A stretch of DNA of 64,000 nt from Bdellovibrionales bacterium (GTDB lineage: Bacteria; Bdellovibrionota; UBA1018). Numbering within the stretch: the first letter of the stretch is position 1; the number at the start of each line of letters is the position of its first letter. The stretch covers positions 1-64,000 of the forward strand of contig JAEUWC010000024.1 of NCBI GenBank assembly GCA_016786465.1, read 5' to 3'. The position numbers and the translations under genes were made by a program. A model generated the notes under the pieces. The model was not told where the DNA came from and searched no databases. It worked only from the letters and a program-made list of their open reading frames with translations. Shown one piece after another: positions 1 to 64,000 of the stretch.

Positions 1-2583
1 CAAACGGGTCTAACCCTAAACAGCGATTGTTCGATTTCGGGTACGCCTACGGTGAACCATGTTCCAGGAACGGCTTTTTCAGTGACCCCAAGCAGCTTGG
101 GTGGCGCAACCCAGGCGGGCCTGACCGTGAACATTCGCGTAAACGACATGGCACCGGCCATCAGCTTTTCGCCTTCGTACACTAGAACCGTGGGCGCAAT
201 TGCAGCCATCACCCCAACAGCGGGTGGGGGAACGGTCATCAGCTGTACCAATGCGACGTTGACTGCCGACACGGGTCTGACTTTGAACAGCGACTGTTCA
301 GTCACCGGCACAGCAACGACTGCGATTCCGTCAACACCTTATCTTTTGGTAGCGACTTCAACGGGTGGCTTAACCCAGAACGTGACACTGACGCTGAAGA
401 TCGACAACGTGGCACCGGTTTTGGGTGCTTATGCGAATACGACGCTTTTGGTAAACAGTGGCGCCGGTCTGCCAATCAGCCCCGCTTCGCTGACGGGTGG
501 AACGCCAGTCACCTGTACGGCTTCACCGACTTTGCCAGCCGGAATGTCGATCAATAGCTCGACTTGCGTGATCACCGGAACGCCAACGGCAATTCAAGTC
601 CCTGCCGTTACACATACGATTACGGCTACTGCACTGGGCGGTTTGACTGGTACCAGTACGATTCAGCTTTTGGTGCGCAATACTCCGCCTACGCTCAGTT
701 TCTCGAACGCGCCTTTCACCGGTGGTCAGTTGTGGCGCGTCGGTACAGCCGTGACGAACGCATCAGCGACCACGGGTGGTGGAACCATCACCAATTGTAC
801 GGCAATCGCGAACCCCGATTCCTTACCCGCAGGACTTTCGGTCAATCCTTTGACCTGCGCCATTACTGGAAGTCCGACCACCCGAACCGCTGCGAACGGC
901 GTCGTTCGAATTCGTGCTGAATCTGCGGGCGGCTTTGCTGAAGGGTCTTATGCCGATGCGGACATCACTTTTAAAGTGAACGCCGCACTTCCGACATTCA
1001 CCTACAGTGCACCTTCATCTAGCCCGTACACGATTCGTGTCGGTACTGCTGTGAACGTAACCTTGGGAGCAAACATTACCGGTACGGCCAATACAACCTT
1101 AAGCGGTTGTGCGATGACGGGAACGCCGGCCGGATTGTCAGTCGATGGAACGACCTGTGCGATCAGCGGTACTGCAACGACTTATTCTCCGCTGACGCCA
1201 TATAACGTCAGTTTTAACAACGCGGATGGTGAAAGCGGAAGCACGATCGTTGGTTTATTGATCCAAGACTTGGCACCTTCGATGGTCTATGCGGCGTCTT
1301 ACACTTGGACGGTCGGAAACGCGGTCAACGTGGCTCCGGCGAATACGGGCGGCACGATTGTCAGTTGTGCGGTTCAAGCGGGCAGCTTGCCTGCCGGCGT
1401 GACCCTGGCGGTGTCAGGAAATTCATGCGCACTTTCAGGTACGCCAACTGCTACGGATGCAACGGCATCGATGACGATTCGTGCGACGGCTCAGGGTGGA
1501 TTGTATTCCGATTACACCTTCGATCGTACGGTGGATTATCCGACTCCGACGGTGACTTCGGTTAGCCCAAAAATGGGTCTGTCCGCTGGCGGTACAGCAA
1601 TCACCATCACCGGTACCGGTTTCTATGCGGGCGCTAGTGTGAACCTAGAAGTTTCGGCAACGCCTTCGGCCTGCGCAAGCATCACGGTTGTGAACCCAAC
1701 GACCATTACGTGCACGACTCCGGCAAACCCAGGTGGCGCTGCAGTTGTCAGCGTGGCCGATATCAAAGTCACCAATGCCGGTCCGACGGCAACGGGTACC
1801 TTGGCCAGCGGATTCTATTACCTAGGTGCTCCGTCACTTTGGCTGCGTGCAGATGCGGGCGTGACTTTGACTGCAAGCAAGGTTTCTACCTGGGCCGACC
1901 AATCGGGTAACGCGAACGATGCGACTCAAGCGACTGCAGCCGATCGTCCAATTGTGACGACCGGTTTCGGTACGAACAATTCGGATGCGATTTCGTTTGA
2001 CGGAAGTTCTGACTTCTTGACCTTGGCAGGATTGGGAATGGCCAACAACATCGCAGGTGCGACTGTCGCGATGGCTCAGCGTCACGGTTCAGTTCCAGCT
2101 TCGACCACTCAGACCTTCTTGGGCATTTCGGCAAACGGCGCTACGGGTGGAACGGGTACTTATCGCTTGAACTTCCGCGCAATTTCAGATGCCGGAGCAA
2201 CCGGATGTCAGAATGCGCTTCAATCGGACACCGATGACAACGGTGCAGGCGCGTCGATCACCCCAGCTGTCGGTCCTACTGTGCTTTATGGTTCGAATTT
2301 TGCGCATGTGACTCGCGCGAACTTCGCAAACGCCGCAGGCGCTGACGAAATGCTGGTGAAGTCGTCCGGTGTTGCTGAAGCGACGAACACGACCTTGACC
2401 TTTGCAGCGAACGCGACCAACGCCACGAACTCGGCGGCCATTAACTTAGGACGTCGCACGAACGGCAGCCAGTTCTACAATGGTGACATCGCCGAAGTCT
2501 TGTTCTACGGGCGCAAGGTCACCGATGCCGAACGTGACGTGCTGATGCAGTACTACAACGCTCGCTACGGTACGGCGCTATAA
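1..2583 (+). CDS. 3' part of giant Ig-like/IPT repeat surface protein with C-terminal LamG-like domain
   Basis: The reading frame is open to the left edge of the window: codons 1-51 continue the same repeat pattern, so this is the 3' part of a longer gene and the GTG at 52 is not the true start. The visible ~860 residues hold about six repeats of ~90 residues with the recurring pattern GGT..sC..sLPaGLsv...tCaIsGTPT, typical of putative-Ig (He_PIG) domains. One IPT/TIG-like domain follows (about nt 1540-1830; motif GGTAITITGTGF). The last ~250 residues (nt 1825-2580) look like a concanavalin/LamG-type sandwich: WLRADAG, WADQSGNANDA, DIAEVLFYGR. Paired cysteines recur inside the repeats. Such proteins are usually secreted or surface anchored and act in adhesion or binding; this role is inferred. 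The substrate is unknown and the N-terminus, including any signal peptide, lies outside the window. Confidence 0.8.
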   Translation, partial: QTGLTLNSDCSISGTPTVNHVPGTAFSVTPSSLGGATQAGLTVNIRVNDMAPAISFSPSYTRTVGAIAAITPTAGGGTVISCTNATLTADTGLTLNSDCSVTGTATTAIPSTPYLLVATSTGGLTQNVTLTLKIDNVAPVLGAYANTTLLVNSGAGLPISPASLTGGTPVTCTASPTLPAGMSINSSTCVITGTPTAIQVPAVTHTITATALGGLTGTSTIQLLVRNTPPTLSFSNAPFTGGQLWRVGTAVTNASATTGGGTITNCTAIANPDSLPAGLSVNPLTCAITGSPTTRTAANGVVRIRAESAGGFAEGSYADADITFKVNAALPTFTYSAPSSSPYTIRVGTAVNVTLGANITGTANTTLSGCAMTGTPAGLSVDGTTCAISGTATTYSPLTPYNVSFNNADGESGSTIVGLLIQDLAPSMVYAASYTWTVGNAVNVAPANTGGTIVSCAVQAGSLPAGVTLAVSGNSCALSGTPTATDATASMTIRATAQGGLYSDYTFDRTVDYPTPTVTSVSPKMGLSAGGTAITITGTGFYAGASVNLEVSATPSACASITVVNPTTITCTTPANPGGAAVVSVADIKVTNAGPTATGTLASGFYYLGAPSLWLRADAGVTLTASKVSTWADQSGNANDATQATAADRPIVTTGFGTNNSDAISFDGSSDFLTLAGLGMANNIAGATVAMAQRHGSVPASTTQTFLGISANGATGGTGTYRLNFRAISDAGATGCQNALQSDTDDNGAGASITPAVGPTVLYGSNFAHVTRANFANAAGADEMLVKSSGVAEATNTTLTFAANATNATNSAAINLGRRTNGSQFYNGDIAEVLFYGRKVTDAERDVLMQYYNARYGTAL

Positions 2584-2609
2584 AGGTGCCTGCCCCTTTA
2601 TAAGTCCGG

Positions 2610-3383
2610 TTATCGGTCGATTCGAAAGCCCAATAAGATTCCGCCTTGGATCATCGGCAGTTGATTCGACCCGAAGCTACCTGCGACGTACGCAGGTTCG
2701 ATTCTCCAAAACATCGATTCGTTTTCATATTGGTAGGAAAGGCTGGCCCCGTACTGGGTGAAGCTTCCCGTTTCAAACTGCGAAGTGCCCGATAAGCTTC
2801 CTAGGCGTAAGAACGGATTCACGCCGAACTGGTGGTAGCGCCATACGCGGTACCCCAGTGGCACCGCGATTTGAGCCAGAAAATACGAATAGTCGTCCGT
2901 TGTGCCGGAAGGCCCCGACAGTTTCCCCCAGATGCCGCCAGCTGAAATCGCAAAAGCGCCCGCAAACTGTCGACGATCGACCTGGTCGGACGCACGACCT
3001 TCAAATTGATACTTGTAGCCGACCATGGGCGGCGAATACGTGGCCAGATGGATAAAAAGATCAGACGATTCGCTTAAAGGAATCGAATAGCCCAAAGTGA
3101 ATCTTGGGGCAGCCATCGAAAGAACTTCATTTCCATCTGCGTCGCGCGTGGTTTCTTCCCAAAATGAAGATCCTGCCTGCGCCGAAAGGTCGATTTGTCC
3201 GCGCCGATTGGGCCCAAGCGCTTCAGGCGTCAGCATCGGAGACGATGGCAGGTAGGGCGTCGCACATCCTTGGATCCCGATTGCGGCCCAAAGGATTCCA
3301 CAAACTTTCGCAATGATCCGATTCCGCAATGAATTGCGCTGTGCGACACGCAACCTAGGTTCTAGGATTAGGATTGGACCCAT
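2610..3383 (-). CDS. Predicted outer-membrane lipoprotein/porin-like protein
   Basis: A protein of up to 257 residues. Its N-terminal hydrophobic stretch ends in a lipobox-like IQGC, so it is probably a lipoprotein. The body is rich in alternating aromatic/polar segments ending GILLGFRIDR, suggestive of an outer-membrane beta-barrel. I do not recognise the family. The ATG at 3383 gives an unusually long n-region; a TTG at 3329 would give a normal signal peptide starting at LRNRIIAK. Neither start has a clear ribosome-binding site, so the start is uncertain. It is divergent from the RND pump, whose start lies 29 nt away (83 nt from the TTG), so a shared regulatory region is possible. It converges on the repeat protein with a 26-nt gap. 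Confidence 0.6.
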   Translation of the reverse strand: MGPILILEPRLRVAQRNSLRNRIIAKVCGILWAAIGIQGCATPYLPSSPMLTPEALGPNRRGQIDLSAQAGSSFWEETTRDADGNEVLSMAAPRFTLGYSIPLSESSDLFIHLATYSPPMVGYKYQFEGRASDQVDRRQFAGAFAISAGGIWGKLSGPSGTTDDYSYFLAQIAVPLGYRVWRYHQFGVNPFLRLGSLSGTSQFETGSFTQYGASLSYQYENESMFWRIEPAYVAGSFGSNQLPMIQGGILLGFRIDR

Positions 3384-3412
3384 ATTGGGGATTCTGCCAT
3401 AAAAAAGGTCCT

Positions 3413-6400
3413 ATGAGCTCGCTAGCTGATATTTCCGTCCGACGCCCGGTCTTTGCGTGGATGCTGATGGCCGCACTGATCATCTTTGGTAGTGTGGCGT
3501 TTTCGCGCATGGGGGTCAGTCTTCTTCCCGACGTCGATTTTCCTGTCGTCAACATCAACGCAAGCTTAAGCGGTGCTTCACCCCAAGTGATCGAAGCGAA
3601 CGTCATTGACCCAATCGAAGGCGCGATCATGACGGTTCAAGGTGTGACCGGCGTGACGGCCAACGCGCGCCAGGGGTCGGCGAATATCACGGTTGAATTC
3701 GGGCTAGATAAAGACATTGATCTTGCTGTTCAAGAAATTCAAAACGCCGTTTCGCGCATCCAGCGCATGCTTCCACGCGACATGGACCCTGTGTCGGTGC
3801 AAAAAACCAATCCGGAAGATCAACCGATCATTTGGGTTGCCGTCAGCTCGGAAACTTGGGGTGATCGCGAACTGATGACTTACGTGCGGGATCAACTGAT
3901 CGATCGATTTACTACGATCAGCGGTGTCGCCGAAGTCTTCATGGGGGGGTACGTCGATCCCAACCTTCGCGTCTGGGTTTCGTCTGAAAAACTGAATCGG
4001 TACGCTTTGACGATTCAGGACGTGATCGGAGCCATCGCGCAGGAACATTCTGAAAGGCCTTCGGGACGAATCGAAACTTCGGATCGGGAATTTAACGTCC
4101 GCACGATGGGCGAAGCCTTGACGCCTGAAGAATTCGGAAAAATTTCAATCAATCGCCGAGGTGGCGCGCCGAATTTCAAGCCGATTTCGATCAGTGAAGT
4201 GGCTCGTGTCGAAGACGGACTGGCGGACGTGCGGCGTCGATCCAAATCCAACGGAAAGCCCGCAGTCGGGCTTGGGATTCGCAAGCAACGTGGTTCAAAC
4301 GCAGTGGATGTTGCCAAGGCTGTGAAAAAGAAAATGGCTGAAGTTCAAAAGCAGCTTCCGCCTGGAATTACCATGGCGGTTCGAGCGGATCAGACCAAGT
4401 TTATCGAAGAAGCCAATTCGGAAATGATCTTTACGCTGATTCTTTCGGTGCTTCTGACCGCAGTCGTGATGTGGCTTTTTCTGGGGTCGTGGTCGGCGAC
4501 TTTAAACGTGGTCTTGGCCATTCCAACATCCGTCATCGGATCCTTCATCGTTTTAGGGACATTGGGATTCACGATCAATACTTTCACCATTTTAGGATTG
4601 TCCCTGGCTGTGGGAATCGTCGTTGATGATGCGATCATGGTTTTGGAAAACATGGTTCGTCACCGCGAAATGGGAAAATCCCGTTTCCGAGCTGCACTGG
4701 ATGGCGCCAATGAAATCACTTTCGCGGCTTTAGCAGCGACGATTGCGATCATGGCGATCTTTCTTCCGGTCGCATTCATGAAGGGTGTTGTCGGCAAATT
4801 TCTGTTCCAGTTTGGGATTACTCTTTCAGTCGCCGTCGCGCTTTCCTATCTAGAAGCGGTGACGCTGACACCGATGCGCGCGTCGCAAAGTCTGGACGTG
4901 GTTCATCGGACGTCGAAATTAGGTAGGTTTGTCGAAGGATTCTTTAAGGGCGCTGAAGAATTGTACGCACAGGTTTTGAAGTGGGTCCTAGCGCATCCCA
5001 ATCGCGTGTTTTTCGGATCCGTTTTGTTTTTCGTATTAAGCCTTTTCATCAATTCATTTTTGAAAAAAGAAATGGTTCCCGCGCAGGATCAAGGGCAGCT
5101 GATGGTTCGCATTCAAGCGCCAGTCGGTTCTTCGATCGATTACACGGATCGCCGCTTCAAAGAAGTCGAAGCCGAAATCGCGAAATTTGGCGAAATTAGT
5201 GGATATTTCGGCGCCATCGGCGGTTTTGGGGGTGGCGACGTTGACACTGCGGTTATGTTCCTGACTTTGAAAGAACCGCATCACCGTCCGGTGGACCCAG
5301 TCAAAAAGAAACGCCTGACCCAGCAGGAATTTCAGGTCAAGCTTCGTGAAAACTTAGTCAAACTGAAAGACCTTCGCGTGGTCATTCAAGATCTTTCGCT
5401 GTCCGGTTTTAGCGGGGGCCGGGGCTTTCCGATTGAATTCACCATTCGAGGACCAGACTGGGAAAAGCTGATCGAATATTCCAAAGACATCGTGAATGCG
5501 ATGAATGAATCCAAAAAGTTTGCTGACGTGGATTCGAATTACCGCGAAGGCATGCCCGAAGTTCAAGTTCTACCTGATCGGGACCGAGCGCGGATGCGCG
5601 GAATCAGCATTTCTGAAATTGATGAAACCATCAATGCGATGGTGGGTGGCACGGTCGCCGGCCGCTTTTCCAAAGGGGGGCGCCGTTATGATATTCGCGT
5701 CCGCCTGGAAAAAGAAGAACGATCCAAGGCCGACGACATTCGACGTATTCAGGTCAGAAACAACCGCGGCGAATTGATCCCGATTTCAGAAGTAACGAAA
5801 GTCACTGAAACCAAAACGGCTCAGGCCATTTTCAGAAAGGACCGCGAAAGGTCGATCACCATTACATCCAACGTTCCGCCTAAAGCGTCGCAGGCGGAAC
5901 TGATGGATTGGATTTTAAAAACAGGCGCCGAAAAACTTCCGGCTGGATACCGCCTGATTCCCAGCGGTAGCGCGCAAACCTTCAAGGAATCCTTCCAAAG
6001 TCTGATCTTCGCATTGGGATTGGGACTTGTTGTCTCGTATATGGTCCTGGCTTCGCAATTCAACAGTTTCATTCACCCAGTCACAGTCCTGGTCGCACTT
6101 CCATTTTCTATTTCCGGTGCCTTCCTGGCGCTCTGGATGGGAGGACAGTCGATGAACATTTATTCGATGATCGGTCTGATTCTTCTGATGGGAATCGTGA
6201 AAAAGAACTCGATTCTCTTGGTCGACTTCGCGCAAAAGATTCGTGACGATGCGCGTGCCGACAAAAAAGAAGTTTCTCCGAAAGAAGCGATGCTGCAGGC
6301 CGGCCCGCTCCGCCTTCGTGCCATTTTGATGACATCGATTGCTACGATCGCCGGGGCCATTCCTCCGGCACTTGCAATCGGTCCGGGTGCCGAGAGCCGA

Positions 6401-6523
6401 GTTCCAATGGCATTGGCGGTCCTTGGAGGGGTCATTGTCTCGACGATTCTGACCTTGTTCGTGGTGCCTGTAGTCTTCAATTTCTTTGGCCGCTTTCAAC
6501 GCGCAGCCCAAATTGAAGAGTAG
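3413..6523 (+). CDS. RND-family efflux transporter (AcrB/MexB-like inner-membrane pump)
   Basis: A 1036-residue protein, the normal length for hydrophobe/amphiphile RND pumps. It starts ADISVRRPVFAWM, the conserved cytoplasmic N-terminus, followed by TM1 and the first periplasmic loop (LLPDVDFPVV). The central helices carry GLSLAVGIVVDDAIMVLEN, with the two adjacent Asp of the proton-relay helix. The C-terminal half repeats the fold, with GLILLMGIVKKNSILLVDF containing the conserved Lys region. It should export lipophilic compounds by proton antiport across the envelope. I chose ATG 3413 because AAAAAAGG lies just upstream and the family N-terminus begins there; the frame extends 13 codons further to an ATG at 3374. 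No periplasmic adaptor or TolC-like channel gene is adjacent, so partners must be encoded elsewhere. Confidence 0.93.
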   Translation: MSSLADISVRRPVFAWMLMAALIIFGSVAFSRMGVSLLPDVDFPVVNINASLSGASPQVIEANVIDPIEGAIMTVQGVTGVTANARQGSANITVEFGLDKDIDLAVQEIQNAVSRIQRMLPRDMDPVSVQKTNPEDQPIIWVAVSSETWGDRELMTYVRDQLIDRFTTISGVAEVFMGGYVDPNLRVWVSSEKLNRYALTIQDVIGAIAQEHSERPSGRIETSDREFNVRTMGEALTPEEFGKISINRRGGAPNFKPISISEVARVEDGLADVRRRSKSNGKPAVGLGIRKQRGSNAVDVAKAVKKKMAEVQKQLPPGITMAVRADQTKFIEEANSEMIFTLILSVLLTAVVMWLFLGSWSATLNVVLAIPTSVIGSFIVLGTLGFTINTFTILGLSLAVGIVVDDAIMVLENMVRHREMGKSRFRAALDGANEITFAALAATIAIMAIFLPVAFMKGVVGKFLFQFGITLSVAVALSYLEAVTLTPMRASQSLDVVHRTSKLGRFVEGFFKGAEELYAQVLKWVLAHPNRVFFGSVLFFVLSLFINSFLKKEMVPAQDQGQLMVRIQAPVGSSIDYTDRRFKEVEAEIAKFGEISGYFGAIGGFGGGDVDTAVMFLTLKEPHHRPVDPVKKKRLTQQEFQVKLRENLVKLKDLRVVIQDLSLSGFSGGRGFPIEFTIRGPDWEKLIEYSKDIVNAMNESKKFADVDSNYREGMPEVQVLPDRDRARMRGISISEIDETINAMVGGTVAGRFSKGGRRYDIRVRLEKEERSKADDIRRIQVRNNRGELIPISEVTKVTETKTAQAIFRKDRERSITITSNVPPKASQAELMDWILKTGAEKLPAGYRLIPSGSAQTFKESFQSLIFALGLGLVVSYMVLASQFNSFIHPVTVLVALPFSISGAFLALWMGGQSMNIYSMIGLILLMGIVKKNSILLVDFAQKIRDDARADKKEVSPKEAMLQAGPLRLRAILMTSIATIAGAIPPALAIGPGAESRVPMALAVLGGVIVSTILTLFVVPVVFNFFGRFQRAAQIEE

Positions 6524-6594
6524 TTTTGAGGGCTTGTCAGAACCGCTCAAGTCCTTCAAACTTAAGGGATCACAGCAGGGGAGATCTGAAAACC

Positions 6595-7005
6595 ATGGCA
6601 ATGACGGAACTGAAATTTTTGGTGGTGGACGACATGATGACGATGCGAAAAATCGTCTCGCAGCAGCTTCGCGCGATGGGTGTCGTGACCATTGAAGAAG
6701 CCAACGATGGGACGGTCGCTTGGAACAAGATGGAAGAAGCGGCCAAGCTGAATAAACCATTCCAGTTCATTGTCAGCGATTGGAACATGCCTGAAATGAA
6801 GGGCATCGATCTTTTGAAGAAAGCCCGTGCTCATCCGACTTACAAGACCGTCGCGTTCTTGCTGGTCACTGCAGAATCCGAAATGGACCAGGTCAAAGAA
6901 GCCGTCGCAAGTGGCGTCGACAATTATCTGGTGAAGCCCTTCACCCCTCAGTCCTTTCAAGAAAAACTGATGGCCGCGTATCAGCGCCGCTTTCCAGGAA
7001 AATAA
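6595..7005 (+). CDS. CheY-type single-domain response regulator
   Basis: A 136-residue receiver domain with no output domain. The acidic pair D12/D13 (VVDD), the phospho-acceptor D62 in VSDWNMP, T92 (LLVTAES), Y111 and K114 (YLVKPF) are all present, so it should be phosphorylated normally. The closest general type is CheY, which binds the flagellar switch, though a soluble phosphate shuttle is also possible. The start at ATG 6595 is supported by GGGGAG 12 nt upstream; an ATG at 6601 is less well placed. The stop codon is followed directly by the ATG of the STAS-CheX gene (TAAATG), so the two are translationally coupled. No CheA kinase is nearby. Confidence 0.92.
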   Translation: MAMTELKFLVVDDMMTMRKIVSQQLRAMGVVTIEEANDGTVAWNKMEEAAKLNKPFQFIVSDWNMPEMKGIDLLKKARAHPTYKTVAFLLVTAESEMDQVKEAVASGVDNYLVKPFTPQSFQEKLMAAYQRRFPGK

Positions 7006-7842
7006 ATGGCATCTCCAAATTTCGAAATTACCCAAAAAGAACAAGTCACCATCATTAAGTGTCTAAAGGAATTTGGACAATCGGCGGCTGACGAAATTGA
7101 AAATCTTTCGGCCGAATGGTTGAAGAAGCCTTCGAAAATCTACGTTTTTGATTTTCAGGAAGCGGGAAGCGTTTCAAACGTGACCTTCAAGCCCATGGCA
7201 ACTTTGAATCGCTCGCTGAAAAAGGTCGAATCCTTTTTGTTTTCGATCAATGTCAGCAAAGACATCGAACGCCAAATCAAGATGGCGGGCTTGGATGACG
7301 TCTTCAATGTGAAGACCGATCTTTCGGCGGCTATGGCTGGCGCCGGGGTTAAGGTTGCAAAGCCCACCTTGGATGCCAACTTTATCAACCCGTTTATTCA
7401 AAGTACCCAAAAGACGATTCAGACCCAGGCAAATACGCAAGTCAACGCCGGACGGCTTCGTTTGAAGCAACCGGGAGAAGTTTTTGAAACCGACATTGCG
7501 GGCGTGATCAGTTTGACTTCAAACGTCTTTACGGGCGCAATCGCTCTTTGTTTCCCACAGGAAACTTTTCTGGCCATGTATTCCAACATGCTGGGCGAAC
7601 GTCACACCGTAATTACTCCGGAAATCGAAGACGCTGCGGGCGAACTTTTGAACATCATTTTCGGACAAGCCAAGGCCGAACTGAACCAGAACAAGGGTTA
7701 TGTGATTGAGCGAGCCATCCCGACGGTGGTCCGCGGTAAGAACATCAACATTCACCACATGTCGCGCAGTCTTTCGGTCGTGTTGCCGTTTGAAACTTCA
7801 GCTGGAAAGTTTCATATCGAAATTTCTGCAGACTTTGTTTAA
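7006..7842 (+). CDS. STAS-CheX two-domain protein, probable CheY-P phosphatase
   Basis: 278 residues in two parts. Residues ~10-115 have a STAS-like alternating sheet/helix pattern (IYVFDF followed by a helix, then FLFSIN and a C-terminal MAGLDDVF, as in SpoIIAA-type proteins). Residues ~150-278 match the CheX/CheC phosphatase fold: the helix AAGELLNIIFGQAK carries the E-x-x-N signature at E213 and N216, the pair that positions water for dephosphorylating CheY-P. The gene immediately follows the receiver gene, so the likely role is to dephosphorylate that partner. The STAS domain may sense a ligand or dock a partner; that part is inference. The start is fixed by the TAAATG junction. Confidence 0.8.
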   Translation: MASPNFEITQKEQVTIIKCLKEFGQSAADEIENLSAEWLKKPSKIYVFDFQEAGSVSNVTFKPMATLNRSLKKVESFLFSINVSKDIERQIKMAGLDDVFNVKTDLSAAMAGAGVKVAKPTLDANFINPFIQSTQKTIQTQANTQVNAGRLRLKQPGEVFETDIAGVISLTSNVFTGAIALCFPQETFLAMYSNMLGERHTVITPEIEDAAGELLNIIFGQAKAELNQNKGYVIERAIPTVVRGKNINIHHMSRSLSVVLPFETSAGKFHIEISADFV

Positions 7843-7854
7843 GTCCAGGTTCGA

Positions 7855-8262
7855 TCAGTAGCCCGGTGTGGAATACATCTGGTATTCCATCTGGTCGCGG
7901 ACCTGCTTGTAAATCTGATAATTGTAGATCGCAGAAGCACCGATTGGCGGCATCGTGGATGCGCCCATGGGCATCGATCCGTTGTTGTTTAGAAAGTAAA
8001 CCATCTGCTTATAGTTGGGGCGCTGATAACTGTATTCGTCTTCCCAGCCGCCATCCCAGTTTGTGAAATCGTCTTGCATGGGCCACTGGCCAACCATTTC
8101 GCCGTCCATGTAAGGATCGCCGCCAAAGGATGAACCCACAAAGGGGTTGCCGCCGCTCATCGGGTAACAGTTGCCCCAACCGCAGGCCGCAGCCGGTTTT
8201 GTAGAAATCAGCGCCAACGTAAACGCGCCAAAAATGGCAAAAACCCAGTTCAGTCTTTTCAT
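7855..8262 (-). CDS. Small secreted protein rich in Gly, Met and aromatic residues, unknown function
   Basis: A 135-residue exported protein. The start at ATG 8262 gives a clean signal peptide (MKRLNWVFAIFGAFTLALIS, cleavage after AAA) with GAAGGAG 12 nt upstream; the frame continues upstream to 8307 without a better start. The mature part begins CGWGNCYPMSGG, with two close cysteines, then is rich in Gly, Asp, Tyr, Trp and Met (GGWEDEYSYQ, MPMGASTMPPIGAS). It has no recognisable domain and could be a structural or surface component. It converges on the CheX gene with a 12-nt gap. Confidence 0.65.
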   Translation of the reverse strand: MKRLNWVFAIFGAFTLALISTKPAAACGWGNCYPMSGGNPFVGSSFGGDPYMDGEMVGQWPMQDDFTNWDGGWEDEYSYQRPNYKQMVYFLNNNGSMPMGASTMPPIGASAIYNYQIYKQVRDQMEYQMYSTPGY

Positions 8263-8376
8263 AGGCAAACCAACTCCTTCATTTCTCTCTGCCCTTGAAC
8301 ACTTCAAGACATGTGCCGCGATGGTGCTGAAATTAGCTTTTAATTACAAATGGTTATAACCGGGTCCGGATCCAAA

Positions 8377-8433
8377 ACCGCCCAAGAACTAGGGTCGCTG
8401 TCTAAACAATTGACACTCGGCGCTTTGGGCGGT
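8377..8433. promoter_or_regulatory. Perfect 9-bp inverted repeat, candidate operator
   Basis: ACCGCCCAA at 8377-8385 and its exact reverse complement TTGGGCGGT at 8425-8433 bracket the -35 element of the promoter at 8410, with 39 nt between the arms. The right arm reaches into the spacer up to the -10 hexamer. This placement suits a repressor binding two sites or looping. No regulator gene is adjacent, so the protein is unknown. Confidence 0.4.
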
Positions 8434-8438
8434 CTGAT
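8410..8438 (+). promoter_or_regulatory. Sigma-70-like promoter, possibly giving a leaderless mRNA
   Basis: A consensus -35 TTGACA at 8410-8415 is followed after 17 nt by TCTGAT at 8433-8438, which matches four of six positions of the -10 consensus. Transcription would begin about 6-8 nt further on, essentially at the ATG at 8445. No Shine-Dalgarno sequence precedes that ATG, which fits a leaderless transcript. Confidence 0.45.
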
Positions 8439-8444
8439 CTGCAT

Positions 8445-8837
8445 ATGCTTCAAATTTTCGGATGGATAATCGCCGCCTACACAATCACTCAGGTTCAAGC
8501 TCAGTCACAAGTCGTCACAACCGATGCCCTGCTTCTGACGCTTCAGAAGAAATGCAAAAAACTGAAAATGGATCGGGTAAAGAATCCGGCACTTCGGGCG
8601 CAGGCCGATTCGGTTTGTGAAAATTACGAAGATCGCCAAGCCGCCGTGTGGGATAAAATTTGGTACGCAAAGGTCAAAGACGGCAACTGCAAGGCATCTG
8701 GCTTTGACCACAAAAAATTGATGAACATGGGCGATGAATACGTCATGGCTCGTGCGGACGCTTGCTTGGCGAATCAGGCCTATTTCTTCTATCGGGACAA
8801 AAAATACGTGACCAAGACAGGACGTCGGGTTCGATGA
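8445..8837 (+). CDS. Small secreted protein of a two-member paralogous family, unknown function
   Basis: 130 residues with an N-terminal signal peptide (MLQIFGWIIAAYTITQVQAQ). The C-terminal half carries the pattern C-x3-GF-x5-M-x2-GD-x-Y-x2-ARA-x-AC followed by Y-x-T-x-TGR near the end. The same pattern ends the protein encoded at 41865-42416 on the other strand, so the two are paralogues. Conserved cysteines suggest one or two disulfides after export. It is the first gene of an operon: its stop overlaps the SGNH hydrolase start by 4 nt (ATGA). The start sits at the predicted transcription start. I recognise no domain. Confidence 0.7.
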   Translation: MLQIFGWIIAAYTITQVQAQSQVVTTDALLLTLQKKCKKLKMDRVKNPALRAQADSVCENYEDRQAAVWDKIWYAKVKDGNCKASGFDHKKLMNMGDEYVMARADACLANQAYFFYRDKKYVTKTGRRVR

Positions 8838-9514
8838 ATTTCACGTGGATTTTCGGGGTGCTTGGGTTCATTTCGCTGGCTTGTGCCAGCTCGGCCCCTG
8901 TTTCAACGGGTTCAGGTCTTAAAGTGGTCGTGCTTGGCGATTCACATCTGGTGGGTCCGATGGGGCGGCGATTGGATGAAAATCTTCGCGCAAACGCTTC
9001 GATTCAGTCGGTCGAAACCTTTGCGGTTTGCGGCGCGCGCGCGGATGCGTTTTATTCGCCGGTTCAAACCAGCTGTGGGTACTTTGAAAAGCTAGCGGAT
9101 GGAACAACCAGTGACGTTTTAAAGGCCGTAAGCCCGGACATGGCCAATTGGTCAAAAAGTAAACCCGATTGGGTTGTGATCAATTTAGGAACGAACGTTG
9201 CTTTACTTCCAGATTGGAAGGTCGCTGCAAAAGAAATCCGCCTTCTTTTGGATCAGGTCAAAAGCTTGGGTGCACGTTGCTATTGGATTTTGCCGCCTTC
9301 GATGGCGAAATTTGCGAAAGAACTTCCATCGCTTGAATCCTTTTTGGTGGCCGAAGTTTCAAAGGACTGCGAAGTTTTTCAAAGTTCAAAGGTGACCGTT
9401 TATCCGGCGGGAATCAAAGACGGAATTCATTATTCATCCAAGAAAATGACTCCTGCGGGGCAGGCTTGGGGTGATTCGGTTTTTGCAGCCTTGAAGCAAC
9501 TATGGGCGATCTAG
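8834..9514 (+). CDS. Exported SGNH/GDSL-type hydrolase
   Basis: 226 residues starting at ATG 8834, which overlaps the preceding stop by 4 nt. The hydrophobic N-terminus (FGVLGFISLAC) is a signal peptide, possibly a lipoprotein signal with C17. Block I is GDSH with nucleophile S37; the block III-like motif is LGTN with N120; the C-terminal catalytic pair is D195 and H198 in DGIHYSS. These are the S, N and D/H of SGNH esterases, which hydrolyse acyl or acetyl esters on lipids or polysaccharides, here in the periplasm or at the cell surface. The substrate cannot be told from sequence. The 3' end overlaps the next gene by 13 nt. Confidence 0.8.
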   Translation: MNFTWIFGVLGFISLACASSAPVSTGSGLKVVVLGDSHLVGPMGRRLDENLRANASIQSVETFAVCGARADAFYSPVQTSCGYFEKLADGTTSDVLKAVSPDMANWSKSKPDWVVINLGTNVALLPDWKVAAKEIRLLLDQVKSLGARCYWILPPSMAKFAKELPSLESFLVAEVSKDCEVFQSSKVTVYPAGIKDGIHYSSKKMTPAGQAWGDSVFAALKQLWAI

Positions 9515-11082
9515 ATTTCCAAACTCGGCTTCGAAACTTTGCGTTGAAATGCCTGACGGGTAAGGAACTGACCCAAGCCCAAATGCGTCCACGACTAGAA
9601 AAGTGGTGTCGCCTGGCGGATTCGGACCTGCTGCATAACCACGCAGAAGCGGTCGACCAAGTGATTCAGGAACTGGTTCAAGATGGGTGGATTTCGGATG
9701 AACGAACGGCCCGTGCTTGGATGCGCCATTATGCCGGGCGCGGAAAAGGTGCGGCGTTCATTCAGCAAAAGCTTCGTCAGAAGGGAATTCAGATCGAGCG
9801 TTCCCAGATCGACGAAGTGACCCGGGCCCATACGGGTCTAGAAGAAGATCAGGCGGTCCAGGAATTGATCCAACGAAAGTACCCGGACTATCACGAATCC
9901 CGCGAAAAAAAGGCGCGTGCGATGCGAGGTCTTCAGTCTCGCGGGTTTTCGACTTCTGCCATTTTTTCGGCTTTCCGAAAGCTGATTCCGGCTTTTGTTT
10001 TAATCACCCAGGCTGCGCATGGGTTTATTTTTGATCGGTCCTGCAAGGATCCGACGGTCACTTGGGATTATTTTGAAGCCAAAAGTTTGGACGCTTTTGC
10101 CAACGATCTTTCAAAGCGCCCGTACGGAACCAGTGATCTGGATATCATTCGTTGGAATTCAAATCTGACTTCCATTGTGGGGAAACTGAAAAAGCTCGGC
10201 GTGGATTTTTCAGGTGTTCGGCTGAAGATTGATCTGGGCAAGGGCCAGGAACGTTGGGTAGTCGCTCAATCAGGGCAAACCCTAGAAGAAATCGCCCAGA
10301 AAGAATCGGTTTCGAAAGACCAATTGTTGAAGTGGAACAAGAAGGTCGTAGGGCTGCTGATGGATCTTCAGGCGCTTCGTCCAGGAACGCCTTCTGGAAA
10401 AAGGCTTTTTGATCTGACGTCGCTTCCGGTGCGCCGAAGAACGTACAGCGACGGATGCGGCGATACCCGTGATGGTCTGGTCCGGATTGAAACAGCCAAG
10501 ACCATCATCAATCAGATCGATATCTATGTCCTGATTGCGCCGACTTCGGGCGTTTCGACTTTTACTGATAGCAGCGTGGGCGATATTTCGCAGGAATTGA
10601 ATTCAAATTACAACGCAGCACCGCGTGCTGCTGGAATCCACAAAGTCACGCTGGGTTCTGCGACCCAGGAAGTTTCCTTTGATTTTCGGGTCGTACCCCT
10701 TCGAGTGGACCGCGACTTCACCACAGCCGATTTGAATTGGTTTTTTCGGTCTTCGTTCCGAGACGCAAAGGAAACGGGCGCTTCTGGGGTGAAGATGTAT
10801 CGTTTTCCAGTTTTGATCCGACGGACGTCGAATACGGGGCTTCAGGGGGGGACAACGAATATTGTGACGATCGATGACGCTGCAAAAGATCCACGGGTCA
10901 TCAGTCATGAATTGGGTCACGTTCTGATGATGCAGTATCGAAATCGAATGCTGAAGGATTTAACCGTCGATTCCAATACGTTTGACCACGCTACAGGTGG
11001 GATCATGGCTTCGCCTGTGGTCCAGCCGGTTACGGCGAAGAATATGGAATATTTCGCTCGCGCCCTGCCGGCTAAGAACTGA
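9502..11082 (+). CDS. recX: RecX domain fused in frame to an (exported?) LysM-like/metzincin-like metallopeptidase
   Basis: A 526-residue frame joining two unrelated parts. Residues ~5-160 are a full RecX (RecA modulator): ALKCLTGKELTQAQMR, DGWISDERTARAWMR, GKGAAFIQQKLRQKGI and the final RGFSTSAIFSAFRK. RecX normally ends here. Residues 161-172 are hydrophobic (LIPAFVLITQAA), followed by HGFIFD, like a signal-peptide core. Residues ~251-296 resemble LysM (VVAQSGQTLEEIAQKESVS). The C-terminus has the zinc site HELGH (469-473), a possible third ligand H496 and a Met-turn-like GGIM. An internal ATG at 9922 (M141), with AAGG about 8 nt upstream, would start a protein with its own signal peptide. 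The frame may therefore be a true fusion, two nested genes, or a lost stop codon. No recA is nearby. Confidence 0.75.
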   Translation: MGDLDFQTRLRNFALKCLTGKELTQAQMRPRLEKWCRLADSDLLHNHAEAVDQVIQELVQDGWISDERTARAWMRHYAGRGKGAAFIQQKLRQKGIQIERSQIDEVTRAHTGLEEDQAVQELIQRKYPDYHESREKKARAMRGLQSRGFSTSAIFSAFRKLIPAFVLITQAAHGFIFDRSCKDPTVTWDYFEAKSLDAFANDLSKRPYGTSDLDIIRWNSNLTSIVGKLKKLGVDFSGVRLKIDLGKGQERWVVAQSGQTLEEIAQKESVSKDQLLKWNKKVVGLLMDLQALRPGTPSGKRLFDLTSLPVRRRTYSDGCGDTRDGLVRIETAKTIINQIDIYVLIAPTSGVSTFTDSSVGDISQELNSNYNAAPRAAGIHKVTLGSATQEVSFDFRVVPLRVDRDFTTADLNWFFRSSFRDAKETGASGVKMYRFPVLIRRTSNTGLQGGTTNIVTIDDAAKDPRVISHELGHVLMMQYRNRMLKDLTVDSNTFDHATGGIMASPVVQPVTAKNMEYFARALPAKN

Positions 11083-11084
11083 AT

Positions 11085-11161
11085 TGCGCTTGCCCGCAGC
11101 GCCGAAATTAAACTTAAGGCGCCAGGGCGAGCCGAAATGCGCTTGCCCGCAGCGCCGAAAT
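11085..11161. repeat. Pair of 24-bp direct repeats
   Basis: The 24-mer beginning TGCGCTTGCCCGCAGCG and ending CCGAAAT occurs at 11085-11108 and again, identical, at 11138-11161. A partial echo (GAGCCGAAATGC) precedes the second copy. It lies just after the stop of the metallopeptidase gene and before the terminator-like hairpin. Function unknown; it could be a dispersed intergenic repeat or the result of a local duplication. Confidence 0.8.
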
Positions 11162-11172
11162 AAAACGACGAA

Positions 11173-11203
11173 CCCCCCGGCTGTTGGCGGATCAGCCGAG
11201 GGG
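11173..11203 (-). terminator. Hairpin between convergent genes, probable terminator
   Basis: CCCCCCGGCTG (11173-11183) pairs with CAGCCGAGGGG (11193-11203) with one mismatch around a 9-nt loop. On the minus strand it lies 24 nt past the stop of the lipoprotein gene and is followed by a loosely T-rich stretch (TTCGTCGTTTTATTT). It could act in both directions for the two converging transcripts. Confidence 0.55.
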
Positions 11204-11227
11204 TCCATAAATTCGCCAGACTCTGAA

Positions 11228-11992
11228 CTACTGAGTCTGCGCGAAGTCTTTGTAGAAGGATTTCAAGATCTGTTCTGAATTTTCTGCTGAAGTACCCCAG
11301 TGCTGCGCCACTTGGTGATTCAGGATTTTCAGATCGGTCAGGTCGCCTTCTGCGGCGTGGGTGACTGCCGTGACTGCGTCGGTCAAATCCACTCCGTAAA
11401 GTTTTTTGCTGAATGCGGCCAAATCTTGATCCGTCCGAGCGCGGCTTAAGCGCTTGGGCAAGGTGGCCATGCTGTTCAAGGTTCTTGCGATTTCAAGACC
11501 CGTTTCTTCAGCTAGTGCAAAGCGAGAAGCCAAGTCTTTTCCTGCTGCCGTGATCTTGCCTTCTTCTTTTTCTGCGGAATTACCCAGCAAGTCGCGTGAA
11601 TTGGATTCGGATTCTTCTTCGTTCAAAGCATAGCCGTATTCGTCATACAGAATGCCGGTGTTCGATAGCCATGCCCAACCGGTGTAGCTGGTTCGATACC
11701 CATAAGAATCGTAGTAATCCCAAAGGCCATATTCGAAGTACGGATTGCCATTGTACTGTGGATCTTCGTACATCGAGATCTTGGCGCCATCTTTATAGAA
11801 GTTGCAGCCCGATGTGGGTTGCCCATAGTGGCAAACGCGTCCGTAAACGTCATACCAGGGATCTTTATAAGTCTGTGGATAGTCCACGTGATTGCGGCGG
11901 CGGCGTCCGCAGCCCGAGGCCACGACTAAAATCGTAAGGCCTACGAGCGATAGAGTGAGGGTTCTTGCCCATTTGCTTTTAGTTTGAGTCAT
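11228..11992 (-). CDS. Predicted lipoprotein, unknown function
   Basis: 254 residues. A signal peptide ends in the lipobox VASGC, followed by an Arg-rich GRRRR stretch. The middle is rich in Tyr, Gly and Asp (YGLWDYYDSYGY, ILYDEYGYALNEEE) and has two cysteines (VCHYGQPTSGC). The C-terminal ~110 residues look helical. I recognise no family. The gene stands alone on its strand with a ~230-nt upstream region that contains a TATAAT-like box at 12154-12159 and a small hairpin just downstream of it. Confidence 0.65.
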   Translation of the reverse strand: MTQTKSKWARTLTLSLVGLTILVVASGCGRRRRNHVDYPQTYKDPWYDVYGRVCHYGQPTSGCNFYKDGAKISMYEDPQYNGNPYFEYGLWDYYDSYGYRTSYTGWAWLSNTGILYDEYGYALNEEESESNSRDLLGNSAEKEEGKITAAGKDLASRFALAEETGLEIARTLNSMATLPKRLSRARTDQDLAAFSKKLYGVDLTDAVTAVTHAAEGDLTDLKILNHQVAQHWGTSAENSEQILKSFYKDFAQTQ

Positions 11993-12134
11993 AGCCAGTT
12001 CCTTTTGGTCCTTTCGAGGTCAAAGAATTCGGTTACTGGCACCCACTTCAGCAAATAGAAGGCCAAGATGCCAACTGGGTAGGAAATAAATTGTTCAATA
12101 ATTACAGCTAAATAGTGTGGGTTTTGGGCAAGAA

Positions 12135-12159
12135 ATGCTGCCGCACAGCATCATTATAG
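12135..12159 (-). promoter_or_regulatory. Possible -10 box and 5'-UTR hairpin upstream of the lipoprotein gene
   Basis: On the minus strand TATAAT (12159-12154) is an exact -10 consensus, but no good -35 is visible at the right distance. Just downstream, ATGCTG/CAGCAT (12135-12140 with 12146-12151) form a 6-bp stem with a 5-nt loop, at or just after the expected transcript start. The leader to the ATG at 11992 would be about 150 nt. The rest of 11993-12223 shows only small inverted repeats (for example CACCA/TGGTG at 12181-12196). Confidence 0.3.
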
Positions 12160-12223
12160 TGGGCACTGGGGACAGGGTGCCACCATTTCAGTGGTGTCGT
12201 AAAGTCCGACAAGCTTCAGACCA

Positions 12224-15200
12224 CTAAAGATCAATCAGCACGATCTGGTCTTCGCACACGAAAGCGATCTGAGCAGGCGAAGATGCCGACGCGGGAATCG
12301 GGTCACCCATCGGTTGGCAGCCCTGACCCGATTTGAAACGCAAACGGGCAGGGCGAGAAATCCCGGCCGAAGTCGCTTGAATCACTTCGGACGTATCTGA
12401 AGTCGCAATCGACGAAGGCACAAAAATCGAAGGTCGCCCTTCGGCCAAGACCGGGGTCAATAGTCGCATAGCTGCCAACTGCGGCATGAAGCTAAATCGA
12501 TCCAAGCTGGTCACAGAAGTAACGCCGGTTGAAAGATTTCTGAAAACCAGATCATGATCCGTGTGGCCCAGCGCCCACGAATGGGATCCGCCCTGGAAAA
12601 CTGCCACTACTCGTTTGATCATCGACAAAAGATAAGGTGCAGGCAAAAGATGATCTTGAAAGCCCTGGCTTCCTTCAATCAAAGTCAGTCGGGCAGAACC
12701 GTTGGGTGCAGGTGTTGAAAAGACCTTTCCAAAATCCGGACGGGAAAGGTCCCAAGGCAAAACCGCAGATTGATCAGCGACTCCTAAAAGGGTTCTGTGA
12801 AACGGCAGTACCAAATCCGTGGCGCCAGAAAATCCAGGGGTCGCTGCTGCGACTTTTGCAATTCGGTAATTAAGGTCGGAACTTCCTTCTTGGGCGTGTG
12901 CAAAAAGAATGGATGGAGCATCCGAAAAATTCCCGCGCTCTAAGACTTCAACCGGAATTCCCAGATCTTCAGTCGGTAGCGCCAATATTCCCAAGGTTCC
13001 CGCTAAGTAAACGCGCCGATCAATTAAAGGCGCGTCGACTTTCGGATTCCATTCGTCTTCCCAAGCTTCCTTCTTTGGGGGTTTTGACGAAGCAATTCCA
13101 AGCTTTTGATTCAGTTCGGGTAGGGCGCCATCGAAAATCCAAATCGGCGCACGGGTCAAAGGCGATTTCGCATCACGAAGATTCTTTGGAATTTCGGTCC
13201 AGGTGTACTTCGGGTCCAAGACGACACCCAGTTCGGAAACCGCAAGGCTTGCGATCCAGTTTCCGCTTTCGTCGACGATTTCAAACTGAATCCGGGTCAG
13301 TTCGCTTGGCGTTGATGGCGGAATTTTCACCAAGAATGCGAATTCCGTTTTTCCGTCACCCGTTACATCCAATTCTAGGTACTGAAGGACTTCGGCACCT
13401 TTGGGGAAATGGTAAGACCACTGCGACCATTCAATGGTATCGGCTTCTTCCCGAAGCAGGCCCAGGTCCTGATTGATTCCGCCTTCTTGGATCAACCAAG
13501 TTCCGCGGGGCTGAACCTTGGCATCGACCGACTTGATCGAACGAAGGACAGCGCCAGGGTTTAGCGCCACTTGTCCAAGCGATGGGTCTTCTTTGGCAAA
13601 GATGGGTTTTACGGTAACGCCGGGTTGTGGAATCGTTTTTGGGCCCACAGGGTGTTGGCGTACTTCCATGGAAAAATCGACCGGGATGAAGATCGTGTGG
13701 GATCGGCCCTGATCGGGAACGATCTTCAATCGAATCACCGCGCGACCCTGAACCAAAGGATCCGAAACAACCAACGACGAAAAGAACTTTCGGCTTTCAA
13801 ACCCCTGCCACTGGGTTTCAGTCCAGCGGTCCTGACCCAGCGACAAACCGTCCACTGCAGCGCCTGGTTTTTCAGGACTTTCCAGGCTGGCTTCAATGGC
13901 TACCGAAGCGGCGTCGACCCAGCGATTCACCAATTCAAATGAAAACGCGTAGCTTCCTGCTTTACGGTCCCAAGAAACAGTGATCGCGGTTTTGTTTAGG
14001 CTTTCGATCCAGGGTTGGGGCGTGACTGAAAACGCTCCTTCTAAATCCAGATTCCCAAATCGGATTTGCTTTCGCGTCCCGCTGGTTCCCGTTTCGGCCA
14101 AAACCGCTGGGCGGGATCCCAGCAAAAGTCTGGGTCGAATTTCACTGGTTGGAATCCCTTCGTTCAAAAGTCGCGCAACAGCGCCGGCAACAAAGGGCGA
14201 CGCCATTGACGTTCCGTTCTTGAATTCATAGCCGGGGACCGCGACAAACTTTTTCGAACGAATCGAAAGCGGCCAAGTGCTTAGAATCGCGGTTCCAGGG
14301 GCCGCCAAGTCGACGAAAGATCCGTGGTTTGAAAAATGGGAAAGTCGGCCATCCGGTCCGTGCGATGCCACGCAAATCACCGAATCATACTGGCACGGCA
14401 TCACCCTTGCGTCGGTCGAATCGTTTCCAGCCGACGCAATCACTGCAACGCCCAAGCTTCCGGCCAAAGCAGTCATCTGGCGCATGAACCCGGAATCCGC
14501 AGATTTTGGCCAAGCCATGGAAAGATTGATGACCTGCGCGCCGTTGCGAAGGGCGTAAAGCATTCCGCGGCCAATTTGTTCAGTGAAGCTTTGGCCAATC
14601 CGAAGCGTTTTTTCAGACGGCGACGGAAGTGCAGGGGCACTGGTCGACTGTGGGCGTTGTGGAGCATTGGGAGCTCGGGACACCACCCGTACAGGAAGAA
14701 TCTTGGCGTTTTGGATGACCCCGCGGAAACCCAGTGAATGGGTGGCAGCCGCGATGATGCCGGAAACATGGGTTCCATGGCCCAAATCATCCCGCGTATC
14801 GTAGTTTCCATAGACCCCAAAGGTTCTGTTTAATCCCGCAGTGATATTAAAACCGCGGCAATCCAGCGGATACCCGTTTTGATCGGTGTCGACGTTTCCA
14901 AACTTTGATTGGCAAGCGGCGGCGTCGGCTTTTGGGGCTTTCAGGCAATCTTGCAGCAGTTTCAGCGCTGCACATTCAGATGGGGTTTCGCGGATCTTTC
15001 CAGCCAGCGCTGGATGGTCCCAGTCGATCCCAGTATCCAGGACTGCGATCAAAATTCCGGGTCCTGACGAACTTTCTGGCTTTGAAGTCCGAAGGGCGGC
15101 TGAATCTTCCTGAACCTTGCCTGAAACCGGAACGCTTCGATAGCCGTCCAGCTCGATTCGGACACCACTTCCGTCATTGTTCATTCCCCATTGAAGTGCT

Positions 15201-15739
15201 GCTGGATCCTTTACAACGGAAGGGGCCAGCGACGGCAAAGCAAAGACTTTCTCAACTTCGACGTCAGCTTCCAAGTCCACCGTGCTTGAAGCACGTTCAA
15301 AAAGGATTGATCCTGATTTTGGAACCCGTTGGGAAGGCAGATCGGCGATGATCGAATTTTCTAGGCGATGGGTGGGGTCTTTCTCAGCGATCCACTTTCG
15401 ATCCGACTCTTGAAAAAGCGGTTCCACAGAACGAATCACGGCCGATTTTTCTAGTGCGCCCACTTCGTCTAGAAAATCGCTAAGGTTCGCGCCCGGTTTT
15501 GGCGTCAGGATCCAACGACTTTGAATCGTTTCTCCTGCTCTGTCTAAAGGCAAAACTTCTTTTTCAAACAGGGGCAGTTTTGATTCGTGGTGAAGGTGTA
15601 AATCCACTTGGGTCACCGGTGCGGATTTGGGAACGGGTGCCGGGCTCACAGGCTTCGATGGTTTTGCCTTGGCCATGGCAATTCCGAGCACCGCTAGAAT
15701 CAAAAATGGAAACCGATGGGATAAGCGCAGGGTCTTCAT
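12224..15739 (-). CDS. Secreted subtilisin-like serine protease (S8) with large C-terminal region
   Basis: 1171 residues. The signal peptide (FPFLILAVLGIAMAKA) is followed by a propeptide-like region and an S8 catalytic domain with D235 (AVLDTGIDWDHP), H321 (GHGTHVSG), oxyanion N439 (SAGND) and S511 (NGTSMASP). A ~65-residue insertion rich in Cys, Asp and Asn separates the Asp and His motifs. Residues ~540-1171 are a long extension of beta-rich segments without recognisable family, possibly for substrate or surface binding. The start is ATG 15739, overlapping the upstream stop by 1 nt (TGATG) with GAGGG six nt upstream; the TTG just before it is less likely. It is cotranscribed with the giant protein upstream and should degrade proteins outside the cytoplasm. 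Confidence 0.9.
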   Translation of the reverse strand: MKTLRLSHRFPFLILAVLGIAMAKAKPSKPVSPAPVPKSAPVTQVDLHLHHESKLPLFEKEVLPLDRAGETIQSRWILTPKPGANLSDFLDEVGALEKSAVIRSVEPLFQESDRKWIAEKDPTHRLENSIIADLPSQRVPKSGSILFERASSTVDLEADVEVEKVFALPSLAPSVVKDPAALQWGMNNDGSGVRIELDGYRSVPVSGKVQEDSAALRTSKPESSSGPGILIAVLDTGIDWDHPALAGKIRETPSECAALKLLQDCLKAPKADAAACQSKFGNVDTDQNGYPLDCRGFNITAGLNRTFGVYGNYDTRDDLGHGTHVSGIIAAATHSLGFRGVIQNAKILPVRVVSRAPNAPQRPQSTSAPALPSPSEKTLRIGQSFTEQIGRGMLYALRNGAQVINLSMAWPKSADSGFMRQMTALAGSLGVAVIASAGNDSTDARVMPCQYDSVICVASHGPDGRLSHFSNHGSFVDLAAPGTAILSTWPLSIRSKKFVAVPGYEFKNGTSMASPFVAGAVARLLNEGIPTSEIRPRLLLGSRPAVLAETGTSGTRKQIRFGNLDLEGAFSVTPQPWIESLNKTAITVSWDRKAGSYAFSFELVNRWVDAASVAIEASLESPEKPGAAVDGLSLGQDRWTETQWQGFESRKFFSSLVVSDPLVQGRAVIRLKIVPDQGRSHTIFIPVDFSMEVRQHPVGPKTIPQPGVTVKPIFAKEDPSLGQVALNPGAVLRSIKSVDAKVQPRGTWLIQEGGINQDLGLLREEADTIEWSQWSYHFPKGAEVLQYLELDVTGDGKTEFAFLVKIPPSTPSELTRIQFEIVDESGNWIASLAVSELGVVLDPKYTWTEIPKNLRDAKSPLTRAPIWIFDGALPELNQKLGIASSKPPKKEAWEDEWNPKVDAPLIDRRVYLAGTLGILALPTEDLGIPVEVLERGNFSDAPSILFAHAQEGSSDLNYRIAKVAAATPGFSGATDLVLPFHRTLLGVADQSAVLPWDLSRPDFGKVFSTPAPNGSARLTLIEGSQGFQDHLLPAPYLLSMIKRVVAVFQGGSHSWALGHTDHDLVFRNLSTGVTSVTSLDRFSFMPQLAAMRLLTPVLAEGRPSIFVPSSIATSDTSEVIQATSAGISRPARLRFKSGQGCQPMGDPIPASASSPAQIAFVCEDQIVLIDL

Positions 15740-18700
15740 CAATATCCCTCGCTTAGGTACTGGCCGTTGACTTCAGCCGGGCTTAAACCATAGCGTTCGA
15801 CCAGATCTCGGAACGGGCCTAGTCCGCCTTTGCGCGTCTGTGTCCCGATCGTATCCAGATAAACGTCGGCATCTTCGTTTTCGTCGTTGGTTCGAAAGCC
15901 AGTTACTTTGGCTTGAAAGAAAATCTGGTCGCGTCCGACCCAGCTGAAAAAGGTGGGGCGTTCAATTCCATAAAAAAGCGCCCGAACCAGATCGTGCGAA
16001 GACGAAATTCGGTCTTTCGAATTCAGTCCTTGTCCGGAAAGATTCTTCTTTCTGAAGTTGTAGGCTTCACGCATCCAGGGTTCGACGCATCCTAAATTGT
16101 AACTTTTCTTGGATTCGCGAAACCAAAAGTCGTTGCGTTCATCGTGGTCGGCGCAAGCCGATTGATAGTGATCCAATCCCGAAATTGAAACCAGGCGAAG
16201 TTTCAAGGCCAGGGGGTCCTTTGCTGTCAGGATGCGACTTTCGATCCGATGGATGCCTTCGGGATAAACTGTAAAGCTGGATGAAATCTGATAAAGCTGA
16301 ACCTTCTTGGTGTCGTTGAAAATCTCTTTGCGGAAAATTCCGCGATCTAGACTTAACGATCGGACGGATGCTTCAATTCCTTCTAGGATCTTGATGACTT
16401 TCTTCTTCTTGATGCTCCATCCCGCATAAGTTTCTTCCATCAAACTGACGGGGGCGATTTGGGTTCCTTCAGTGGTTTCAGCTTCGGTGCGAATCTGGGT
16501 CTTAAATGACTTTCCAAAGAATTCAGATGACGGATCAGGTCCGCCGCTTCCGCCCAGCTTGGCTAAGCCCCCGGTGACTCCGGCAGCGACATCGCCGACT
16601 AAGCCCCACGGGCTAGTCCCATGAATCCGGGTGTTTCGAACGCTGAAAAAGGTCCGCGTCCCTCGTCCGCTGGGTGGGGTTGCAGTCATGAAATGGGATT
16701 CGCGAGTGTTTCGGCTTTTCCAGATCAGAAACTGAAAACGCGCTGCGGTCGCTGAAAGGTCGTGATTGAATTCATAGCTTGGAAACTTCGAAAGCAGGGG
16801 TGCGGGTTGGTTAAAGCGAAGTAGAGATCGCAAGGAAATCGATAGATCATTCAGCTTTGTCGTATCCAGTTCAGCCAGCTGATCTTTTCGAAGCAAAACG
16901 GCCTTGGCTTGTGCTTCTCCGCTTCGGTGCTGAACGCCAGCCATCAACAATTTGATGAACCATTTAAAGTTCACTTCAAAGTCCATGTTTTTTAGGTTTG
17001 CACCCTGAACATAGACTTGAAGGCCTTCTGCCGTGCGGACGATCGTCGTGCGGTGAAAAATCTGCGGCTGTACACCTGCTGCGACGCCCAGGCTGGGTGA
17101 AATCTGGGGCGGTAAGAATGCCAGGGCGGCTTGAATGGGGATCTGAACTTCGGCGCGAATTCCATAATTCAACGAATCCGTCACAATCAGCATTTCGTTT
17201 TCGCGAAGCTCGGAAAAGATATCGTTGATGTCAGCAAGCTTCTGCGCGTCCGTTTGTTTTTCCTCGGTGGAAATGAACTTGGAAAGCCTAGTCATGACCC
17301 CTGGAACGAAGATGTCCAGTGGGTTGGCCTTCAAAGCTTCCTTCATGGTTCCCAAGGGCCTTACGTGGACGTAGTTCCTGGAAACCGATACGTTTCCCTG
17401 AACTCCGGGGATCATACCTGGTACACCATCAATTCCCATGAAATAGCCCAGATTGGCCGCAACGCCGATTCGATCCACCAATTGCACCGGAGAATCACTT
17501 CCGTAATACGCCCCCGACACCAAATCTCGTCCCGCTGAAACTTGAAAGCCAGCAACGGGTGCTCCAAACGATTCTACGGATTGTTGAAACGGAACGCCGG
17601 GATGTTCGCGAAAGTGTTTTTCCATGGCGTTAAAAACGTCTTGGCGACGCTGTTTCAAAATGTCGTCCGTCGAATTTCCGGTCAAAAACTTTTTGCTGAC
17701 GAAATCCAGGGCAGCACCGATTCCTTGTCCAATCGCCTCGATCCCAAGAAAGCGGCTGATTTGGCTAAGCCGAAGCGGGGACGGCACTGGGTCGTAAGCC
17801 AGGCGGATGGGATAGCCGTCGTAAAAAGCTTGGGTCAGTTTGCCCTTTTTCACAGCGCCGATGGTCAGATCGGTCTTCGGTTGAAGCTTTGGATAGTCGG
17901 ATGCCTTAAGGCCAAAGACCGCAATCAAGCTGTTGCGACGGGAAATCAACTTTTGTTCAACCAGCTGTGTGACATCATCAGGAAACGCACCTGCTTTTGC
18001 GATTTCCTTCCAGTCATCGGCGTCCAGAGCGGCGACGCGGCGAACCAGCCACTTCAAATCCGAAATGCTAGGCAGATTTAGGATCGCTTCCTTTGTTGGA
18101 AGAAAGGCTTCGGGTGAAGGCGTGTCCAATAAGACGTGTTGGTTCAGTACGCGTGCTGCGTCCCAAGAAAAAATATTCACGCTTTCAGGGATTTCCAAAA
18201 GCGATAAAGCGATCGGAAGCGCCAAAAGATTTCTGCGGCCTTGGATGTCCTTTGCGTCCAGAAGGCCCCAGTGAAATTGAGGAACCAAAAGTTGCGGGGA
18301 TTCAAGGGCTACGTCGCGAACCTTGGCCCAAACTGGAGTCTGACCTTCCTTGCTTCTTTCAGCGATCCAGATCGATGAATCCGTTCCGGTTTTCAACGTG
18401 ATCAAACCGAAAAACTGCTGAAGCATGGCTTCGTCAGCAAACGTGATCTTTAATGTCTTGTAATGTCGGGGAGCCGGGATCGGATACCCGAGTCTTCGCA
18501 AAAGTTCCGAGCGGGCGAGCGATGCATGAAGATTTGCCGTCAGAATGAATTGGTAGGGGATCAAGATTCCCGTTTTTGGATCGCGCGATTGAACGCGCAT
18601 CAAAGCGATGGCCCGTGGTTGTTTTTCAGGGATCGATTCAACTTCGACTTCTGTCGCAGGGAAAGGTTCGGTGACTAAGTCTTCGGGGCGCCATTTTTGG

Positions 18701-18969
18701 TTTTGCCAGCTATCGCTTGGATCTGGATTCAAAAGGCTTAGGTCTGTCGTTTTGCCTGCCTGAATGGCTTGGTCGCGATCCAAAAGCGCGCCCTGGGCAT
18801 CAATCAGATCTAAGGCTTCGTGAACGTCTGCGGGATCAGTAACCACCTGAGGCACTGCAAGCGGCCCTGCCCATGCCGAAGCAAGGCTAGTGACCATGCT
18901 GATGCCCAAGGTCCACTGACCCAGGGTATGAAAAAGGTGACGCCGCTTCATCGCGGTGCACCATAGCAT
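15739..18969 (-). CDS. Very large exported protein of unknown function
   Basis: About 1076 residues. I place the start at ATG 18969 because AAGGTA lies 6-12 nt upstream; an ATG at 18951 (MKRRHLFHTLGQWTLG) and a longer frame to 19065 are alternatives. Either start gives a signal peptide (LGISMVTSLASAWA). The remainder has no domain I recognise. It alternates predicted amphipathic and strand-rich parts and contains long Ser/Thr/Lys tracts, scattered Cys near the C-terminus (QSACADHDERND, NLGCVEPWM) and a glycine-rich segment (GGLAKLGGSGG). Its stop overlaps the subtilase start, so they are translated together, which suggests a substrate, partner or secretion helper of the protease. It is divergent from the metzincin gene across a 198-nt region. 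Confidence 0.75.
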   Translation of the reverse strand: MLWCTAMKRRHLFHTLGQWTLGISMVTSLASAWAGPLAVPQVVTDPADVHEALDLIDAQGALLDRDQAIQAGKTTDLSLLNPDPSDSWQNQKWRPEDLVTEPFPATEVEVESIPEKQPRAIALMRVQSRDPKTGILIPYQFILTANLHASLARSELLRRLGYPIPAPRHYKTLKITFADEAMLQQFFGLITLKTGTDSSIWIAERSKEGQTPVWAKVRDVALESPQLLVPQFHWGLLDAKDIQGRRNLLALPIALSLLEIPESVNIFSWDAARVLNQHVLLDTPSPEAFLPTKEAILNLPSISDLKWLVRRVAALDADDWKEIAKAGAFPDDVTQLVEQKLISRRNSLIAVFGLKASDYPKLQPKTDLTIGAVKKGKLTQAFYDGYPIRLAYDPVPSPLRLSQISRFLGIEAIGQGIGAALDFVSKKFLTGNSTDDILKQRRQDVFNAMEKHFREHPGVPFQQSVESFGAPVAGFQVSAGRDLVSGAYYGSDSPVQLVDRIGVAANLGYFMGIDGVPGMIPGVQGNVSVSRNYVHVRPLGTMKEALKANPLDIFVPGVMTRLSKFISTEEKQTDAQKLADINDIFSELRENEMLIVTDSLNYGIRAEVQIPIQAALAFLPPQISPSLGVAAGVQPQIFHRTTIVRTAEGLQVYVQGANLKNMDFEVNFKWFIKLLMAGVQHRSGEAQAKAVLLRKDQLAELDTTKLNDLSISLRSLLRFNQPAPLLSKFPSYEFNHDLSATAARFQFLIWKSRNTRESHFMTATPPSGRGTRTFFSVRNTRIHGTSPWGLVGDVAAGVTGGLAKLGGSGGPDPSSEFFGKSFKTQIRTEAETTEGTQIAPVSLMEETYAGWSIKKKKVIKILEGIEASVRSLSLDRGIFRKEIFNDTKKVQLYQISSSFTVYPEGIHRIESRILTAKDPLALKLRLVSISGLDHYQSACADHDERNDFWFRESKKSYNLGCVEPWMREAYNFRKKNLSGQGLNSKDRISSSHDLVRALFYGIERPTFFSWVGRDQIFFQAKVTGFRTNDENEDADVYLDTIGTQTRKGGLGPFRDLVERYGLSPAEVNGQYLSEGY

Positions 18970-19012
18970 GATCTGTACCTTATAATGCAGTGAATAAATC
19001 CAGATGAAGGGG

Positions 19013-19111
19013 GGTGTCGAGCATTTTGACACCGCCTGTAAAAAAGAGAGCAGTTCAAGTGACACAATTTGTCATAAAATGAGAAATATCAATTTATGTC
19101 AACGGGTTGAC
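19013..19111. promoter_or_regulatory. Cluster of TGTCA/TGACA half-sites in the divergent protease intergenic region
   Basis: Three inverted repeats share one half-site: GGTGTC/GACACC (19013-19018 and 19028-19033), TGACA/TGTCA (19060-19064 and 19070-19074, 5-nt spacer) and GTCAA/TTGAC (19098-19102 and 19107-19111, 4-nt spacer). All lie between the divergent starts at 18969 and 19168. The last arm forms the -35 of a possible promoter for the + gene. This looks like a multi-site operator, but the regulator is not in the window as far as I can see. Confidence 0.45.
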
Positions 19112-19136
19112 GCATGGGCCCACATTTTGCTAAATA
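19107..19136 (+). promoter_or_regulatory. Possible promoter of the metzincin lipoprotein gene
   Basis: TTGACG (19107-19112) is a good -35. After 18 nt comes TAAATA (19131-19136), preceded by TGC as in an extended -10. The start of transcription would fall about 25 nt before the ATG at 19168. TTTGAGGTAAG just before that ATG supplies a GAGG ribosome-binding site. Confidence 0.4.
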
Positions 19137-19167
19137 CCGCTTCAGCACTAACCTTTGAGGTAAGCCC

Positions 19168-22100
19168 GTGATTAAAAATAGTCGTCTTGTGAAGTCCTCT
19201 GTTTCCCTCCTAACTCTATGCGTCTTCGCTACCGGAGCCATGACAGCGTGCGTTGGTAAGCGCCCTGAACAGAATGATCAGGGAAACTGGACGGACATAG
19301 TCAGCATTTCAAGCATCGATAGCAAAGAGTACCCGATCACCACGGGGCCTGCGATCGGTCAGGGCTTAGTGAGCTCGGCTGAACTTTCAAGAACGGTCGA
19401 TGAAGGCACCGACGAATTGGATTCGATGCCGGTTGTGAACATTTCGATTCCTTCGACAGGCAACTTGCCGCACATCCCAGGTGACGTAGCATTCCGAGGC
19501 CGCCCCAATACTCAGGGCGTTTACAGTCTTTATTACAAAGCCACTGACAAGTACGTCATGCTTTATAAAGTCGCCAAGCGTTCGGACATCCCAGCGGTTG
19601 AGCGCCCCTACATCAACCCAAATATCACTTTTGAAGACGGCCGCGTAGCGGTCCCTATGGCGGGTTACCAGGTCGATTACTACCGCGATGAAAAGCGTAA
19701 GAACGAGTTCGACGAACAAAGCAATATCGTGATTCAGGTTCCTGCTCCTCGAGCAGAAGCAACCCTGGCGAAAATTTCGCGTACTTCAGGAAAGCAATTC
19801 GCAGCCCTGAAGATGGTTGACGTTTTCCCGAAATCTCACTTGGACGGCGAATGGTACTTTGCTGAAACCATCGTGGAAACTTCAGTCGGCGCAAGCGATG
19901 CGATCGGACAAACCTTGAACGTGGTGGGCGATTCCTTCTTGGACTTGGCTTCACGCGTTCGTTTCAAGATCGACCAAAACACGGTTAAAGTGGTTTCCGT
20001 TTCTCAGGACGAGCGCGTTTACAAGCGTAAGCGCTGCCACGACGGAACGCTTCCAGATGATCAGGGAATGTGCCCGGATCCAGCAGACCCTAAAAAGAAA
20101 ATTAAAGTCGCCGTCGACCAGTCTGACGTTCTGAAAGACGTCAAGACGATGGATATCGTGACGATTCCTGCAATTTCACGCCAGCCTCGTGTTTCTGCAA
20201 CCGACGAACTGGCTTCTGAAGAAGACAACCGCATCAACTGGAAGAATAAGAAATTGGTCCAGTTGGGACTCGGAAACTCGGTCTCGATCAGCGATGCGTC
20301 GATGAACGGTGAACTTTCGAAGCTTTCTAAGAAAGTTGCTACCGCGAAGAAACTGACTTCGGACTGGACCGCAGATTCGGAAGACCTGGAAGGCGAAGGT
20401 GCTGACAGCGGTCAAACCGGAAGCGCAACCAGCGTTCTGAACGAAATCTTGGTCGGACCTAACCACCTGAATTACACGATCATTCGCACGCTTCCAAACG
20501 GAGCGAAGATCAAGGTGGCTTACTCGTTCGTTCGCGTCGACACAAACTCGAAATTCGTTTCGAAGCGTCACTTTAAAGAAGACCGCGCTCGTTTCGGCTT
20601 CTTCACCACTGCGAAACCTTTCATTCAGAACTTCGAGATCTACACTCAAGAAGACGTCGAAAAGCGCATTCAGCTTTCTCGCCATGACATGAAAGCTTTG
20701 CCCGGAACCCAAGGTGAAAAAGGAATTACCTTTCACTTCACCAAAGGAACCCCAGAATGGTTGCGCAAAATCGGCCGCGACGCAGTCGCAGCTTGGGACC
20801 GCGCTTTCAAAGCAGCTTACGAAGGCACTGGCGAAAAAGTCGCTGTGCGCGTGGGTACTGAAAACGGCGTCGAAAAAGATGTCGAATTGGGCGACATTCG
20901 CTACAACGTCATTAACCTGATTGACGAAATCGGTGAATCACGCTTGTTCGGTTTCGGTCCTTCGGTGACCGACCCGTTAACCGGCGAAATCATTTCGGCA
21001 ACCAGCAACGTTCACATCGAAAGCGTTCGCGACGCCGTGACTTCGGCGATCCGTGAATACATCGTCCAGTCGGTTGAAGGCCGCTTGGAAGCACCTTTGT
21101 ACAGCGAACTGCTGAAGACCAAGAAGCCTCCGGTTTTGGCTTCGGCTTCGACAACGGTTGGTAGCGGCGTTCAGTCGATTGCATCGGCTGGCGGAACTTC
21201 GGTTTCGAAGCCTGTGGCTTCTGCAGCCAAATCGGCAGTTTCAAAGCTTCAAACTTTGAAAATGGCTTCTCGCATGAAAGCGCTTCAGGAAAAGTTCCTG
21301 GAATTGGCTCCGGGCGTGAAAGCTCCTGCTTCGGCTGAAGAATTCGAAGAAATGTTGAACGACATGATGTCTCAGAACAAGTCCAAGCCTGGAATCAGCG
21401 GCGGACTTCTTCAGGGATCTTCTTCGTCTTCGATTGTTTCTGAATTGGCTTCTTTGAAGAAGTCAGTGGCTGACCTGAAAAAGATGAAAGCATCGTTCCA
21501 GGCGATCGATCGCGCTGCTAAAGCGAAAGCGATTGCAGCCGAATTCGGTCCAAATCACTGGAGATGTTCATCGTCGGCGCAAATCAGCTTGAACAATCTT
21601 CAAAAGGACATCGAAAAGCTTTGCTCGACGGAAATGACGACCGTCTTGGGACAAGCGGTTTCGTCGGTTAAGAACGGACGCGTTCAATTCAGCGGATTGG
21701 ACCCTCGCCCGATCGACACCTGCGCATCACGCTTGATCTATGAAAAAGCGTTGGCGACCCTGATCCACGAAATGGGTCACAACCTGGGACTTCGCCACAA
21801 CTTCAAGGGTTCGGTCGACAAGGATAACTTCCCTGAAATCGAATTCCGCCTTCCAGACGGAACGAAAGAAGTACGCAAAGTTCGTTCGTCTTCGATCATG
21901 GAATACACTTCTCTTGAAGAAGACCGCCTGACCGAAGCTGGTCCTTACGATATCGCAGCAATCCGTTTCGGATATGCCGATCGCGTAAAGATGGAAGACG
22001 GAAAAGTCTTGAAAGTGGACACCAAGAAAAGCTTGGACGCACAGTTCGGACTGACCCAAGGTTCTACCAAGGGAAGCGTCGGCAACATCGCGGCGTACCA

Positions 22101-23784
22101 GTTCTGTACGGATGAAGACACTTTCTTGGGATACGACGCCTTGTGCCGTCTGCACGATGCCGGTGTAACTCCTCTTGAAATCGTCGAAACGGCGATCGCA
22201 AGTACCGAGAACGTCTATCACCTGACGCACTTCCGTCGTGACCGTAATGCGATGTACAATCCTGTGGATCGCGCTTACGGACGTACTTACGATCCATTGA
22301 AGCGAATCTACGAAGAATGGCGCTTTATCTTGGCGGACTATCTGCAACGCCAGGGCAAGTACCTAGAAAACTACGATTCGACTTCGTACGAAGAACTTCT
22401 GAAGAAGATGGAAGCTGACAAGGACTTCGGCGAGAAGTTCAAGCTTTACCGTCCAGCGGCAGTTAAAGCGTACGAATACTTCAGAAACACGGCCTTCACG
22501 GATAACCACATGTGCGCAATCCAACACACCAAGCGTTCGGATATCGGCACCCGTTACGTGGAATTCCAGAAGTTGCACGACCTGATCTTCGACCGTTCGC
22601 GCGGTTCGGTGATCGTCCGCAGCTGCTTGGATTTGACGGCAGCGAACGTGGCTCCTTATCTTGCAGAAGTCATGGGCAAGGATTTCATGCCTCTGACCTA
22701 CAAAGACAAGGCAACCGGAACGACTATCGCTCTTGAAGTCGGACGTCAGGCGAATACTCTTCGTTACGACCGTAGCCCACTTCTAGAAGACGTTTTCGCG
22801 ATGGATATCATCGGAAATTCGGATGAAAAGTTGGTTTCTTACTTGATGTTGACGGATCGCGACCTAGGTCAGTTCCGCAACGTTTGGGAAGCTTTCGCAC
22901 CGAACTTCTTGGATGAACCGACCTTCCGCGAAGACATCTATGCGAAGACCTTCAACCGCTTGATCAACGGTGTCGTTGCTCAGCAGATCATTGGAAAACC
23001 AAAATTCCAGCCTTTGTTCACTTACGAACAAGATCTTCTGAAGACGATGTCGGACTTGTACTACTCGGCTATGTTGGTTCCGAACAAGGATCTGACTGGC
23101 TTGAATATGCGCAAGACGATGGAAAACCTTGGACCGTTGGATGTTTACGTCCCACGCCAGGGCGAAAACATCAAAGGCGCTCCTGCGGTTCTGGAAATCA
23201 ACGGACGCGTGGCCTACATCGCTCGTGACCAAGGTGCGGAAGTCACCATCGGTCTGATCGAAGCCTACAATAACGCAACTCAGTTGTTGTCGGCTCAACC
23301 GATCAGCGATGACCAGACTAAAGAAGTCGTGGCTTGGGTAAACACCCTTCCAAAAGCCGCAAGCTTGCAGCCTGGATCGACTGCGATCCCAACCGTGGGC
23401 GACATGACCCAGGCGGTCGACTCTTTCGGCGGAATGGCTGAAAAAGCAGGCCCAGCAGCTCAGTGCTTCTTGAATGCGTACGGTGCAGCTATCGGCGGCA
23501 TGGATCCTTGGTTCGCAGCCTTGGATGCAGCAATGCAAGCCGCTGGCGATGACCAGGCAAAGGTGGATGCGTTGATGAAAACGGATCTAGTGGCTTTCGG
23601 ATCTGCTAGCCAGATCACGGATCCTTACACCTTGGTTCAGGAATCGTTCACGAAACTGGACGAAACCATGAAGAAGTGTCAGGCCGATGCGGTCAAGACG
23701 ATCGAAAAGGTCGAATTGGATCGCAAGGATTTGGAAGATCAACAAGACATGATCTTGAAGATCCTTCAAAGCTACGCCAGCTAA
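19168..23784 (+). CDS. Giant lipoprotein zinc metalloprotease (metzincin, DUF5117/DUF4953-like)
   Basis: 1538 residues. The N-terminus is a lipoprotein signal ending MTAC. The zinc-binding site HEMGHNLGLRH (H867, E868, H871, H877) is the extended metzincin motif, and SSSIMEYTS provides the Met-turn (M911), followed by AGPYDIAAIRFGY as in the DUF5117/DUF4953 group. A Ser/Ala/Lys-rich low-complexity region lies at about residues 655-780, before the catalytic domain. Length is greater than most relatives. The protein should be anchored in the envelope and act on extracellular or periplasmic proteins. The coding sequence is visibly enriched in TTC, AAG and GAA codons compared with its neighbours, consistent with high expression. 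A barrel gene follows after 21 nt. Confidence 0.88.
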   Translation: MIKNSRLVKSSVSLLTLCVFATGAMTACVGKRPEQNDQGNWTDIVSISSIDSKEYPITTGPAIGQGLVSSAELSRTVDEGTDELDSMPVVNISIPSTGNLPHIPGDVAFRGRPNTQGVYSLYYKATDKYVMLYKVAKRSDIPAVERPYINPNITFEDGRVAVPMAGYQVDYYRDEKRKNEFDEQSNIVIQVPAPRAEATLAKISRTSGKQFAALKMVDVFPKSHLDGEWYFAETIVETSVGASDAIGQTLNVVGDSFLDLASRVRFKIDQNTVKVVSVSQDERVYKRKRCHDGTLPDDQGMCPDPADPKKKIKVAVDQSDVLKDVKTMDIVTIPAISRQPRVSATDELASEEDNRINWKNKKLVQLGLGNSVSISDASMNGELSKLSKKVATAKKLTSDWTADSEDLEGEGADSGQTGSATSVLNEILVGPNHLNYTIIRTLPNGAKIKVAYSFVRVDTNSKFVSKRHFKEDRARFGFFTTAKPFIQNFEIYTQEDVEKRIQLSRHDMKALPGTQGEKGITFHFTKGTPEWLRKIGRDAVAAWDRAFKAAYEGTGEKVAVRVGTENGVEKDVELGDIRYNVINLIDEIGESRLFGFGPSVTDPLTGEIISATSNVHIESVRDAVTSAIREYIVQSVEGRLEAPLYSELLKTKKPPVLASASTTVGSGVQSIASAGGTSVSKPVASAAKSAVSKLQTLKMASRMKALQEKFLELAPGVKAPASAEEFEEMLNDMMSQNKSKPGISGGLLQGSSSSSIVSELASLKKSVADLKKMKASFQAIDRAAKAKAIAAEFGPNHWRCSSSAQISLNNLQKDIEKLCSTEMTTVLGQAVSSVKNGRVQFSGLDPRPIDTCASRLIYEKALATLIHEMGHNLGLRHNFKGSVDKDNFPEIEFRLPDGTKEVRKVRSSSIMEYTSLEEDRLTEAGPYDIAAIRFGYADRVKMEDGKVLKVDTKKSLDAQFGLTQGSTKGSVGNIAAYQFCTDEDTFLGYDALCRLHDAGVTPLEIVETAIASTENVYHLTHFRRDRNAMYNPVDRAYGRTYDPLKRIYEEWRFILADYLQRQGKYLENYDSTSYEELLKKMEADKDFGEKFKLYRPAAVKAYEYFRNTAFTDNHMCAIQHTKRSDIGTRYVEFQKLHDLIFDRSRGSVIVRSCLDLTAANVAPYLAEVMGKDFMPLTYKDKATGTTIALEVGRQANTLRYDRSPLLEDVFAMDIIGNSDEKLVSYLMLTDRDLGQFRNVWEAFAPNFLDEPTFREDIYAKTFNRLINGVVAQQIIGKPKFQPLFTYEQDLLKTMSDLYYSAMLVPNKDLTGLNMRKTMENLGPLDVYVPRQGENIKGAPAVLEINGRVAYIARDQGAEVTIGLIEAYNNATQLLSAQPISDDQTKEVVAWVNTLPKAASLQPGSTAIPTVGDMTQAVDSFGGMAEKAGPAAQCFLNAYGAAIGGMDPWFAALDAAMQAAGDDQAKVDALMKTDLVAFGSASQITDPYTLVQESFTKLDETMKKCQADAVKTIEKVELDRKDLEDQQDMILKILQSYAS

Positions 23785-23805
23785 TCGCCGGGTTTCGGGA
23801 ACTGA

Positions 23806-24675
23806 ATGCTACATCTGAGATCAATCCTCCGATTCAGCCTTACGATAATGGTGGTTGCCTCCTCGTCCGCTCTGGCGGACGGGGAGAAGCCCAAGCCCAG
23901 ATTCTCAGCGACCTTGTTTAACCGAGCATCCAGTAATGCCTATCCGCTCGGGGATTCACGAAATTCGTCTGAACTTTCTAGCTTTGGCTTCTTGAACTAC
24001 AAGCTGGCAGATCGCTGGTCGGTGGTTGCCCTTTTGGAAATCACCAAGCAGTTGAACGGGGATGGCAGAACTAGAATCGCCAATCCGGACGTTCGCCTTT
24101 ATCGTCGCGCCGGAGAGTTTGGAAAATCCTATTCAGATCCCGATGGCGACGGTCCGGGAAAAGCGAAAGAACGCAAGGCGTTTGGAATTCTTTTGGGACC
24201 TTCAGTTCAGCTTCCCGCGAACTATGATTCCATCGTCAACGAAAACTTCATGTTCGGTCTAAGTGCCAGCGCGCGTTTGACGTTTGATACGACTCCCTAT
24301 GGCCTAAAGGGGTTTGGTGGCTTTTACGACCTAGCGATCGCCAAGCAGTTCCACCGATACGACACTTCGGTCGACGGAAGAAGCTTGGTTCCGGTCAAGA
24401 TCAAACAATCTGCAATTTTCGGTTACGACTTGACGAAGCGTTGGTCGCTTTTTTTCACAGCAGGCGTATCGACGGGATGGACCTACAACGGTCACGTCAC
24501 TTCAAGCTACGGAACCTCGCAGGAAGTGGATTTTCAAATCTCGGAAGCGCTTCAAGTGGGATTGGGTCACCAGATCGCGGACAATCTCCTTAGTTTGAAC
24601 GGCCAGGACTTTAACTTCGCGCTTTACAGCACTCGCGCTTCTTCGATTTACATCAGCCTCAACGTCACTCTTTAA
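23806..24675 (+). CDS. Predicted outer-membrane beta-barrel protein
   Basis: 289 residues. A signal peptide (FSLTIMVVASSSALA) is followed by alternating amphipathic strands (FGFLNYKLADRWSVVALLEI, RWSLFFTAGVSTGWTYNG) and a last strand ending YISLNVTL. This pattern fits an OmpA/OmpW-size or transporter-like barrel of about 10-12 strands. A Gly/Asp-rich loop (SDPDGDGPGKAK) may be extracellular. It lies 21 nt after the metzincin gene and is probably cotranscribed. Its 3' end overlaps the convergent CPBP gene by 4 nt. No family recognised. Confidence 0.7.
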   Translation: MLHLRSILRFSLTIMVVASSSALADGEKPKPRFSATLFNRASSNAYPLGDSRNSSELSSFGFLNYKLADRWSVVALLEITKQLNGDGRTRIANPDVRLYRRAGEFGKSYSDPDGDGPGKAKERKAFGILLGPSVQLPANYDSIVNENFMFGLSASARLTFDTTPYGLKGFGGFYDLAIAKQFHRYDTSVDGRSLVPVKIKQSAIFGYDLTKRWSLFFTAGVSTGWTYNGHVTSSYGTSQEVDFQISEALQVGLGHQIADNLLSLNGQDFNFALYSTRASSIYISLNVTL

Positions 24676-25529
24676 AAGTGAAACTTAAACTGAAGACTGC
24701 CGCCATCAATGGATGATTCGCGTCCTGGAATCGGCGTCACCAGAACATCGTACCAAGTGTGAGCAAAAATATTCTTGTTCAAGTTGTACTTGTTGCGGTG
24801 AACCTGCCAGCAGAAAAGCATTCCAAATCCAAAGCGGAAGGCAAGGGGACCTGGCTTTAGGGCTTCTGGGCCGTTGACCCCATGTGCAGCGGAAAACATT
24901 GCTGAAGATAAGATGGCGCCCGTCCAATCGGCTGCTGTTCCACCTCCGAAAAGATCTGAAAAAGCAGGGAACAGAAACCCTCGGAAAAGTGCTTCTTCAC
25001 CCAAGCCGACGAATGAAAAGAAGACCGGTCGGGTCCAATCCTTCAAAGGCGAAAACTTGTAGTAAACAGTCGCACCCAAGCCCCCGGCGACAATCGGTGC
25101 ACCAATAGGGTCGATCAGATTCAAGGGATTGATGTTTGCCGCCATATGTCCCAGCAACCAAGTTTCAGAAACTTTGCGCGACACGGGTTTCGCGTGTCGG
25201 TAAGCGTCGTAGATGTTGTACATCCAAAGATTGAACACAGCTTGGGGAAAGATCGGGAAGCTTGTTCCTTCTTGGTCACCTGGCGTTCGAAAACGATAGA
25301 CGTTGTCATGGGTGTACAAAAGGGCCATGCCGCCGGCAATTCCGGCAAACCACGACAGACCTTCCCAGGTTTGGCCCGAAGCGATCTGACCCAAACCCGG
25401 TACCAAACTTAAAGTTCCCGCAAGCCCAGCGCCAATAGCGTGTGCGGGACGAACGCTTAAGACTTGGAAGCCCAAAGAAACAATCAAGGCTAGGGTCAAA
25501 GGTTTGGAAAGCCGGCTAGTCCGGGCCAT
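24672..25529 (-). CDS. CPBP (CAAX/Abi-type) intramembrane metalloprotease with PGLGQ N-terminal domain
   Basis: 285 residues. The C-terminal half has the CPBP motifs: E178-E179-x3-R183 in GEEALFRG, H216 in FSAAHG, and a later HTWYD. These residues form the intramembrane metal site. The N-terminal ~120 residues carry LSLVPGLGQIASGQTWEG and NIYDAYRHAK, which resemble the DUF5683-type membrane domain, so the protein looks like a fusion of the two. A signal-anchor is at 10-31. The substrate is unknown; family members cleave membrane peptides or prenylated proteins. The ATG at 25529 lacks a visible ribosome-binding site. It overlaps the barrel gene 3' end by 4 nt. Confidence 0.8.
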   Translation of the reverse strand: MARTSRLSKPLTLALIVSLGFQVLSVRPAHAIGAGLAGTLSLVPGLGQIASGQTWEGLSWFAGIAGGMALLYTHDNVYRFRTPGDQEGTSFPIFPQAVFNLWMYNIYDAYRHAKPVSRKVSETWLLGHMAANINPLNLIDPIGAPIVAGGLGATVYYKFSPLKDWTRPVFFSFVGLGEEALFRGFLFPAFSDLFGGGTAADWTGAILSSAMFSAAHGVNGPEALKPGPLAFRFGFGMLFCWQVHRNKYNLNKNIFAHTWYDVLVTPIPGRESSIDGGSLQFKFHF

Positions 25530-25614
25530 CTTGACAGTTTATCCGAAAAAAAAGTCCAAGAATTTAGGCATCATTTTCCTAGCGGATTTTTGGTCGCAGT
25601 TTAGACTTCACCGT

Positions 25615-26469
25615 ATGGACGGAACCGAAATTTCTAGGCAAGCAAAACTGGTCAAGCATTTGACGGATTACATCATCACGCAGGCGCCGATTCTTTTATC
25701 CAAGCTAGTCGTCGCTGCCCTGATCTTACTGGTTGCGTGGGGGGCGTCGTTGGTTTTGGTTCGAATGGTTTTGAAAGTCCTTTCAGGCCGCAATACCAAG
25801 ACGATCGCGCCAGTGATCGGTGGCTTGGTCAAGTTCATGATTTTGGGCGCAGGATCGATCACGGCGCTTTCCGAAGTGGGAATCGATATCAAGACGGTTC
25901 TAGCAGGTGCCGGGGTTCTGGGCTTGGCAGTGGGCTTTGGCGCCCAAACCTTTGTGAAAGACCTTTTCAGCGGATTCTTTTTGATTTTCGACGGCGTCAT
26001 TCAAGTCGGCGATATCGTGAAGATTGCCGAAGTCGACGGGGAAGTGATTTCCGTTGGGCTTCGGATGACCCAAATTCGCAGTTTCAATGGCCGACTTTGG
26101 TACATTCCCAACGGAAACATCGCAACCGTCGCAAACGATAGTCGCGAATGGTTTGCCGCCGTTGTCAATGTCGGCATCGGTTACGGTGACGACGCCCGAA
26201 AGTCGCTACAAGTTTTACAGAAGGTCGGGGATAAATACGTCGAAGACTATCCGCAATGGGTCATGGAAAAACCGCAGGCGCAGGGAATTCTTTCGCTGGA
26301 TAGTTCAAGCGTCGGCCTTCGGCTAATGATCAAGGTTCGAGTTCCGTTTCAGGCGGAAGCCGAGCGTGAACTGCGCCTTCGAGTAAAAGAGGCCTTTGAT
26401 CGAGAAAAGATCGAGATCCCGTTCCCGCATCAAGTCGTGATGACTAAAGCATCGACTTATAGTGCTTAA
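25615..26469 (+). CDS. MscS-family mechanosensitive channel
   Basis: 284 residues. Three TM segments come first. The third contains the pore pattern GAGVLGLAVGFGAQ followed by TFVKDLFSGFFLI, as in MscS TM3. The beta domain (GDIVKI, GEVISVGLRMTQIR, YIPNGNI) and the C-terminal alpha/beta domain follow. The channel opens under membrane tension to release osmolytes. I take ATG 25615 because the MscS-like N-terminus begins there; the frame is open to 25504, which would overlap the divergent CPBP gene. The last 26 nt overlap the convergent ceramidase-like gene. Confidence 0.9.
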   Translation: MDGTEISRQAKLVKHLTDYIITQAPILLSKLVVAALILLVAWGASLVLVRMVLKVLSGRNTKTIAPVIGGLVKFMILGAGSITALSEVGIDIKTVLAGAGVLGLAVGFGAQTFVKDLFSGFFLIFDGVIQVGDIVKIAEVDGEVISVGLRMTQIRSFNGRLWYIPNGNIATVANDSREWFAAVVNVGIGYGDDARKSLQVLQKVGDKYVEDYPQWVMEKPQAQGILSLDSSSVGLRLMIKVRVPFQAEAERELRLRVKEAFDREKIEIPFPHQVVMTKASTYSA

Positions 26470-27799
26470 TGATGCGTTCTGCGCCGCGGAAATTGAAAAG
26501 CGAGCTGCACGAATCGTAGGCTCCCTGATGGTATTCCTTTTTTGTAGTGAAGTAGGTCATGTAGTCGTTGGTCAGACCCAAGACCCACGACGTCTTGTAG
26601 CCGCGGCTTTTGGCGACTCCTTGCAGTTCATAACCTAGAGTCGTGGAAGCCTCGCCTGGCCAGGTCATCATTGCGATTTCTCCGACCTTGACCAAACTGA
26701 TCTTCGCACGTTGAGCCATAAACGGAACCAGCGAAATGCGCAGCGGAATCGGGGACTTTTTCAGAATCCCTTCGCCGCAGTACTTCAGGGGGCTTGCAGG
26801 AATTCCCAGCCAGATCTTCTTTTGCTGAACTGAAAATTCAGGTGCGACAGGCTTTAAGCGCGCGGGTGTAAATGCAGGCGCTGCCTGGCGTGCGAATTCG
26901 GCTCCCAGGTCTTCAATCAACTGAACTCCGCGCCCGGGTACAGCGACATCACCTTCGGCACCGTTCATGAAAAGGATCGCTACGTCTTGCTTGGACTGTG
27001 GTCCGTTCAGTTGCTTAAGCAGCTTTTCGATGTTGATTTCGATTTGGCCGGGGAAATCTGAACTGAAAAGCATCAGTTCGATGGGCATTCCACCCCCATG
27101 CACGGCGAAGTTCACCATTCCTCCCATCCATTCCCGGGTCGCTTTTGATCGCGCAACCAAGAACTGGGCTTCAGGATTGAACCATTCAGCGCCTCGCTGA
27201 AACTTATTCTTTTGCATCCCGCTTGCGATGAAGCTGGTGTTGAAAAGTTCAGCAGGCACCGCCGTTTGGTCGGCCAGTTCGATGCTTCGAACTGTTCCAT
27301 CGACCACGGCGTCGAAGTTCTTTTTGATGAAAAGGTCTACTGCGACCAGTTCCAGCGGAAGACGACGGGATAGGGTACCGGGACCACTGTGGGTGTGGGT
27401 ACCTGAAACGATCAGGTCTTCATGCCGGATTCCAAGTTTTGCCACTTTCTTTGCAATGGCATCAATGAATCGAAATTCGACGCCGATGGAATCGATGCTG
27501 ACAAAAACCAGCTTTCGTCCATCCTTTTTCAAAAGCATGACTTTGGATCGAATCGCAGTATGGACGCCTTCAGACGGTTTGAAGAAAAACGAATGCGGGT
27601 ATTTGTTTTTGATATCAATTGGCTTCAATCGGCGAAGAGTGTCGCCGTAACCAGCCAAAGGGATTCCGATGGCAGGCTTTAGATCGTAACCCACGACACC
27701 GACTTCAAGTTCCTTCGGTCCCGCTGCCCAAGCCCCTTTTGCGGTAAAAGCGGAAATCAAAAATACACTTAGGGCCAGTGCCTGACGGGGTTTGAACAT
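26444..27799 (-). CDS. Exported neutral ceramidase-like amidohydrolase
   Basis: 451 residues from ATG 27799, which has GGAGG 7 nt upstream. The signal peptide (FLISAFTAKGAWA) is followed by GVVGYDLKPAIGIPLAGYGD, the N-terminal motif of the neutral/alkaline ceramidase family (PF04734). VSGTHTHSGPG holds the zinc His pair expected in this family, and FMNGAEGDVAVPG is the other conserved block. The enzyme hydrolyses the amide bond of ceramide or another N-acyl lipid, here in the periplasm or outside. The length matches the catalytic domain only, without the C-terminal immunoglobulin-like domain of full ceramidases, so the exact substrate is open. It overlaps the mscS-like gene tail to tail by 26 nt. 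Confidence 0.75.
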   Translation of the reverse strand: MFKPRQALALSVFLISAFTAKGAWAAGPKELEVGVVGYDLKPAIGIPLAGYGDTLRRLKPIDIKNKYPHSFFFKPSEGVHTAIRSKVMLLKKDGRKLVFVSIDSIGVEFRFIDAIAKKVAKLGIRHEDLIVSGTHTHSGPGTLSRRLPLELVAVDLFIKKNFDAVVDGTVRSIELADQTAVPAELFNTSFIASGMQKNKFQRGAEWFNPEAQFLVARSKATREWMGGMVNFAVHGGGMPIELMLFSSDFPGQIEINIEKLLKQLNGPQSKQDVAILFMNGAEGDVAVPGRGVQLIEDLGAEFARQAAPAFTPARLKPVAPEFSVQQKKIWLGIPASPLKYCGEGILKKSPIPLRISLVPFMAQRAKISLVKVGEIAMMTWPGEASTTLGYELQGVAKSRGYKTSWVLGLTNDYMTYFTTKKEYHQGAYDSCSSLFNFRGAERIIKHYKSML

Positions 27800-27868
27800 T
27801 CTGAATCCTCCATGATTCAATTGCTGTTCTATTAGGATAAGTCCCTTTCCTTTTTTGGCCAAAACCCG

Positions 27869-27896
27869 TGGTGTCAATTCGGCCCCCTGGTGTCAA
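27869..27896. promoter_or_regulatory. Two direct copies of TGGTGTCAA
   Basis: TGGTGTCAA occurs at 27869-27877 and 27888-27896, start to start 19 nt, in the 211-nt divergent region between the ceramidase-like and M48 genes. On the minus strand each reads TTGACACCA, the same core as TTGACACC at 19026-19033. They could be operator half-sites or -35 elements; no matching -10 is evident on the minus strand. The rest of the region is AT-rich (27910-27955). Confidence 0.35.
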
Positions 27897-28010
27897 AACT
27901 TTCAACAGTTTAACGGGCCTAATTTATTGATATTATTACACTATTAATCATTTGATGGGTTGGCTTTCTTCTTGCTTGATGCAGTGCAGTAGATTAAAAG
28001 GATGACCCAT

Positions 28011-29522
28011 ATGATGAAATCCAATTTCGTAATCAGTGCAGTTTTGGCTTCTTTCGCGGCCCAATCGGCCCACGCCGTTATCGTGACGGTGAATCAAGCG
28101 ACGCCCGCAAGCGGAGCAATCGTCGCCGACGGTAAATCTTTTCCAGTTTTGAAACAGTCGACCCAAGACATTGATCTAGGCGATGCTTCGAAAACCGATT
28201 TCGTTCTTCAGCTGGACTATCGCTCGGACACCAACCTTCCTCCTGCGGCGCCGAACGTCGCAAAGGTGGATGCTTGGGTTCGTTTCAAGGCAGCAAAAAA
28301 GGGCGCGATTAAAAGAAGCCGCTTGAAAGACGTTTCGGTTTCGATCACTTCGCCACTTCTTCAGAAAAAAGCAAAAGCAGTCACTTGCAACGCTTTGGTG
28401 AAGACTGGCCACACGGGCGACAAAGTCGTCGTCGACGTTCAGCCCATTTTGCTTTCAGCATGCAGCACCAAGGGTTCCGCAGCGTTGGATCCTGAAAAGA
28501 TCGGTTCCCGCAATATTCGCGGAAGACAGGGCATGTTCAAAAACCTTTTCAGCTTGGATGCCGAAAAGGCGATGGGCCAGGAATTCGTCACGGACTTTAA
28601 CAGTAAGCACGCGAACCTGATTTTGCCCAAGTCGCACAAAGTTTCTTTGTATGCTCAAAACCTGATGGACCGTATCGTCAGTCAGTCTGACCTTTCGGGC
28701 GACAAGCCAGAAGTTTATGTGATCAATGCAAACGTCATGAACGCATTCGCTCTTCCGGGTGGATATGTTTATGTGTTCCGCGGACTTCTTGAAGCGTCAC
28801 GTAGCGAATCTGAAGTCGCGGCCGTCCTGGGTCACGAATGGGCGCACGTTGTTGGACGCCACGGTGCTGAAAACATGTCGCGCGCGATTCGTACGATCGT
28901 CGGCGTGAACCTTTTCGACATCGGTCTTGCGATCTTTACCCGCACGGGAAAAGCAAAAGACTATAAAATGGTTTTGGAAGCGATCCGTCCTTTGCTCAGC
29001 CAAATGATGATGGTCGGCGGAATCTTGCACTTGCTTCAAAAGTCTCGCGGCGCGGAACTGGAAGCAGACACTCTGGGAACGCAGTATTCCTATCGCGCAG
29101 GTTTTGAACCTTGGGGCATCGCTTCGATGTTCGAAGTTTTCAAAATGAAAAGCGGCGATAAGAAGCTGACCTCTTTGGAAAGAATGCTGAGCACGCACCC
29201 CGAACACGATACCCGCATTTCGCGCTCGTACGACTTGGCTTCGTTCTTCATGCCTGGCCGTGCAAAGCACGTTTCTAGCTCGATGGATTACACCAACGCG
29301 TTGACCGAATTGGGAACCATCCCAGTTCCAACCGATGCTGAAACCCAGTTAGCTGGATCGGCTTTTCTTGAAAAGCTGACAGAATTTACGGAAACCAACG
29401 TGGCTCGCCGCGCAGCGCATCAAGCAACTGCGGAAGCGATTCAGGCTGAAATCGACGCAGGACAGATCACCGAAAGCGATCTGACCTTGGAAACTGACGG
29501 CCCTGACCACAGCCACGAATAA
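28011..29522 (+). CDS. Exported M48-family zinc metalloprotease
   Basis: 503 residues. ATG 28011 is chosen because AAAAGGA lies 8 nt upstream; ATGs at 28002 and 28014 are alternatives. A signal peptide (VISAVLASFAAQSAHA) is followed by ~200 residues of unknown N-terminal domain, then the M48 catalytic core: H275-E276-x2-H279 in GHEWAHVVGRH, and E349/D353 in AELEAD (third ligand). This is the BepA/LoiP-like arrangement of periplasmic proteases that act in outer-membrane protein quality control. The C-terminus is acidic and ends HSHE, a possible extra metal site. Role by analogy only. Confidence 0.85.
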   Translation: MMKSNFVISAVLASFAAQSAHAVIVTVNQATPASGAIVADGKSFPVLKQSTQDIDLGDASKTDFVLQLDYRSDTNLPPAAPNVAKVDAWVRFKAAKKGAIKRSRLKDVSVSITSPLLQKKAKAVTCNALVKTGHTGDKVVVDVQPILLSACSTKGSAALDPEKIGSRNIRGRQGMFKNLFSLDAEKAMGQEFVTDFNSKHANLILPKSHKVSLYAQNLMDRIVSQSDLSGDKPEVYVINANVMNAFALPGGYVYVFRGLLEASRSESEVAAVLGHEWAHVVGRHGAENMSRAIRTIVGVNLFDIGLAIFTRTGKAKDYKMVLEAIRPLLSQMMMVGGILHLLQKSRGAELEADTLGTQYSYRAGFEPWGIASMFEVFKMKSGDKKLTSLERMLSTHPEHDTRISRSYDLASFFMPGRAKHVSSSMDYTNALTELGTIPVPTDAETQLAGSAFLEKLTEFTETNVARRAAHQATAEAIQAEIDAGQITESDLTLETDGPDHSHE

Positions 29523-29550
29523 GACTGGCAGATATCAAGTCACCTAAACC

Positions 29551-29598
29551 CTAGGACCGATTCATCCGAACCGTCAGTGTTGATGAATCGGTCCCTAG
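29551..29598 (+). promoter_or_regulatory. 16-bp stem-loop spanning the start codon of the next gene
   Basis: CTAGGACCGATTCATC (29551-29566) pairs with GATGAATCGGTCCCTAG (29582-29598), broken only by one bulged C, around a 15-nt loop. The right arm contains the ATG at 29583 of the following gene, so in RNA the start codon would be buried in a very stable hairpin. It begins 28 nt after the M48 stop. It could be a translation-control hairpin, a processing site or an attenuator for the downstream gene. Confidence 0.7.
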
Positions 29599-30767
29599 GA
29601 GTGTCAATACTTTGGCTGCTGCAGTGTCTGGCTTCAAGCCCGGCACTTGCTTTGTCCAGTGCAGATCCCGTCGAACACGGCGACACCTTGATTTTGGAAA
29701 CCCAGATCAAGCCGCCCCCGGGCAAGGGTTTGCCCGGCGAACGCTTCGATTTGCAGTTTGGGTTTGTTTCTGAAAACGAAGTTCCCAACCTAGTCGCGAA
29801 ACTGAAGAAAGACCTGGCTAAACAGCCGTACATTGAAGTGGTCGTCCTGACCCCTGAGCACTATGCCGCAGGCCGCGCGCCCCAGGCCCTGAACTTTGCG
29901 TCCGGGCGCAAGTTAGTCGATTCGGTGAAGGCGGGCCTAAAGGCGGCGGTTGTTGCTCCGACGCGAAAGATCGCTCAGCACTTCAAGGGGTGGCTTGAAG
30001 ATCGCACCAACCGAACACGTATCGGTTACGCAGTCGCAGCCGGCGTGGTGGATGGGATCAGCACCGGAGCAATCCTGGTCGTTGGTGAAGGGATGCCCAT
30101 GGACGCAAGCTTGGCTGTTGCTTCAACGGCAGCGCTGATGTCCGGTTCATGGAGCTATTTTTCTCCGGAATTAGCCCGATTTTTTAACGTGAAAGCATCA
30201 CTGGTCGATCGCTTCATGGAAAAGAAAAAGTCGCTGATCCGCGGTAGCCTAAAGCTTTTCGAAGGACTTCTGAAATGGGGCGTAGTGGCTTTTGGTTACT
30301 TCGCTGCAGTGGGTGCGGTTTCACAATGGACGGGCGTCCATGATTACCGATCATTAGCTGATTACTTCTTGGTTGCGGGCGCAACGGCCGCTGGAATTAC
30401 CGCAGGCAATGGGGTTCTGGATTACACGCTCAGCATGGATTTAGCGCGAATCGAAGGGTCACCGGCTGCATCTGAAGACCTCAAGTTCAAAATCCTAAAA
30501 CGCACCTACTTTTGGGGCACCATCGCTGCGGCCGTAGCGACATTGGCAGGGGTTGCTCAAACCCTTGAAATGAACTTTGGTGACGTGATTATCAAAAGCT
30601 TGATCGGGGCCGGAATCGTGAATCTGGCAAGAATCGAATGGAAACAGATCAAACGGTATTACCGCTTGGTCAAAATCAAGTGCGCGGCAGCGCTGATGTC
30701 GGAAGCCGACCGCGAAAAGCGCTTAAAAGTGGGTCCTGACGGATTCCCAAACTGGGGCTCGGAATAA
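29583..30767 (+). CDS. Exported/integral membrane protein of unknown function
   Basis: 394 residues from ATG 29583; GTG 29577 and TTG 29580 are other in-frame starts, and none has a ribosome-binding site. A signal-type N-terminus (ILWLLQCLASSPALA) is followed by a ~110-residue soluble part and about six hydrophobic helices: IGYAVAAGVVDGISTGAILV, LAVASTAALMSG, GVVAFGYFAAVGAVSQW, YFLVAGATAAGITAG, TIAAAVATLAGVAQTL and VIIKSLIGAGIVNLA. I recognise no family. It follows the M48 protease, so it may share a membrane or envelope role, but the hairpin over its start suggests separate control. Confidence 0.6.
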   Translation: MNRSLGVSILWLLQCLASSPALALSSADPVEHGDTLILETQIKPPPGKGLPGERFDLQFGFVSENEVPNLVAKLKKDLAKQPYIEVVVLTPEHYAAGRAPQALNFASGRKLVDSVKAGLKAAVVAPTRKIAQHFKGWLEDRTNRTRIGYAVAAGVVDGISTGAILVVGEGMPMDASLAVASTAALMSGSWSYFSPELARFFNVKASLVDRFMEKKKSLIRGSLKLFEGLLKWGVVAFGYFAAVGAVSQWTGVHDYRSLADYFLVAGATAAGITAGNGVLDYTLSMDLARIEGSPAASEDLKFKILKRTYFWGTIAAAVATLAGVAQTLEMNFGDVIIKSLIGAGIVNLARIEWKQIKRYYRLVKIKCAAALMSEADREKRLKVGPDGFPNWGSE

Positions 30768-30871
30768 GTGCCGATTGCCTTAGGCGCATGCGCGTAAAAT
30801 GACAGGCCTGCGCTTCAGGCTACTGGCACCTTTTCCTTCATTTTTTCCAATGATTTGCCGATCTGACGGGG

Positions 30872-32293
30872 ATGACTCCCAACTTGCAGGAGTTACTAAC
30901 GACGATTTTGAACTCGCTGATCGACTTGTGTCGGTGCGATGGGGGGGCGGTGTACGTCCTTCGTCAAAAGCCAAACGGGACGCAGGTCCTGACCTTTGAA
31001 GCGATGGTGACTCGCAGTAAGGGCCTGCAAAGTGTGCCCAAAAAGGTCCAGCGGATGGAATTCAAGGTCGACGAATTCACCATCGTCGGCAAGACCGCAA
31101 AGACTCGTCGATTCGTGAACCAAACTTTCACCGATCATATTGAAGTCTTGGATTACAAAACCCGGAACCTGCTTTCCGGGCCTCTTTTGACTCCGCGTGG
31201 AGAATTGGTTGGAGTTGTCCAATTGATCAATAAGGGCGCAGTCCCCGGCAAGCCAGAACAGACTGTGGAATTCGACGCCCATGATGAAAGCCTTTTCCGA
31301 AGCGTCGCGGGACACGCTGCTTTGGCCATTGAAAACAGTTTCCTGCTTCAAGAACAAGAAGGCCTGCTTCAGGGATTTGTGGACGCCTTCGTGACGGCAG
31401 TCGAAGCGCGGGACCCGGTCACGTCTGGACATTCAAAGCGTGTCGCTGATCTAAGTATGGAACTGGCGTATGCGGTTAACCGTGAAACCACAGGTGCGTT
31501 GGCGGCGATCAAATTTAGCGACGAACAGCTTCGCGAAATCCAGTATTCAGCGATGCTTCACGACATCGGCAAGGTTTCGGTTAACGAATCGGTTCTAAAC
31601 AAGGAAAAGAAGCTGTACGCGCACGAACTGGATCAAATTCGCCTGCGCCTGGAACTGATTAAATCTCAGCTTAGGTACGCGGATACCCAGGCATCTTCCA
31701 TCGACATTCGTCGTCAGCTGGTGCGACTGGAAAAGGCTTGGACCGAAATCAATATCGCTAACGAACCGACCGTGCTTCCAGAAGACGTTTCTGTGGCGCT
31801 ATCGGAACTGGGAAAATTCCAACTTCAATTGACCGAATCGGAAACTCTTCCGCTTTTGACTGAAGACGAAATCAAACGCCTTTCGATCAAGCGTGGTTCG
31901 CTGACGGATGCTGAACGCCGTGAAATCGAAAAACACGTGACTTTCACTTATGAAATCCTAAGGAAGATCCCCTGGTCGCGCGGTCTTCGAGACGTTCCTA
32001 AGATCGCTTACTGTCACCACGAACGTATGGATGGAAGCGGGTATCCGCAGCGCCTGCGACTGGACGAAATTCCTATGCAGGGTCGACTGATGGCGATTTG
32101 CGATATTTACGACGCTTTGACAGCAGACGATCGTCCCTATAAACGGGCGCTCAGTCACCAGCGCGCCATCGAAATCATCGAAATGGACGTGAAGGCCCAG
32201 AAGCTGGATCAGAATCTTTTCCGCTGTTTCTTGGATTCAAAGTCTTACGAAATCGTCCGGAAGATCAGTGCAAAAGGCAAAAAGGCAGCTTAA
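30872..32293 (+). CDS. GAF/HD-GYP protein, probable cyclic-di-GMP phosphodiesterase
   Basis: 473 residues. A GAF domain spans about 10-158 (GPLLTPRGELVGVVQLINK, GHAALAIENSFLL). An HD-GYP domain follows with H187 (SGHSKR), H230-D231 (LHDIGK, K234), H355, H382-H383, the GYP signature at 388-392 (DGSGYP) and D411 (ICDIYDALT). All metal and GYP residues are present, so it should hydrolyse c-di-GMP. An extra ~95 residues (about 248-342, charged and helical) sit between the HDxGK helix and the next conserved region, where ordinary HD-GYP domains are nearly contiguous. No membrane segment, so it is cytoplasmic. The 3' end overlaps the next gene by 26 nt. Confidence 0.9.
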   Translation: MTPNLQELLTTILNSLIDLCRCDGGAVYVLRQKPNGTQVLTFEAMVTRSKGLQSVPKKVQRMEFKVDEFTIVGKTAKTRRFVNQTFTDHIEVLDYKTRNLLSGPLLTPRGELVGVVQLINKGAVPGKPEQTVEFDAHDESLFRSVAGHAALAIENSFLLQEQEGLLQGFVDAFVTAVEARDPVTSGHSKRVADLSMELAYAVNRETTGALAAIKFSDEQLREIQYSAMLHDIGKVSVNESVLNKEKKLYAHELDQIRLRLELIKSQLRYADTQASSIDIRRQLVRLEKAWTEINIANEPTVLPEDVSVALSELGKFQLQLTESETLPLLTEDEIKRLSIKRGSLTDAERREIEKHVTFTYEILRKIPWSRGLRDVPKIAYCHHERMDGSGYPQRLRLDEIPMQGRLMAICDIYDALTADDRPYKRALSHQRAIEIIEMDVKAQKLDQNLFRCFLDSKSYEIVRKISAKGKKAA

Positions 32294-33776
32294 GCCGCAT
32301 TTTTTTAACGTCGTGCTGTCGCTTACGCTGGCGCTTTTGCCCGCGCTTTCCTATGCGTGGCCGCCCACTTTCGGGCTGGAACTGAATCTGCGATCGAAAA
32401 AGCTACAGAACATTTGGGCCGCGCGAATGCGCGAGTCAAACACCCAGACACCGACGGAAACCGGCGAAGGTGCCGAAACTCGGAAGTTTGCCGAAGCTCT
32501 TTTTCGGAAGTGCCAACCCCTGTGCCAAAGGACCGAGCACGTGGGAAAATTCGGATTGACGGAATGGCGTTTTCAGTTCGAATCAGGATTTCAATTCAAT
32601 CTTTCAACCGATCCGGCAACCGTTGAAGTTCAGGTGGGGCCATTTGTATTAGAAGACTGGAAGCGCTATCGGGCGGACATTCAAACTTACCTTTACGACT
32701 TTGCAAAAAAAGAAGGCCTGAGCCACGAACGCGATGAAAGTTCGAAGGACAATTCGGCACATCTCAATATGGGATTTGCTTCATCCTTCGATAGTGGAAG
32801 GCAGTTCGCCCATTTTTTGGCCGACTACTGGCAGTACTGGGAATTGGGCGATGGCCTTTTAGGCGGAGACCCGGACAATGCTCCGCCACTTTCACTTTTG
32901 AATTCTGGTCAGAAAACCGCGGCAAAGAAAATCTTAGAAAATTTCAATCGCGGCGGAAGACCAATCACTGCCCACGACTTAGCTGTGCAAATCAGCCGTC
33001 AGGTTTATACGTACACGCCCACGTTTAGCGACGGGCCCGAGCACTACCAGCAGGTCGGATTGAAGTACGTTGTGGGTAGACGAACCCTGAAGGGGGACGG
33101 ATTGGGGGATGTGCCCTACGAACTTCGCGCAAACCGTGAACCCGAAAGTGCCGAAGTCGCGGTTTTGCAGTTGGAACTTCAGCAGATGCGTCTGGAATAT
33201 CATCGCAGGAATGCCGATCAGCCCATCTTTTTGGATGTCGAAACGGTCGACCAAACGAAAGGAATGACCACCCCGCGATCGCGATTGACTGCGTTTGCGC
33301 TTTACCTAGGGGATATGGGAGCCCTGGATCAGCTGGATCGTTTCCGTCCCATTTTGAGTCGCGAGGTCAGCGGGCGAAGCATTCTGGATTTCATGGGGGC
33401 TAGCTTTAGTTGGAGAAATCCCAACATGGTCGACGATTTAGTTTCGATGTCGCTTCGAGCTCGGCATTCGCCTTACCTTCGCGAACGTCTGGTTCAGCTC
33501 TTCCAAGACCCCGAAAGCTTCAATGCGCCCGGGGCAAAAACCATCATCGAAAAGCTGATCCCCAAAATCAGCGAATACGAAGACGACCCACTGACTCAGG
33601 CCCTACGGGCGATGATCTCTAGCCCTGGCTGGGTCGGGCAGGCCTTGGCGACCGAAATGGACACTAAAATCAGCGTACAGGTCCACCAGAAGCGGCAAGC
33701 CCAGGGATTTAGCCGTCGGGCGGAAGAACTTTGGTCCTCGTGCCGAACCTTCTTTCAAAGCGGCTGGGCCCCCTAA
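32268..33776 (+). CDS. Exported protein with amidoligase-like features
   Basis: 502 residues starting at GTG 32268 inside the end of the HD-GYP gene, with GGAAG upstream. A signal peptide (VVLSLTLALLPALSYA) is followed by TFGLELNL, which resembles the FGvElE motif of amidoligase/GCS-like carboxylate-amine ligases. Then come a TDPATVEVQVGP segment, NSAHLNMGF (similar to their HIN motif) and YELRANREPES. The order of these pieces fits that fold. ATP-dependent ligases are not expected outside the cytoplasm, so it may be a non-ligating relative. This is a weak pattern match; without it I would call the protein unknown. Confidence 0.5.
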   Translation: MQKAKRQLKPHFFNVVLSLTLALLPALSYAWPPTFGLELNLRSKKLQNIWAARMRESNTQTPTETGEGAETRKFAEALFRKCQPLCQRTEHVGKFGLTEWRFQFESGFQFNLSTDPATVEVQVGPFVLEDWKRYRADIQTYLYDFAKKEGLSHERDESSKDNSAHLNMGFASSFDSGRQFAHFLADYWQYWELGDGLLGGDPDNAPPLSLLNSGQKTAAKKILENFNRGGRPITAHDLAVQISRQVYTYTPTFSDGPEHYQQVGLKYVVGRRTLKGDGLGDVPYELRANREPESAEVAVLQLELQQMRLEYHRRNADQPIFLDVETVDQTKGMTTPRSRLTAFALYLGDMGALDQLDRFRPILSREVSGRSILDFMGASFSWRNPNMVDDLVSMSLRARHSPYLRERLVQLFQDPESFNAPGAKTIIEKLIPKISEYEDDPLTQALRAMISSPGWVGQALATEMDTKISVQVHQKRQAQGFSRRAEELWSSCRTFFQSGWAP

Positions 33777-33856
33777 ATCATGCCAAATCGTCTATAGTGG
33801 ATTTGGGCTAAATATTTGATTTCACGGTACTTGACCTGCCGTGTTAGTGTGGCGGG

Positions 33857-34045
33857 ATGAATCCTGAAAAGAACCGAAAGCCTTCTATGACTTTTCGAAC
33901 CCGCCCCGGAAAGAACGGGCTGCCTTGCTATAAGTGTCGCAAGCAGTTTCCGACGAAAGACGGCTCGTGGGTGAACTACAAGGCCATGCAGGTCTTTTTA
34001 TGCAAGCCTTGTGAAGCACAGGCGAAACGCGAAGCGACTCAATGA
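33857..34045 (+). CDS. Small zinc-ribbon-like protein
   Basis: 62 residues with two CxxC pairs: CYKC in GLPCYKCRKQFP and CKPC in VFLCKPCEAQ, spaced to bind one zinc. Many Lys/Arg, no membrane segment. The stop overlaps the start of the DEAD-box helicase by 4 nt (ATGA), and GGCGGG precedes the ATG, so the two are coupled. It may bind RNA or the helicase; the function is not known. Confidence 0.75.
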   Translation: MNPEKNRKPSMTFRTRPGKNGLPCYKCRKQFPTKDGSWVNYKAMQVFLCKPCEAQAKREATQ

Positions 34046-35409
34046 CCTTTCAAGACCTAGACCTTCCGCCGTTCGTAATGAAGGCGATCGATCAGCTAGG
34101 ATTTCAAAATCCAACAGAAATTCAAACCGCAGTTTTTGCTGACGTGTTTGCAGGAACGGATCTGATTGCTTCTGCGCAAACGGGTTCGGGAAAAACGGCA
34201 GCCTTTTGCGTGCCGATCATCAGCCGCCTGATTGAGAACCCAGCCTCGACAGCGCTTGTTCTGGCACCGACCCGTGAACTTGCGCTTCAAATCGACGAAT
34301 TTTGGAAACAACTGACTTTGTTTGCTCGCGGATTTCCATCCGCATGCTTAATTGGTGGCGTTTCGATGCAGGCGCAAGATCGCATGCTTCGTAAGCAACC
34401 TAGAATCATCATCGCTACCCCAGGGCGGCTATTGGATCATATCCGCCGTCGCACGGTTCGTTTGATGAAGTCGACATCGATTCTGGTTTTGGATGAAGCC
34501 GATCGCATGTTGGATATGGGGTTTCGCCCGCAATTGACGGCGATACGCGATGAACTTCCCAAGTCGCGACAGACCTTACTTTTTTCCGCGACCTGGAGCC
34601 CAGAAATGGATTCCTTGTCCAAAGAATACCTTCGCGAACCTAAGCGAATCGCAGTGGGCACGGTTTCAAAGGTCGCGCCGACGATTTCAAGCCGTACCAT
34701 CACGACTTCGCAACAGAAGAAAAACGAAACGCTTTTAGAAGAAGTGGGTCGCCTTCGCGGACAGGTTTTGATTTTTGCACGTACGCAGAAGCGAACGGAT
34801 CGCTTGGCTCGCTACTTGGAATCTTATGGCGTGAAGTCCGCTTGCCTACACGGCGGTCGGACCCAGGGTCAGCGAAAAGCTGCATTGAAAGCGTTCAGCA
34901 CCGGCGAATCGCGGGTCATGGTCGCAACCGATATTGCCGCCCGCGGTATCGACGTCGCGGGAATTCAGACGGTCATCAATTACGATCTTCCGCAAGTTCC
35001 TGAAGACTACATCCATCGAATTGGTCGCACCGGACGCGCAGGCGCAAGCGGTGAAGCCGTGACTTTTTTGGTTCCTGAAGAGCGCTTGGAATGGCGAGAC
35101 ATCGTAGCGCTTCTGAAAAAGACCGGGTCGCAGATCCCTAAGGGTTCTGAAGGGGTAGCCAAGCAAGAAGTTTTGAAAGCCGAAAAAGGTGCGCCAGTCC
35201 AGAAAGCATCTGCCTTAAAGGCAAAGCATCCCAAGGGCCGGATTGTTCCAGCCGGTGCCCCCAAGGCGTCCAACCCGGAAGCGGTTCCGCCGACGACGGG
35301 TGTGATAACGATTCCATTGGTCCCGGCCCAAGTCGCCCCAAAGGCGGCTGTCCGTCGCCAAGTGATCGTGCCCAGCGAACGCATCCGCGTCAGCCTGGTC
35401 CGCCGCTAG
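34042..35409 (+). CDS. rhlE: DEAD-box ATP-dependent RNA helicase (RhlE-like)
   Basis: 455 residues with all helicase motifs in order: the F-x15-GF-x3-T-x-IQ Q-motif, AQTGSGKT (I), PTRELALQ (Ia), TPGR (Ib), DEADRMLDMGF (II), SAT (III), ARGIDV (V) and HRIGRTGRAG (VI). The core resembles RhlE/SrmB-type helicases of ribosome assembly and mRNA decay. The last ~80 residues are Ala/Pro/Lys-rich and disordered, a basic RNA-binding tail. It is translationally coupled to the zinc-ribbon gene. The exact paralogue name is uncertain. Confidence 0.93.
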   Translation: MTFQDLDLPPFVMKAIDQLGFQNPTEIQTAVFADVFAGTDLIASAQTGSGKTAAFCVPIISRLIENPASTALVLAPTRELALQIDEFWKQLTLFARGFPSACLIGGVSMQAQDRMLRKQPRIIIATPGRLLDHIRRRTVRLMKSTSILVLDEADRMLDMGFRPQLTAIRDELPKSRQTLLFSATWSPEMDSLSKEYLREPKRIAVGTVSKVAPTISSRTITTSQQKKNETLLEEVGRLRGQVLIFARTQKRTDRLARYLESYGVKSACLHGGRTQGQRKAALKAFSTGESRVMVATDIAARGIDVAGIQTVINYDLPQVPEDYIHRIGRTGRAGASGEAVTFLVPEERLEWRDIVALLKKTGSQIPKGSEGVAKQEVLKAEKGAPVQKASALKAKHPKGRIVPAGAPKASNPEAVPPTTGVITIPLVPAQVAPKAAVRRQVIVPSERIRVSLVRR

Positions 35410-35444
35410 CATCACGCCAGGGGCCATGTTAGGCTTTTGGCCAA

Positions 35445-37169
35445 GTGAAAAGCTCGAAATTTTCTTCAAACTTACAAGCGCGTATGGACGCTTCGATGGG
35501 TCGCATTCCCTGCGATCTGCTTCTGAAGAACGGTCGCGTCTTTGATGTTTTTTCGGCGCGCTTTGTAAAGACGGACCTAGCGATTCACCAGGGCGTCATC
35601 GTCGGATTGGACCGCGGTTACCAGGGCAAGCGCGAAGTCGACTTGAAAGGTAAAGCCGTCGTTCCGGGTTTCATTGATGCTCACGTCCACATTGAAAGTT
35701 CGGCCATGGTGCCGGGCACTTTTGAAAAGGCGGTACTTCCTAAAGGGACGACGCGCGCAATCTGCGACCCGCACGAATTGGCCAACGTCTTGGGACGTCC
35801 CGGGATTCAGTTCTTCCTAGATGCTGCTGAAAGAACGCAGATGGATCTTCACATCATGATGTCATCTTGCGTTCCGGCGACCCACCTAGAAACCAATGGT
35901 GGGGGAAGTTTGGAAGCTTCGGTGCTTTCGGATCTAAGTCGGCACCCCCGTGCTTTGGGGTTAGCTGAAATGATGAACGTGCCTGGCGTTTTGAATCACG
36001 ACCCATCCATTCACGAAAAGCTTTCGTCTTTCTACGGTCGCCCCATTGATGGCCACGCACCGATGCTTTCGGGTCGCGAACTTTCCGCTTACGCTTGCGC
36101 TGGGATCACTTCTTGCCATGAATCATCTGAACTACTTGAAGCCGAAGAAAAACTTCAAAAAGGTGTGGCCGTTTGGATTCGTGAAGGTTCCGTCGCAAAA
36201 GATCTTCACCGCCTGATTCCGCTTTTGAATCCGTCGCGTTCGCTGACGGTGGGGTTTTGCACGGATGACCGCAACCCGCTGGATATCCAAGAAGAAGGGC
36301 ATCTGGATTTTTTGGTTCGTGAAAGCCTAAAAGCGGGCGTCGCGCCCGAAGTTGCATACCGTGCGGCATCATTCAGTGTGGCCCGTCACTATGGCTTGGA
36401 TCGAATCACGGCATCGAATTTGGAAAAGGTCGGCGCACTGGCACCTGGCTACGTTGCGGATCTGATCGTGCTGGATGACGAATTCACCTGCGCGATTTCT
36501 CAGGTTTATAAAAAAGGCGTTCCGGTGTCTGAACTGGCTTTTGATCCATCCCTTTCGCGTGCCGGTCAGAATGAAAAATTTGAAAAAACGGTTCACGCAT
36601 CGGTCCCATCTGTCACCGATTTGACCGGCCCTTCGGGAAACGTTCACGTCATGGAAGTGATCCCAGGAAAAATTCTAACGGGTCGAAGGATTGATCGTTC
36701 AGATGCATCGGGCGTTGCGCGTTTAAGTGTTTTGGAACGCCACGGAAAAGGCCTAAAGCCCGCAAACGCCTATGTCAGCGGATTTGGTTCGGGTTTTCGC
36801 GGCGCGATCGCGTCCAGTGTCGGTCACGATAGCCACAACTTGATCGTCGTGGGTTCTGATCCAAAGGAAATGCAAGTCGCGCTTTCGCATTTGATTTCTT
36901 CGCAAGGCGGCTTTGTCGTCGTACAGGGCGAAAAGGTTCTGGCAGATCTGCCGCTTCCTTTTGGCGGATTGATGTCGGATCGATCTTCGTCAGAAATCAT
37001 TCAGGGCCTAAAGGCGCTTCGGGCGGCCAGTCGTTCAGTGGGCTGTGAACTAGCCGAACCGTTTTTACAGTTGGCGTTTTTAAGTCTTCCGGTCATTCCT
37101 TCGCTGAAGCTGACGGACCGTGGACTAGTCGATGTTCAAAAATTTGATTTCATTTCGGTGAGCGCATGA
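35445..37169 (+). CDS. ade: Adenine deaminase
   Basis: 574 residues, the normal length. It converts adenine to hypoxanthine and ammonia. The amidohydrolase metal motifs are visible: DAHVHIESS, CDPHELANV, GHAP and CTDDR, with the C-terminal domain VGHDSHNLIVVG typical of bacterial Ade. It starts at GTG 35445; an ATG at 35484 would remove 13 residues upstream of the conserved CDLLLKNGRV. Its stop overlaps xdhA by 4 nt, so it leads the operon feeding hypoxanthine to xanthine dehydrogenase. Confidence 0.93.
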   Translation: MKSSKFSSNLQARMDASMGRIPCDLLLKNGRVFDVFSARFVKTDLAIHQGVIVGLDRGYQGKREVDLKGKAVVPGFIDAHVHIESSAMVPGTFEKAVLPKGTTRAICDPHELANVLGRPGIQFFLDAAERTQMDLHIMMSSCVPATHLETNGGGSLEASVLSDLSRHPRALGLAEMMNVPGVLNHDPSIHEKLSSFYGRPIDGHAPMLSGRELSAYACAGITSCHESSELLEAEEKLQKGVAVWIREGSVAKDLHRLIPLLNPSRSLTVGFCTDDRNPLDIQEEGHLDFLVRESLKAGVAPEVAYRAASFSVARHYGLDRITASNLEKVGALAPGYVADLIVLDDEFTCAISQVYKKGVPVSELAFDPSLSRAGQNEKFEKTVHASVPSVTDLTGPSGNVHVMEVIPGKILTGRRIDRSDASGVARLSVLERHGKGLKPANAYVSGFGSGFRGAIASSVGHDSHNLIVVGSDPKEMQVALSHLISSQGGFVVVQGEKVLADLPLPFGGLMSDRSSSEIIQGLKALRAASRSVGCELAEPFLQLAFLSLPVIPSLKLTDRGLVDVQKFDFISVSA

Positions 37170-38653
37170 AGACACGTGACTGGGTGACATTCACATTGAA
37201 CGGCGTGGTCAAGGAAGTTCGCGGCGAATGGATCTTCAAAACGCTTTCAGATTACCTTCGTTATGAACGCCGCTTGACGGGAACGAAGGTCGTTTGCGCC
37301 GAAGGCGACTGCGGCGCTTGCACCGTTCTGCGTTCGCCCGTGGGTTTGGGTTCAGCCAAGCCGCGGTTTGAAGCGATCAATTCGTGTATTGCATTGGTTG
37401 GACAAATGGACGGTTCGGCGCTGGTAACCATCGAAGGCCTGGGCACCCTGGATCGGATGAACCCTGTCCAAGAATCCATGATGAAGTCGCATGGAAGCCA
37501 ATGCGGTTACTGTACCCCGGGATTCGTCGTCGCGATGACGTGGATGCTGGAAAAAGGGAAACTGGTTGACGAAAGGGCTGTGAAAAATCACACGACCGGG
37601 AATCTTTGCCGCTGCACGGGCTATCAACCGATTGTCGAAGCGGGTCTACAGGCCGGAAAGCTTCGTGACCAAGATCCAAAAGCGTTTGAATCGCAGACCA
37701 CCTTGAAGCGATACCTGCCAGGTACCCAGAAAAAAGAATTAGAAAAGGCGGTCAAAAAACCCGTCCAGATCGTCCTGAAAGAAGATCCACTGGGCCTGGG
37801 CTTGCGTTATTTTTACGCGCCAACAACCCTGAAGGAATTGGCTTGGGTTCGAAAAAAGTATCCGAATTCGACCATTCTAGGGGCTTCGACCGACCTAGGG
37901 GTGGTCTTTAATAAAGGGAAGCGGGACCTTCGCCATTTGGTTTCACTTCACCTGATCCAAGAACTTTATGCGGTCAAAAAGACCCCAAAAGGATTAGCCG
38001 TGGGCGCGCGCGTCACGCTTTCGGATCTTCGCCGTGCCTTTGAAAAAGAAGGCGCGAATGCCTTGGCGCAGTCCCTTGATCTTTTCGCATCACCTCAGAT
38101 CAAGAATTCAGCGACACTTTCTGGCAATATCGCAAACGCGTCGCCGATTGGGGATACTCCGCCTGTGCTTTTGGCGATGGGTGCTGACGTTTTGGTCCTG
38201 CGTTCAAAGACCGGAAAGCAGGAATGGATTCCGTTGGATCGGTTTTTCCTGGGTTATCGCAAAACTGCCCTGAAGCCAGGGGACGTGCTTTTGAAGACCC
38301 GGATTCCGCTTCCGAAAAAGGGTGAATACTTTCAGTTTTTTAAGAATTCGCAGCGCAAGGATTTGGATATTTCATGCGTCAGCTGCGCAGTCTGGTCCAA
38401 GGCAGATCGGTCAGCCGTTCGAATCGCATTCGGCGGGGTAGCCGCCACGCCTTATCGCGCAAAGGCTATCGAAAAGGAATTGGCCCTAAAAAAAGGGCAG
38501 AAAACGTGGTCATTGCCGCAACTGCAGTCGGCGATGAAGACGCTTCAAGACCAGATTCAACCCGTTACGGACCTTCGCGGATCAACGGCTTATCGCCGAA
38601 TTCTTGCGGAAGGGATTTTACGAAAGATCCTAAATGAAATCCCCACATCTTGA
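37166..38653 (+). CDS. xdhA: Xanthine dehydrogenase, FeS/FAD subunit
   Basis: 495 residues. Two [2Fe-2S] clusters come first: C44, C49, C52 (EGDCGACTV) and C74, then C113, C116, C148 and C150 (QCGYCTPGF, NLCRCTGYQ). The FAD domain follows (TILGASTDLG, ATLSGNIANASPIGD). It carries electrons from the molybdenum subunit to NAD+ in oxidation of hypoxanthine to xanthine and urate. It overlaps ade by 4 nt and xdhB by 20 nt. Confidence 0.95.
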   Translation: MKTRDWVTFTLNGVVKEVRGEWIFKTLSDYLRYERRLTGTKVVCAEGDCGACTVLRSPVGLGSAKPRFEAINSCIALVGQMDGSALVTIEGLGTLDRMNPVQESMMKSHGSQCGYCTPGFVVAMTWMLEKGKLVDERAVKNHTTGNLCRCTGYQPIVEAGLQAGKLRDQDPKAFESQTTLKRYLPGTQKKELEKAVKKPVQIVLKEDPLGLGLRYFYAPTTLKELAWVRKKYPNSTILGASTDLGVVFNKGKRDLRHLVSLHLIQELYAVKKTPKGLAVGARVTLSDLRRAFEKEGANALAQSLDLFASPQIKNSATLSGNIANASPIGDTPPVLLAMGADVLVLRSKTGKQEWIPLDRFFLGYRKTALKPGDVLLKTRIPLPKKGEYFQFFKNSQRKDLDISCVSCAVWSKADRSAVRIAFGGVAATPYRAKAIEKELALKKGQKTWSLPQLQSAMKTLQDQIQPVTDLRGSTAYRRILAEGILRKILNEIPTS

Positions 38654-41051
38654 TTCAGCACCGACCCATGTGACGGGACTTAGTGAATACATCGACGATC
38701 GCCCGTTTCTGGCGGGCGAACTTCATGTCGGAATCGTTTTTTCGGAAGTCGCACACGCACGACTTTTAGCGGTCGATTCTTCGGAAGCCTTGAAAGTCCC
38801 CGGTGTTGTCGCCGTTTATACGGCGAACGACTTTGACCACTTGATGTGGGGGACGATCTTTCAAGATCAACCCCTTTTGGCGAAAGACGAAATTCAGTAT
38901 GTGGGCGAAGCGATTTGCCTGGTGGCAGCCGAAAACAAAGAAGCATTGGCCTTGGGGCGAAAAAAAATCCGGATTAAAACCGAAGTTCTTCCGCCTGTAC
39001 TTTCGATCCGTGAAGCGCGCGATCGGAAGATGTTCATCGGATCCACGCGGACCATTGCCCGTGGGGATGCAGAAGGTGCGATGAAGTGGGCTAGGCATCG
39101 GATTTCCGGAACTTTGGAAATTCAAGGAGCCGATCACTTTTACCTAGAATCCCACGCGGCGCAGGCGATTCCATTGGATAACGGCGCGATCGAAGTTCAT
39201 TCGTCGGCTCAGCACCCAACCGAAGTTCAGCATGTCGTCGCGCACGGCCTGGGAATGCAGTCTAAAGATGTGATTTGCATCGTGAAACGAATGGGCGGCG
39301 GATTTGGCGGGAAAGAATCGCAATCTGCACCGATAGCAGCGTACGCCGCCTTGGTCGCTAGGCGTTTGAATCGGCCAGCGCGCGTGATCCTGAACAAAGA
39401 CGACGACATGATCATGACCGGAAAACGAAATCCGTTTTTGATCGATTACGAAGTCGGGTTTGATGACCAGGGAATGATTCAAGCTTTGAACGTTCAACAT
39501 TTTTCTGATGGCGGGGCTTATGCGGATCTTTCGACATCCATCATGGAACGGGCGATGCTGCATTCCGATAACGCTTACTTCATTCCAAATGCCAAGATTC
39601 AAGGCACGGTTTGTAAGACCCACATGCACCCGCACACGGCTTTCCGCGGCTTTGGTGGTCCAAAGGGTGTAGCGATGATTGAACGCGCGATGGAACAGAT
39701 CGCCGACTATCTCAAGATCGATGCCTATGATGTTCGTCGCAGAAACTGCTATGAAGGCGATCGCAACGTCACCCCGTACGGACAGACGGTTGAAAACAAC
39801 GTTCTTCCCGAACTTTTTGATCGCCTTGAGAAATCAAGTCGCTACCGTGAACGACGGCAAGAAATTCAAGCCCACAATCAAAAGGTTCTTTCGGGTCGTT
39901 TCAAGGGTCAGGATTCAGGGCTTCTTCGCGGTATGTCCATGACTGCCGTCAAATTCGGAATTTCGTTCACCACCCGGTTCTTGAATCAGGGTAACGCGTT
40001 GGTCATCGTTTATCGGGACGGTTCTTGTGCGATTTCAACCGGCGCGACTGAAATGGGCCAGGGTGTGAATACAAGAATTCGAATGTTGGTTCAGGAAATT
40101 TTGGGCCTGCCCGAAAACCAGGTTCGTGTGATGCCAACGGCGACCGACAAGAACGCCAACACTTCGCCGACGGCGGCTTCCAGCGGAACGGATTTAAACG
40201 GATCGGCGGCTGTGATTGCGGCTAAGAAGATTCGTGAACGCCTAGCCGTTGTTGCACGCTTTTGCGAAAATCTTCCAAGGGATCGTTGGGCTTCAAAGAC
40301 TGCGGGCCTAGGAACTGAAAAAGAAGCGCAAATCCAGTTCCCCGAACCACATTCGGACGCGAAGGTGGACGAAAACCGTGATTACATTTTCAAAGATGGA
40401 AAAGTGACCAGCCGCAAAAACCCATCTTGGTCGATTTCATTTTCTGAACTAACCAACGAAGCGTACTTGAATCGTGTTTCGCTATCCGATTACGGCCATT
40501 ACCGGATCGAAGGTTTGGATTTCAATAAGCTGACCGGTCAGGGCCGTGCGTTCATGTATTACACCAACGGCACTTGCGTGACTGAAGTGTCGGTCGATCC
40601 GCTGACGGGCGAAGTAAAAGTCCTTCGGACAGACCTTTTAATGGACCTGGGAAGGCCGATCAACGAAGGCTTGGATTTAGGGCAGGTGACGGGGGCCTAC
40701 ATTCAGGGCCTGGGTTGGGTGACCACCGAAAATCTTTTCTATTCCAAAGATGGAAAGCTGCTTTCACATTCTCCAAGCACTTATAAGATTCCGTCGGTCC
40801 AAGACATTCCACGAATCTTCAATGTCGAACTTTTACCCAATCTGGGGAACACCACAAACGTGCGCGGAACCAAAGCCGTGGGTGAACCGCCGCTTTTGCT
40901 TTGCCTTTCGGCTTGGACGGCGATCGGGGATGCGGTCAGGCAGGGGAATGGAAAACCGTATCCAAATATTAAGATTCCGGCCACCAGTGAACGTGTCCTT
41001 CGGGCCTTGAAACCCGAAGAATTTGCAGCCTGGGAAGGCGGGAACGCATGA
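38634..41051 (+). CDS. xdhB: Xanthine dehydrogenase, molybdopterin subunit
   Basis: 805 residues, the usual length. Molybdopterin-binding motifs GGGFGGKE (221-228), AFRGFGGPKG and GATEMGQGVNTR are present, as is the catalytic glutamate E751 in AVGEPPLL. It performs the hydroxylation of hypoxanthine and xanthine. It overlaps xdhA by 20 nt and xdhC by 4 nt, so the complex and its maturation factor are made together. Confidence 0.95.
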   Translation: MKSPHLDSAPTHVTGLSEYIDDRPFLAGELHVGIVFSEVAHARLLAVDSSEALKVPGVVAVYTANDFDHLMWGTIFQDQPLLAKDEIQYVGEAICLVAAENKEALALGRKKIRIKTEVLPPVLSIREARDRKMFIGSTRTIARGDAEGAMKWARHRISGTLEIQGADHFYLESHAAQAIPLDNGAIEVHSSAQHPTEVQHVVAHGLGMQSKDVICIVKRMGGGFGGKESQSAPIAAYAALVARRLNRPARVILNKDDDMIMTGKRNPFLIDYEVGFDDQGMIQALNVQHFSDGGAYADLSTSIMERAMLHSDNAYFIPNAKIQGTVCKTHMHPHTAFRGFGGPKGVAMIERAMEQIADYLKIDAYDVRRRNCYEGDRNVTPYGQTVENNVLPELFDRLEKSSRYRERRQEIQAHNQKVLSGRFKGQDSGLLRGMSMTAVKFGISFTTRFLNQGNALVIVYRDGSCAISTGATEMGQGVNTRIRMLVQEILGLPENQVRVMPTATDKNANTSPTAASSGTDLNGSAAVIAAKKIRERLAVVARFCENLPRDRWASKTAGLGTEKEAQIQFPEPHSDAKVDENRDYIFKDGKVTSRKNPSWSISFSELTNEAYLNRVSLSDYGHYRIEGLDFNKLTGQGRAFMYYTNGTCVTEVSVDPLTGEVKVLRTDLLMDLGRPINEGLDLGQVTGAYIQGLGWVTTENLFYSKDGKLLSHSPSTYKIPSVQDIPRIFNVELLPNLGNTTNVRGTKAVGEPPLLLCLSAWTAIGDAVRQGNGKPYPNIKIPATSERVLRALKPEEFAAWEGGNA

Positions 41052-41872
41052 ACATCGCCGCCACCGTTTTTGAACAGGCTTCTGAAAAAATGAAGGGCGG
41101 TGCCCCTTTTGCAATCGTCACAATGACCGGAAGTCGTGGACACGCACCCCAAGATCCGGGCGCGAAAATTCTAGTCGATGCGACCGGACTTTGCGCGGGA
41201 ACCGTGGGTGGCGGAAAAGTCGAAGCCAAGGCAATCACTTATGCCCAGGAAATGTTGAAGGCGGCGGCTTCGACGAAAGAATCGGTTCGGGTCCAGAACC
41301 TGACCTGGAACCTACAAAAAGACGTGGGCATGAGCTGCGGTGGTGAAGTTTCGTTCTTTTTTGAAGTCTTTGTGCCTGTTTCGTGGAAGATTGTCATTTT
41401 TGGCGCAGGTCACGTCGCGCAGATGCTGGTACGTCAGTGCTTGATGCTGGATGCGCAAGTCACTTGCGTGGATTCTAGGCCCGAATGGTTATCGCGTTTG
41501 CCCCAGGGCGAAGCCCGTCTGACGGTGATTCGAAGTGACGATTACCCCAAGACCGCTGAATCCCTTTTTTCGCCGGGTCAGTCCGACCCCTTCATCATTT
41601 GCACGACCAAAGGGCATGATTCAGACCTTCCGGTTTTGGATCGCGTTTTGAAAATCGGCATTCCGCCTTATTTAGGCGTCATCGGAAGCGATGTGAAAGC
41701 GATCAAGATCCGAAAAGATCTTCGTGACCGCGGTCATTCCGATTGGTTGGTTTCCCAGGTTCGTTGCCCGATGGGAATTGAAATTGGAAATTCAAATTCA
41801 CCATCAGAAATCGCGTTTTCGATTGTGGCCGAACTCATTCAGGTTCGATCCAAGCAGCGCGTGCTTACTTGA
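41048..41872 (+). CDS. xdhC: XdhC-type molybdenum-cofactor insertion factor
   Basis: 274 residues. The N-terminal XdhC/CoxI domain has GSRGHAPQDPGAK and GTVGGGKVEA. The C-terminal Rossmann domain has FGAGHVAQ, DSRPEWL, TKGHDSD and YLGVIGSDVKA. It binds and sulfurates the molybdenum cofactor and delivers it to XdhB. It is last in the + operon. Its 3' end overlaps the convergent small secreted protein gene by 8 nt. Confidence 0.93.
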   Translation: MNIAATVFEQASEKMKGGAPFAIVTMTGSRGHAPQDPGAKILVDATGLCAGTVGGGKVEAKAITYAQEMLKAAASTKESVRVQNLTWNLQKDVGMSCGGEVSFFFEVFVPVSWKIVIFGAGHVAQMLVRQCLMLDAQVTCVDSRPEWLSRLPQGEARLTVIRSDDYPKTAESLFSPGQSDPFIICTTKGHDSDLPVLDRVLKIGIPPYLGVIGSDVKAIKIRKDLRDRGHSDWLVSQVRCPMGIEIGNSNSPSEIAFSIVAELIQVRSKQRVLT

Positions 41873-42416
41873 TCTTGCGACCCGTGAAGGTGTTATAAGT
41901 GTGGCCTTGAAATTGGAACGTGGGCAAAGACTTTCCGTTTTCACCTTCGCAAGCGATAGCGCGTGCGACTAGGTATTTGTCCCCTTGTCTCATTGCATTA
42001 TGAGGGTTGAATCCTTTCCCGATGCACCCCTTACTAAATAACTCACTTATTGATAGGTTTTTTGAATAAACGTCGCCAGCGATGATTTGGGTTTTGAGGC
42101 ACGCGGACTGAGCTTCATTATTTGCCATCATGGCCTTTAGAATTGCCATGTGCCAGCCGATTAAGAGCCCGGCTGACTTTTCTTTTCTGTAAGCGCTTTC
42201 TGCTAAGTTCGAAGCTTTCACCAGCTGTTCGGAAGTAGCCGTTTTCTTTTTGCAATTTTCAAACGCCGCATTCAAATCGGTTTCCGTAGTGACTTGTTGG
42301 GAATGGGGTTGATTCTTCCCCTGGGTTGCTTTTTGAGCAAAGGTTTCGGTGAATCCAAGGGTCAGAAATAAAGCCGTGGGAACCAGGAAAAGGCGAAGCG
42401 ACTTGGGGTAGTTCAT
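41865..42416 (-). CDS. Small secreted protein, paralogue of the 8445 gene
   Basis: 183 residues from ATG 42416, giving a good signal peptide (LFLVPTALFLTLGFTETFA). A GTG at 42464 directly after the upstream stop, with GGAAAG in range, would add 16 residues. The C-terminal 50 residues share the pattern C-x3-GF-x5-M-x2-GD-x-Y-x2-ARA-x-AC and Y-x-T-x-TGR with the protein at 8445-8837. The middle has more cysteines and is predicted helical. It is the last gene of the urate-degradation operon, 48 nt (or 0 nt) after the membrane protein. Function unknown. Confidence 0.7.
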   Translation of the reverse strand: MNYPKSLRLFLVPTALFLTLGFTETFAQKATQGKNQPHSQQVTTETDLNAAFENCKKKTATSEQLVKASNLAESAYRKEKSAGLLIGWHMAILKAMMANNEAQSACLKTQIIAGDVYSKNLSISELFSKGCIGKGFNPHNAMRQGDKYLVARAIACEGENGKSLPTFQFQGHTYNTFTGRKIK

Positions 42417-42464
42417 GACCGCTTTTCGGAGTTTTTTATCGAAAGCTTGATACGAAACTGCCAC

Positions 42465-43352
42465 TTACTTTCCAAAAACCCAATGATTCACGGTTGCTAG
42501 ATTCCTTGAAAATTCAGGGAAGCGGGATTCGGTCTTTTGGATGATTCGTTCAGTCGCATGGGTTCGCTTAAATAGTTCCAATACCAAAAGGGCCGCCAAA
42601 AATCCGCCGATGGGACGCATCCATTCCCAAATCGTGGTGGTGGGAACTTTTTCGCCAAAGACCAGAAATCCGTAGCTGATGACCAAGGAAAATAGCCAAA
42701 GCGGGTGAAAAGGAAGCTTTAATAATTTCGACTTTCCTGGGCTAGGCGGTTCGCGTTTCAGTCGCTGCTGAAGTTTCGCCCATTGATCGTCCGTCATTTT
42801 TTTTGAAAGAAGCACTGCCGCAAAACCCAAGGCCCAGATCAAACCCAGCACCGAACCTAAAAATACCCAGCCCAGGTTAGGGTAACTTGTCGGCGTCATG
42901 ATTTTCATCAAGGTTTCAAGGCCCTGAAGAAACGCCATTCCTCCGACCAAAGTACCGATCAGAATCGGTTGAAGCACCGCCCAAGTTGAAACCAAAGTGA
43001 TTCCCAAGGTGTGGCCCAAAATTGAAACTCCGCCCAGGGCTTGCCCCAGCGAAAAAAGAAGACCTTGAACCGTGATCGCAAGCATCGGCGTTAACCTTCG
43101 TCCCAGGGGTGAAAGGGATTTTAGGCAGGCAGTGATCAAACTGATTTGGGAAGACAGCCGAGTTGCATCGCGGCGACCACTGGCTGCGACAAAAGAAGCA
43201 CGCGAAAGCAAAAAGCCCTGGTTCATCGACAAGAACTGTCCGCGAAAAGGGACGTGCATCGCATGAAGCGCACTTCCTAAACCGACTTCCATCACGGCCA
43301 GTTCCATGCTGTAGCGAGCAACGGGCGTCAGTTCCTTGGGTTGCAAGGCCAC
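42465..43352 (-). CDS. Polytopic membrane protein of unknown function in the purine operon
   Basis: 295 residues with about five or six membrane helices in the C-terminal two thirds (LAITVQGLLFSLGQALGG, LVSTWAVLQPILIGTLVGG, WVFLGSVLGLIWALGFAAVL, WLFSLVISYGFLVFGE, IGGFLAALLVLEL). The N-terminal 95 residues are amphipathic (ELTPVARYSMELAVMEVG). I recognise no family. It starts 3 nt after hiuH, so it is part of the purine operon and might transport a purine or urea-cycle intermediate; that is inference from position. Confidence 0.65.
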   Translation of the reverse strand: MALQPKELTPVARYSMELAVMEVGLGSALHAMHVPFRGQFLSMNQGFLLSRASFVAASGRRDATRLSSQISLITACLKSLSPLGRRLTPMLAITVQGLLFSLGQALGGVSILGHTLGITLVSTWAVLQPILIGTLVGGMAFLQGLETLMKIMTPTSYPNLGWVFLGSVLGLIWALGFAAVLLSKKMTDDQWAKLQQRLKREPPSPGKSKLLKLPFHPLWLFSLVISYGFLVFGEKVPTTTIWEWMRPIGGFLAALLVLELFKRTHATERIIQKTESRFPEFSRNLATVNHWVFGK

Positions 43353-43355
43353 GGC

Positions 43356-43712
43356 CTAAGTTCCTCGGTAAGTCGAAAACCCATGTGAATTCAAAAGTAG
43401 CGGAACATGGTGGTGCGCCGCAGGGTTTGTGATTTCAAAACAGATTGTGACTTCTGGAAAGAAGGTCGTCGATTTCATCGACTTGAAATAGGCTGCGGTA
43501 TCAAAGCGCAGACGATAGATCCCTGCTTCCGCTTTGGACCCCACTTCTAAAAGGTCTTCGATTCGGCCGTCTTCATTCGTTTTTCCGCTAGCCAGTTCCG
43601 ACCAGTTGGATTTCCCGGACGACTTTTCAAGCACGACGGCTACGCCGATCGCGGGCTTTCCTTGATTCAAATCCAAAATATGCGTGGTGATCGGGGACCT
43701 TGATTTGCTCAT
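43356..43712 (-). CDS. hiuH: 5-hydroxyisourate hydrolase (transthyretin-like)
   Basis: 118 residues. Family ends are clear: THILDLNQGKPA near the start and the C-terminal tetrapeptide YRGT (usually YRGS). HHHVPLLL supplies the active-site His. It hydrolyses 5-hydroxyisourate, the product of urate oxidation, to OHCU. There is no signal peptide, so it is cytosolic. Its ATG overlaps the uraD stop by 4 nt. Confidence 0.95.
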   Translation of the reverse strand: MSKSRSPITTHILDLNQGKPAIGVAVVLEKSSGKSNWSELASGKTNEDGRIEDLLEVGSKAEAGIYRLRFDTAAYFKSMKSTTFFPEVTICFEITNPAAHHHVPLLLNSHGFSTYRGT

Positions 43713-44212
43713 TTGAAAAATTTCTCCAAGCGAAGTCTTGTGATTTTGGATTGTTCCTTAAATGCAATCTGAAGTTCGGTTTCTGGATCGTTTGAAAGAC
43801 GGCGTTGAAGCGCTTCCAGCATTTCTTCGCCGGATTTGCCCGTCGCGCAGATCAAAAATACGTGATCAAACTTCGTTTCGTAATCGCGGTTGCCTTGGAT
43901 CAGCTTAGCTTTCACATCATCGCTGGCATTGGACGCGCCCTTTTGTTCGGATTGTTCGGTTTCACCGCCCGTTTTTTCACCAATTCTTGGGTGATGGGCA
44001 AACGCGTCGCGCTTTTGTTCAGGCGACAGACGGTTCCAGATTTCGTCCGCGGTTTTGACCATCGCCGTCATCGTCTGAAAGGGGCGTGAGCGCGACATCG
44101 ATGCTGCCCAAGCCTTTACGCCACAACACGCAAAAAAAGCTTCGCGGGCTTCATCGTCAGGAAGTTGGTTTAGCTGCTTCAGAGTGTATTTAATCGTCGC
44201 GGCTTGAGTCAC
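43709..44212 (-). CDS. uraD: OHCU decarboxylase
   Basis: 167 residues. It converts OHCU to (S)-allantoin. Conserved motifs are seen: HHPRIGEK with the catalytic His, FDHVFLICATGKSGEEML, and the C-terminal EQSKITRLRLEK. A short Lys/Glu/Ser-rich insertion (TEQSEQKGASNAS) is normal for the family. It overlaps both alc and hiuH by 4 nt. Confidence 0.95.
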   Translation of the reverse strand: MTQAATIKYTLKQLNQLPDDEAREAFFACCGVKAWAASMSRSRPFQTMTAMVKTADEIWNRLSPEQKRDAFAHHPRIGEKTGGETEQSEQKGASNASDDVKAKLIQGNRDYETKFDHVFLICATGKSGEEMLEALQRRLSNDPETELQIAFKEQSKITRLRLEKFFK

Positions 44213-45255
44213 TTGGATCCTTTGCAGTAAACACGAAGGCGGCTGATCCCGCCATCGGGGTAAATATTCAGACGAACGTAATCGACCTTTGTCGCCAGGT
44301 CCCGTTTCAGTTCCGCTTCAAAGACATGGTTATGATCCGCCTTCAATTTCGTCTTTCCTAAAATTTCGGTCCACTTCAGATCGGTTCGATCGCGGCAATC
44401 CCATGGCGAAAGATCGCGTGAAGGGTGGGTTAGGACTTCAATGGACGCCATGTCCGGAAAATTTCCTTTGTAAAAATGGGTGTCGACTTCAATTTTTTGA
44501 ATTGCTCCGGTTGCGGCCAAGCGAACCACGATCCAATCAAAACCTGGGCCGCGTTTTCGTTTGGTTTCCCAGCCTTCTCCCATGTTGGCTGCCCGACCGG
44601 GATAAATCAGTTGATCGTGGTGTCCAAAGTAGCTGTCATTGCTGGCTACGACCACGCCACCATTCGCAGCTGCCGCAAAATCCGTTTTTCCATCAGAAGA
44701 TGCCAGCGTCTTTTCATCTGCAACCACGCGCCCGTGAACCCGTAGGCGCGCAACGCCGCCGTCAGGAAAAATTCGAAGCCGAACGTGTGTGAAGCGCTTG
44801 GTGCTCAGGATGGGAAAAAGGTTTTCGGTTCCACCCAAAAGTTTGGATTTGGGTAGAATTTCGGTCCAAGCCGATGCCGGGCTCGGGTCTTTTCCGTCTG
44901 TGGATTCTAAGGCATCCAGCGCGCAATATTCCGGAAAGTTTCCGGTGAAAAAAGCGGTGTCGACGTTTACCCCTTCGATGATTCCTGGAATTCCCAAGCG
45001 GATGATGCACCAATCATGGTCGTTTCCGGGTCCCAAGTTTCTTTTTCGACGGCTTTCCCAGCCGTCCATCCATTTTCCGGTTGGAACATATTTATCGGCG
45101 ATGAAAATCGCTGGGGCGACTTTCAAAAGGTTTTCCATCGGCGCAAAAAATTCGTCATTGGTTTCTAAAGTTTTTCCGCCGACTTTTTCGGAAGCCAGGT
45201 CCAATTTTTCTTGAAATGAAACGCGCGCAATTCTTGGAGGAAAAGTGATGTTCAT
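44209..45255 (-). CDS. alc: Allantoicase
   Basis: 348 residues in two similar halves, as in all allantoicases: FADKYVPTGKWMDGWES-type and SNDSYFGHHDQLIYPGRA-type motifs, each followed by a W(C/I)I(I/V)RL..G strand and a VDT..F.GNFP turn. It cleaves allantoate to ureidoglycolate and urea. It is a two-domain cupin-like fold without signal peptide. It overlaps allB and uraD by 4 nt each. Confidence 0.93.
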   Translation of the reverse strand: MNITFPPRIARVSFQEKLDLASEKVGGKTLETNDEFFAPMENLLKVAPAIFIADKYVPTGKWMDGWESRRKRNLGPGNDHDWCIIRLGIPGIIEGVNVDTAFFTGNFPEYCALDALESTDGKDPSPASAWTEILPKSKLLGGTENLFPILSTKRFTHVRLRIFPDGGVARLRVHGRVVADEKTLASSDGKTDFAAAANGGVVVASNDSYFGHHDQLIYPGRAANMGEGWETKRKRGPGFDWIVVRLAATGAIQKIEVDTHFYKGNFPDMASIEVLTHPSRDLSPWDCRDRTDLKWTEILGKTKLKADHNHVFEAELKRDLATKVDYVRLNIYPDGGISRLRVYCKGSK

Positions 45256-46610
45256 GAATTTGCCTTTCGTAGAATTTTTCCGCGGGGTTTGCCAGGAAAC
45301 TGAACTTCAGAACCCACGTGAGAATAGATTTCTTCACCGCGTAGGTAAGTGTGCAAAACGCGCCCGTAAAGCCTTTCACCCAAATAAGGCGTCAGCTTGT
45401 GTTTGTGTTGAATGGATGTAAGGTCGACCTGAACTTCGGCGTCTGGGTCAAACGCGATGAAATCGGCGTCTAGGCCTTCAGCGATCGCACCTTTACGTAA
45501 TGACAATCCAGCCAATTGTGCAGTTTGAACGGACATCCGGTTAGAAAGTTCAGCCAGGGTAAACTTCCTGGCACGCATTTGGGTCCAAATCACTGAAAGA
45601 CTGAATTGAAGGCCTGCAATGCCGCCCCAAGCTTGCATGAAATCCCCGGTTTCAAGTTTCTTGAGATTCGGGGTGCAGGGGCTATGGTCTGAAACCAGCA
45701 TGGAAATGGTTCCGTTCTTGACGGCTTTCCAAAGCTTTTCTTGGTTTTCAGCCCCACGAATCGGTGGGCAGCACTTAAAATCTGTAGCGCCTTCGGGAAT
45801 CTTTTCAGCCTGAAAGTGCAGGTAATGGGGGCACGTTTCAGTCGTGATTGCGATTCCTTTTTCCTGCGCTTCACGGATCCAGGGAAGGGCTGAAGCTGCT
45901 GACAGATGAACGATGTGCACGGGGCAGCCGGTTTCTTGCGACAGTCCAATGACCATCTGAATCGCGTCGACTTCCCACTTTTCTGGGCGAGACTTCAAAA
46001 AAGTTTCGTACGCCTTGGGATCCGATTTCGCTAAATCCGGAACCGGGCTTTCCAATTCGGCATGCACCAAAAGCGGAACACCTTTGGCTTTCAGAATCGG
46101 CATGGCTTTGCGAAGGTCCGCTTCAACAGACATCGGGAATTCTGAAACACCGGAATCGATCAGAAAACATTTAAAGCCAAGAGCACCGTGATCGACCATC
46201 TGGGCAAGTTCGCCGGAATTTCCCGGAATGACTCCGCCCCAAAAGCCGTAATCAATTGTGCACTGGCCTTCAGCGGCCGCAGCCTTGGTGCGCAAGGCTT
46301 CTAAAGACACGGTCGCCGGGATCGAATTCAGCGGCATATCGACCACCGTGGTGATTCCGCCAGCAGCGGCAGCACGGGTTGCAGTCTGAAAGCCTTCCCA
46401 TTCCGTTCGTCCTGGTTCGTTGATGTGGGCATGAGTGTCCACGATCCCCGGCAAGATTAAGGTGTCGCCCATGTCCACCAGTCGAAAAGGGGGCTTAGCA
46501 TCGTAAGGTTCGATCGCGCCAAACTTTCCGTCCTTCACAACGACCAGGGCAGGCATAGGGCCAGGGCTGTGTTGAAGCAAAACTTGGGAACTTCGAAAGC
46601 AATAATTCAT
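45252..46610 (-). CDS. allB: Allantoinase
   Basis: 452 residues from ATG 46610, which overlaps the puuD stop by 3 nt (ATGA); the frame extends 9 codons into puuD. Metal motifs: H60 and H62 in DTHAHINEPGR, the probable carboxylated Lys in LGFKCFLID, HAELES, HIVHLSAA and SDHSPC. It opens the hydantoin ring of allantoin to allantoate. The substrate is fixed by context, since the amidohydrolase family also includes dihydropyrimidinases. Confidence 0.93.
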   Translation of the reverse strand: MNYCFRSSQVLLQHSPGPMPALVVVKDGKFGAIEPYDAKPPFRLVDMGDTLILPGIVDTHAHINEPGRTEWEGFQTATRAAAAGGITTVVDMPLNSIPATVSLEALRTKAAAAEGQCTIDYGFWGGVIPGNSGELAQMVDHGALGFKCFLIDSGVSEFPMSVEADLRKAMPILKAKGVPLLVHAELESPVPDLAKSDPKAYETFLKSRPEKWEVDAIQMVIGLSQETGCPVHIVHLSAASALPWIREAQEKGIAITTETCPHYLHFQAEKIPEGATDFKCCPPIRGAENQEKLWKAVKNGTISMLVSDHSPCTPNLKKLETGDFMQAWGGIAGLQFSLSVIWTQMRARKFTLAELSNRMSVQTAQLAGLSLRKGAIAEGLDADFIAFDPDAEVQVDLTSIQHKHKLTPYLGERLYGRVLHTYLRGEEIYSHVGSEVQFPGKPRGKILRKANS

Positions 46611-47824
46611 TCCGGTTTCGCCCCTTGCGACAGCCAAAGGCCAATCAGTTCGCGTTCGTCGTCTTGAAGGTGCGAAATATTCGCAGGCGGCATGGTTCGT
46701 GTCTGAATCACGCGAAGCTGAATTTTGTCGGTCAAAGACTTCAGTCTTTCAGCAAGACCTTGGGTCAGATCCAATTTGACTCCGCCAGGGGACGGTCCGA
46801 AGGTCGAAATCGCAGGCTTGTCGGCATGACAGGTCACACATCGTCGCTGGACGATGTCTTGAATGACTGAAAATTTCACAACCTGATTGCGATCGATTTT
46901 GGATGTCCCAGCGCCATCGGATTCCTTCTGGGTTGCGGCTGTAAAGACCAGTGCCAAAGCTGACGCAGCCGTAGGCACTAGGATCCAGTAGCGAGAACGG
47001 TCTTTTGCGACCATGACGTGGCGAACGCCGGCGCCAAATACGATCATCAAAAGTAAAATCACGGCGTTCATCGAATTTCCAAACGTATGGGGAAAATGAT
47101 TCGACAGCATCATGAACAAAACCGGAAACGTCATATACGTGTTGTGAACAGAACGTTTTTTTGCGTGACCCGACAGAGCGTAGTCCGGCGTGCGACCTTC
47201 GCGGGTGGCGTCGACCATTTTACTTTGGGCCGGAAGAATTCGGACCCAAACGTTTGCGACCATCCAAGTTCCCATCATCGCGCCTAAATGGATGGCAGCA
47301 GCCCTGCCACTGAAATAATGGGCAAAAAGAAACGCAGCACTGGCCACAATCGAAAGTGAAATCGCTAGGGCCAGTCCGGGAAGTTTTTTTCCAATCGTCG
47401 ATTGCCAAAGGCCGTCATACAAAAACCAGGTGATGATTAAAGTTCCGACACTTAAATAAATGGATTGTTCGGCAGTCAGTTGGGTCTTGCCCGAATCAAT
47501 CATCATGGCCGACGCGTTCAGATAGTAGGCCAAGACCAAAAGACAAATCCCGCTGATCCAAGTGAAAAGGGCTTCGTACTTAAACCAGTGAAGCTTGGCG
47601 GGCATGGTGGCGGGGGTGATCCGTTTTCGTTCGACTTCGTAAAAGCCGCCGCTATGAACCATCCAAAGTTCGCCTTCGACGTCGGGTTTGGTTTGCGCCT
47701 TGGGTTTTTCCAGCGCAGCATCCAACCACATGAAGTAGAACGAACTTCCAATCCACGCGATGCCTGTGATCAGGTGGGTCCAGCGCACGACATAGTGCGC
47801 CCACTCTGAAAAGTACCATTCCAT
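46607..47824 (-). CDS. puuD: Membrane urate oxidase with C-terminal cytochrome c (PuuD)
   Basis: 405 residues from ATG 47824, with AGAGG 8 nt upstream. The N-terminal ~295 residues form about eight membrane helices with HWFKYEALFTWISG and conserved His (EWAHYVVRWTHLITGIAWIG). The C-terminal domain has one heme site, CVTCH, with a distal TRTMPP methionine. PuuD oxidises urate to 5-hydroxyisourate and passes electrons to a c-type cytochrome instead of O2, so no H2O2 is formed. It is the first gene of the - operon, divergent from allA. Confidence 0.94.
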   Translation of the reverse strand: MEWYFSEWAHYVVRWTHLITGIAWIGSSFYFMWLDAALEKPKAQTKPDVEGELWMVHSGGFYEVERKRITPATMPAKLHWFKYEALFTWISGICLLVLAYYLNASAMMIDSGKTQLTAEQSIYLSVGTLIITWFLYDGLWQSTIGKKLPGLALAISLSIVASAAFLFAHYFSGRAAAIHLGAMMGTWMVANVWVRILPAQSKMVDATREGRTPDYALSGHAKKRSVHNTYMTFPVLFMMLSNHFPHTFGNSMNAVILLLMIVFGAGVRHVMVAKDRSRYWILVPTAASALALVFTAATQKESDGAGTSKIDRNQVVKFSVIQDIVQRRCVTCHADKPAISTFGPSPGGVKLDLTQGLAERLKSLTDKIQLRVIQTRTMPPANISHLQDDERELIGLWLSQGAKPE

Positions 47825-47826
47825 TG

Positions 47827-47865
47827 AGCTAGCCTCTGATTTCGTTATTTTTACCAAAAGCTAGC
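47827..47865. promoter_or_regulatory. Two AGCTAGC palindromic sites between puuD and allA
   Basis: AGCTAGC (core palindrome GCTAGC) occurs at 47827-47833 and 47859-47865, start to start 32 nt (three helical turns), within the 64-nt divergent region between the puuD and allA starts. Such a pair may be an operator controlling both directions. No regulator gene is seen in the island. Confidence 0.35.
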
Positions 47866-47888
47866 ACAGACCTATTAGACTGAAGCAT

Positions 47889-48413
47889 ATGAAAGTGAAG
47901 CTGGCACCAGCCCCTTTGCCTTTAAATTCAGATGCGTACCGCCCTTTTGGCGATGTTATTGCGGCGCGCGGTCACGAAGAAGGAAAACCTGCCAATCAGG
48001 GTACCGCTAGGCGTCACGATCAAGTCGCGGAACTGGTCAATCTTCGTCCCGGAAAAGCGCAGGTGAATGTCTGCGTATTTCGCGCGGATGCGTTCAAAGG
48101 TTCAACGTTTGAAGTGAAACTTCTTGAGCATCACCCGAAGACCACCCAGATGATGATTCCGATGAATTGCCCAAAGCATTACTTGGTCATCGTTGCGATG
48201 GGGAACGCAGAAGGAAATGCGCCGGATCTTTCCACGATGAAGGCTTTTTTGGCAAAATCCAACCAGGGGATCACTTACCATCCTGGCGTCTGGCATCATC
48301 CGCTGATTGCTTTGGATCAAGACACCGACTTTGCCTGTGTGGTTTACGAAGACGGATCTTCTGAAGACTGTTCGATTCACACGATTACGCCTTCGATTCA
48401 GATCCCGCTTTAG
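47889..48413 (+). CDS. allA: Ureidoglycolate lyase
   Basis: 174 residues. It splits ureidoglycolate to glyoxylate and urea, closing the purine pathway. Family motifs: FGDVI near the start, LLEHHPKTTQMMIPM, and GITYHPGVWHHPLIAL with the catalytic His residues. It is transcribed away from puuD. No gene follows in the same unit with related function. Confidence 0.93.
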   Translation: MKVKLAPAPLPLNSDAYRPFGDVIAARGHEEGKPANQGTARRHDQVAELVNLRPGKAQVNVCVFRADAFKGSTFEVKLLEHHPKTTQMMIPMNCPKHYLVIVAMGNAEGNAPDLSTMKAFLAKSNQGITYHPGVWHHPLIALDQDTDFACVVYEDGSSEDCSIHTITPSIQIPL

Positions 48414-48490
48414 GTGGTATTTATTTTTCGAATAGCAAACCCACATACCTTTTAATTTTAAAATGTCATTGGGCGACTTAGTTTGGGTTC

Positions 48491-49183
48491 ATGAACACGA
48501 ACAAAAATGAAGTTACCACGCATGATTCCAGTCGAAGAAAGTTTATGGCTTGGGGCCTTTCGGCCATTGCGGCGCTGCCCATGGGAAAAGCGCTTGCTGC
48601 AAGTTGCGGCCTGACGCCTGCGCAAACGCGCGGACCGTTTTATCCAGGCGGTACGGCGTTCGGAACAGAAACCGATTTAACCTTGCTTCCAGGCGCAACG
48701 CAGTCAGCTGCAGGGCAGGTGATCTATGTGACCGGCAAGATCTTGGACGCCCAATGCAAGCCCATTGAAGGCGCGAACGTGGAAATTTGGCAGGCATGCG
48801 CAAGCGGAAAGTACAATCATCGAAACGATCCCAATCCCGCAAAGGCAGATCCGCATTTTCGCTACTGGGCTGAAACTTTTACGGACAAAAACGGAGAATA
48901 TTCGTTCAAGTCCATTATCCCAGGCGCATACCCGGCAGACACCGGGTGGATTCGACCGCCACACATTCATTTTCGTGTGTCGGCGCTGGGGTATCGCGAG
49001 CTGGTCACGCAAATGTATTTTAAAGGAGAAAAGCTGAACGACGATGACTTGATCTTGAATGCTTTGCAGGGGGCGGAAAGAAACGCTTTGATCGTGGATT
49101 TCACCCCGTCAGCCGCCGGATTAGATCCAGGAAGTCTGACGGGGTATTTTGAAATCACGCTACAAAAGGTCGCAAGACCTTAA
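48491..49183 (+). CDS. Tat-exported intradiol ring-cleavage dioxygenase
   Basis: 230 residues. SRRKFMAWGLS (R15, R16) is a twin-arginine signal. The iron ligands are Y108 (GKYNH), Y147 (PGAYP), H158 and H160 (RPPHIHF), the full set of intradiol dioxygenases such as protocatechuate 3,4-dioxygenase. The N-terminal TRGPFYPGG is typical. It splits a catechol-type ring with O2, here exported. The ring substrate is unknown; no beta-ketoadipate genes are near. It converges on the barrel gene with a 7-nt gap. Confidence 0.88.
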   Translation: MNTNKNEVTTHDSSRRKFMAWGLSAIAALPMGKALAASCGLTPAQTRGPFYPGGTAFGTETDLTLLPGATQSAAGQVIYVTGKILDAQCKPIEGANVEIWQACASGKYNHRNDPNPAKADPHFRYWAETFTDKNGEYSFKSIIPGAYPADTGWIRPPHIHFRVSALGYRELVTQMYFKGEKLNDDDLILNALQGAERNALIVDFTPSAAGLDPGSLTGYFEITLQKVARP

Positions 49184-49190
49184 GCGGTAT

Positions 49191-49700
49191 TTAGAAATAC
49201 CAGCCTAGGTAAATACCAGGCGCGCCGTCGCCGGTCTGGAAAAGGATCTTGTACGCAAGACCCAGGTTGAATCCACCGCTGGTCTGCCAGTCAAAACCAA
49301 ACCCGCCATGAAGTGCGGATCCGCTTCCGGTCAAGCCGCCGACACCGCTTAGGCTTCCGGTACCTGTGATGGTCATCGATACGTTGCTAAACCCGATCGT
49401 TGCGACCGGTGAAAAACCCCAGTCCGGAATCGAAAGCATGGCTTCACCGCTGATGGTGGTTGCGCTTAGCTGAAGCGTCGAATCGGATAGGCTGACAAAG
49501 CCGATACCCACGCGACCACGAAGCCATTCGGTGATGTTGTAGTTGAACGTACCGCCGTACATGCTTGGAAATGGATCGGTCAGAAGACCGACGCTGATCC
49601 CCATTTTATGCGCCGAACGGTTTCCGGCATTTGCCGACGAACTGAAAGCAAAGGTTGAAACTAAAGCCAGGCTAAGCAAGGCAAGCTGCATTTTTTTCAT
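49191..49700 (-). CDS. Small outer-membrane beta-barrel protein
   Basis: 169 residues with a signal peptide (LLSLALVSTFAFSSSANA), glycine/aromatic strands (GTFNYNITEWLRGRVGIGFV, GFDWQTSGGFNLGLAYK) and a C-terminal IYLGWYF, the terminal-aromatic signal of barrels. About eight strands are likely (OmpA/OmpX size). Function not known. Confidence 0.75.
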   Translation of the reverse strand: MKKMQLALLSLALVSTFAFSSSANAGNRSAHKMGISVGLLTDPFPSMYGGTFNYNITEWLRGRVGIGFVSLSDSTLQLSATTISGEAMLSIPDWGFSPVATIGFSNVSMTITGTGSLSGVGGLTGSGSALHGGFGFDWQTSGGFNLGLAYKILFQTGDGAPGIYLGWYF

Positions 49701-49812
49701 TGAAGTCCCCTCGAAATTTAATGATTGGTTTCATTTCAGTTTAAGGGGAATGCCCGGTATTCCAAGCGAAATTTCAGCGAAAAACCGTCAGTTCACTGAC
49801 ACGCATCTAGCG

Positions 49813-51039
49813 TTATGAGTAGATGAGAAGCGGACGCACTTCATCTGCCCACGCTTTTTCATCGGGCGCGCAAAGTTTTTCGAAGTCTTGGATCTTTGCC
49901 GAAGAATCATCCACCCACTGACGAAGCTTTTCGTTTCCGTTGATCAGGTCAATCGCCAATCGCGTGGTTTCGTATTCGTACGCAAAGTCGCGCCAGATCG
50001 GATATTGGGTTCCTTGAATTTCACGAATGGCTTTGAACCAAAGCGAGATCAGCCGGTAGGGTTTGAACGCCCCATGATCGTATCCGCTATGGTCAACGTG
50101 AATTTGAAATCCGGAATTCAAAGTTTTTTGATGCTTATGGAAAGTCGGATCAAAAAAACAGGGGCGAATCAGGCAACCCTTCATCCATTCCGGAGCTTTT
50201 GCGCGCATCCATTTCAAGATTTCATCGTGGCGCAAGTCGGGTGCGCCCTGCATTTCTAAAGGCCGCGTGGTTCCGCGGCCTTCGGAAAGGGTGGTCCCTT
50301 CGATCATGACGGTTCCCGCGTAAGCACGCGCCATGGAAAGTGAAGCCGCGTTGGGACTGGGGTTCACCCAAGGCAAAGTATGCAGGGGCCAGCCGAATCC
50401 TGGACCTTCGTCGGGACGGTAACCTTCCATTTCAATGACATTCAGATCGACGTCCAACTTCTTTTCTTTCTTGAACCACTTGGCCGCTTCTCCCAGCGTC
50501 AATCCATGACGCATCGGAATCTTTGCGGCAGCACCCACAAAACTTTGCCATCCGGGTTGCAAAGCCATGCCTTCGATTGGGCGGCCCGCAGGATTTGGAC
50601 GATCCAAAACCCAGATCGACTTTCCGGCTTTTGCACAGGCTTCCATGCAGTAAAGCAAAGTGGTTAGGAAAGTATAGATCCGGCAACCGACGTCTTGGAT
50701 GTCAAAAAGCAGTACATCAAAGCTGTCGATCATTTCGGGTGTCGGGCGCCGAACCTTTCCGTAAAGACTGAAGATCGGAATTTGCAAAACCGGATCGCGA
50801 AAGTCATCGGACTCGATCATGTTGTCTTGCTTGTCTCCGCGCATACCGTGTTGGGGCCCAAATGCGGATGAAAGTCGAATTCCCGAAGTTTTGGCCAATG
50901 CATCCAAAGAATGAATGAATCCGAATTCCGGGGAAGTCATCGAAGCAGGGTGCCCAATCAGCGCGACGCGCTTTCCGTTTAGGCCCTTTCGCAAGTTTGA
51001 ATCTGAAATCAGTCGATCAATTCCCAGCTTGAATTTCAT
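49813..51039 (-). CDS. namZ: NamZ-type exo-beta-N-acetylmuramidase (DUF1343)
   Basis: 408 residues from ATG 51039, which overlaps the GNAT gene stop by 4 nt. Conserved blocks: ALIGHPAS, FGPQHGMRGDKQDN, LFDIQDVGCRIYTF, VLDRPNP and ARAYAGTVMIEGTTLSEGRGTT (read in parts). DUF1343 enzymes release N-acetylmuramic acid from the non-reducing end of peptidoglycan fragments. I see no signal peptide, so it is probably cytosolic, in muropeptide recycling. Confidence 0.88.
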   Translation of the reverse strand: MKFKLGIDRLISDSNLRKGLNGKRVALIGHPASMTSPEFGFIHSLDALAKTSGIRLSSAFGPQHGMRGDKQDNMIESDDFRDPVLQIPIFSLYGKVRRPTPEMIDSFDVLLFDIQDVGCRIYTFLTTLLYCMEACAKAGKSIWVLDRPNPAGRPIEGMALQPGWQSFVGAAAKIPMRHGLTLGEAAKWFKKEKKLDVDLNVIEMEGYRPDEGPGFGWPLHTLPWVNPSPNAASLSMARAYAGTVMIEGTTLSEGRGTTRPLEMQGAPDLRHDEILKWMRAKAPEWMKGCLIRPCFFDPTFHKHQKTLNSGFQIHVDHSGYDHGAFKPYRLISLWFKAIREIQGTQYPIWRDFAYEYETTRLAIDLINGNEKLRQWVDDSSAKIQDFEKLCAPDEKAWADEVRPLLIYS

Positions 51040-51503
51040 TTTGCCTTTTTGGGCGGTTGAAGGCCCCATTTCCAGACGGTTGGAACATTGGGGTCGGAAT
51101 CCGGGTTCTGTATTTCTCCCAGATTCACAAACCCCTTCTTCTTTAGAATCTTAGTCGATGCGGTTTCTTTTGGAAGGGTATGAGCGACGATTTCTAGATC
51201 CGGGCCACTTTGCCGCGCAATGGTAATCAAGAGTGACGCCATTTGAGACGCAAAGCCCATCGATTCAAACTTTGGAAACGTGAAATAAGAAATTTCAATA
51301 GCCCCGTTCTTTGGGGGGCCTTTAAATGCGCATGTCCCGATGATCATTTGATCGACGGCAGCCAGGTACGCAATCCATGGCTTTTGAAATCCCAGACGTT
51401 CGTACATCGCTGCGTTTGCGCGGCAAACATCGGCTTCAAGTGGGTTCAGGATTTTTTTTAGGATGATCGTTTCGCCGTTTCGTTCAATGGGAATCAGATT
51501 CAT
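51036..51503 (-). CDS. GNAT-family acetyltransferase
   Basis: 155 residues from ATG 51503; the frame is open to 51614, but that would overlap the divergent CxxCH gene, and the GNAT homology (IPIERNGETIILKKI) begins after 51503. The core GAIEISYFTFPKFESMGFAS with the following helix and KILKKKGFVNLGE are the acetyl-CoA-binding parts of GNAT proteins. It is coupled by an ATGA overlap to the muramidase gene; acetylation of a muropeptide product is one idea, but the substrate is unknown. Confidence 0.8.
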   Translation of the reverse strand: MNLIPIERNGETIILKKILNPLEADVCRANAAMYERLGFQKPWIAYLAAVDQMIIGTCAFKGPPKNGAIEISYFTFPKFESMGFASQMASLLITIARQSGPDLEIVAHTLPKETASTKILKKKGFVNLGEIQNPDSDPNVPTVWKWGLQPPKKAK

Positions 51504-51584
51504 GGGTCCAACTAGAATAGCCGGCTTATTAGGATTTGGAATACCTTCTATTCCGTTTATGGACTCCCCAAATGACGCAACAGC

Positions 51585-52742
51585 GTGTACAACTGCGACG
51601 TGATCTTGCTTCAAACTTTCTTGATCTTTGCGCTGTCATTGGCGTCGGTTTCGGCTTGGGCCTATCCCAATTCCATTCGCCTAGGTTACATCGACTGCAA
51701 TTCTTGCCACGTGTCGACCTTGGGCGGGGCCCAATTGACGGACTACGGAAAAGCATTCGCGGATGCGAACGCTTTTTTTTCGCGCGCCGAAAACGAAGAC
51801 GAAGATCATTTGAACGATGAAAGTCCGAGCAGTCTTCTTTCGCGTTTGAATGCATCGGTTTTCGGTCGGTACCTTTTTCTGGATCAGGGCGGAATTCGCG
51901 ATTCATTTCTGATGCAAGCCGACGGGATGTTGACCGCCCAAGTGAATCCAAGGGCTGTGGCATCAATCGCCATCGGTTGGGTCCCGGAAGTTGTACAGAA
52001 TAGCCCTTCGGCACCTAGCGGAATTTTGGGAAAGTCCTTCCTGCTTCGAAAGGCGACGTTTCAATACAGTTTTGACGACATCCAAAAGACCCGTGTCGTG
52101 ATGGGTCGTGAGCACCTTCCGATGGCCATTCGTATGGACGATCACACCACATTCATCCGCTTGTATTCGCGACAAGGTGTGACGGACTATCCCACCCAGG
52201 TCAGGTATGAAAAAACCGCATCAGATCGTCAGTGGATGGTTGGTGGATACCTTCCTAGCTTTGAAGAAAGTCTAAAAAACCGCGAAGCGGGATTATTTGC
52301 GCGTGATGAATGGCGCCTTTCAAAAATGACCTCTGTTGTTGCGCTTGGACTTTTCGGAAAAGGCGTTAGCCCCAGCGGTGTCCATTCTGTGGATCAGCGA
52401 CTTCATGCGGACGTCGGCGTTCGTCATGCCTTTACGTCTCAGGTGGGGGTTCTGGCATCCATCCAAGGCGCGCGGCGTATGATTCAAGGAACCCAAGCCC
52501 AACAAGGTAGCTTTTATTCCCGCGCTTTTTACTTTCCGAAAGACTGGGTCGAAATCGGTTACGTAGGCGAAAAGCTAGCGATTGGAACCCCCTATTTTTC
52601 ACAACGTTTGGTCCATGGACCGGACTTGTATTTTCGGGTCGTGAAAGAGATGACTTTCGTGGCTCAATGGAAATGGATGGATGCATTTGGAGGCGGAATG
52701 GTTCAGAACTTGTTCACGCTTCAGGCGTTTGGAAGGATTTGA
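51585..52742 (+). CDS. Outer-membrane barrel with N-terminal CxxCH heme motif
   Basis: 385 residues starting at GTG 51585 or GTG 51600 (MILLQTFLIFALSLA); neither has a clear ribosome-binding site. Right after the signal peptide comes C38-x2-C41-H42 in IDCNSCHVSTLGGAQLTDYG, a c-type heme site. The remaining ~330 residues are amphipathic strands (FLLRKATFQYSFDD, WMVGGYLPSFEES, FVAQWKWMDAF), so a barrel is likely. The next gene also encodes a CxxCH lipoprotein. The arrangement recalls porin-cytochrome modules, in miniature. Confidence 0.75.
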   Translation: MYNCDVILLQTFLIFALSLASVSAWAYPNSIRLGYIDCNSCHVSTLGGAQLTDYGKAFADANAFFSRAENEDEDHLNDESPSSLLSRLNASVFGRYLFLDQGGIRDSFLMQADGMLTAQVNPRAVASIAIGWVPEVVQNSPSAPSGILGKSFLLRKATFQYSFDDIQKTRVVMGREHLPMAIRMDDHTTFIRLYSRQGVTDYPTQVRYEKTASDRQWMVGGYLPSFEESLKNREAGLFARDEWRLSKMTSVVALGLFGKGVSPSGVHSVDQRLHADVGVRHAFTSQVGVLASIQGARRMIQGTQAQQGSFYSRAFYFPKDWVEIGYVGEKLAIGTPYFSQRLVHGPDLYFRVVKEMTFVAQWKWMDAFGGGMVQNLFTLQAFGRI

Positions 52743-52756
52743 AAGGTCAGATCACT

Positions 52757-53131
52757 ATGAAGATTCTTCGATCGATTCTAGTCCCGGTTTTACTTTTGTC
52801 CGGCTGCTACGGTCAGGGGACCGAAGATGGGGCCCAATTTGTTCGCACTTCAGGTCAGCAAGCGTTGGGGCAGGGGCAGGAAGTCGACGCACTTGAACCG
52901 ACCTTCGAAAACGTGAAGGCCAAACTGATCGATCCGTACTGCCTGCGCTGTCACAAAACTTGGGTCGACGAGCACTCGATCCGGAACTTCATCGTGCCGG
53001 GTCGGGCGGATGAATCCAGTTTCTACCAATCGATTGTTGATCAAATGATGCCACCTCCGCGTGCCCGCGCCCGTGGCGTTCCTTCAGCCGACGACGTGGC
53101 GCTTTTGAAGGCGTACATCGATCGAATGTAA
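52757..53131 (+). CDS. c-type cytochrome-like lipoprotein
   Basis: 124 residues. The signal peptide ends in the lipobox LSGC (C17). The single heme site is CLRCH (C62, C65, H66), and MMPPP (M97/M98) can be the distal Met ligand. ATG 52757 has AAAGGT about 10 nt upstream. It follows the CxxCH barrel by 14 nt, so both are probably cotranscribed and could form one electron-transfer unit in the envelope. Confidence 0.78.
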   Translation: MKILRSILVPVLLLSGCYGQGTEDGAQFVRTSGQQALGQGQEVDALEPTFENVKAKLIDPYCLRCHKTWVDEHSIRNFIVPGRADESSFYQSIVDQMMPPPRARARGVPSADDVALLKAYIDRM

Positions 53132-53207
53132 TCCTGATTGCTGCGGTCGGACAACGCCCCGCGACAAATTCATTGATAATTTAGGTGCACAGCATTATCT
53201 GACCCCT

Positions 53208-54809
53208 ATGAAAAAAGCATTCGCATGGGGATGGGTCGTTTTCCTTCTTTCGGCTTCGCAAAGTTTTGGCAGCGTCGTACCGAACAAGAGCTGCACGGTA
53301 CCGACCGGGAATCCAGGCGCACTTTTCGATCTCATTGCGAATCCCAAGACCCAGCCTGCTGACATCCAGGTTTTCCTAAAGTCCAAAGTGGTTCCCTTGC
53401 AGGCTGTGAACGCATTTTGCGAACCGCCCGCATTTTTTGCTCTTCGTACTGGAAGGCGCGACCTTTTCAACGAACTTCAGAATTCAAACTTCAAAGTTTC
53501 ACTTCTATCGACGGCGAAAGTTTCTTTTGCGACGGTTTATCCCGCTTTCAGTCAGTATTCCCTTTTGGACTACCTTTGGTTGTTTGGTGACATGGTCACG
53601 ATTTTTGAAAACGTCGGGCCCAATCCGACTCAGTTTGACGGCCTTTATTCAGCGCCCTACCTAGCGGCCAGCGGAAACCGACTTGAGGTTCTCGAGTTTC
53701 TTTTTGCTGCTCACCCCGTGATTGCAAGCTACACCCGTGATCAGTGGGCCGATCTATTGGCCACTTCATGCAAGTCGGAAGACCGTCGTGTTGCGCTTCA
53801 TGTATTGACCTATGCCGGAAGCACGCATGTTTCTTCTTCGGTTTCCCCGATTCACGTCTGCGCGCAGATGGGTCGCGAAGATATGGTTCGAGAACTGGTC
53901 CGTTCGGGCGCCGATCCGCTCCGTACGTTTGGAAGCGAACGTCTGACCGTCATGGGTGCAGCCATGAAAGAAGACCGCGTTGCCGTCATCCAGGCGCTTT
54001 TGGAATTGGGTGTTAGCCCTAACCAAAAAGTAGCCAACTCGATTTCAGGCTTCGTGGATGCAGAACTTTACCCGTTGAATTTTGCAGTTCGTAATGGATC
54101 AGTTGATTCAGTGGCTTTGCTTTTGCGTTCGGGCGCTACTTTTGTCGAATATTCTACGCGCACCACAAAGACCTATACACCGAATATGACCTTGGCGGCC
54201 GCCACGGTCGTGAAGGTCACTGATCCTGTGAAAGCGGCTGCGATTTTGGATGTGCTTGGCTCGCAGAAGGTGTCGATGAATGCCACTTCTTCATCATCCG
54301 TGGGCGCTTTGGAAGCGCTTTTGATTTACGCCGACAAAATGGATTTAAACCTTTTGGAAAAGATCCTGCGTTTGGGCGGAAATCCAAATCAAAAGCGTGC
54401 AAATGCTTCGCAATCGACCGACACAGTATTTGCGTATTTCCTGCAAAACGCGAATCCGATCCCGGAAAATCAGTTCAATCTGCTTCTGAAAGTCGGTCAA
54501 GCAAATCCAAACACGCAAGTGTCTTCTTCAAGCCGCGGTACCATGTTGGCCCACCTTTATGTTCTGACTCAGAAAAAGAACATCAACATCGTTAAGGCGT
54601 TGATTCAAGCCGGCGCGCAGGTGGATGCAAAGGAAAACTATTGGGGATACACGGCACTAGGCCACGCAGCCAGCAACTGTGATTTAGAACTGGCAAAAGT
54701 TTTGGTCGACTTAGGCGCCACAAAATCGATCAAGATGGGTAAGAGCACGGCAAGGAAGATCGCGAAGGCGAACGATTGCAGCAAAGAATTGGTGCGCTTT
54801 CTTCGCTAA
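53208..54809 (+). CDS. Exported ankyrin-repeat protein
   Basis: 533 residues. A signal peptide (GWVVFLLSASQSFG) is followed by about eight or nine ankyrin-like repeats, clearest at SPIHVCAQMGREDMVRELVR, MGAAMKEDRVAVIQALLELG, LNFAVRNGSVDSVALLLRSG and GYTALGHAASNCDLELAKVL. Ankyrin repeats bind proteins; in the periplasm or outside, a scaffold or inhibitor role is likely. The stop overlaps the next start by 1 nt (TAATG). Confidence 0.85.
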   Translation: MKKAFAWGWVVFLLSASQSFGSVVPNKSCTVPTGNPGALFDLIANPKTQPADIQVFLKSKVVPLQAVNAFCEPPAFFALRTGRRDLFNELQNSNFKVSLLSTAKVSFATVYPAFSQYSLLDYLWLFGDMVTIFENVGPNPTQFDGLYSAPYLAASGNRLEVLEFLFAAHPVIASYTRDQWADLLATSCKSEDRRVALHVLTYAGSTHVSSSVSPIHVCAQMGREDMVRELVRSGADPLRTFGSERLTVMGAAMKEDRVAVIQALLELGVSPNQKVANSISGFVDAELYPLNFAVRNGSVDSVALLLRSGATFVEYSTRTTKTYTPNMTLAAATVVKVTDPVKAAAILDVLGSQKVSMNATSSSSVGALEALLIYADKMDLNLLEKILRLGGNPNQKRANASQSTDTVFAYFLQNANPIPENQFNLLLKVGQANPNTQVSSSSRGTMLAHLYVLTQKKNINIVKALIQAGAQVDAKENYWGYTALGHAASNCDLELAKVLVDLGATKSIKMGKSTARKIAKANDCSKELVRFLR

Positions 54810-55354
54810 TGAAAAAGATCCTAGCCTTACTAGGAATTCTGGTGGGGCTTGTCGGGCTCATGGCTGCGATCAGCTATCTTCTTCCGTCACATTGGAAGGT
54901 CGAACGCTCGATCATCATTCAGGCACCCCCTGAAAGAATCTATCCCTGGGTTTCGGATTTTAAGGCGTGGGCAAAATGGAGCGAGTTCGACACTGCCGAC
55001 CCGCAAATCCGCTATACCTATTCAGGCAACGCGACGGGTTCGGGTTCGGAACGAACCTGGATTTCGAAGTCGATGGGTAATGGGCGGCAGCGAATCACAT
55101 ACGCCGAACCCAAAACCGGAATCGATTTCGAACTGACGATGATGGATACGGGCTTTCACATCCAGGGGCATTTGAAATTCCAGGCCGTAGACGGCGGAAC
55201 CCAAGTCATTTGGACGGATTCCGGGGTTTCGGGCGGCAATCCCGTTGTCCGATGGGTGGCGTTTTTTATGGATTGGATCCTGGGCGGCCCGTTTGAAAGA
55301 AGTCTGGAAAAGCTCAAGACGCAGGTCGAATCGGCGACATCGGCGACGGACTAA
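54809..55354 (+). CDS. SRPBCC (polyketide-cyclase-like) membrane-anchored protein
   Basis: 181 residues from ATG 54809 in the TAATG overlap; an upstream in-frame ATG at 54776 lies inside the ankyrin gene. One N-terminal membrane helix (ILALLGILVGLVGLMAAISY) is followed by the SRPBCC fold: SIIIQAPPERIYPWVSDF, WAKWSEFD, and a long C-terminal helix. The fold binds hydrophobic ligands. Probably anchored in the inner membrane and facing the periplasm. Confidence 0.82.
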   Translation: MKKILALLGILVGLVGLMAAISYLLPSHWKVERSIIIQAPPERIYPWVSDFKAWAKWSEFDTADPQIRYTYSGNATGSGSERTWISKSMGNGRQRITYAEPKTGIDFELTMMDTGFHIQGHLKFQAVDGGTQVIWTDSGVSGGNPVVRWVAFFMDWILGGPFERSLEKLKTQVESATSATD

Positions 55355-55420
55355 AACGCTCTGGAATGGGGCGTCAGCCACTTCTTGACCCTTGGCGTTA
55401 GCGCATGCTAGCAACGCGTC

Positions 55421-56482
55421 ATGATTCGTCGAATCCTTGCTTTCGCGGCATTTTCTTTGGTTTTCGCTTCTTGTTCCCAGAAATCTTTGGATGAAAAGAA
55501 GAAGTGTTTTGAAGACAAGGTTCAACCCCTTTTGCAAAGAACGGGAAAGAAAGTTTCCTGGCCGGAAGCGAAGTTTGATGAAGGTGTTTTGAATCGTTTC
55601 GCGGATGATTGTGAATTTTCGAAAGAAGAAAAATCTGAATACTTCATCACCAACAAAGTTCAGTTCGCGCCAAAATCCCAAGTTCCCGCTAGCCCATCTG
55701 TAAGTTCTACCCCTTCGATTTCGCCGCGACCTTCCACGTCACCCAACCCGTCACCGACTGTAACGGTGTCTCCGTCTCCAAGTCCGACCGGATCTGTAAA
55801 GCCTACACCTTCACCGACCGTAACAGTGACACCCAGCCCGACTCCAACGCCAAGTCCGACGGTGACCGTCACTCCCACTCCGTCGCCGACTCCGACGAAG
55901 CCAACGACCATTCCTCCGCACGGAAGCCTAAGTGCGATTCCTGTCACGGATCAGGTGACTGTGATGGCAGCGGTTGCTGACGATGGCGTTTGCCGCCTTC
56001 GTTACTTCGGCGCTTCAGCCGGATCGCAATCGGGGTACAACGTGCTTTCGGGTCGTCGTCTGTTAAGCTCGACACCTGCGACCGACGTCGCAACCGGAAT
56101 TGCGCAACTGAAAGCGGCCGCCAAGGCCGGAAACTGCATGATCGGAGCACCCGAGCGCTGCCAGCTTCGTTACCGCACGAATCAACTTTCAGGTCAGAGC
56201 CAGGGATTTTACGTCGCAATCGAAGGAAGCGATATGATGGGGATGGGCGCTCGATCATCGAAACTGAGCCTGGATATCCTGACCCCTTTGGAAGCAGCGG
56301 GGCTCTGCGTTCGCGAAACGCCGACTCCGACTTGCGTGATTGAATCGGCAACGCCACCCGGTGTGGGGTTTGTCGTCGTCAGCAGTGTTCAGGGATGGAT
56401 GCAAGACATTCCGATGATGCCAAGAACGACTGTTGAATTCTATCTGCAGTCGCTGCAAAGCACGGGGTATTGCGCGCCTTAG
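55421..56482 (+). CDS. Lipoprotein with Pro/Ser/Thr repeat linker
   Basis: 353 residues. Lipobox FASC (C18). Residues ~88-165 are a disordered linker of SPTVTV, PSPSP and TPTP repeats (nt 55682-55915), separating a Lys/Glu-rich N-terminal part with three Cys from a C-terminal part of ~185 residues with six Cys. The C-terminal part has repeated-looking halves around [11 protein letters not shown] and [11 protein letters not shown]. No family recognised. The linker suggests a surface or cell-wall-spanning protein. Confidence 0.7.
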
Positions 56483-56579
56483 CACCCAAGTCTAGAAAAT
56501 GCCTTGGATTTGCAATCAGCAAACGCTGATTCAAGGTCGACGTCTTGTCCATGGCTCAGGACCAGGCTATGCCTTGCTG

Positions 56580-56963
56580 ATGAACCTATTGATTTTGATT
56601 TCGTTGGCAGGGCTTGCGGTGTCTTCAAATGCGCTTGCTTTACCTTTGCAGGTGGTCTGCGACGGCAGTGAATCTTACCAGCTTCAGTTTTCTGTCGACC
56701 TGGATCAAAAGCGTTTTTTAAGTCCGATTACAGTGACCCGGACAGATCGTTACGGAGAAATCTTAAGTTACGAGCAGTCCCCAGGACGCTCATGCATTTC
56801 CGAAAAGTCAGGTTTGATTGAAGGAACCGTTCGCGATGGCAGCAGCTCGAAGCTGGTGATCCGCGTCTGGCGTTCCAGCCAGGATCCTTCGACTTTTAGC
56901 GGAAACTTTTACGATCTTTCGCGCGGCCAGCGACTGATTGATGTGCTTTGTCTGGCTCGTTGA
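56580..56963 (+). CDS. Small secreted protein, unknown function
   Basis: 127 residues from ATG 56580, with a signal peptide (NLLILISLAGLAVSSNALA); the frame extends upstream to 56499 without a signal-like start. The mature protein has three Cys and mostly predicted strands (YQLQFSVDLDQKRF, SKLVIRVWRSS). It ends 1 nt before the end of the convergent barrel gene. Not recognised. Confidence 0.55.
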   Translation: MNLLILISLAGLAVSSNALALPLQVVCDGSESYQLQFSVDLDQKRFLSPITVTRTDRYGEILSYEQSPGRSCISEKSGLIEGTVRDGSSSKLVIRVWRSSQDPSTFSGNFYDLSRGQRLIDVLCLAR

Positions 56964-56964
56964 T

Positions 56965-57933
56965 TTACCGCCGCTTGCGAGTATTGAATTTGTAGCGCAC
57001 GCCGACTTCAAACTGATTCACGGAAGTGTCCACCATTTCTTTGGTGTAACGATCCATTTCGGAATGATCCTGCGTGTAGCGAACGCGAAACATCGTGTGG
57101 TTGTAGCGGCCGTAAACGGTTAGACCACGCCAACCGTCGTTCTTAAAAAGATCGCCGACGTTCATGCTGACTTCGGCTTCTAGCCCTTGGTAAACGACCT
57201 TGATTTGCTCGCTGTCATAATCAAAGCCGGAACCTTCTGGGCCGTGGCGAAAGTTCCATGGTTTGTAGCCCAGGCTGACTCGAATTCCGTCGGCGATAAC
57301 TAGACCTGCATAAAATTCGGGGCGGACGCGAACGGGCTTTTGAAAAATTCCGTCATAGTGAGGGTTGTCAGACATGGCGGCGTCGAATTCTTTGCGGTTT
57401 GCCATGTACTGCGCACCCACCGACGCCTTGCCGCGAACAAAGACAACGATGTCCTTGCCCACTTCGGTTTCAAACTGGACGTCGACGTCGACGATTTTCA
57501 AATTCGTCAGGCGCCAAGTCTTGCCCACAGCCGGGATACCGGTCTGTTCGTAGCCCAAGGCTGAAGCATCTAGGTGAAGGGAAGATTCGCCCCAGTCGGC
57601 TTCCGTATAGACGCGCGCAAGCGACACTTTCAGTTCCTGCATCCAGGCGTCCTTCTTTGCGTTCACGTCGTCGCCGTTTTGGATCGGAATGTTCATTGAA
57701 AATGCGAAAGGAAGGTATTGAACGACGGCTTCGTCATCGCTGTTTCGTGGGCGCTCCAAGATCGCTCCGTCGAATTTCAAGTTCACAGTGTGATTGTTCG
57801 GACCGCTTTTAAAATTGTACATCTGGTGGGCGGCGCCGATCGAAAAGCGACCCGGGTCAGAAAGGTATTGGGATTGCGCAAAGGCCGAGCTGGAAGCTAC
57901 AAGGCTGGCAGTCAAAAGGATCAGGTTTTTCAT
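56965..57933 (-). CDS. Outer-membrane barrel protein, unknown function
   Basis: 322 residues from ATG 57933 (MKNLILLTASLVASSSAFA signal); an ATG at 57942 is possible. Many alternating strands (RFSIGAAHQMYNF, VRVSLGYKPWNF-like, GLTVYGRYNHTMFRVRY) and a final VGVRYKFNTRKRR. A barrel of about 14 strands is plausible. The last residues are basic rather than aromatic, which is unusual for a barrel end. Confidence 0.65.
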   Translation of the reverse strand: MKNLILLTASLVASSSAFAQSQYLSDPGRFSIGAAHQMYNFKSGPNNHTVNLKFDGAILERPRNSDDEAVVQYLPFAFSMNIPIQNGDDVNAKKDAWMQELKVSLARVYTEADWGESSLHLDASALGYEQTGIPAVGKTWRLTNLKIVDVDVQFETEVGKDIVVFVRGKASVGAQYMANRKEFDAAMSDNPHYDGIFQKPVRVRPEFYAGLVIADGIRVSLGYKPWNFRHGPEGSGFDYDSEQIKVVYQGLEAEVSMNVGDLFKNDGWRGLTVYGRYNHTMFRVRYTQDHSEMDRYTKEMVDTSVNQFEVGVRYKFNTRKRR

Positions 57934-57987
57934 GTGCGGCAACTTATCAGCCGGCTTCCCAGTAGTAAAGTAAATTAGTCAGGTATT

Positions 57988-58248
57988 CTAGACCCCAGTT
58001 CGGTCGGCTTCCAAGCGCTTTTTCGGGCTTAGCCCGGCCAGTTTCCACCACATATAAGCGTGAAAAAACAAAGCAATCAGCCACTTCACCCAGATTGCGG
58101 TGGCGCCGTGGTGGTAAGCGTAGATTCCCGTGGTCAGTGAAGCCAGAATGCCCAGTTGGTGAAGGAAAATTCGTTCTTTAACCAGGATCGAAACCAGGAA
58201 AATCGCAGTCGATGACCAACCAATGGCTTCCATCACAAGGGTGTTCAT
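57988..58248 (-). CDS. Small inner-membrane protein
   Basis: 86 residues with three membrane helices: IGWSSTAIFLVSILV, LGILASLTTGIYAY and WLIALFFHAYMWWKLAGL. The pattern resembles short YgjV-like inner-membrane proteins, but this is weak. The region 58249-58416 upstream holds nothing else I can support. Confidence 0.6.
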   Translation of the reverse strand: MNTLVMEAIGWSSTAIFLVSILVKERIFLHQLGILASLTTGIYAYHHGATAIWVKWLIALFFHAYMWWKLAGLSPKKRLEADRTGV

Positions 58249-58416
58249 GCCGGTCAGTCTACCCAGCTTTGTAGAATTCGCACTGTCTAAAGTTTAGACA
58301 GTTGTGTTGGGGGTAGGGGGTCACTTCATAGAAAGTTTCTGTACCGAATTCTGAGCGTTTTTAGGTCGAACTGGACCGAGTTTTCCAAACGGGTATGGCA
58401 CGATTGGTGCTTTTTC

Positions 58417-58890
58417 ATGGGTATGAAGTCGAATGGGTTTCGGATCATATTGGCCTTGGGTTCTTTGGGCGCATTTTCTGCCTGCGGAATTCCAACGGCA
58501 TCGGTCAGTTTGAAATCTGCCCAAAAGGTCGATCCCAAGGCTTTGTATGATTCCATGACCCAAGCCGAATACAGTGTGACCTTTGACGGACTGATCGGCG
58601 CTTCGCATTTTCAAAAACAGTCGACCGATACTTTATGCCGAAAAACGGGACCAAGCGTTCCGAATCCCGTTTACAGCTACAAGTGCTGGAAGTTGGGCAT
58701 GATGGGCGGCCAGGCTGAAGGCGTTTTCAACACGATCGCTTCTCAGAATCATTTCACGCTGACCATCGGTGATTTGGTCGGTACGGGATTCGAAGAAGCC
58801 CGCACCAACGACGAATCAGTCCTTTGTCAGAAAATCACACCGACGTATCCCGACGCGGTTTCGATCTTCAGTTGTTTTCAGAAACTTTAG
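58417..58890 (+). CDS. Predicted lipoprotein, unknown function
   Basis: 157 residues. Lipobox FSAC after a hydrophobic stretch (IILALGSLGAFSAC). The mature part has four further Cys in two C-x(n)-YSYKC / C-x(n)-FSC pairs, which suggests two disulfides. ATG 58417 or 58423; no ribosome-binding site is clear. It ends directly against the convergent aldehyde dehydrogenase gene. No family recognised. Confidence 0.6.
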   Translation: MGMKSNGFRIILALGSLGAFSACGIPTASVSLKSAQKVDPKALYDSMTQAEYSVTFDGLIGASHFQKQSTDTLCRKTGPSVPNPVYSYKCWKLGMMGGQAEGVFNTIASQNHFTLTIGDLVGTGFEEARTNDESVLCQKITPTYPDAVSIFSCFQKL

Positions 58891-60354
58891 TTATCCCCGA
58901 TACTGAACCAAGATTCTGCGTTCGCAAAATTCTTCCATCGCGTACTTCAAGCCTTCACGGCCTAGCCCCGATTGCTTGACGCCGCCGTAAGGCATGTGAT
59001 CCGCGCGAAAGGTGGGGACTTCATTGACCAAAACACCGCCGACTTCCAGATTTTCAAATGCTTGATGGATGCGGTCTGAATCGCGCGTGAAGACGCCGGC
59101 CTGAAGCCCAAATTTTGAATCGTTTACTTGGACGATCGCTTCTTGAAACGTCTTATATGTCGAAAGCGTGATCACGGGTCCAAAGACTTCTTCGCAGGAA
59201 ATCTTACTTTGCGAAGGCGGATTTAAAAGCAAGGTCGGAGCGACTACGTTCTTGTTTCGAGTTCCGCCGGCCAGAACTTTTGTGCGCGGGTCCTGTTTTG
59301 CTTCTTGGATCCAGGCTTCGATTCGTTCGGCTGCTTTGGAATCGATCACGGGGCCGACGATCACATCTTTTTGCGAAGGGTCCCCGTGTTTCACTTTTCC
59401 AACTTCGGCTGTCAGAAGTTTTTCAAATTCCGCGGCCACTTTTTCGTGAACAAAAATGCGCTGAACCGAAATGCAGGTTTGTCCTGCGTAGCTCATCCCA
59501 CCGAAAGCGCAGCGGGCGGCCGCACGCGAAAGATCAGCATCTTCATGGACAATGACCCCGGCGTTTCCACCCAGTTCCAATATGACTTTCTTACCGATGG
59601 CCGATCCTTGAATTCGAAAACCGACGCCCGGACTTCCCGTAAAGCTGACGGTTGGAAGGCGCGGATCTTTCACCAAGATTTCGGCCTGTGGGTTTGAACA
59701 GGCAAGAACTTGAAGCGCAGCCATCGGAATCGCTTCGCGACCTGCGCCGTGTTCTGCATTGACGGATTTCGCAGCTTTTTCAAAAATTTTTGCAAGCAAA
59801 GCGGCGCCCCCAGGGGCTTGCGGCGCGGATTTGATTAGAATCGGACAACCCACAGCCAGGGCAGGCGCGACCTTGTGAGCGACCAGATTCAACGGAAAAT
59901 TAAAAGGCGTGATTCCAAGGATCGGTCCGCGCGGTTTAAAAAGGCAGGTGGCTTCGCTAAAGGGGCGTCCACCGGCGTCGACATCCATCGGAACGACTTC
60001 GCCGCCAAAGCGCTTCACTTCTTCGGCAGCCCAGGTAAAGGTCTGAATCGCGCGGGTGACTTCGGTATCCGAAAGCAACCAGGGCTTTCCAGCTTCTTGG
60101 ATCATGCTGTTGACGATTTCCGCGCGCGATTCTTGAAGCCCTTGTGCAATTGCCATCAAAAGTTTCGAACGCAGGAAGCGACTGGTTTTTGAAAAGGGGT
60201 GGGTCGCATTCACGCAGGCTGCGATCGCCTTTTCAATCTGCGAATCGTCGGCTTGACAGGATTCAGCCGCCGTATCGCCCGTGAAAGGGGACAGGATCTT
60301 AGCCGTCGTTTTTGATTCCTGCCACTGCCCGTCGATGAAAAGAAGGTGTTTCAT
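58891..60354 (-). CDS. NAD(P)-dependent aldehyde dehydrogenase (succinate-semialdehyde-like)
   Basis: 487 residues. The ALDH fold motifs are ITPFNFPLNLVAHK, VSFTGSPGVG, ELGGNAGVIV (general-base Glu) and GQTCISVQR (nucleophilic Cys). It follows the GABA-type aminotransferase gene by 10 nt, so oxidation of the semialdehyde it makes, e.g. succinate semialdehyde to succinate, is the natural guess. Sequence alone also allows glyceraldehyde or lactaldehyde as substrate. Confidence 0.85.
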   Translation of the reverse strand: MKHLLFIDGQWQESKTTAKILSPFTGDTAAESCQADDSQIEKAIAACVNATHPFSKTSRFLRSKLLMAIAQGLQESRAEIVNSMIQEAGKPWLLSDTEVTRAIQTFTWAAEEVKRFGGEVVPMDVDAGGRPFSEATCLFKPRGPILGITPFNFPLNLVAHKVAPALAVGCPILIKSAPQAPGGAALLAKIFEKAAKSVNAEHGAGREAIPMAALQVLACSNPQAEILVKDPRLPTVSFTGSPGVGFRIQGSAIGKKVILELGGNAGVIVHEDADLSRAAARCAFGGMSYAGQTCISVQRIFVHEKVAAEFEKLLTAEVGKVKHGDPSQKDVIVGPVIDSKAAERIEAWIQEAKQDPRTKVLAGGTRNKNVVAPTLLLNPPSQSKISCEEVFGPVITLSTYKTFQEAIVQVNDSKFGLQAGVFTRDSDRIHQAFENLEVGGVLVNEVPTFRADHMPYGGVKQSGLGREGLKYAMEEFCERRILVQYRG

Positions 60355-60364
60355 TCGTGATGTC

Positions 60365-61672
60365 CTAAAGTTTTTTCAGACCTTCTTCGATGATCGACAT
60401 TCCTTCATCCAATTGGTCTGCGGTCGTCGTTAAAGGCATCAAAAGGCGGATCACGTTGGCATAAGTTCCTGCAGACAACATGACCAAGCCTTTTTCGTAA
60501 CAAAACTGAATCAGCTTCTTGGTTCCGTCTGGATCAGGGGTCTTTGAAGCCTGATCTTTGACCAATTCAAATGCGCGCATCGGTCCCATGCCACGAACGT
60601 CACCCACACAGCGGTACTTTTCGCGCCACTGTTTCATGCGTTCTTCGATCATCTGTCCCAGTTTCTTAGCATTCGCAAGTGCAGGGCCATTTTCAAAAAG
60701 ATCGATGACCGCTAGCGCTTGGGCGCAGGCCACAGGATTCCCGCCGTAAGTCCCGCCGATACTGCCTGGCATGACTTGATCCATGATTTCGGCCTTTGCG
60801 ACCAAAGCCGAAATGGGCATTCCGCCGCCCATTCCTTTGGCTAGCGTCAGCATGTCGGGTTCAATGCCGTACTGTTCGCAGGCGAAAAGTGTTCCCGTCC
60901 GGCCAAAACCACTTTGGATTTCGTCTGCGATCAAAAGAATCCCGTGGGTTTTGCAAAAGGCCTGAAGCTTTTGCATGAATTCTTTGGAAGCGGGAAGAAA
61001 TCCGCCTTCGCCCGTCACGGGTTCAATAATGACTGCGGCGACGTTCGTTGGGATCACTTGGGTGTTCACGATTTCTTCAAAGCGGGCGAACGCGGTGTCT
61101 GCATCCATTCCCCGGTAAGGATAGGGGAACGGGGCGCGATACACTTCGGGATTGTAGGGCGCAAAACCATAGCGATACGGCTTGTTCTTCGTCGTTAGGG
61201 TCAAAGCCATATAGGTACGACCATGGAAGGCCTGATCAAAGCAGATGATGGCTTGGCGATGGGTCACTTGGCGCGCAATCTTGATCGCGTTTTCGACGAC
61301 TTCTGCGCCAGAATTTGCCAAGAAAGTCTTTTTTGGGAACTTTCCCGGAGTGATCTGGTTTAGCTTCGCTGCCAGCTTCACGTAACCTTCGTACGGTGTC
61401 ACGTTCCACTGCAAATGCGTCGCGTTCTTGAGCTGTTCTTTTGCAGCTTCCTGGATGGATGGTTGAGCATGCCCCAGATTCATCACACCGATACCGGCTG
61501 CGAAATCAAGCAAGTGGTTTCCGTCGACGTCTTCAAGCATGCTTCCTTCGGAACGCACGACGAACACCGGAGCCGCGTGGCCGGCAGGCGCGACGTGCTT
61601 TTCACGTTCTTTCATCAAGGCTTGGCTTTTTGGGCCGGGAATGGATGTTTTCAGCTGAATTGTTTTCATCAT
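60365..61672 (-). CDS. gabT: 4-aminobutyrate aminotransferase
   Basis: 435 residues. Class-III PLP aminotransferase: GAEVVENAIKIAR, DEIQSGFGRTG and TLAKGMGGGMP with the PLP Lys. Omega-amino-acid specificity is suggested by the HLQWNVTPYEGYVKLA and IEPVTGEGGF blocks typical of GabT. ATG 61672 overlaps the upstream ALDH stop (TGATGATG); 61669 is the alternative. It is the middle gene of the amine-catabolism operon. Confidence 0.88.
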   Translation of the reverse strand: MMKTIQLKTSIPGPKSQALMKEREKHVAPAGHAAPVFVVRSEGSMLEDVDGNHLLDFAAGIGVMNLGHAQPSIQEAAKEQLKNATHLQWNVTPYEGYVKLAAKLNQITPGKFPKKTFLANSGAEVVENAIKIARQVTHRQAIICFDQAFHGRTYMALTLTTKNKPYRYGFAPYNPEVYRAPFPYPYRGMDADTAFARFEEIVNTQVIPTNVAAVIIEPVTGEGGFLPASKEFMQKLQAFCKTHGILLIADEIQSGFGRTGTLFACEQYGIEPDMLTLAKGMGGGMPISALVAKAEIMDQVMPGSIGGTYGGNPVACAQALAVIDLFENGPALANAKKLGQMIEERMKQWREKYRCVGDVRGMGPMRAFELVKDQASKTPDPDGTKKLIQFCYEKGLVMLSAGTYANVIRLLMPLTTTADQLDEGMSIIEEGLKKL

Positions 61673-63135
61673 CAGTACCAACCGATCGGAGCTTCGTCCA
61701 AGTTCACGTTAATTTGTTTAATTTCTAAGTAGCCTTCAATTCCGTGCAGACCTAGTTCACGGCCTGTTCCGGATTGTTTGTATCCCCCCCAAGGCATTTC
61801 ATTGAACGTCGGGTGGTAATGATTGATCCAGGTGATCCCGGCGCGAATTTCGCGGACCACCCTAAGGGCCTTTTGGATGTTCTTGGACCAAACGCCTGCG
61901 GCCAATCCGTATTCGGTGTCGTTGGCAATCCGAATCGCTTCTTCTTCAGTATCAAAAGGAATAATCGTCAACACTGGGCCAAAGATTTCTTCCTTAGCAA
62001 TTCGAGCCGTCGGTTTGACGTCGTCAAAAATCGTAGGTTCTAGGAACCAGCCTTTTTCAAACTGTGCGCCGCTTGGGCGCTTTCCGCCGCAAAGAAGCTT
62101 GCCTTCTTTCTTTCCGATTTCGATGTAGCTTTCGACCTTTTCGCGGTGGGCCTTTGAAACCAAAGGCCCCATTTTCACGCCTGCACCCAGCCCATGTCCT
62201 AGCTTGATATTGGGGATCTTCTTCAAGATGGCTTCGACCAGTGGTTTATGAATGGAACGTTCGACCAGCAAACGTGATCCCGCAGAACAGACTTCGCCTT
62301 GGTTGGCGAATGCTCCGAAAAGGGCGCCGTCGACGGCCGATTCGAAATCCGCGTCGGCGAAAACGATGTTGGGGTTTTTTCCACCCAGTTCCAGGGTCAC
62401 GCGCTTCAGGTTTTCAGTCGCGGCAATGGCGATTCGTCGCCCCGTTGCGGTTCCGCCAGTAAACGCGACTTTATCGACCTTGTGGTTCACGGCCATTTCT
62501 TCGCCGCAACCTGCGCCGGGCCCGGTGATCACGTTGACGACGCCGGCAGGGAATCCGACTTCTTCACACATCTTGGCCAGTTCAAGTGCAGTCAGTGGCG
62601 TAAATTCAGATGGCTTCAGTACCAAAGTGTTGCCGGCCGCCAGCGCTGGCGCCAGCTTCCAAGCCGCCATTAGAAGCGGGAAGTTCCATGGAATGATCTG
62701 GGTGCAAACGCCAATGGGTTCGCGGACCACAAATGAAAGTGAATTGGCCGGCACCGACATCGTTTCGCCATGAATCTTGGTAGCTAGACCGCCGTAAAAT
62801 TCAAAACAATTCGCCGCATCGGCGACGTCGAATTCGGCTTCGGCCAAAGGCTTTCCGTTATTGCGTGTTTCAAGTTCGGCCATTTCTTTGGCTTTGGCGC
62901 GCAGGGCGTCGCCCAGTTTGAAAAGAAGTTTGCCGCGGTCAATAGCCATGGTTTTACGCCAAGGGCCGTGGTCGAAAGCAGCGCGGGCTGCTTCAATGGC
63001 AGCAATCGCGTCTTCTTTCCCACCTTCTTGAACGACAGCTAAAACTTCGCCATTTCCTGGGTCGATGATCTCGCGGGTTTTTCCGCTTTTGGCTTTAACC
63101 CATTTTCCATTGATCAGCATTTCGTACTTTTTCAT
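61672..63135 (-). CDS. Aldehyde dehydrogenase (betaine/aminobutyraldehyde-type)
   Basis: 487 residues from ATG 63135 with AAGGA 5 nt upstream; the frame extends to 63186. Motifs: IPWNFPLLMAAWK, VAFTGGTATG, ELGGKNPNIVF and GEVCSAGSR with the catalytic Cys. Similarity pattern fits betaine-aldehyde/aminobutyraldehyde dehydrogenases. Its stop overlaps gabT. Together the three enzymes could convert an aminoaldehyde to an amino acid, then a semialdehyde, then a diacid, as in putrescine-to-succinate breakdown. Confidence 0.88.
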   Translation of the reverse strand: MKKYEMLINGKWVKAKSGKTREIIDPGNGEVLAVVQEGGKEDAIAAIEAARAAFDHGPWRKTMAIDRGKLLFKLGDALRAKAKEMAELETRNNGKPLAEAEFDVADAANCFEFYGGLATKIHGETMSVPANSLSFVVREPIGVCTQIIPWNFPLLMAAWKLAPALAAGNTLVLKPSEFTPLTALELAKMCEEVGFPAGVVNVITGPGAGCGEEMAVNHKVDKVAFTGGTATGRRIAIAATENLKRVTLELGGKNPNIVFADADFESAVDGALFGAFANQGEVCSAGSRLLVERSIHKPLVEAILKKIPNIKLGHGLGAGVKMGPLVSKAHREKVESYIEIGKKEGKLLCGGKRPSGAQFEKGWFLEPTIFDDVKPTARIAKEEIFGPVLTIIPFDTEEEAIRIANDTEYGLAAGVWSKNIQKALRVVREIRAGITWINHYHPTFNEMPWGGYKQSGTGRELGLHGIEGYLEIKQINVNLDEAPIGWY

Positions 63136-63193
63136 TACAGTCCTTCGGACAATCTCGGACCGCCTTCGGCTGTCCTGGTCATCCATTCCTTTC

Positions 63194-64000
63194 TTAGCTA
63201 GCCCCGGGGCTCATCACGATCCCGGCCAAAATCAAAATCACGGATACCCACTGAAGCTTGGATACTTTTTCTTTCAAAGCGACGTAAGCAAATCCCAAAG
63301 TGACCAGCGGGTAAGCGCCGGTTAGCGGGGTGACAATCGATGCCGGTCCTGTTCGAAGCGCCAGAATGACGCCCAAGTCGCCTGCGGCCATCATCGCCAT
63401 CGGGAAAAAGGAAATCGCCCAACCGTGCATCGTGTGCTTGCCGGGAAGGCCACGAATCAAGCCAAAAAGCCCTAAAGTTAAAAAGCCGCCAATGGTGTTG
63501 AAAAGGGCCAGATTCGCGTCGTTGGCTTCAGGCATTTTGTACGAATACTTCACTAAGGTTTGTGAAGCGCCCCAGATTAAAAGCGCGCCAAAGGCCATCG
63601 GAACCCAGGACGCCTTGGTCTTCTTCGTCGCTTTTTCCGGTGGCGTATACGAAAGCCCCAAGCATCCGGCGATGACCAGAAAAACGCCCAAGTACTGGAT
63701 CCAAGAAAGCTGTTCGCCCAAAAAGAATTTCGCAAACAAAACCGTCAGTGCAGGGTAGGCGGCGGACAGGGTTCCGACGATAGCGATTGGACCTGCGACG
63801 ATGGATTGAAAATAAAGAATCCAACCGATCCCGTCCAGGATGTAGGCACCGGTTCCAACCATTAGAAAATCACGACCCCCGGCTGCAAACGGATCCGGGT
63901 GTGCGGTCGTTGCAAAGTACCAAAGATTGACGAACGCTTTGGCGACGACAAAGTAAAGGCAGAACCGCGCAGGTGGGACTTCAGAAATGTATTTCTTAAC
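63194..64000 (-). CDS. EamA-family (DMT) transporter, 5' end outside the window
   Basis: The frame is open to position 64000, so the N-terminus is cut by the window; the ATG at 63862 is internal. At least 268 residues are visible, with two EamA repeats: the first ends AAYPALTVLFAKFFLGEQ, and the second ends YPLVTLGFAYVALKEKVS. About eight helices of the usual ten are present. EamA proteins move amino acids or metabolites out of or into the cell. It lies 58 nt upstream of the aldehyde dehydrogenase gene on the same strand and may carry the amine substrate. Confidence 0.85.
   Translation of the reverse strand, partial: VKKYISEVPPARFCLYFVVAKAFVNLWYFATTAHPDPFAAGGRDFLMVGTGAYILDGIGWILYFQSIVAGPIAIVGTLSAAYPALTVLFAKFFLGEQLSWIQYLGVFLVIAGCLGLSYTPPEKATKKTKASWVPMAFGALLIWGASQTLVKYSYKMPEANDANLALFNTIGGFLTLGLFGLIRGLPGKHTMHGWAISFFPMAMMAAGDLGVILALRTGPASIVTPLTGAYPLVTLGFAYVALKEKVSKLQWVSVILILAGIVMSPGAS

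Follow-up and report, generated by a model that had tools for sequence, protein, structure and literature searches.

The open reading frame at 9502-11082 of the window (the whole 64,000-nucleotide stretch of DNA that was analysed) encodes a RecX module continued by a module of a quite different kind. With moderate confidence we take it to be a genuine, lineage-specific fusion, in which recX was joined in frame to a neighbouring gene that coded for an exported LysM-metallopeptidase-like protein, and the peptidase part would still be exported. Judging from the sequence, separate products are probably still made, through a start at 9922 and/or signal-peptidase cleavage. Both modules are of known kind, and what is new is their combination, within the collections searched. 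The frame runs from ATG to TGA over 526 codons free of stops, in accordance with the in-frame fusion that the initial annotation had described, and the stop-to-stop open frame around it is 535 aa. The features are summarized in Table 1.

Table 1. Features of the recX fusion gene and its surroundings (window coordinates).
Feature	Position	Strand	Basis or remark
Upstream neighbour, GDSL/SGNH-hydrolase-like lipoprotein gene	8834..9514	+	Lipase_GDSL_2, E 5e-4; 13-nt overlap with recX start, same operon
Fused ORF: RecX, signal-like junction, LysM-like segment, HELGH domain	9502..11082	+	Sequence, open-frame reading
RecX module, residues 1-161	9502..9984	+	Pfam PF02631 and PF21981 over cut-off, PF21982 sub-threshold; alignment with 15 relatives
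Signal-peptide-like segment MRGLQSRGFSTSAIFSAFRK-LIPAFVLITQAA-HG	9922..10023	+	Ad hoc rule, hydrophobicity; n-region formed by the end of RecX
Candidate internal ATG, codon 141	9922..9924	+	AAGG at 9910-9913, 8-nt spacing
Terminator-like hairpin, 9 bp, loop 4, then TTTTAATC	9976..9997	+	Exactly at the RecX/peptidase junction, inside coding sequence
LysM-like segment	10240..10470	+	Pfam LysM sub-threshold
Metallopeptidase-like domain: HELGH (470-474), FDHATGGIMAS	10471..11079	+	Sequence; DUF6055 E 0.011, below cut-off

The Pfam scores of the first module were 32.8 bits for RecX HTH2 and 37.8 bits for HTH3, both over the curated cut-off of 26, while that for HTH1 was 19.1 bits (E 0.0013), below the same cut-off; the RecX scores were higher when the first 162 residues were queried alone. 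The NCBIfam RecX models cover residues 9-160 with scores under their strict equivalog cut-offs. The alignment with 15 relatives revealed that the invariant residues of the family are retained and that conserved RecX extends to SRGFSTSAIFSAFRK(L), the relatives having at most a short, mostly polar tail beyond this point. A low-confidence structure model (the single-sequence models had a mean pLDDT of 37-38, too low to support a fold search) placed nine helices in this part, the last at 151-161. Residues 1-161 are RecX, with RecA binding and modulation as the predicted function; the claim that the first ~160 residues form a complete RecX thus stands for the extent, HTH2, HTH3 and the invariants, with HTH1 remaining sub-threshold. 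Like RecX, the RecA regulator (PF21982, PF02631, PF21981), the module has three three-helix repeats, the invariant residues and the length to residue 161, and it is the sole RecX match in its genome. Unlike RecX, the fused gene has no stop at the RecX end and adds 365 residues of another kind, its first repeat is diverged with an insertion of ~11 residues, and it does not adjoin alaS, which lies on another contig.

The second half passed no family cut-off. The match to Pfam LysM (PF01476) had an E value of 0.005 and 17.2 bits against a cut-off of 20.9, over profile positions 4-28 of 43 only, and the segment is therefore named LysM-like, not LysM; within it, WVVAQSGQTLEEIAQKESVSKDQLLKWN resembles the LysM core. 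An HExxH motif is present as HELGH, weak evidence by itself for a motif of five residues, and the downstream FDHATGGIMAS is Met-turn-like. The metzincin pattern HExxHxxGxxH is absent, HELGHVLMMQY having no Gly or His at the expected places. As no family is assigned and the metzincin spacing is missing, the metallopeptidase identity is inferred at the level of motifs, and the LysM-like stretch and HELGH of the initial annotation hold at that level. No convincing relative of this half was detected in 369 genomes of the phylum, nothing was found in the PDB, phage, plasmid and PHROG searches, and scans of genome contigs and viral contigs with the fused protein gave no relative. Three weak matches (L020-L022) were rejected on reading as histidine-kinase-like, outer-membrane-like and an unrelated HEMGH protein. 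The last of these (L022, 796-3198, minus strand) is a large secreted HEMGH metallopeptidase-like protein from another family of the phylum, and its similarity to the window protein is confined to the motif region. Secreted LysM-containing HExxH metallopeptidases share with the present protein the signal-like segment, the LysM-like segment and HELGH; it differs from them in that no third zinc ligand can be identified at the metzincin distance, no family cut-off is passed and no sequence relatives were found.

The hydrophobicity of the whole fused protein reaches its maximum in LIPAFVLITQAA (residues 161-172), which begins exactly at the RecX end without a linker, bearing out the signal-peptide-like junction first noticed. 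The putative signal peptide from 9922 has a net charge of +4 and a core of 2.57 by the ad hoc rule; its n-region is long (20 aa), and its core, with a 12-residue mean of 1.93, ranks towards the bottom among the signal peptides of the window. Two possible cleavage sites, TQA/A and AHG/F, both satisfy the -3,-1 rule. The simplified hydrophobicity sum of +3.5 describes a poor permanent membrane anchor, so the segment fits a cleavable signal better. The rule, which is ad hoc, was passed by 22 of the 51 window ORFs and by 31 of 1144 internal start codons (2.7%), many of them in membrane proteins and 9922 among them. The nominal chance is thus ~3%, and coincidence becomes less likely given that the site lies exactly where a cytosolic module gives way to a wall-type one.

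Conventional in-frame starts between codons 123 and 195 are limited to ATG 9922, and no other could yield a signal-bearing peptidase; since RecX ends where the core begins, the n-region of the putative signal is the end of RecX. The SD pairing at 9922 is -4.2 kcal/mol, matched or beaten by 19% of internal ATGs, and the RNA folding nearby is unremarkable. In the 15-relative alignment, F, I, M or Y stands at the position of Met141, and no nested gene occurs in the relatives. Because the SD is ordinary, Met141 is unconserved and relatives have no nested gene, a nested start at 9922 is possible and not specifically supported; what stands of the proposal that this ATG and its AAGG yield a nested secreted protease is that it is the sole suitable in-frame start.

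The hairpin at the junction has a folding energy of -10.4 kcal/mol (z -2.9; 3 of 200 shuffles were equally good) and a T-rich tail. It may be a relic of a recX terminator or an attenuator of the peptidase, which is only suggestive, as terminator-like sites are about twofold commoner than in shuffles throughout the region.

The gene closes a compact operon (8445-11082) of a small signal-peptide protein, the GDSL-like lipoprotein and the recX fusion, in which each gene start overlaps the preceding stop, the two overlaps being 4 and 13 nt. SD pairing at the recX start is almost absent (-0.2 kcal/mol), which together with the overlapping starts suggests translational coupling. A consensus search for an internal promoter in 8300-11300 found none. 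Directly 3' of the fused ORF, a perfect 23-bp direct repeat, GCGCTTGCCCGCAGCGCCGAAAT, lies at 11086-11108 and 11139-11161 (period 53), with no further copy in the genome; the region folds well (z -2.1) and is possibly a duplicated terminator. A 1172-aa subtilase with a signal peptide is encoded nearby on the opposite strand (12224-15742; Peptidase_S8, E 5.6e-39).

The window's genome is the sole member of its genus in the comparison, and the relative G003 belongs to the same family. Each of the 18 relatives whose recX locus was read has the gene on its own. Its product there carries a short tail, polar for the most part, and measures ~150-200 aa from plausible starts, the few longer open frames being upstream extensions. 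The genes behind recX varied. Five relatives (L062, L063, L064, L069, L070) carry a signal-peptide gene on the same strand as recX, its start lying between -4 and +64 nt relative to the recX stop. Under a slightly stricter ad hoc rule, a signal-type start was found within -120 to +150 nt of 8 of 18 recX ends, two or three of which look spurious, as against 32 of 191 ends of other genes. A gene for an exported protein directly behind recX is thus a common arrangement in the clade and a ready source for a fusion, and with signal-peptide genes so placed in several relatives, fusion of neighbours is a natural origin. The pair of RecX and peptidase was absent from all other genomes searched, the fusion being seen in one genome only. 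No report of such a RecX fusion was found in the open-access literature, where absence proves little.

The main rival, which we consider unlikely though the most serious, is an assembly or sequencing frameshift: recX and the peptidase would then be two genes that overlap in different frames and have been joined by one missing base. Single-base changes were enumerated across the 24-nt joint (9976-9999). Among one-base insertions, 28 of 73 restore a terminating RecX, nearly always of 177 aa and within the family range, and at the same time supply a conventional start ahead of the core, in almost every case GTG 9917 in the next frame. This arrangement, however, requires an overlap of 118 nt (9917-10034), exceeding any seen in the window, and gives RecX a Cys/aromatic-rich tail unlike that of any relative. 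One-base deletions mostly leave a well-sized RecX, yet in 14 of 15 no start remains upstream of the core, and the exception has no n-region. Ten window proteins were also checked against NCBIfam, and the nine with matches carry no sign of a frameshift. By the same logic, a frameshift in nature could have turned two overlapping genes into one. Loss of a stop codon by substitution, which the initial annotation had offered, fails as the sole event: 0 of 72 single substitutions restore a pair of conventional genes in which the peptidase is exported.

That RecX and the peptidase act jointly in a single soluble or membrane-tethered protein, the DNA-damage-linked protease proposed at the outset, is improbable. 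The ORF is continuous with each domain intact, and a layout of cytosolic domain, membrane segment and outer domain is known in other regulators such as ToxR, CadC and RsgI. A soluble two-domain protein is, however, disfavoured by the hydrophobic junction, the signal-like segment would be a poor permanent anchor, and the LysM-like segment and signal-like core indicate an outside location. A search around the operon gave no LexA-type (SOS) box, and with the pair in one genome only, a coordinated RecX-protease function is not supported, nor is it needed; the DNA-damage link is unsupported. It is more improbable still that the hydrophobic junction is coincidental and the peptidase half a non-exported passenger or decaying remnant. 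The chance rate of the signal rule at internal starts and the LysM and peptidase scores under curated cut-offs would allow this; 350 codons of open frame, in which HELGH and the LysM core are preserved, and an equal GC3 in both halves (0.54) speak against it.

The fusion of recX with an exported neighbour is favoured by two intact modules in one ORF, unfused recX in every relative read, the lack of a second RecX in the genome, the signal-like segment at the exact module boundary and the unbroken conserved enzymes of the window. Against it stand its occurrence in one genome, the ordinary SD at 9922, the long n-region, the weak-end core and the fact that a single lost base could also yield the fusion. 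In the proposed mechanism, recX and the adjacent gene would have been joined in frame, so that the last RecX helix, ending in R-K, abuts the hydrophobic core of the peptidase signal peptide and the RecX C-terminus would now serve as the positively charged n-region. The peptidase would then leave the cytosol after initiation at ATG 9922, as a nested secreted form, and/or through export of the whole chain by Sec and cleavage by signal peptidase, which would leave RecX in the cytosol. From one ORF there would thereby arise both a regulator of recombination in the cytosol and a wall-bound peptidase outside it, with no need for any link between their functions. The stronger version, a working nested gene whose recX C-terminal helices double in frame as the signal-peptide n-region, dual initiation or precursor cleavage yielding both RecA regulator and exported peptidase, is put forward tentatively. 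In bacteria, in-frame internal starts can give proteins of different location (PMC11005335). Such genes resemble the present one in having one ORF with a downstream in-frame ATG able to give a differently located protein; there, however, the isoforms are versions of one protein, whereas here the longer product carries a whole unrelated protein in addition, and the start at 9922 is a candidate only.

If the fusion is real, the loss of a boundary between neighbouring genes would be tolerable because the downstream protein carries its own export signal. The gene would offer a clear natural test of Sec signal function behind a cytosolic domain of 160 residues. For annotation it would be a caution as well, since the whole protein would be named 'RecX'.
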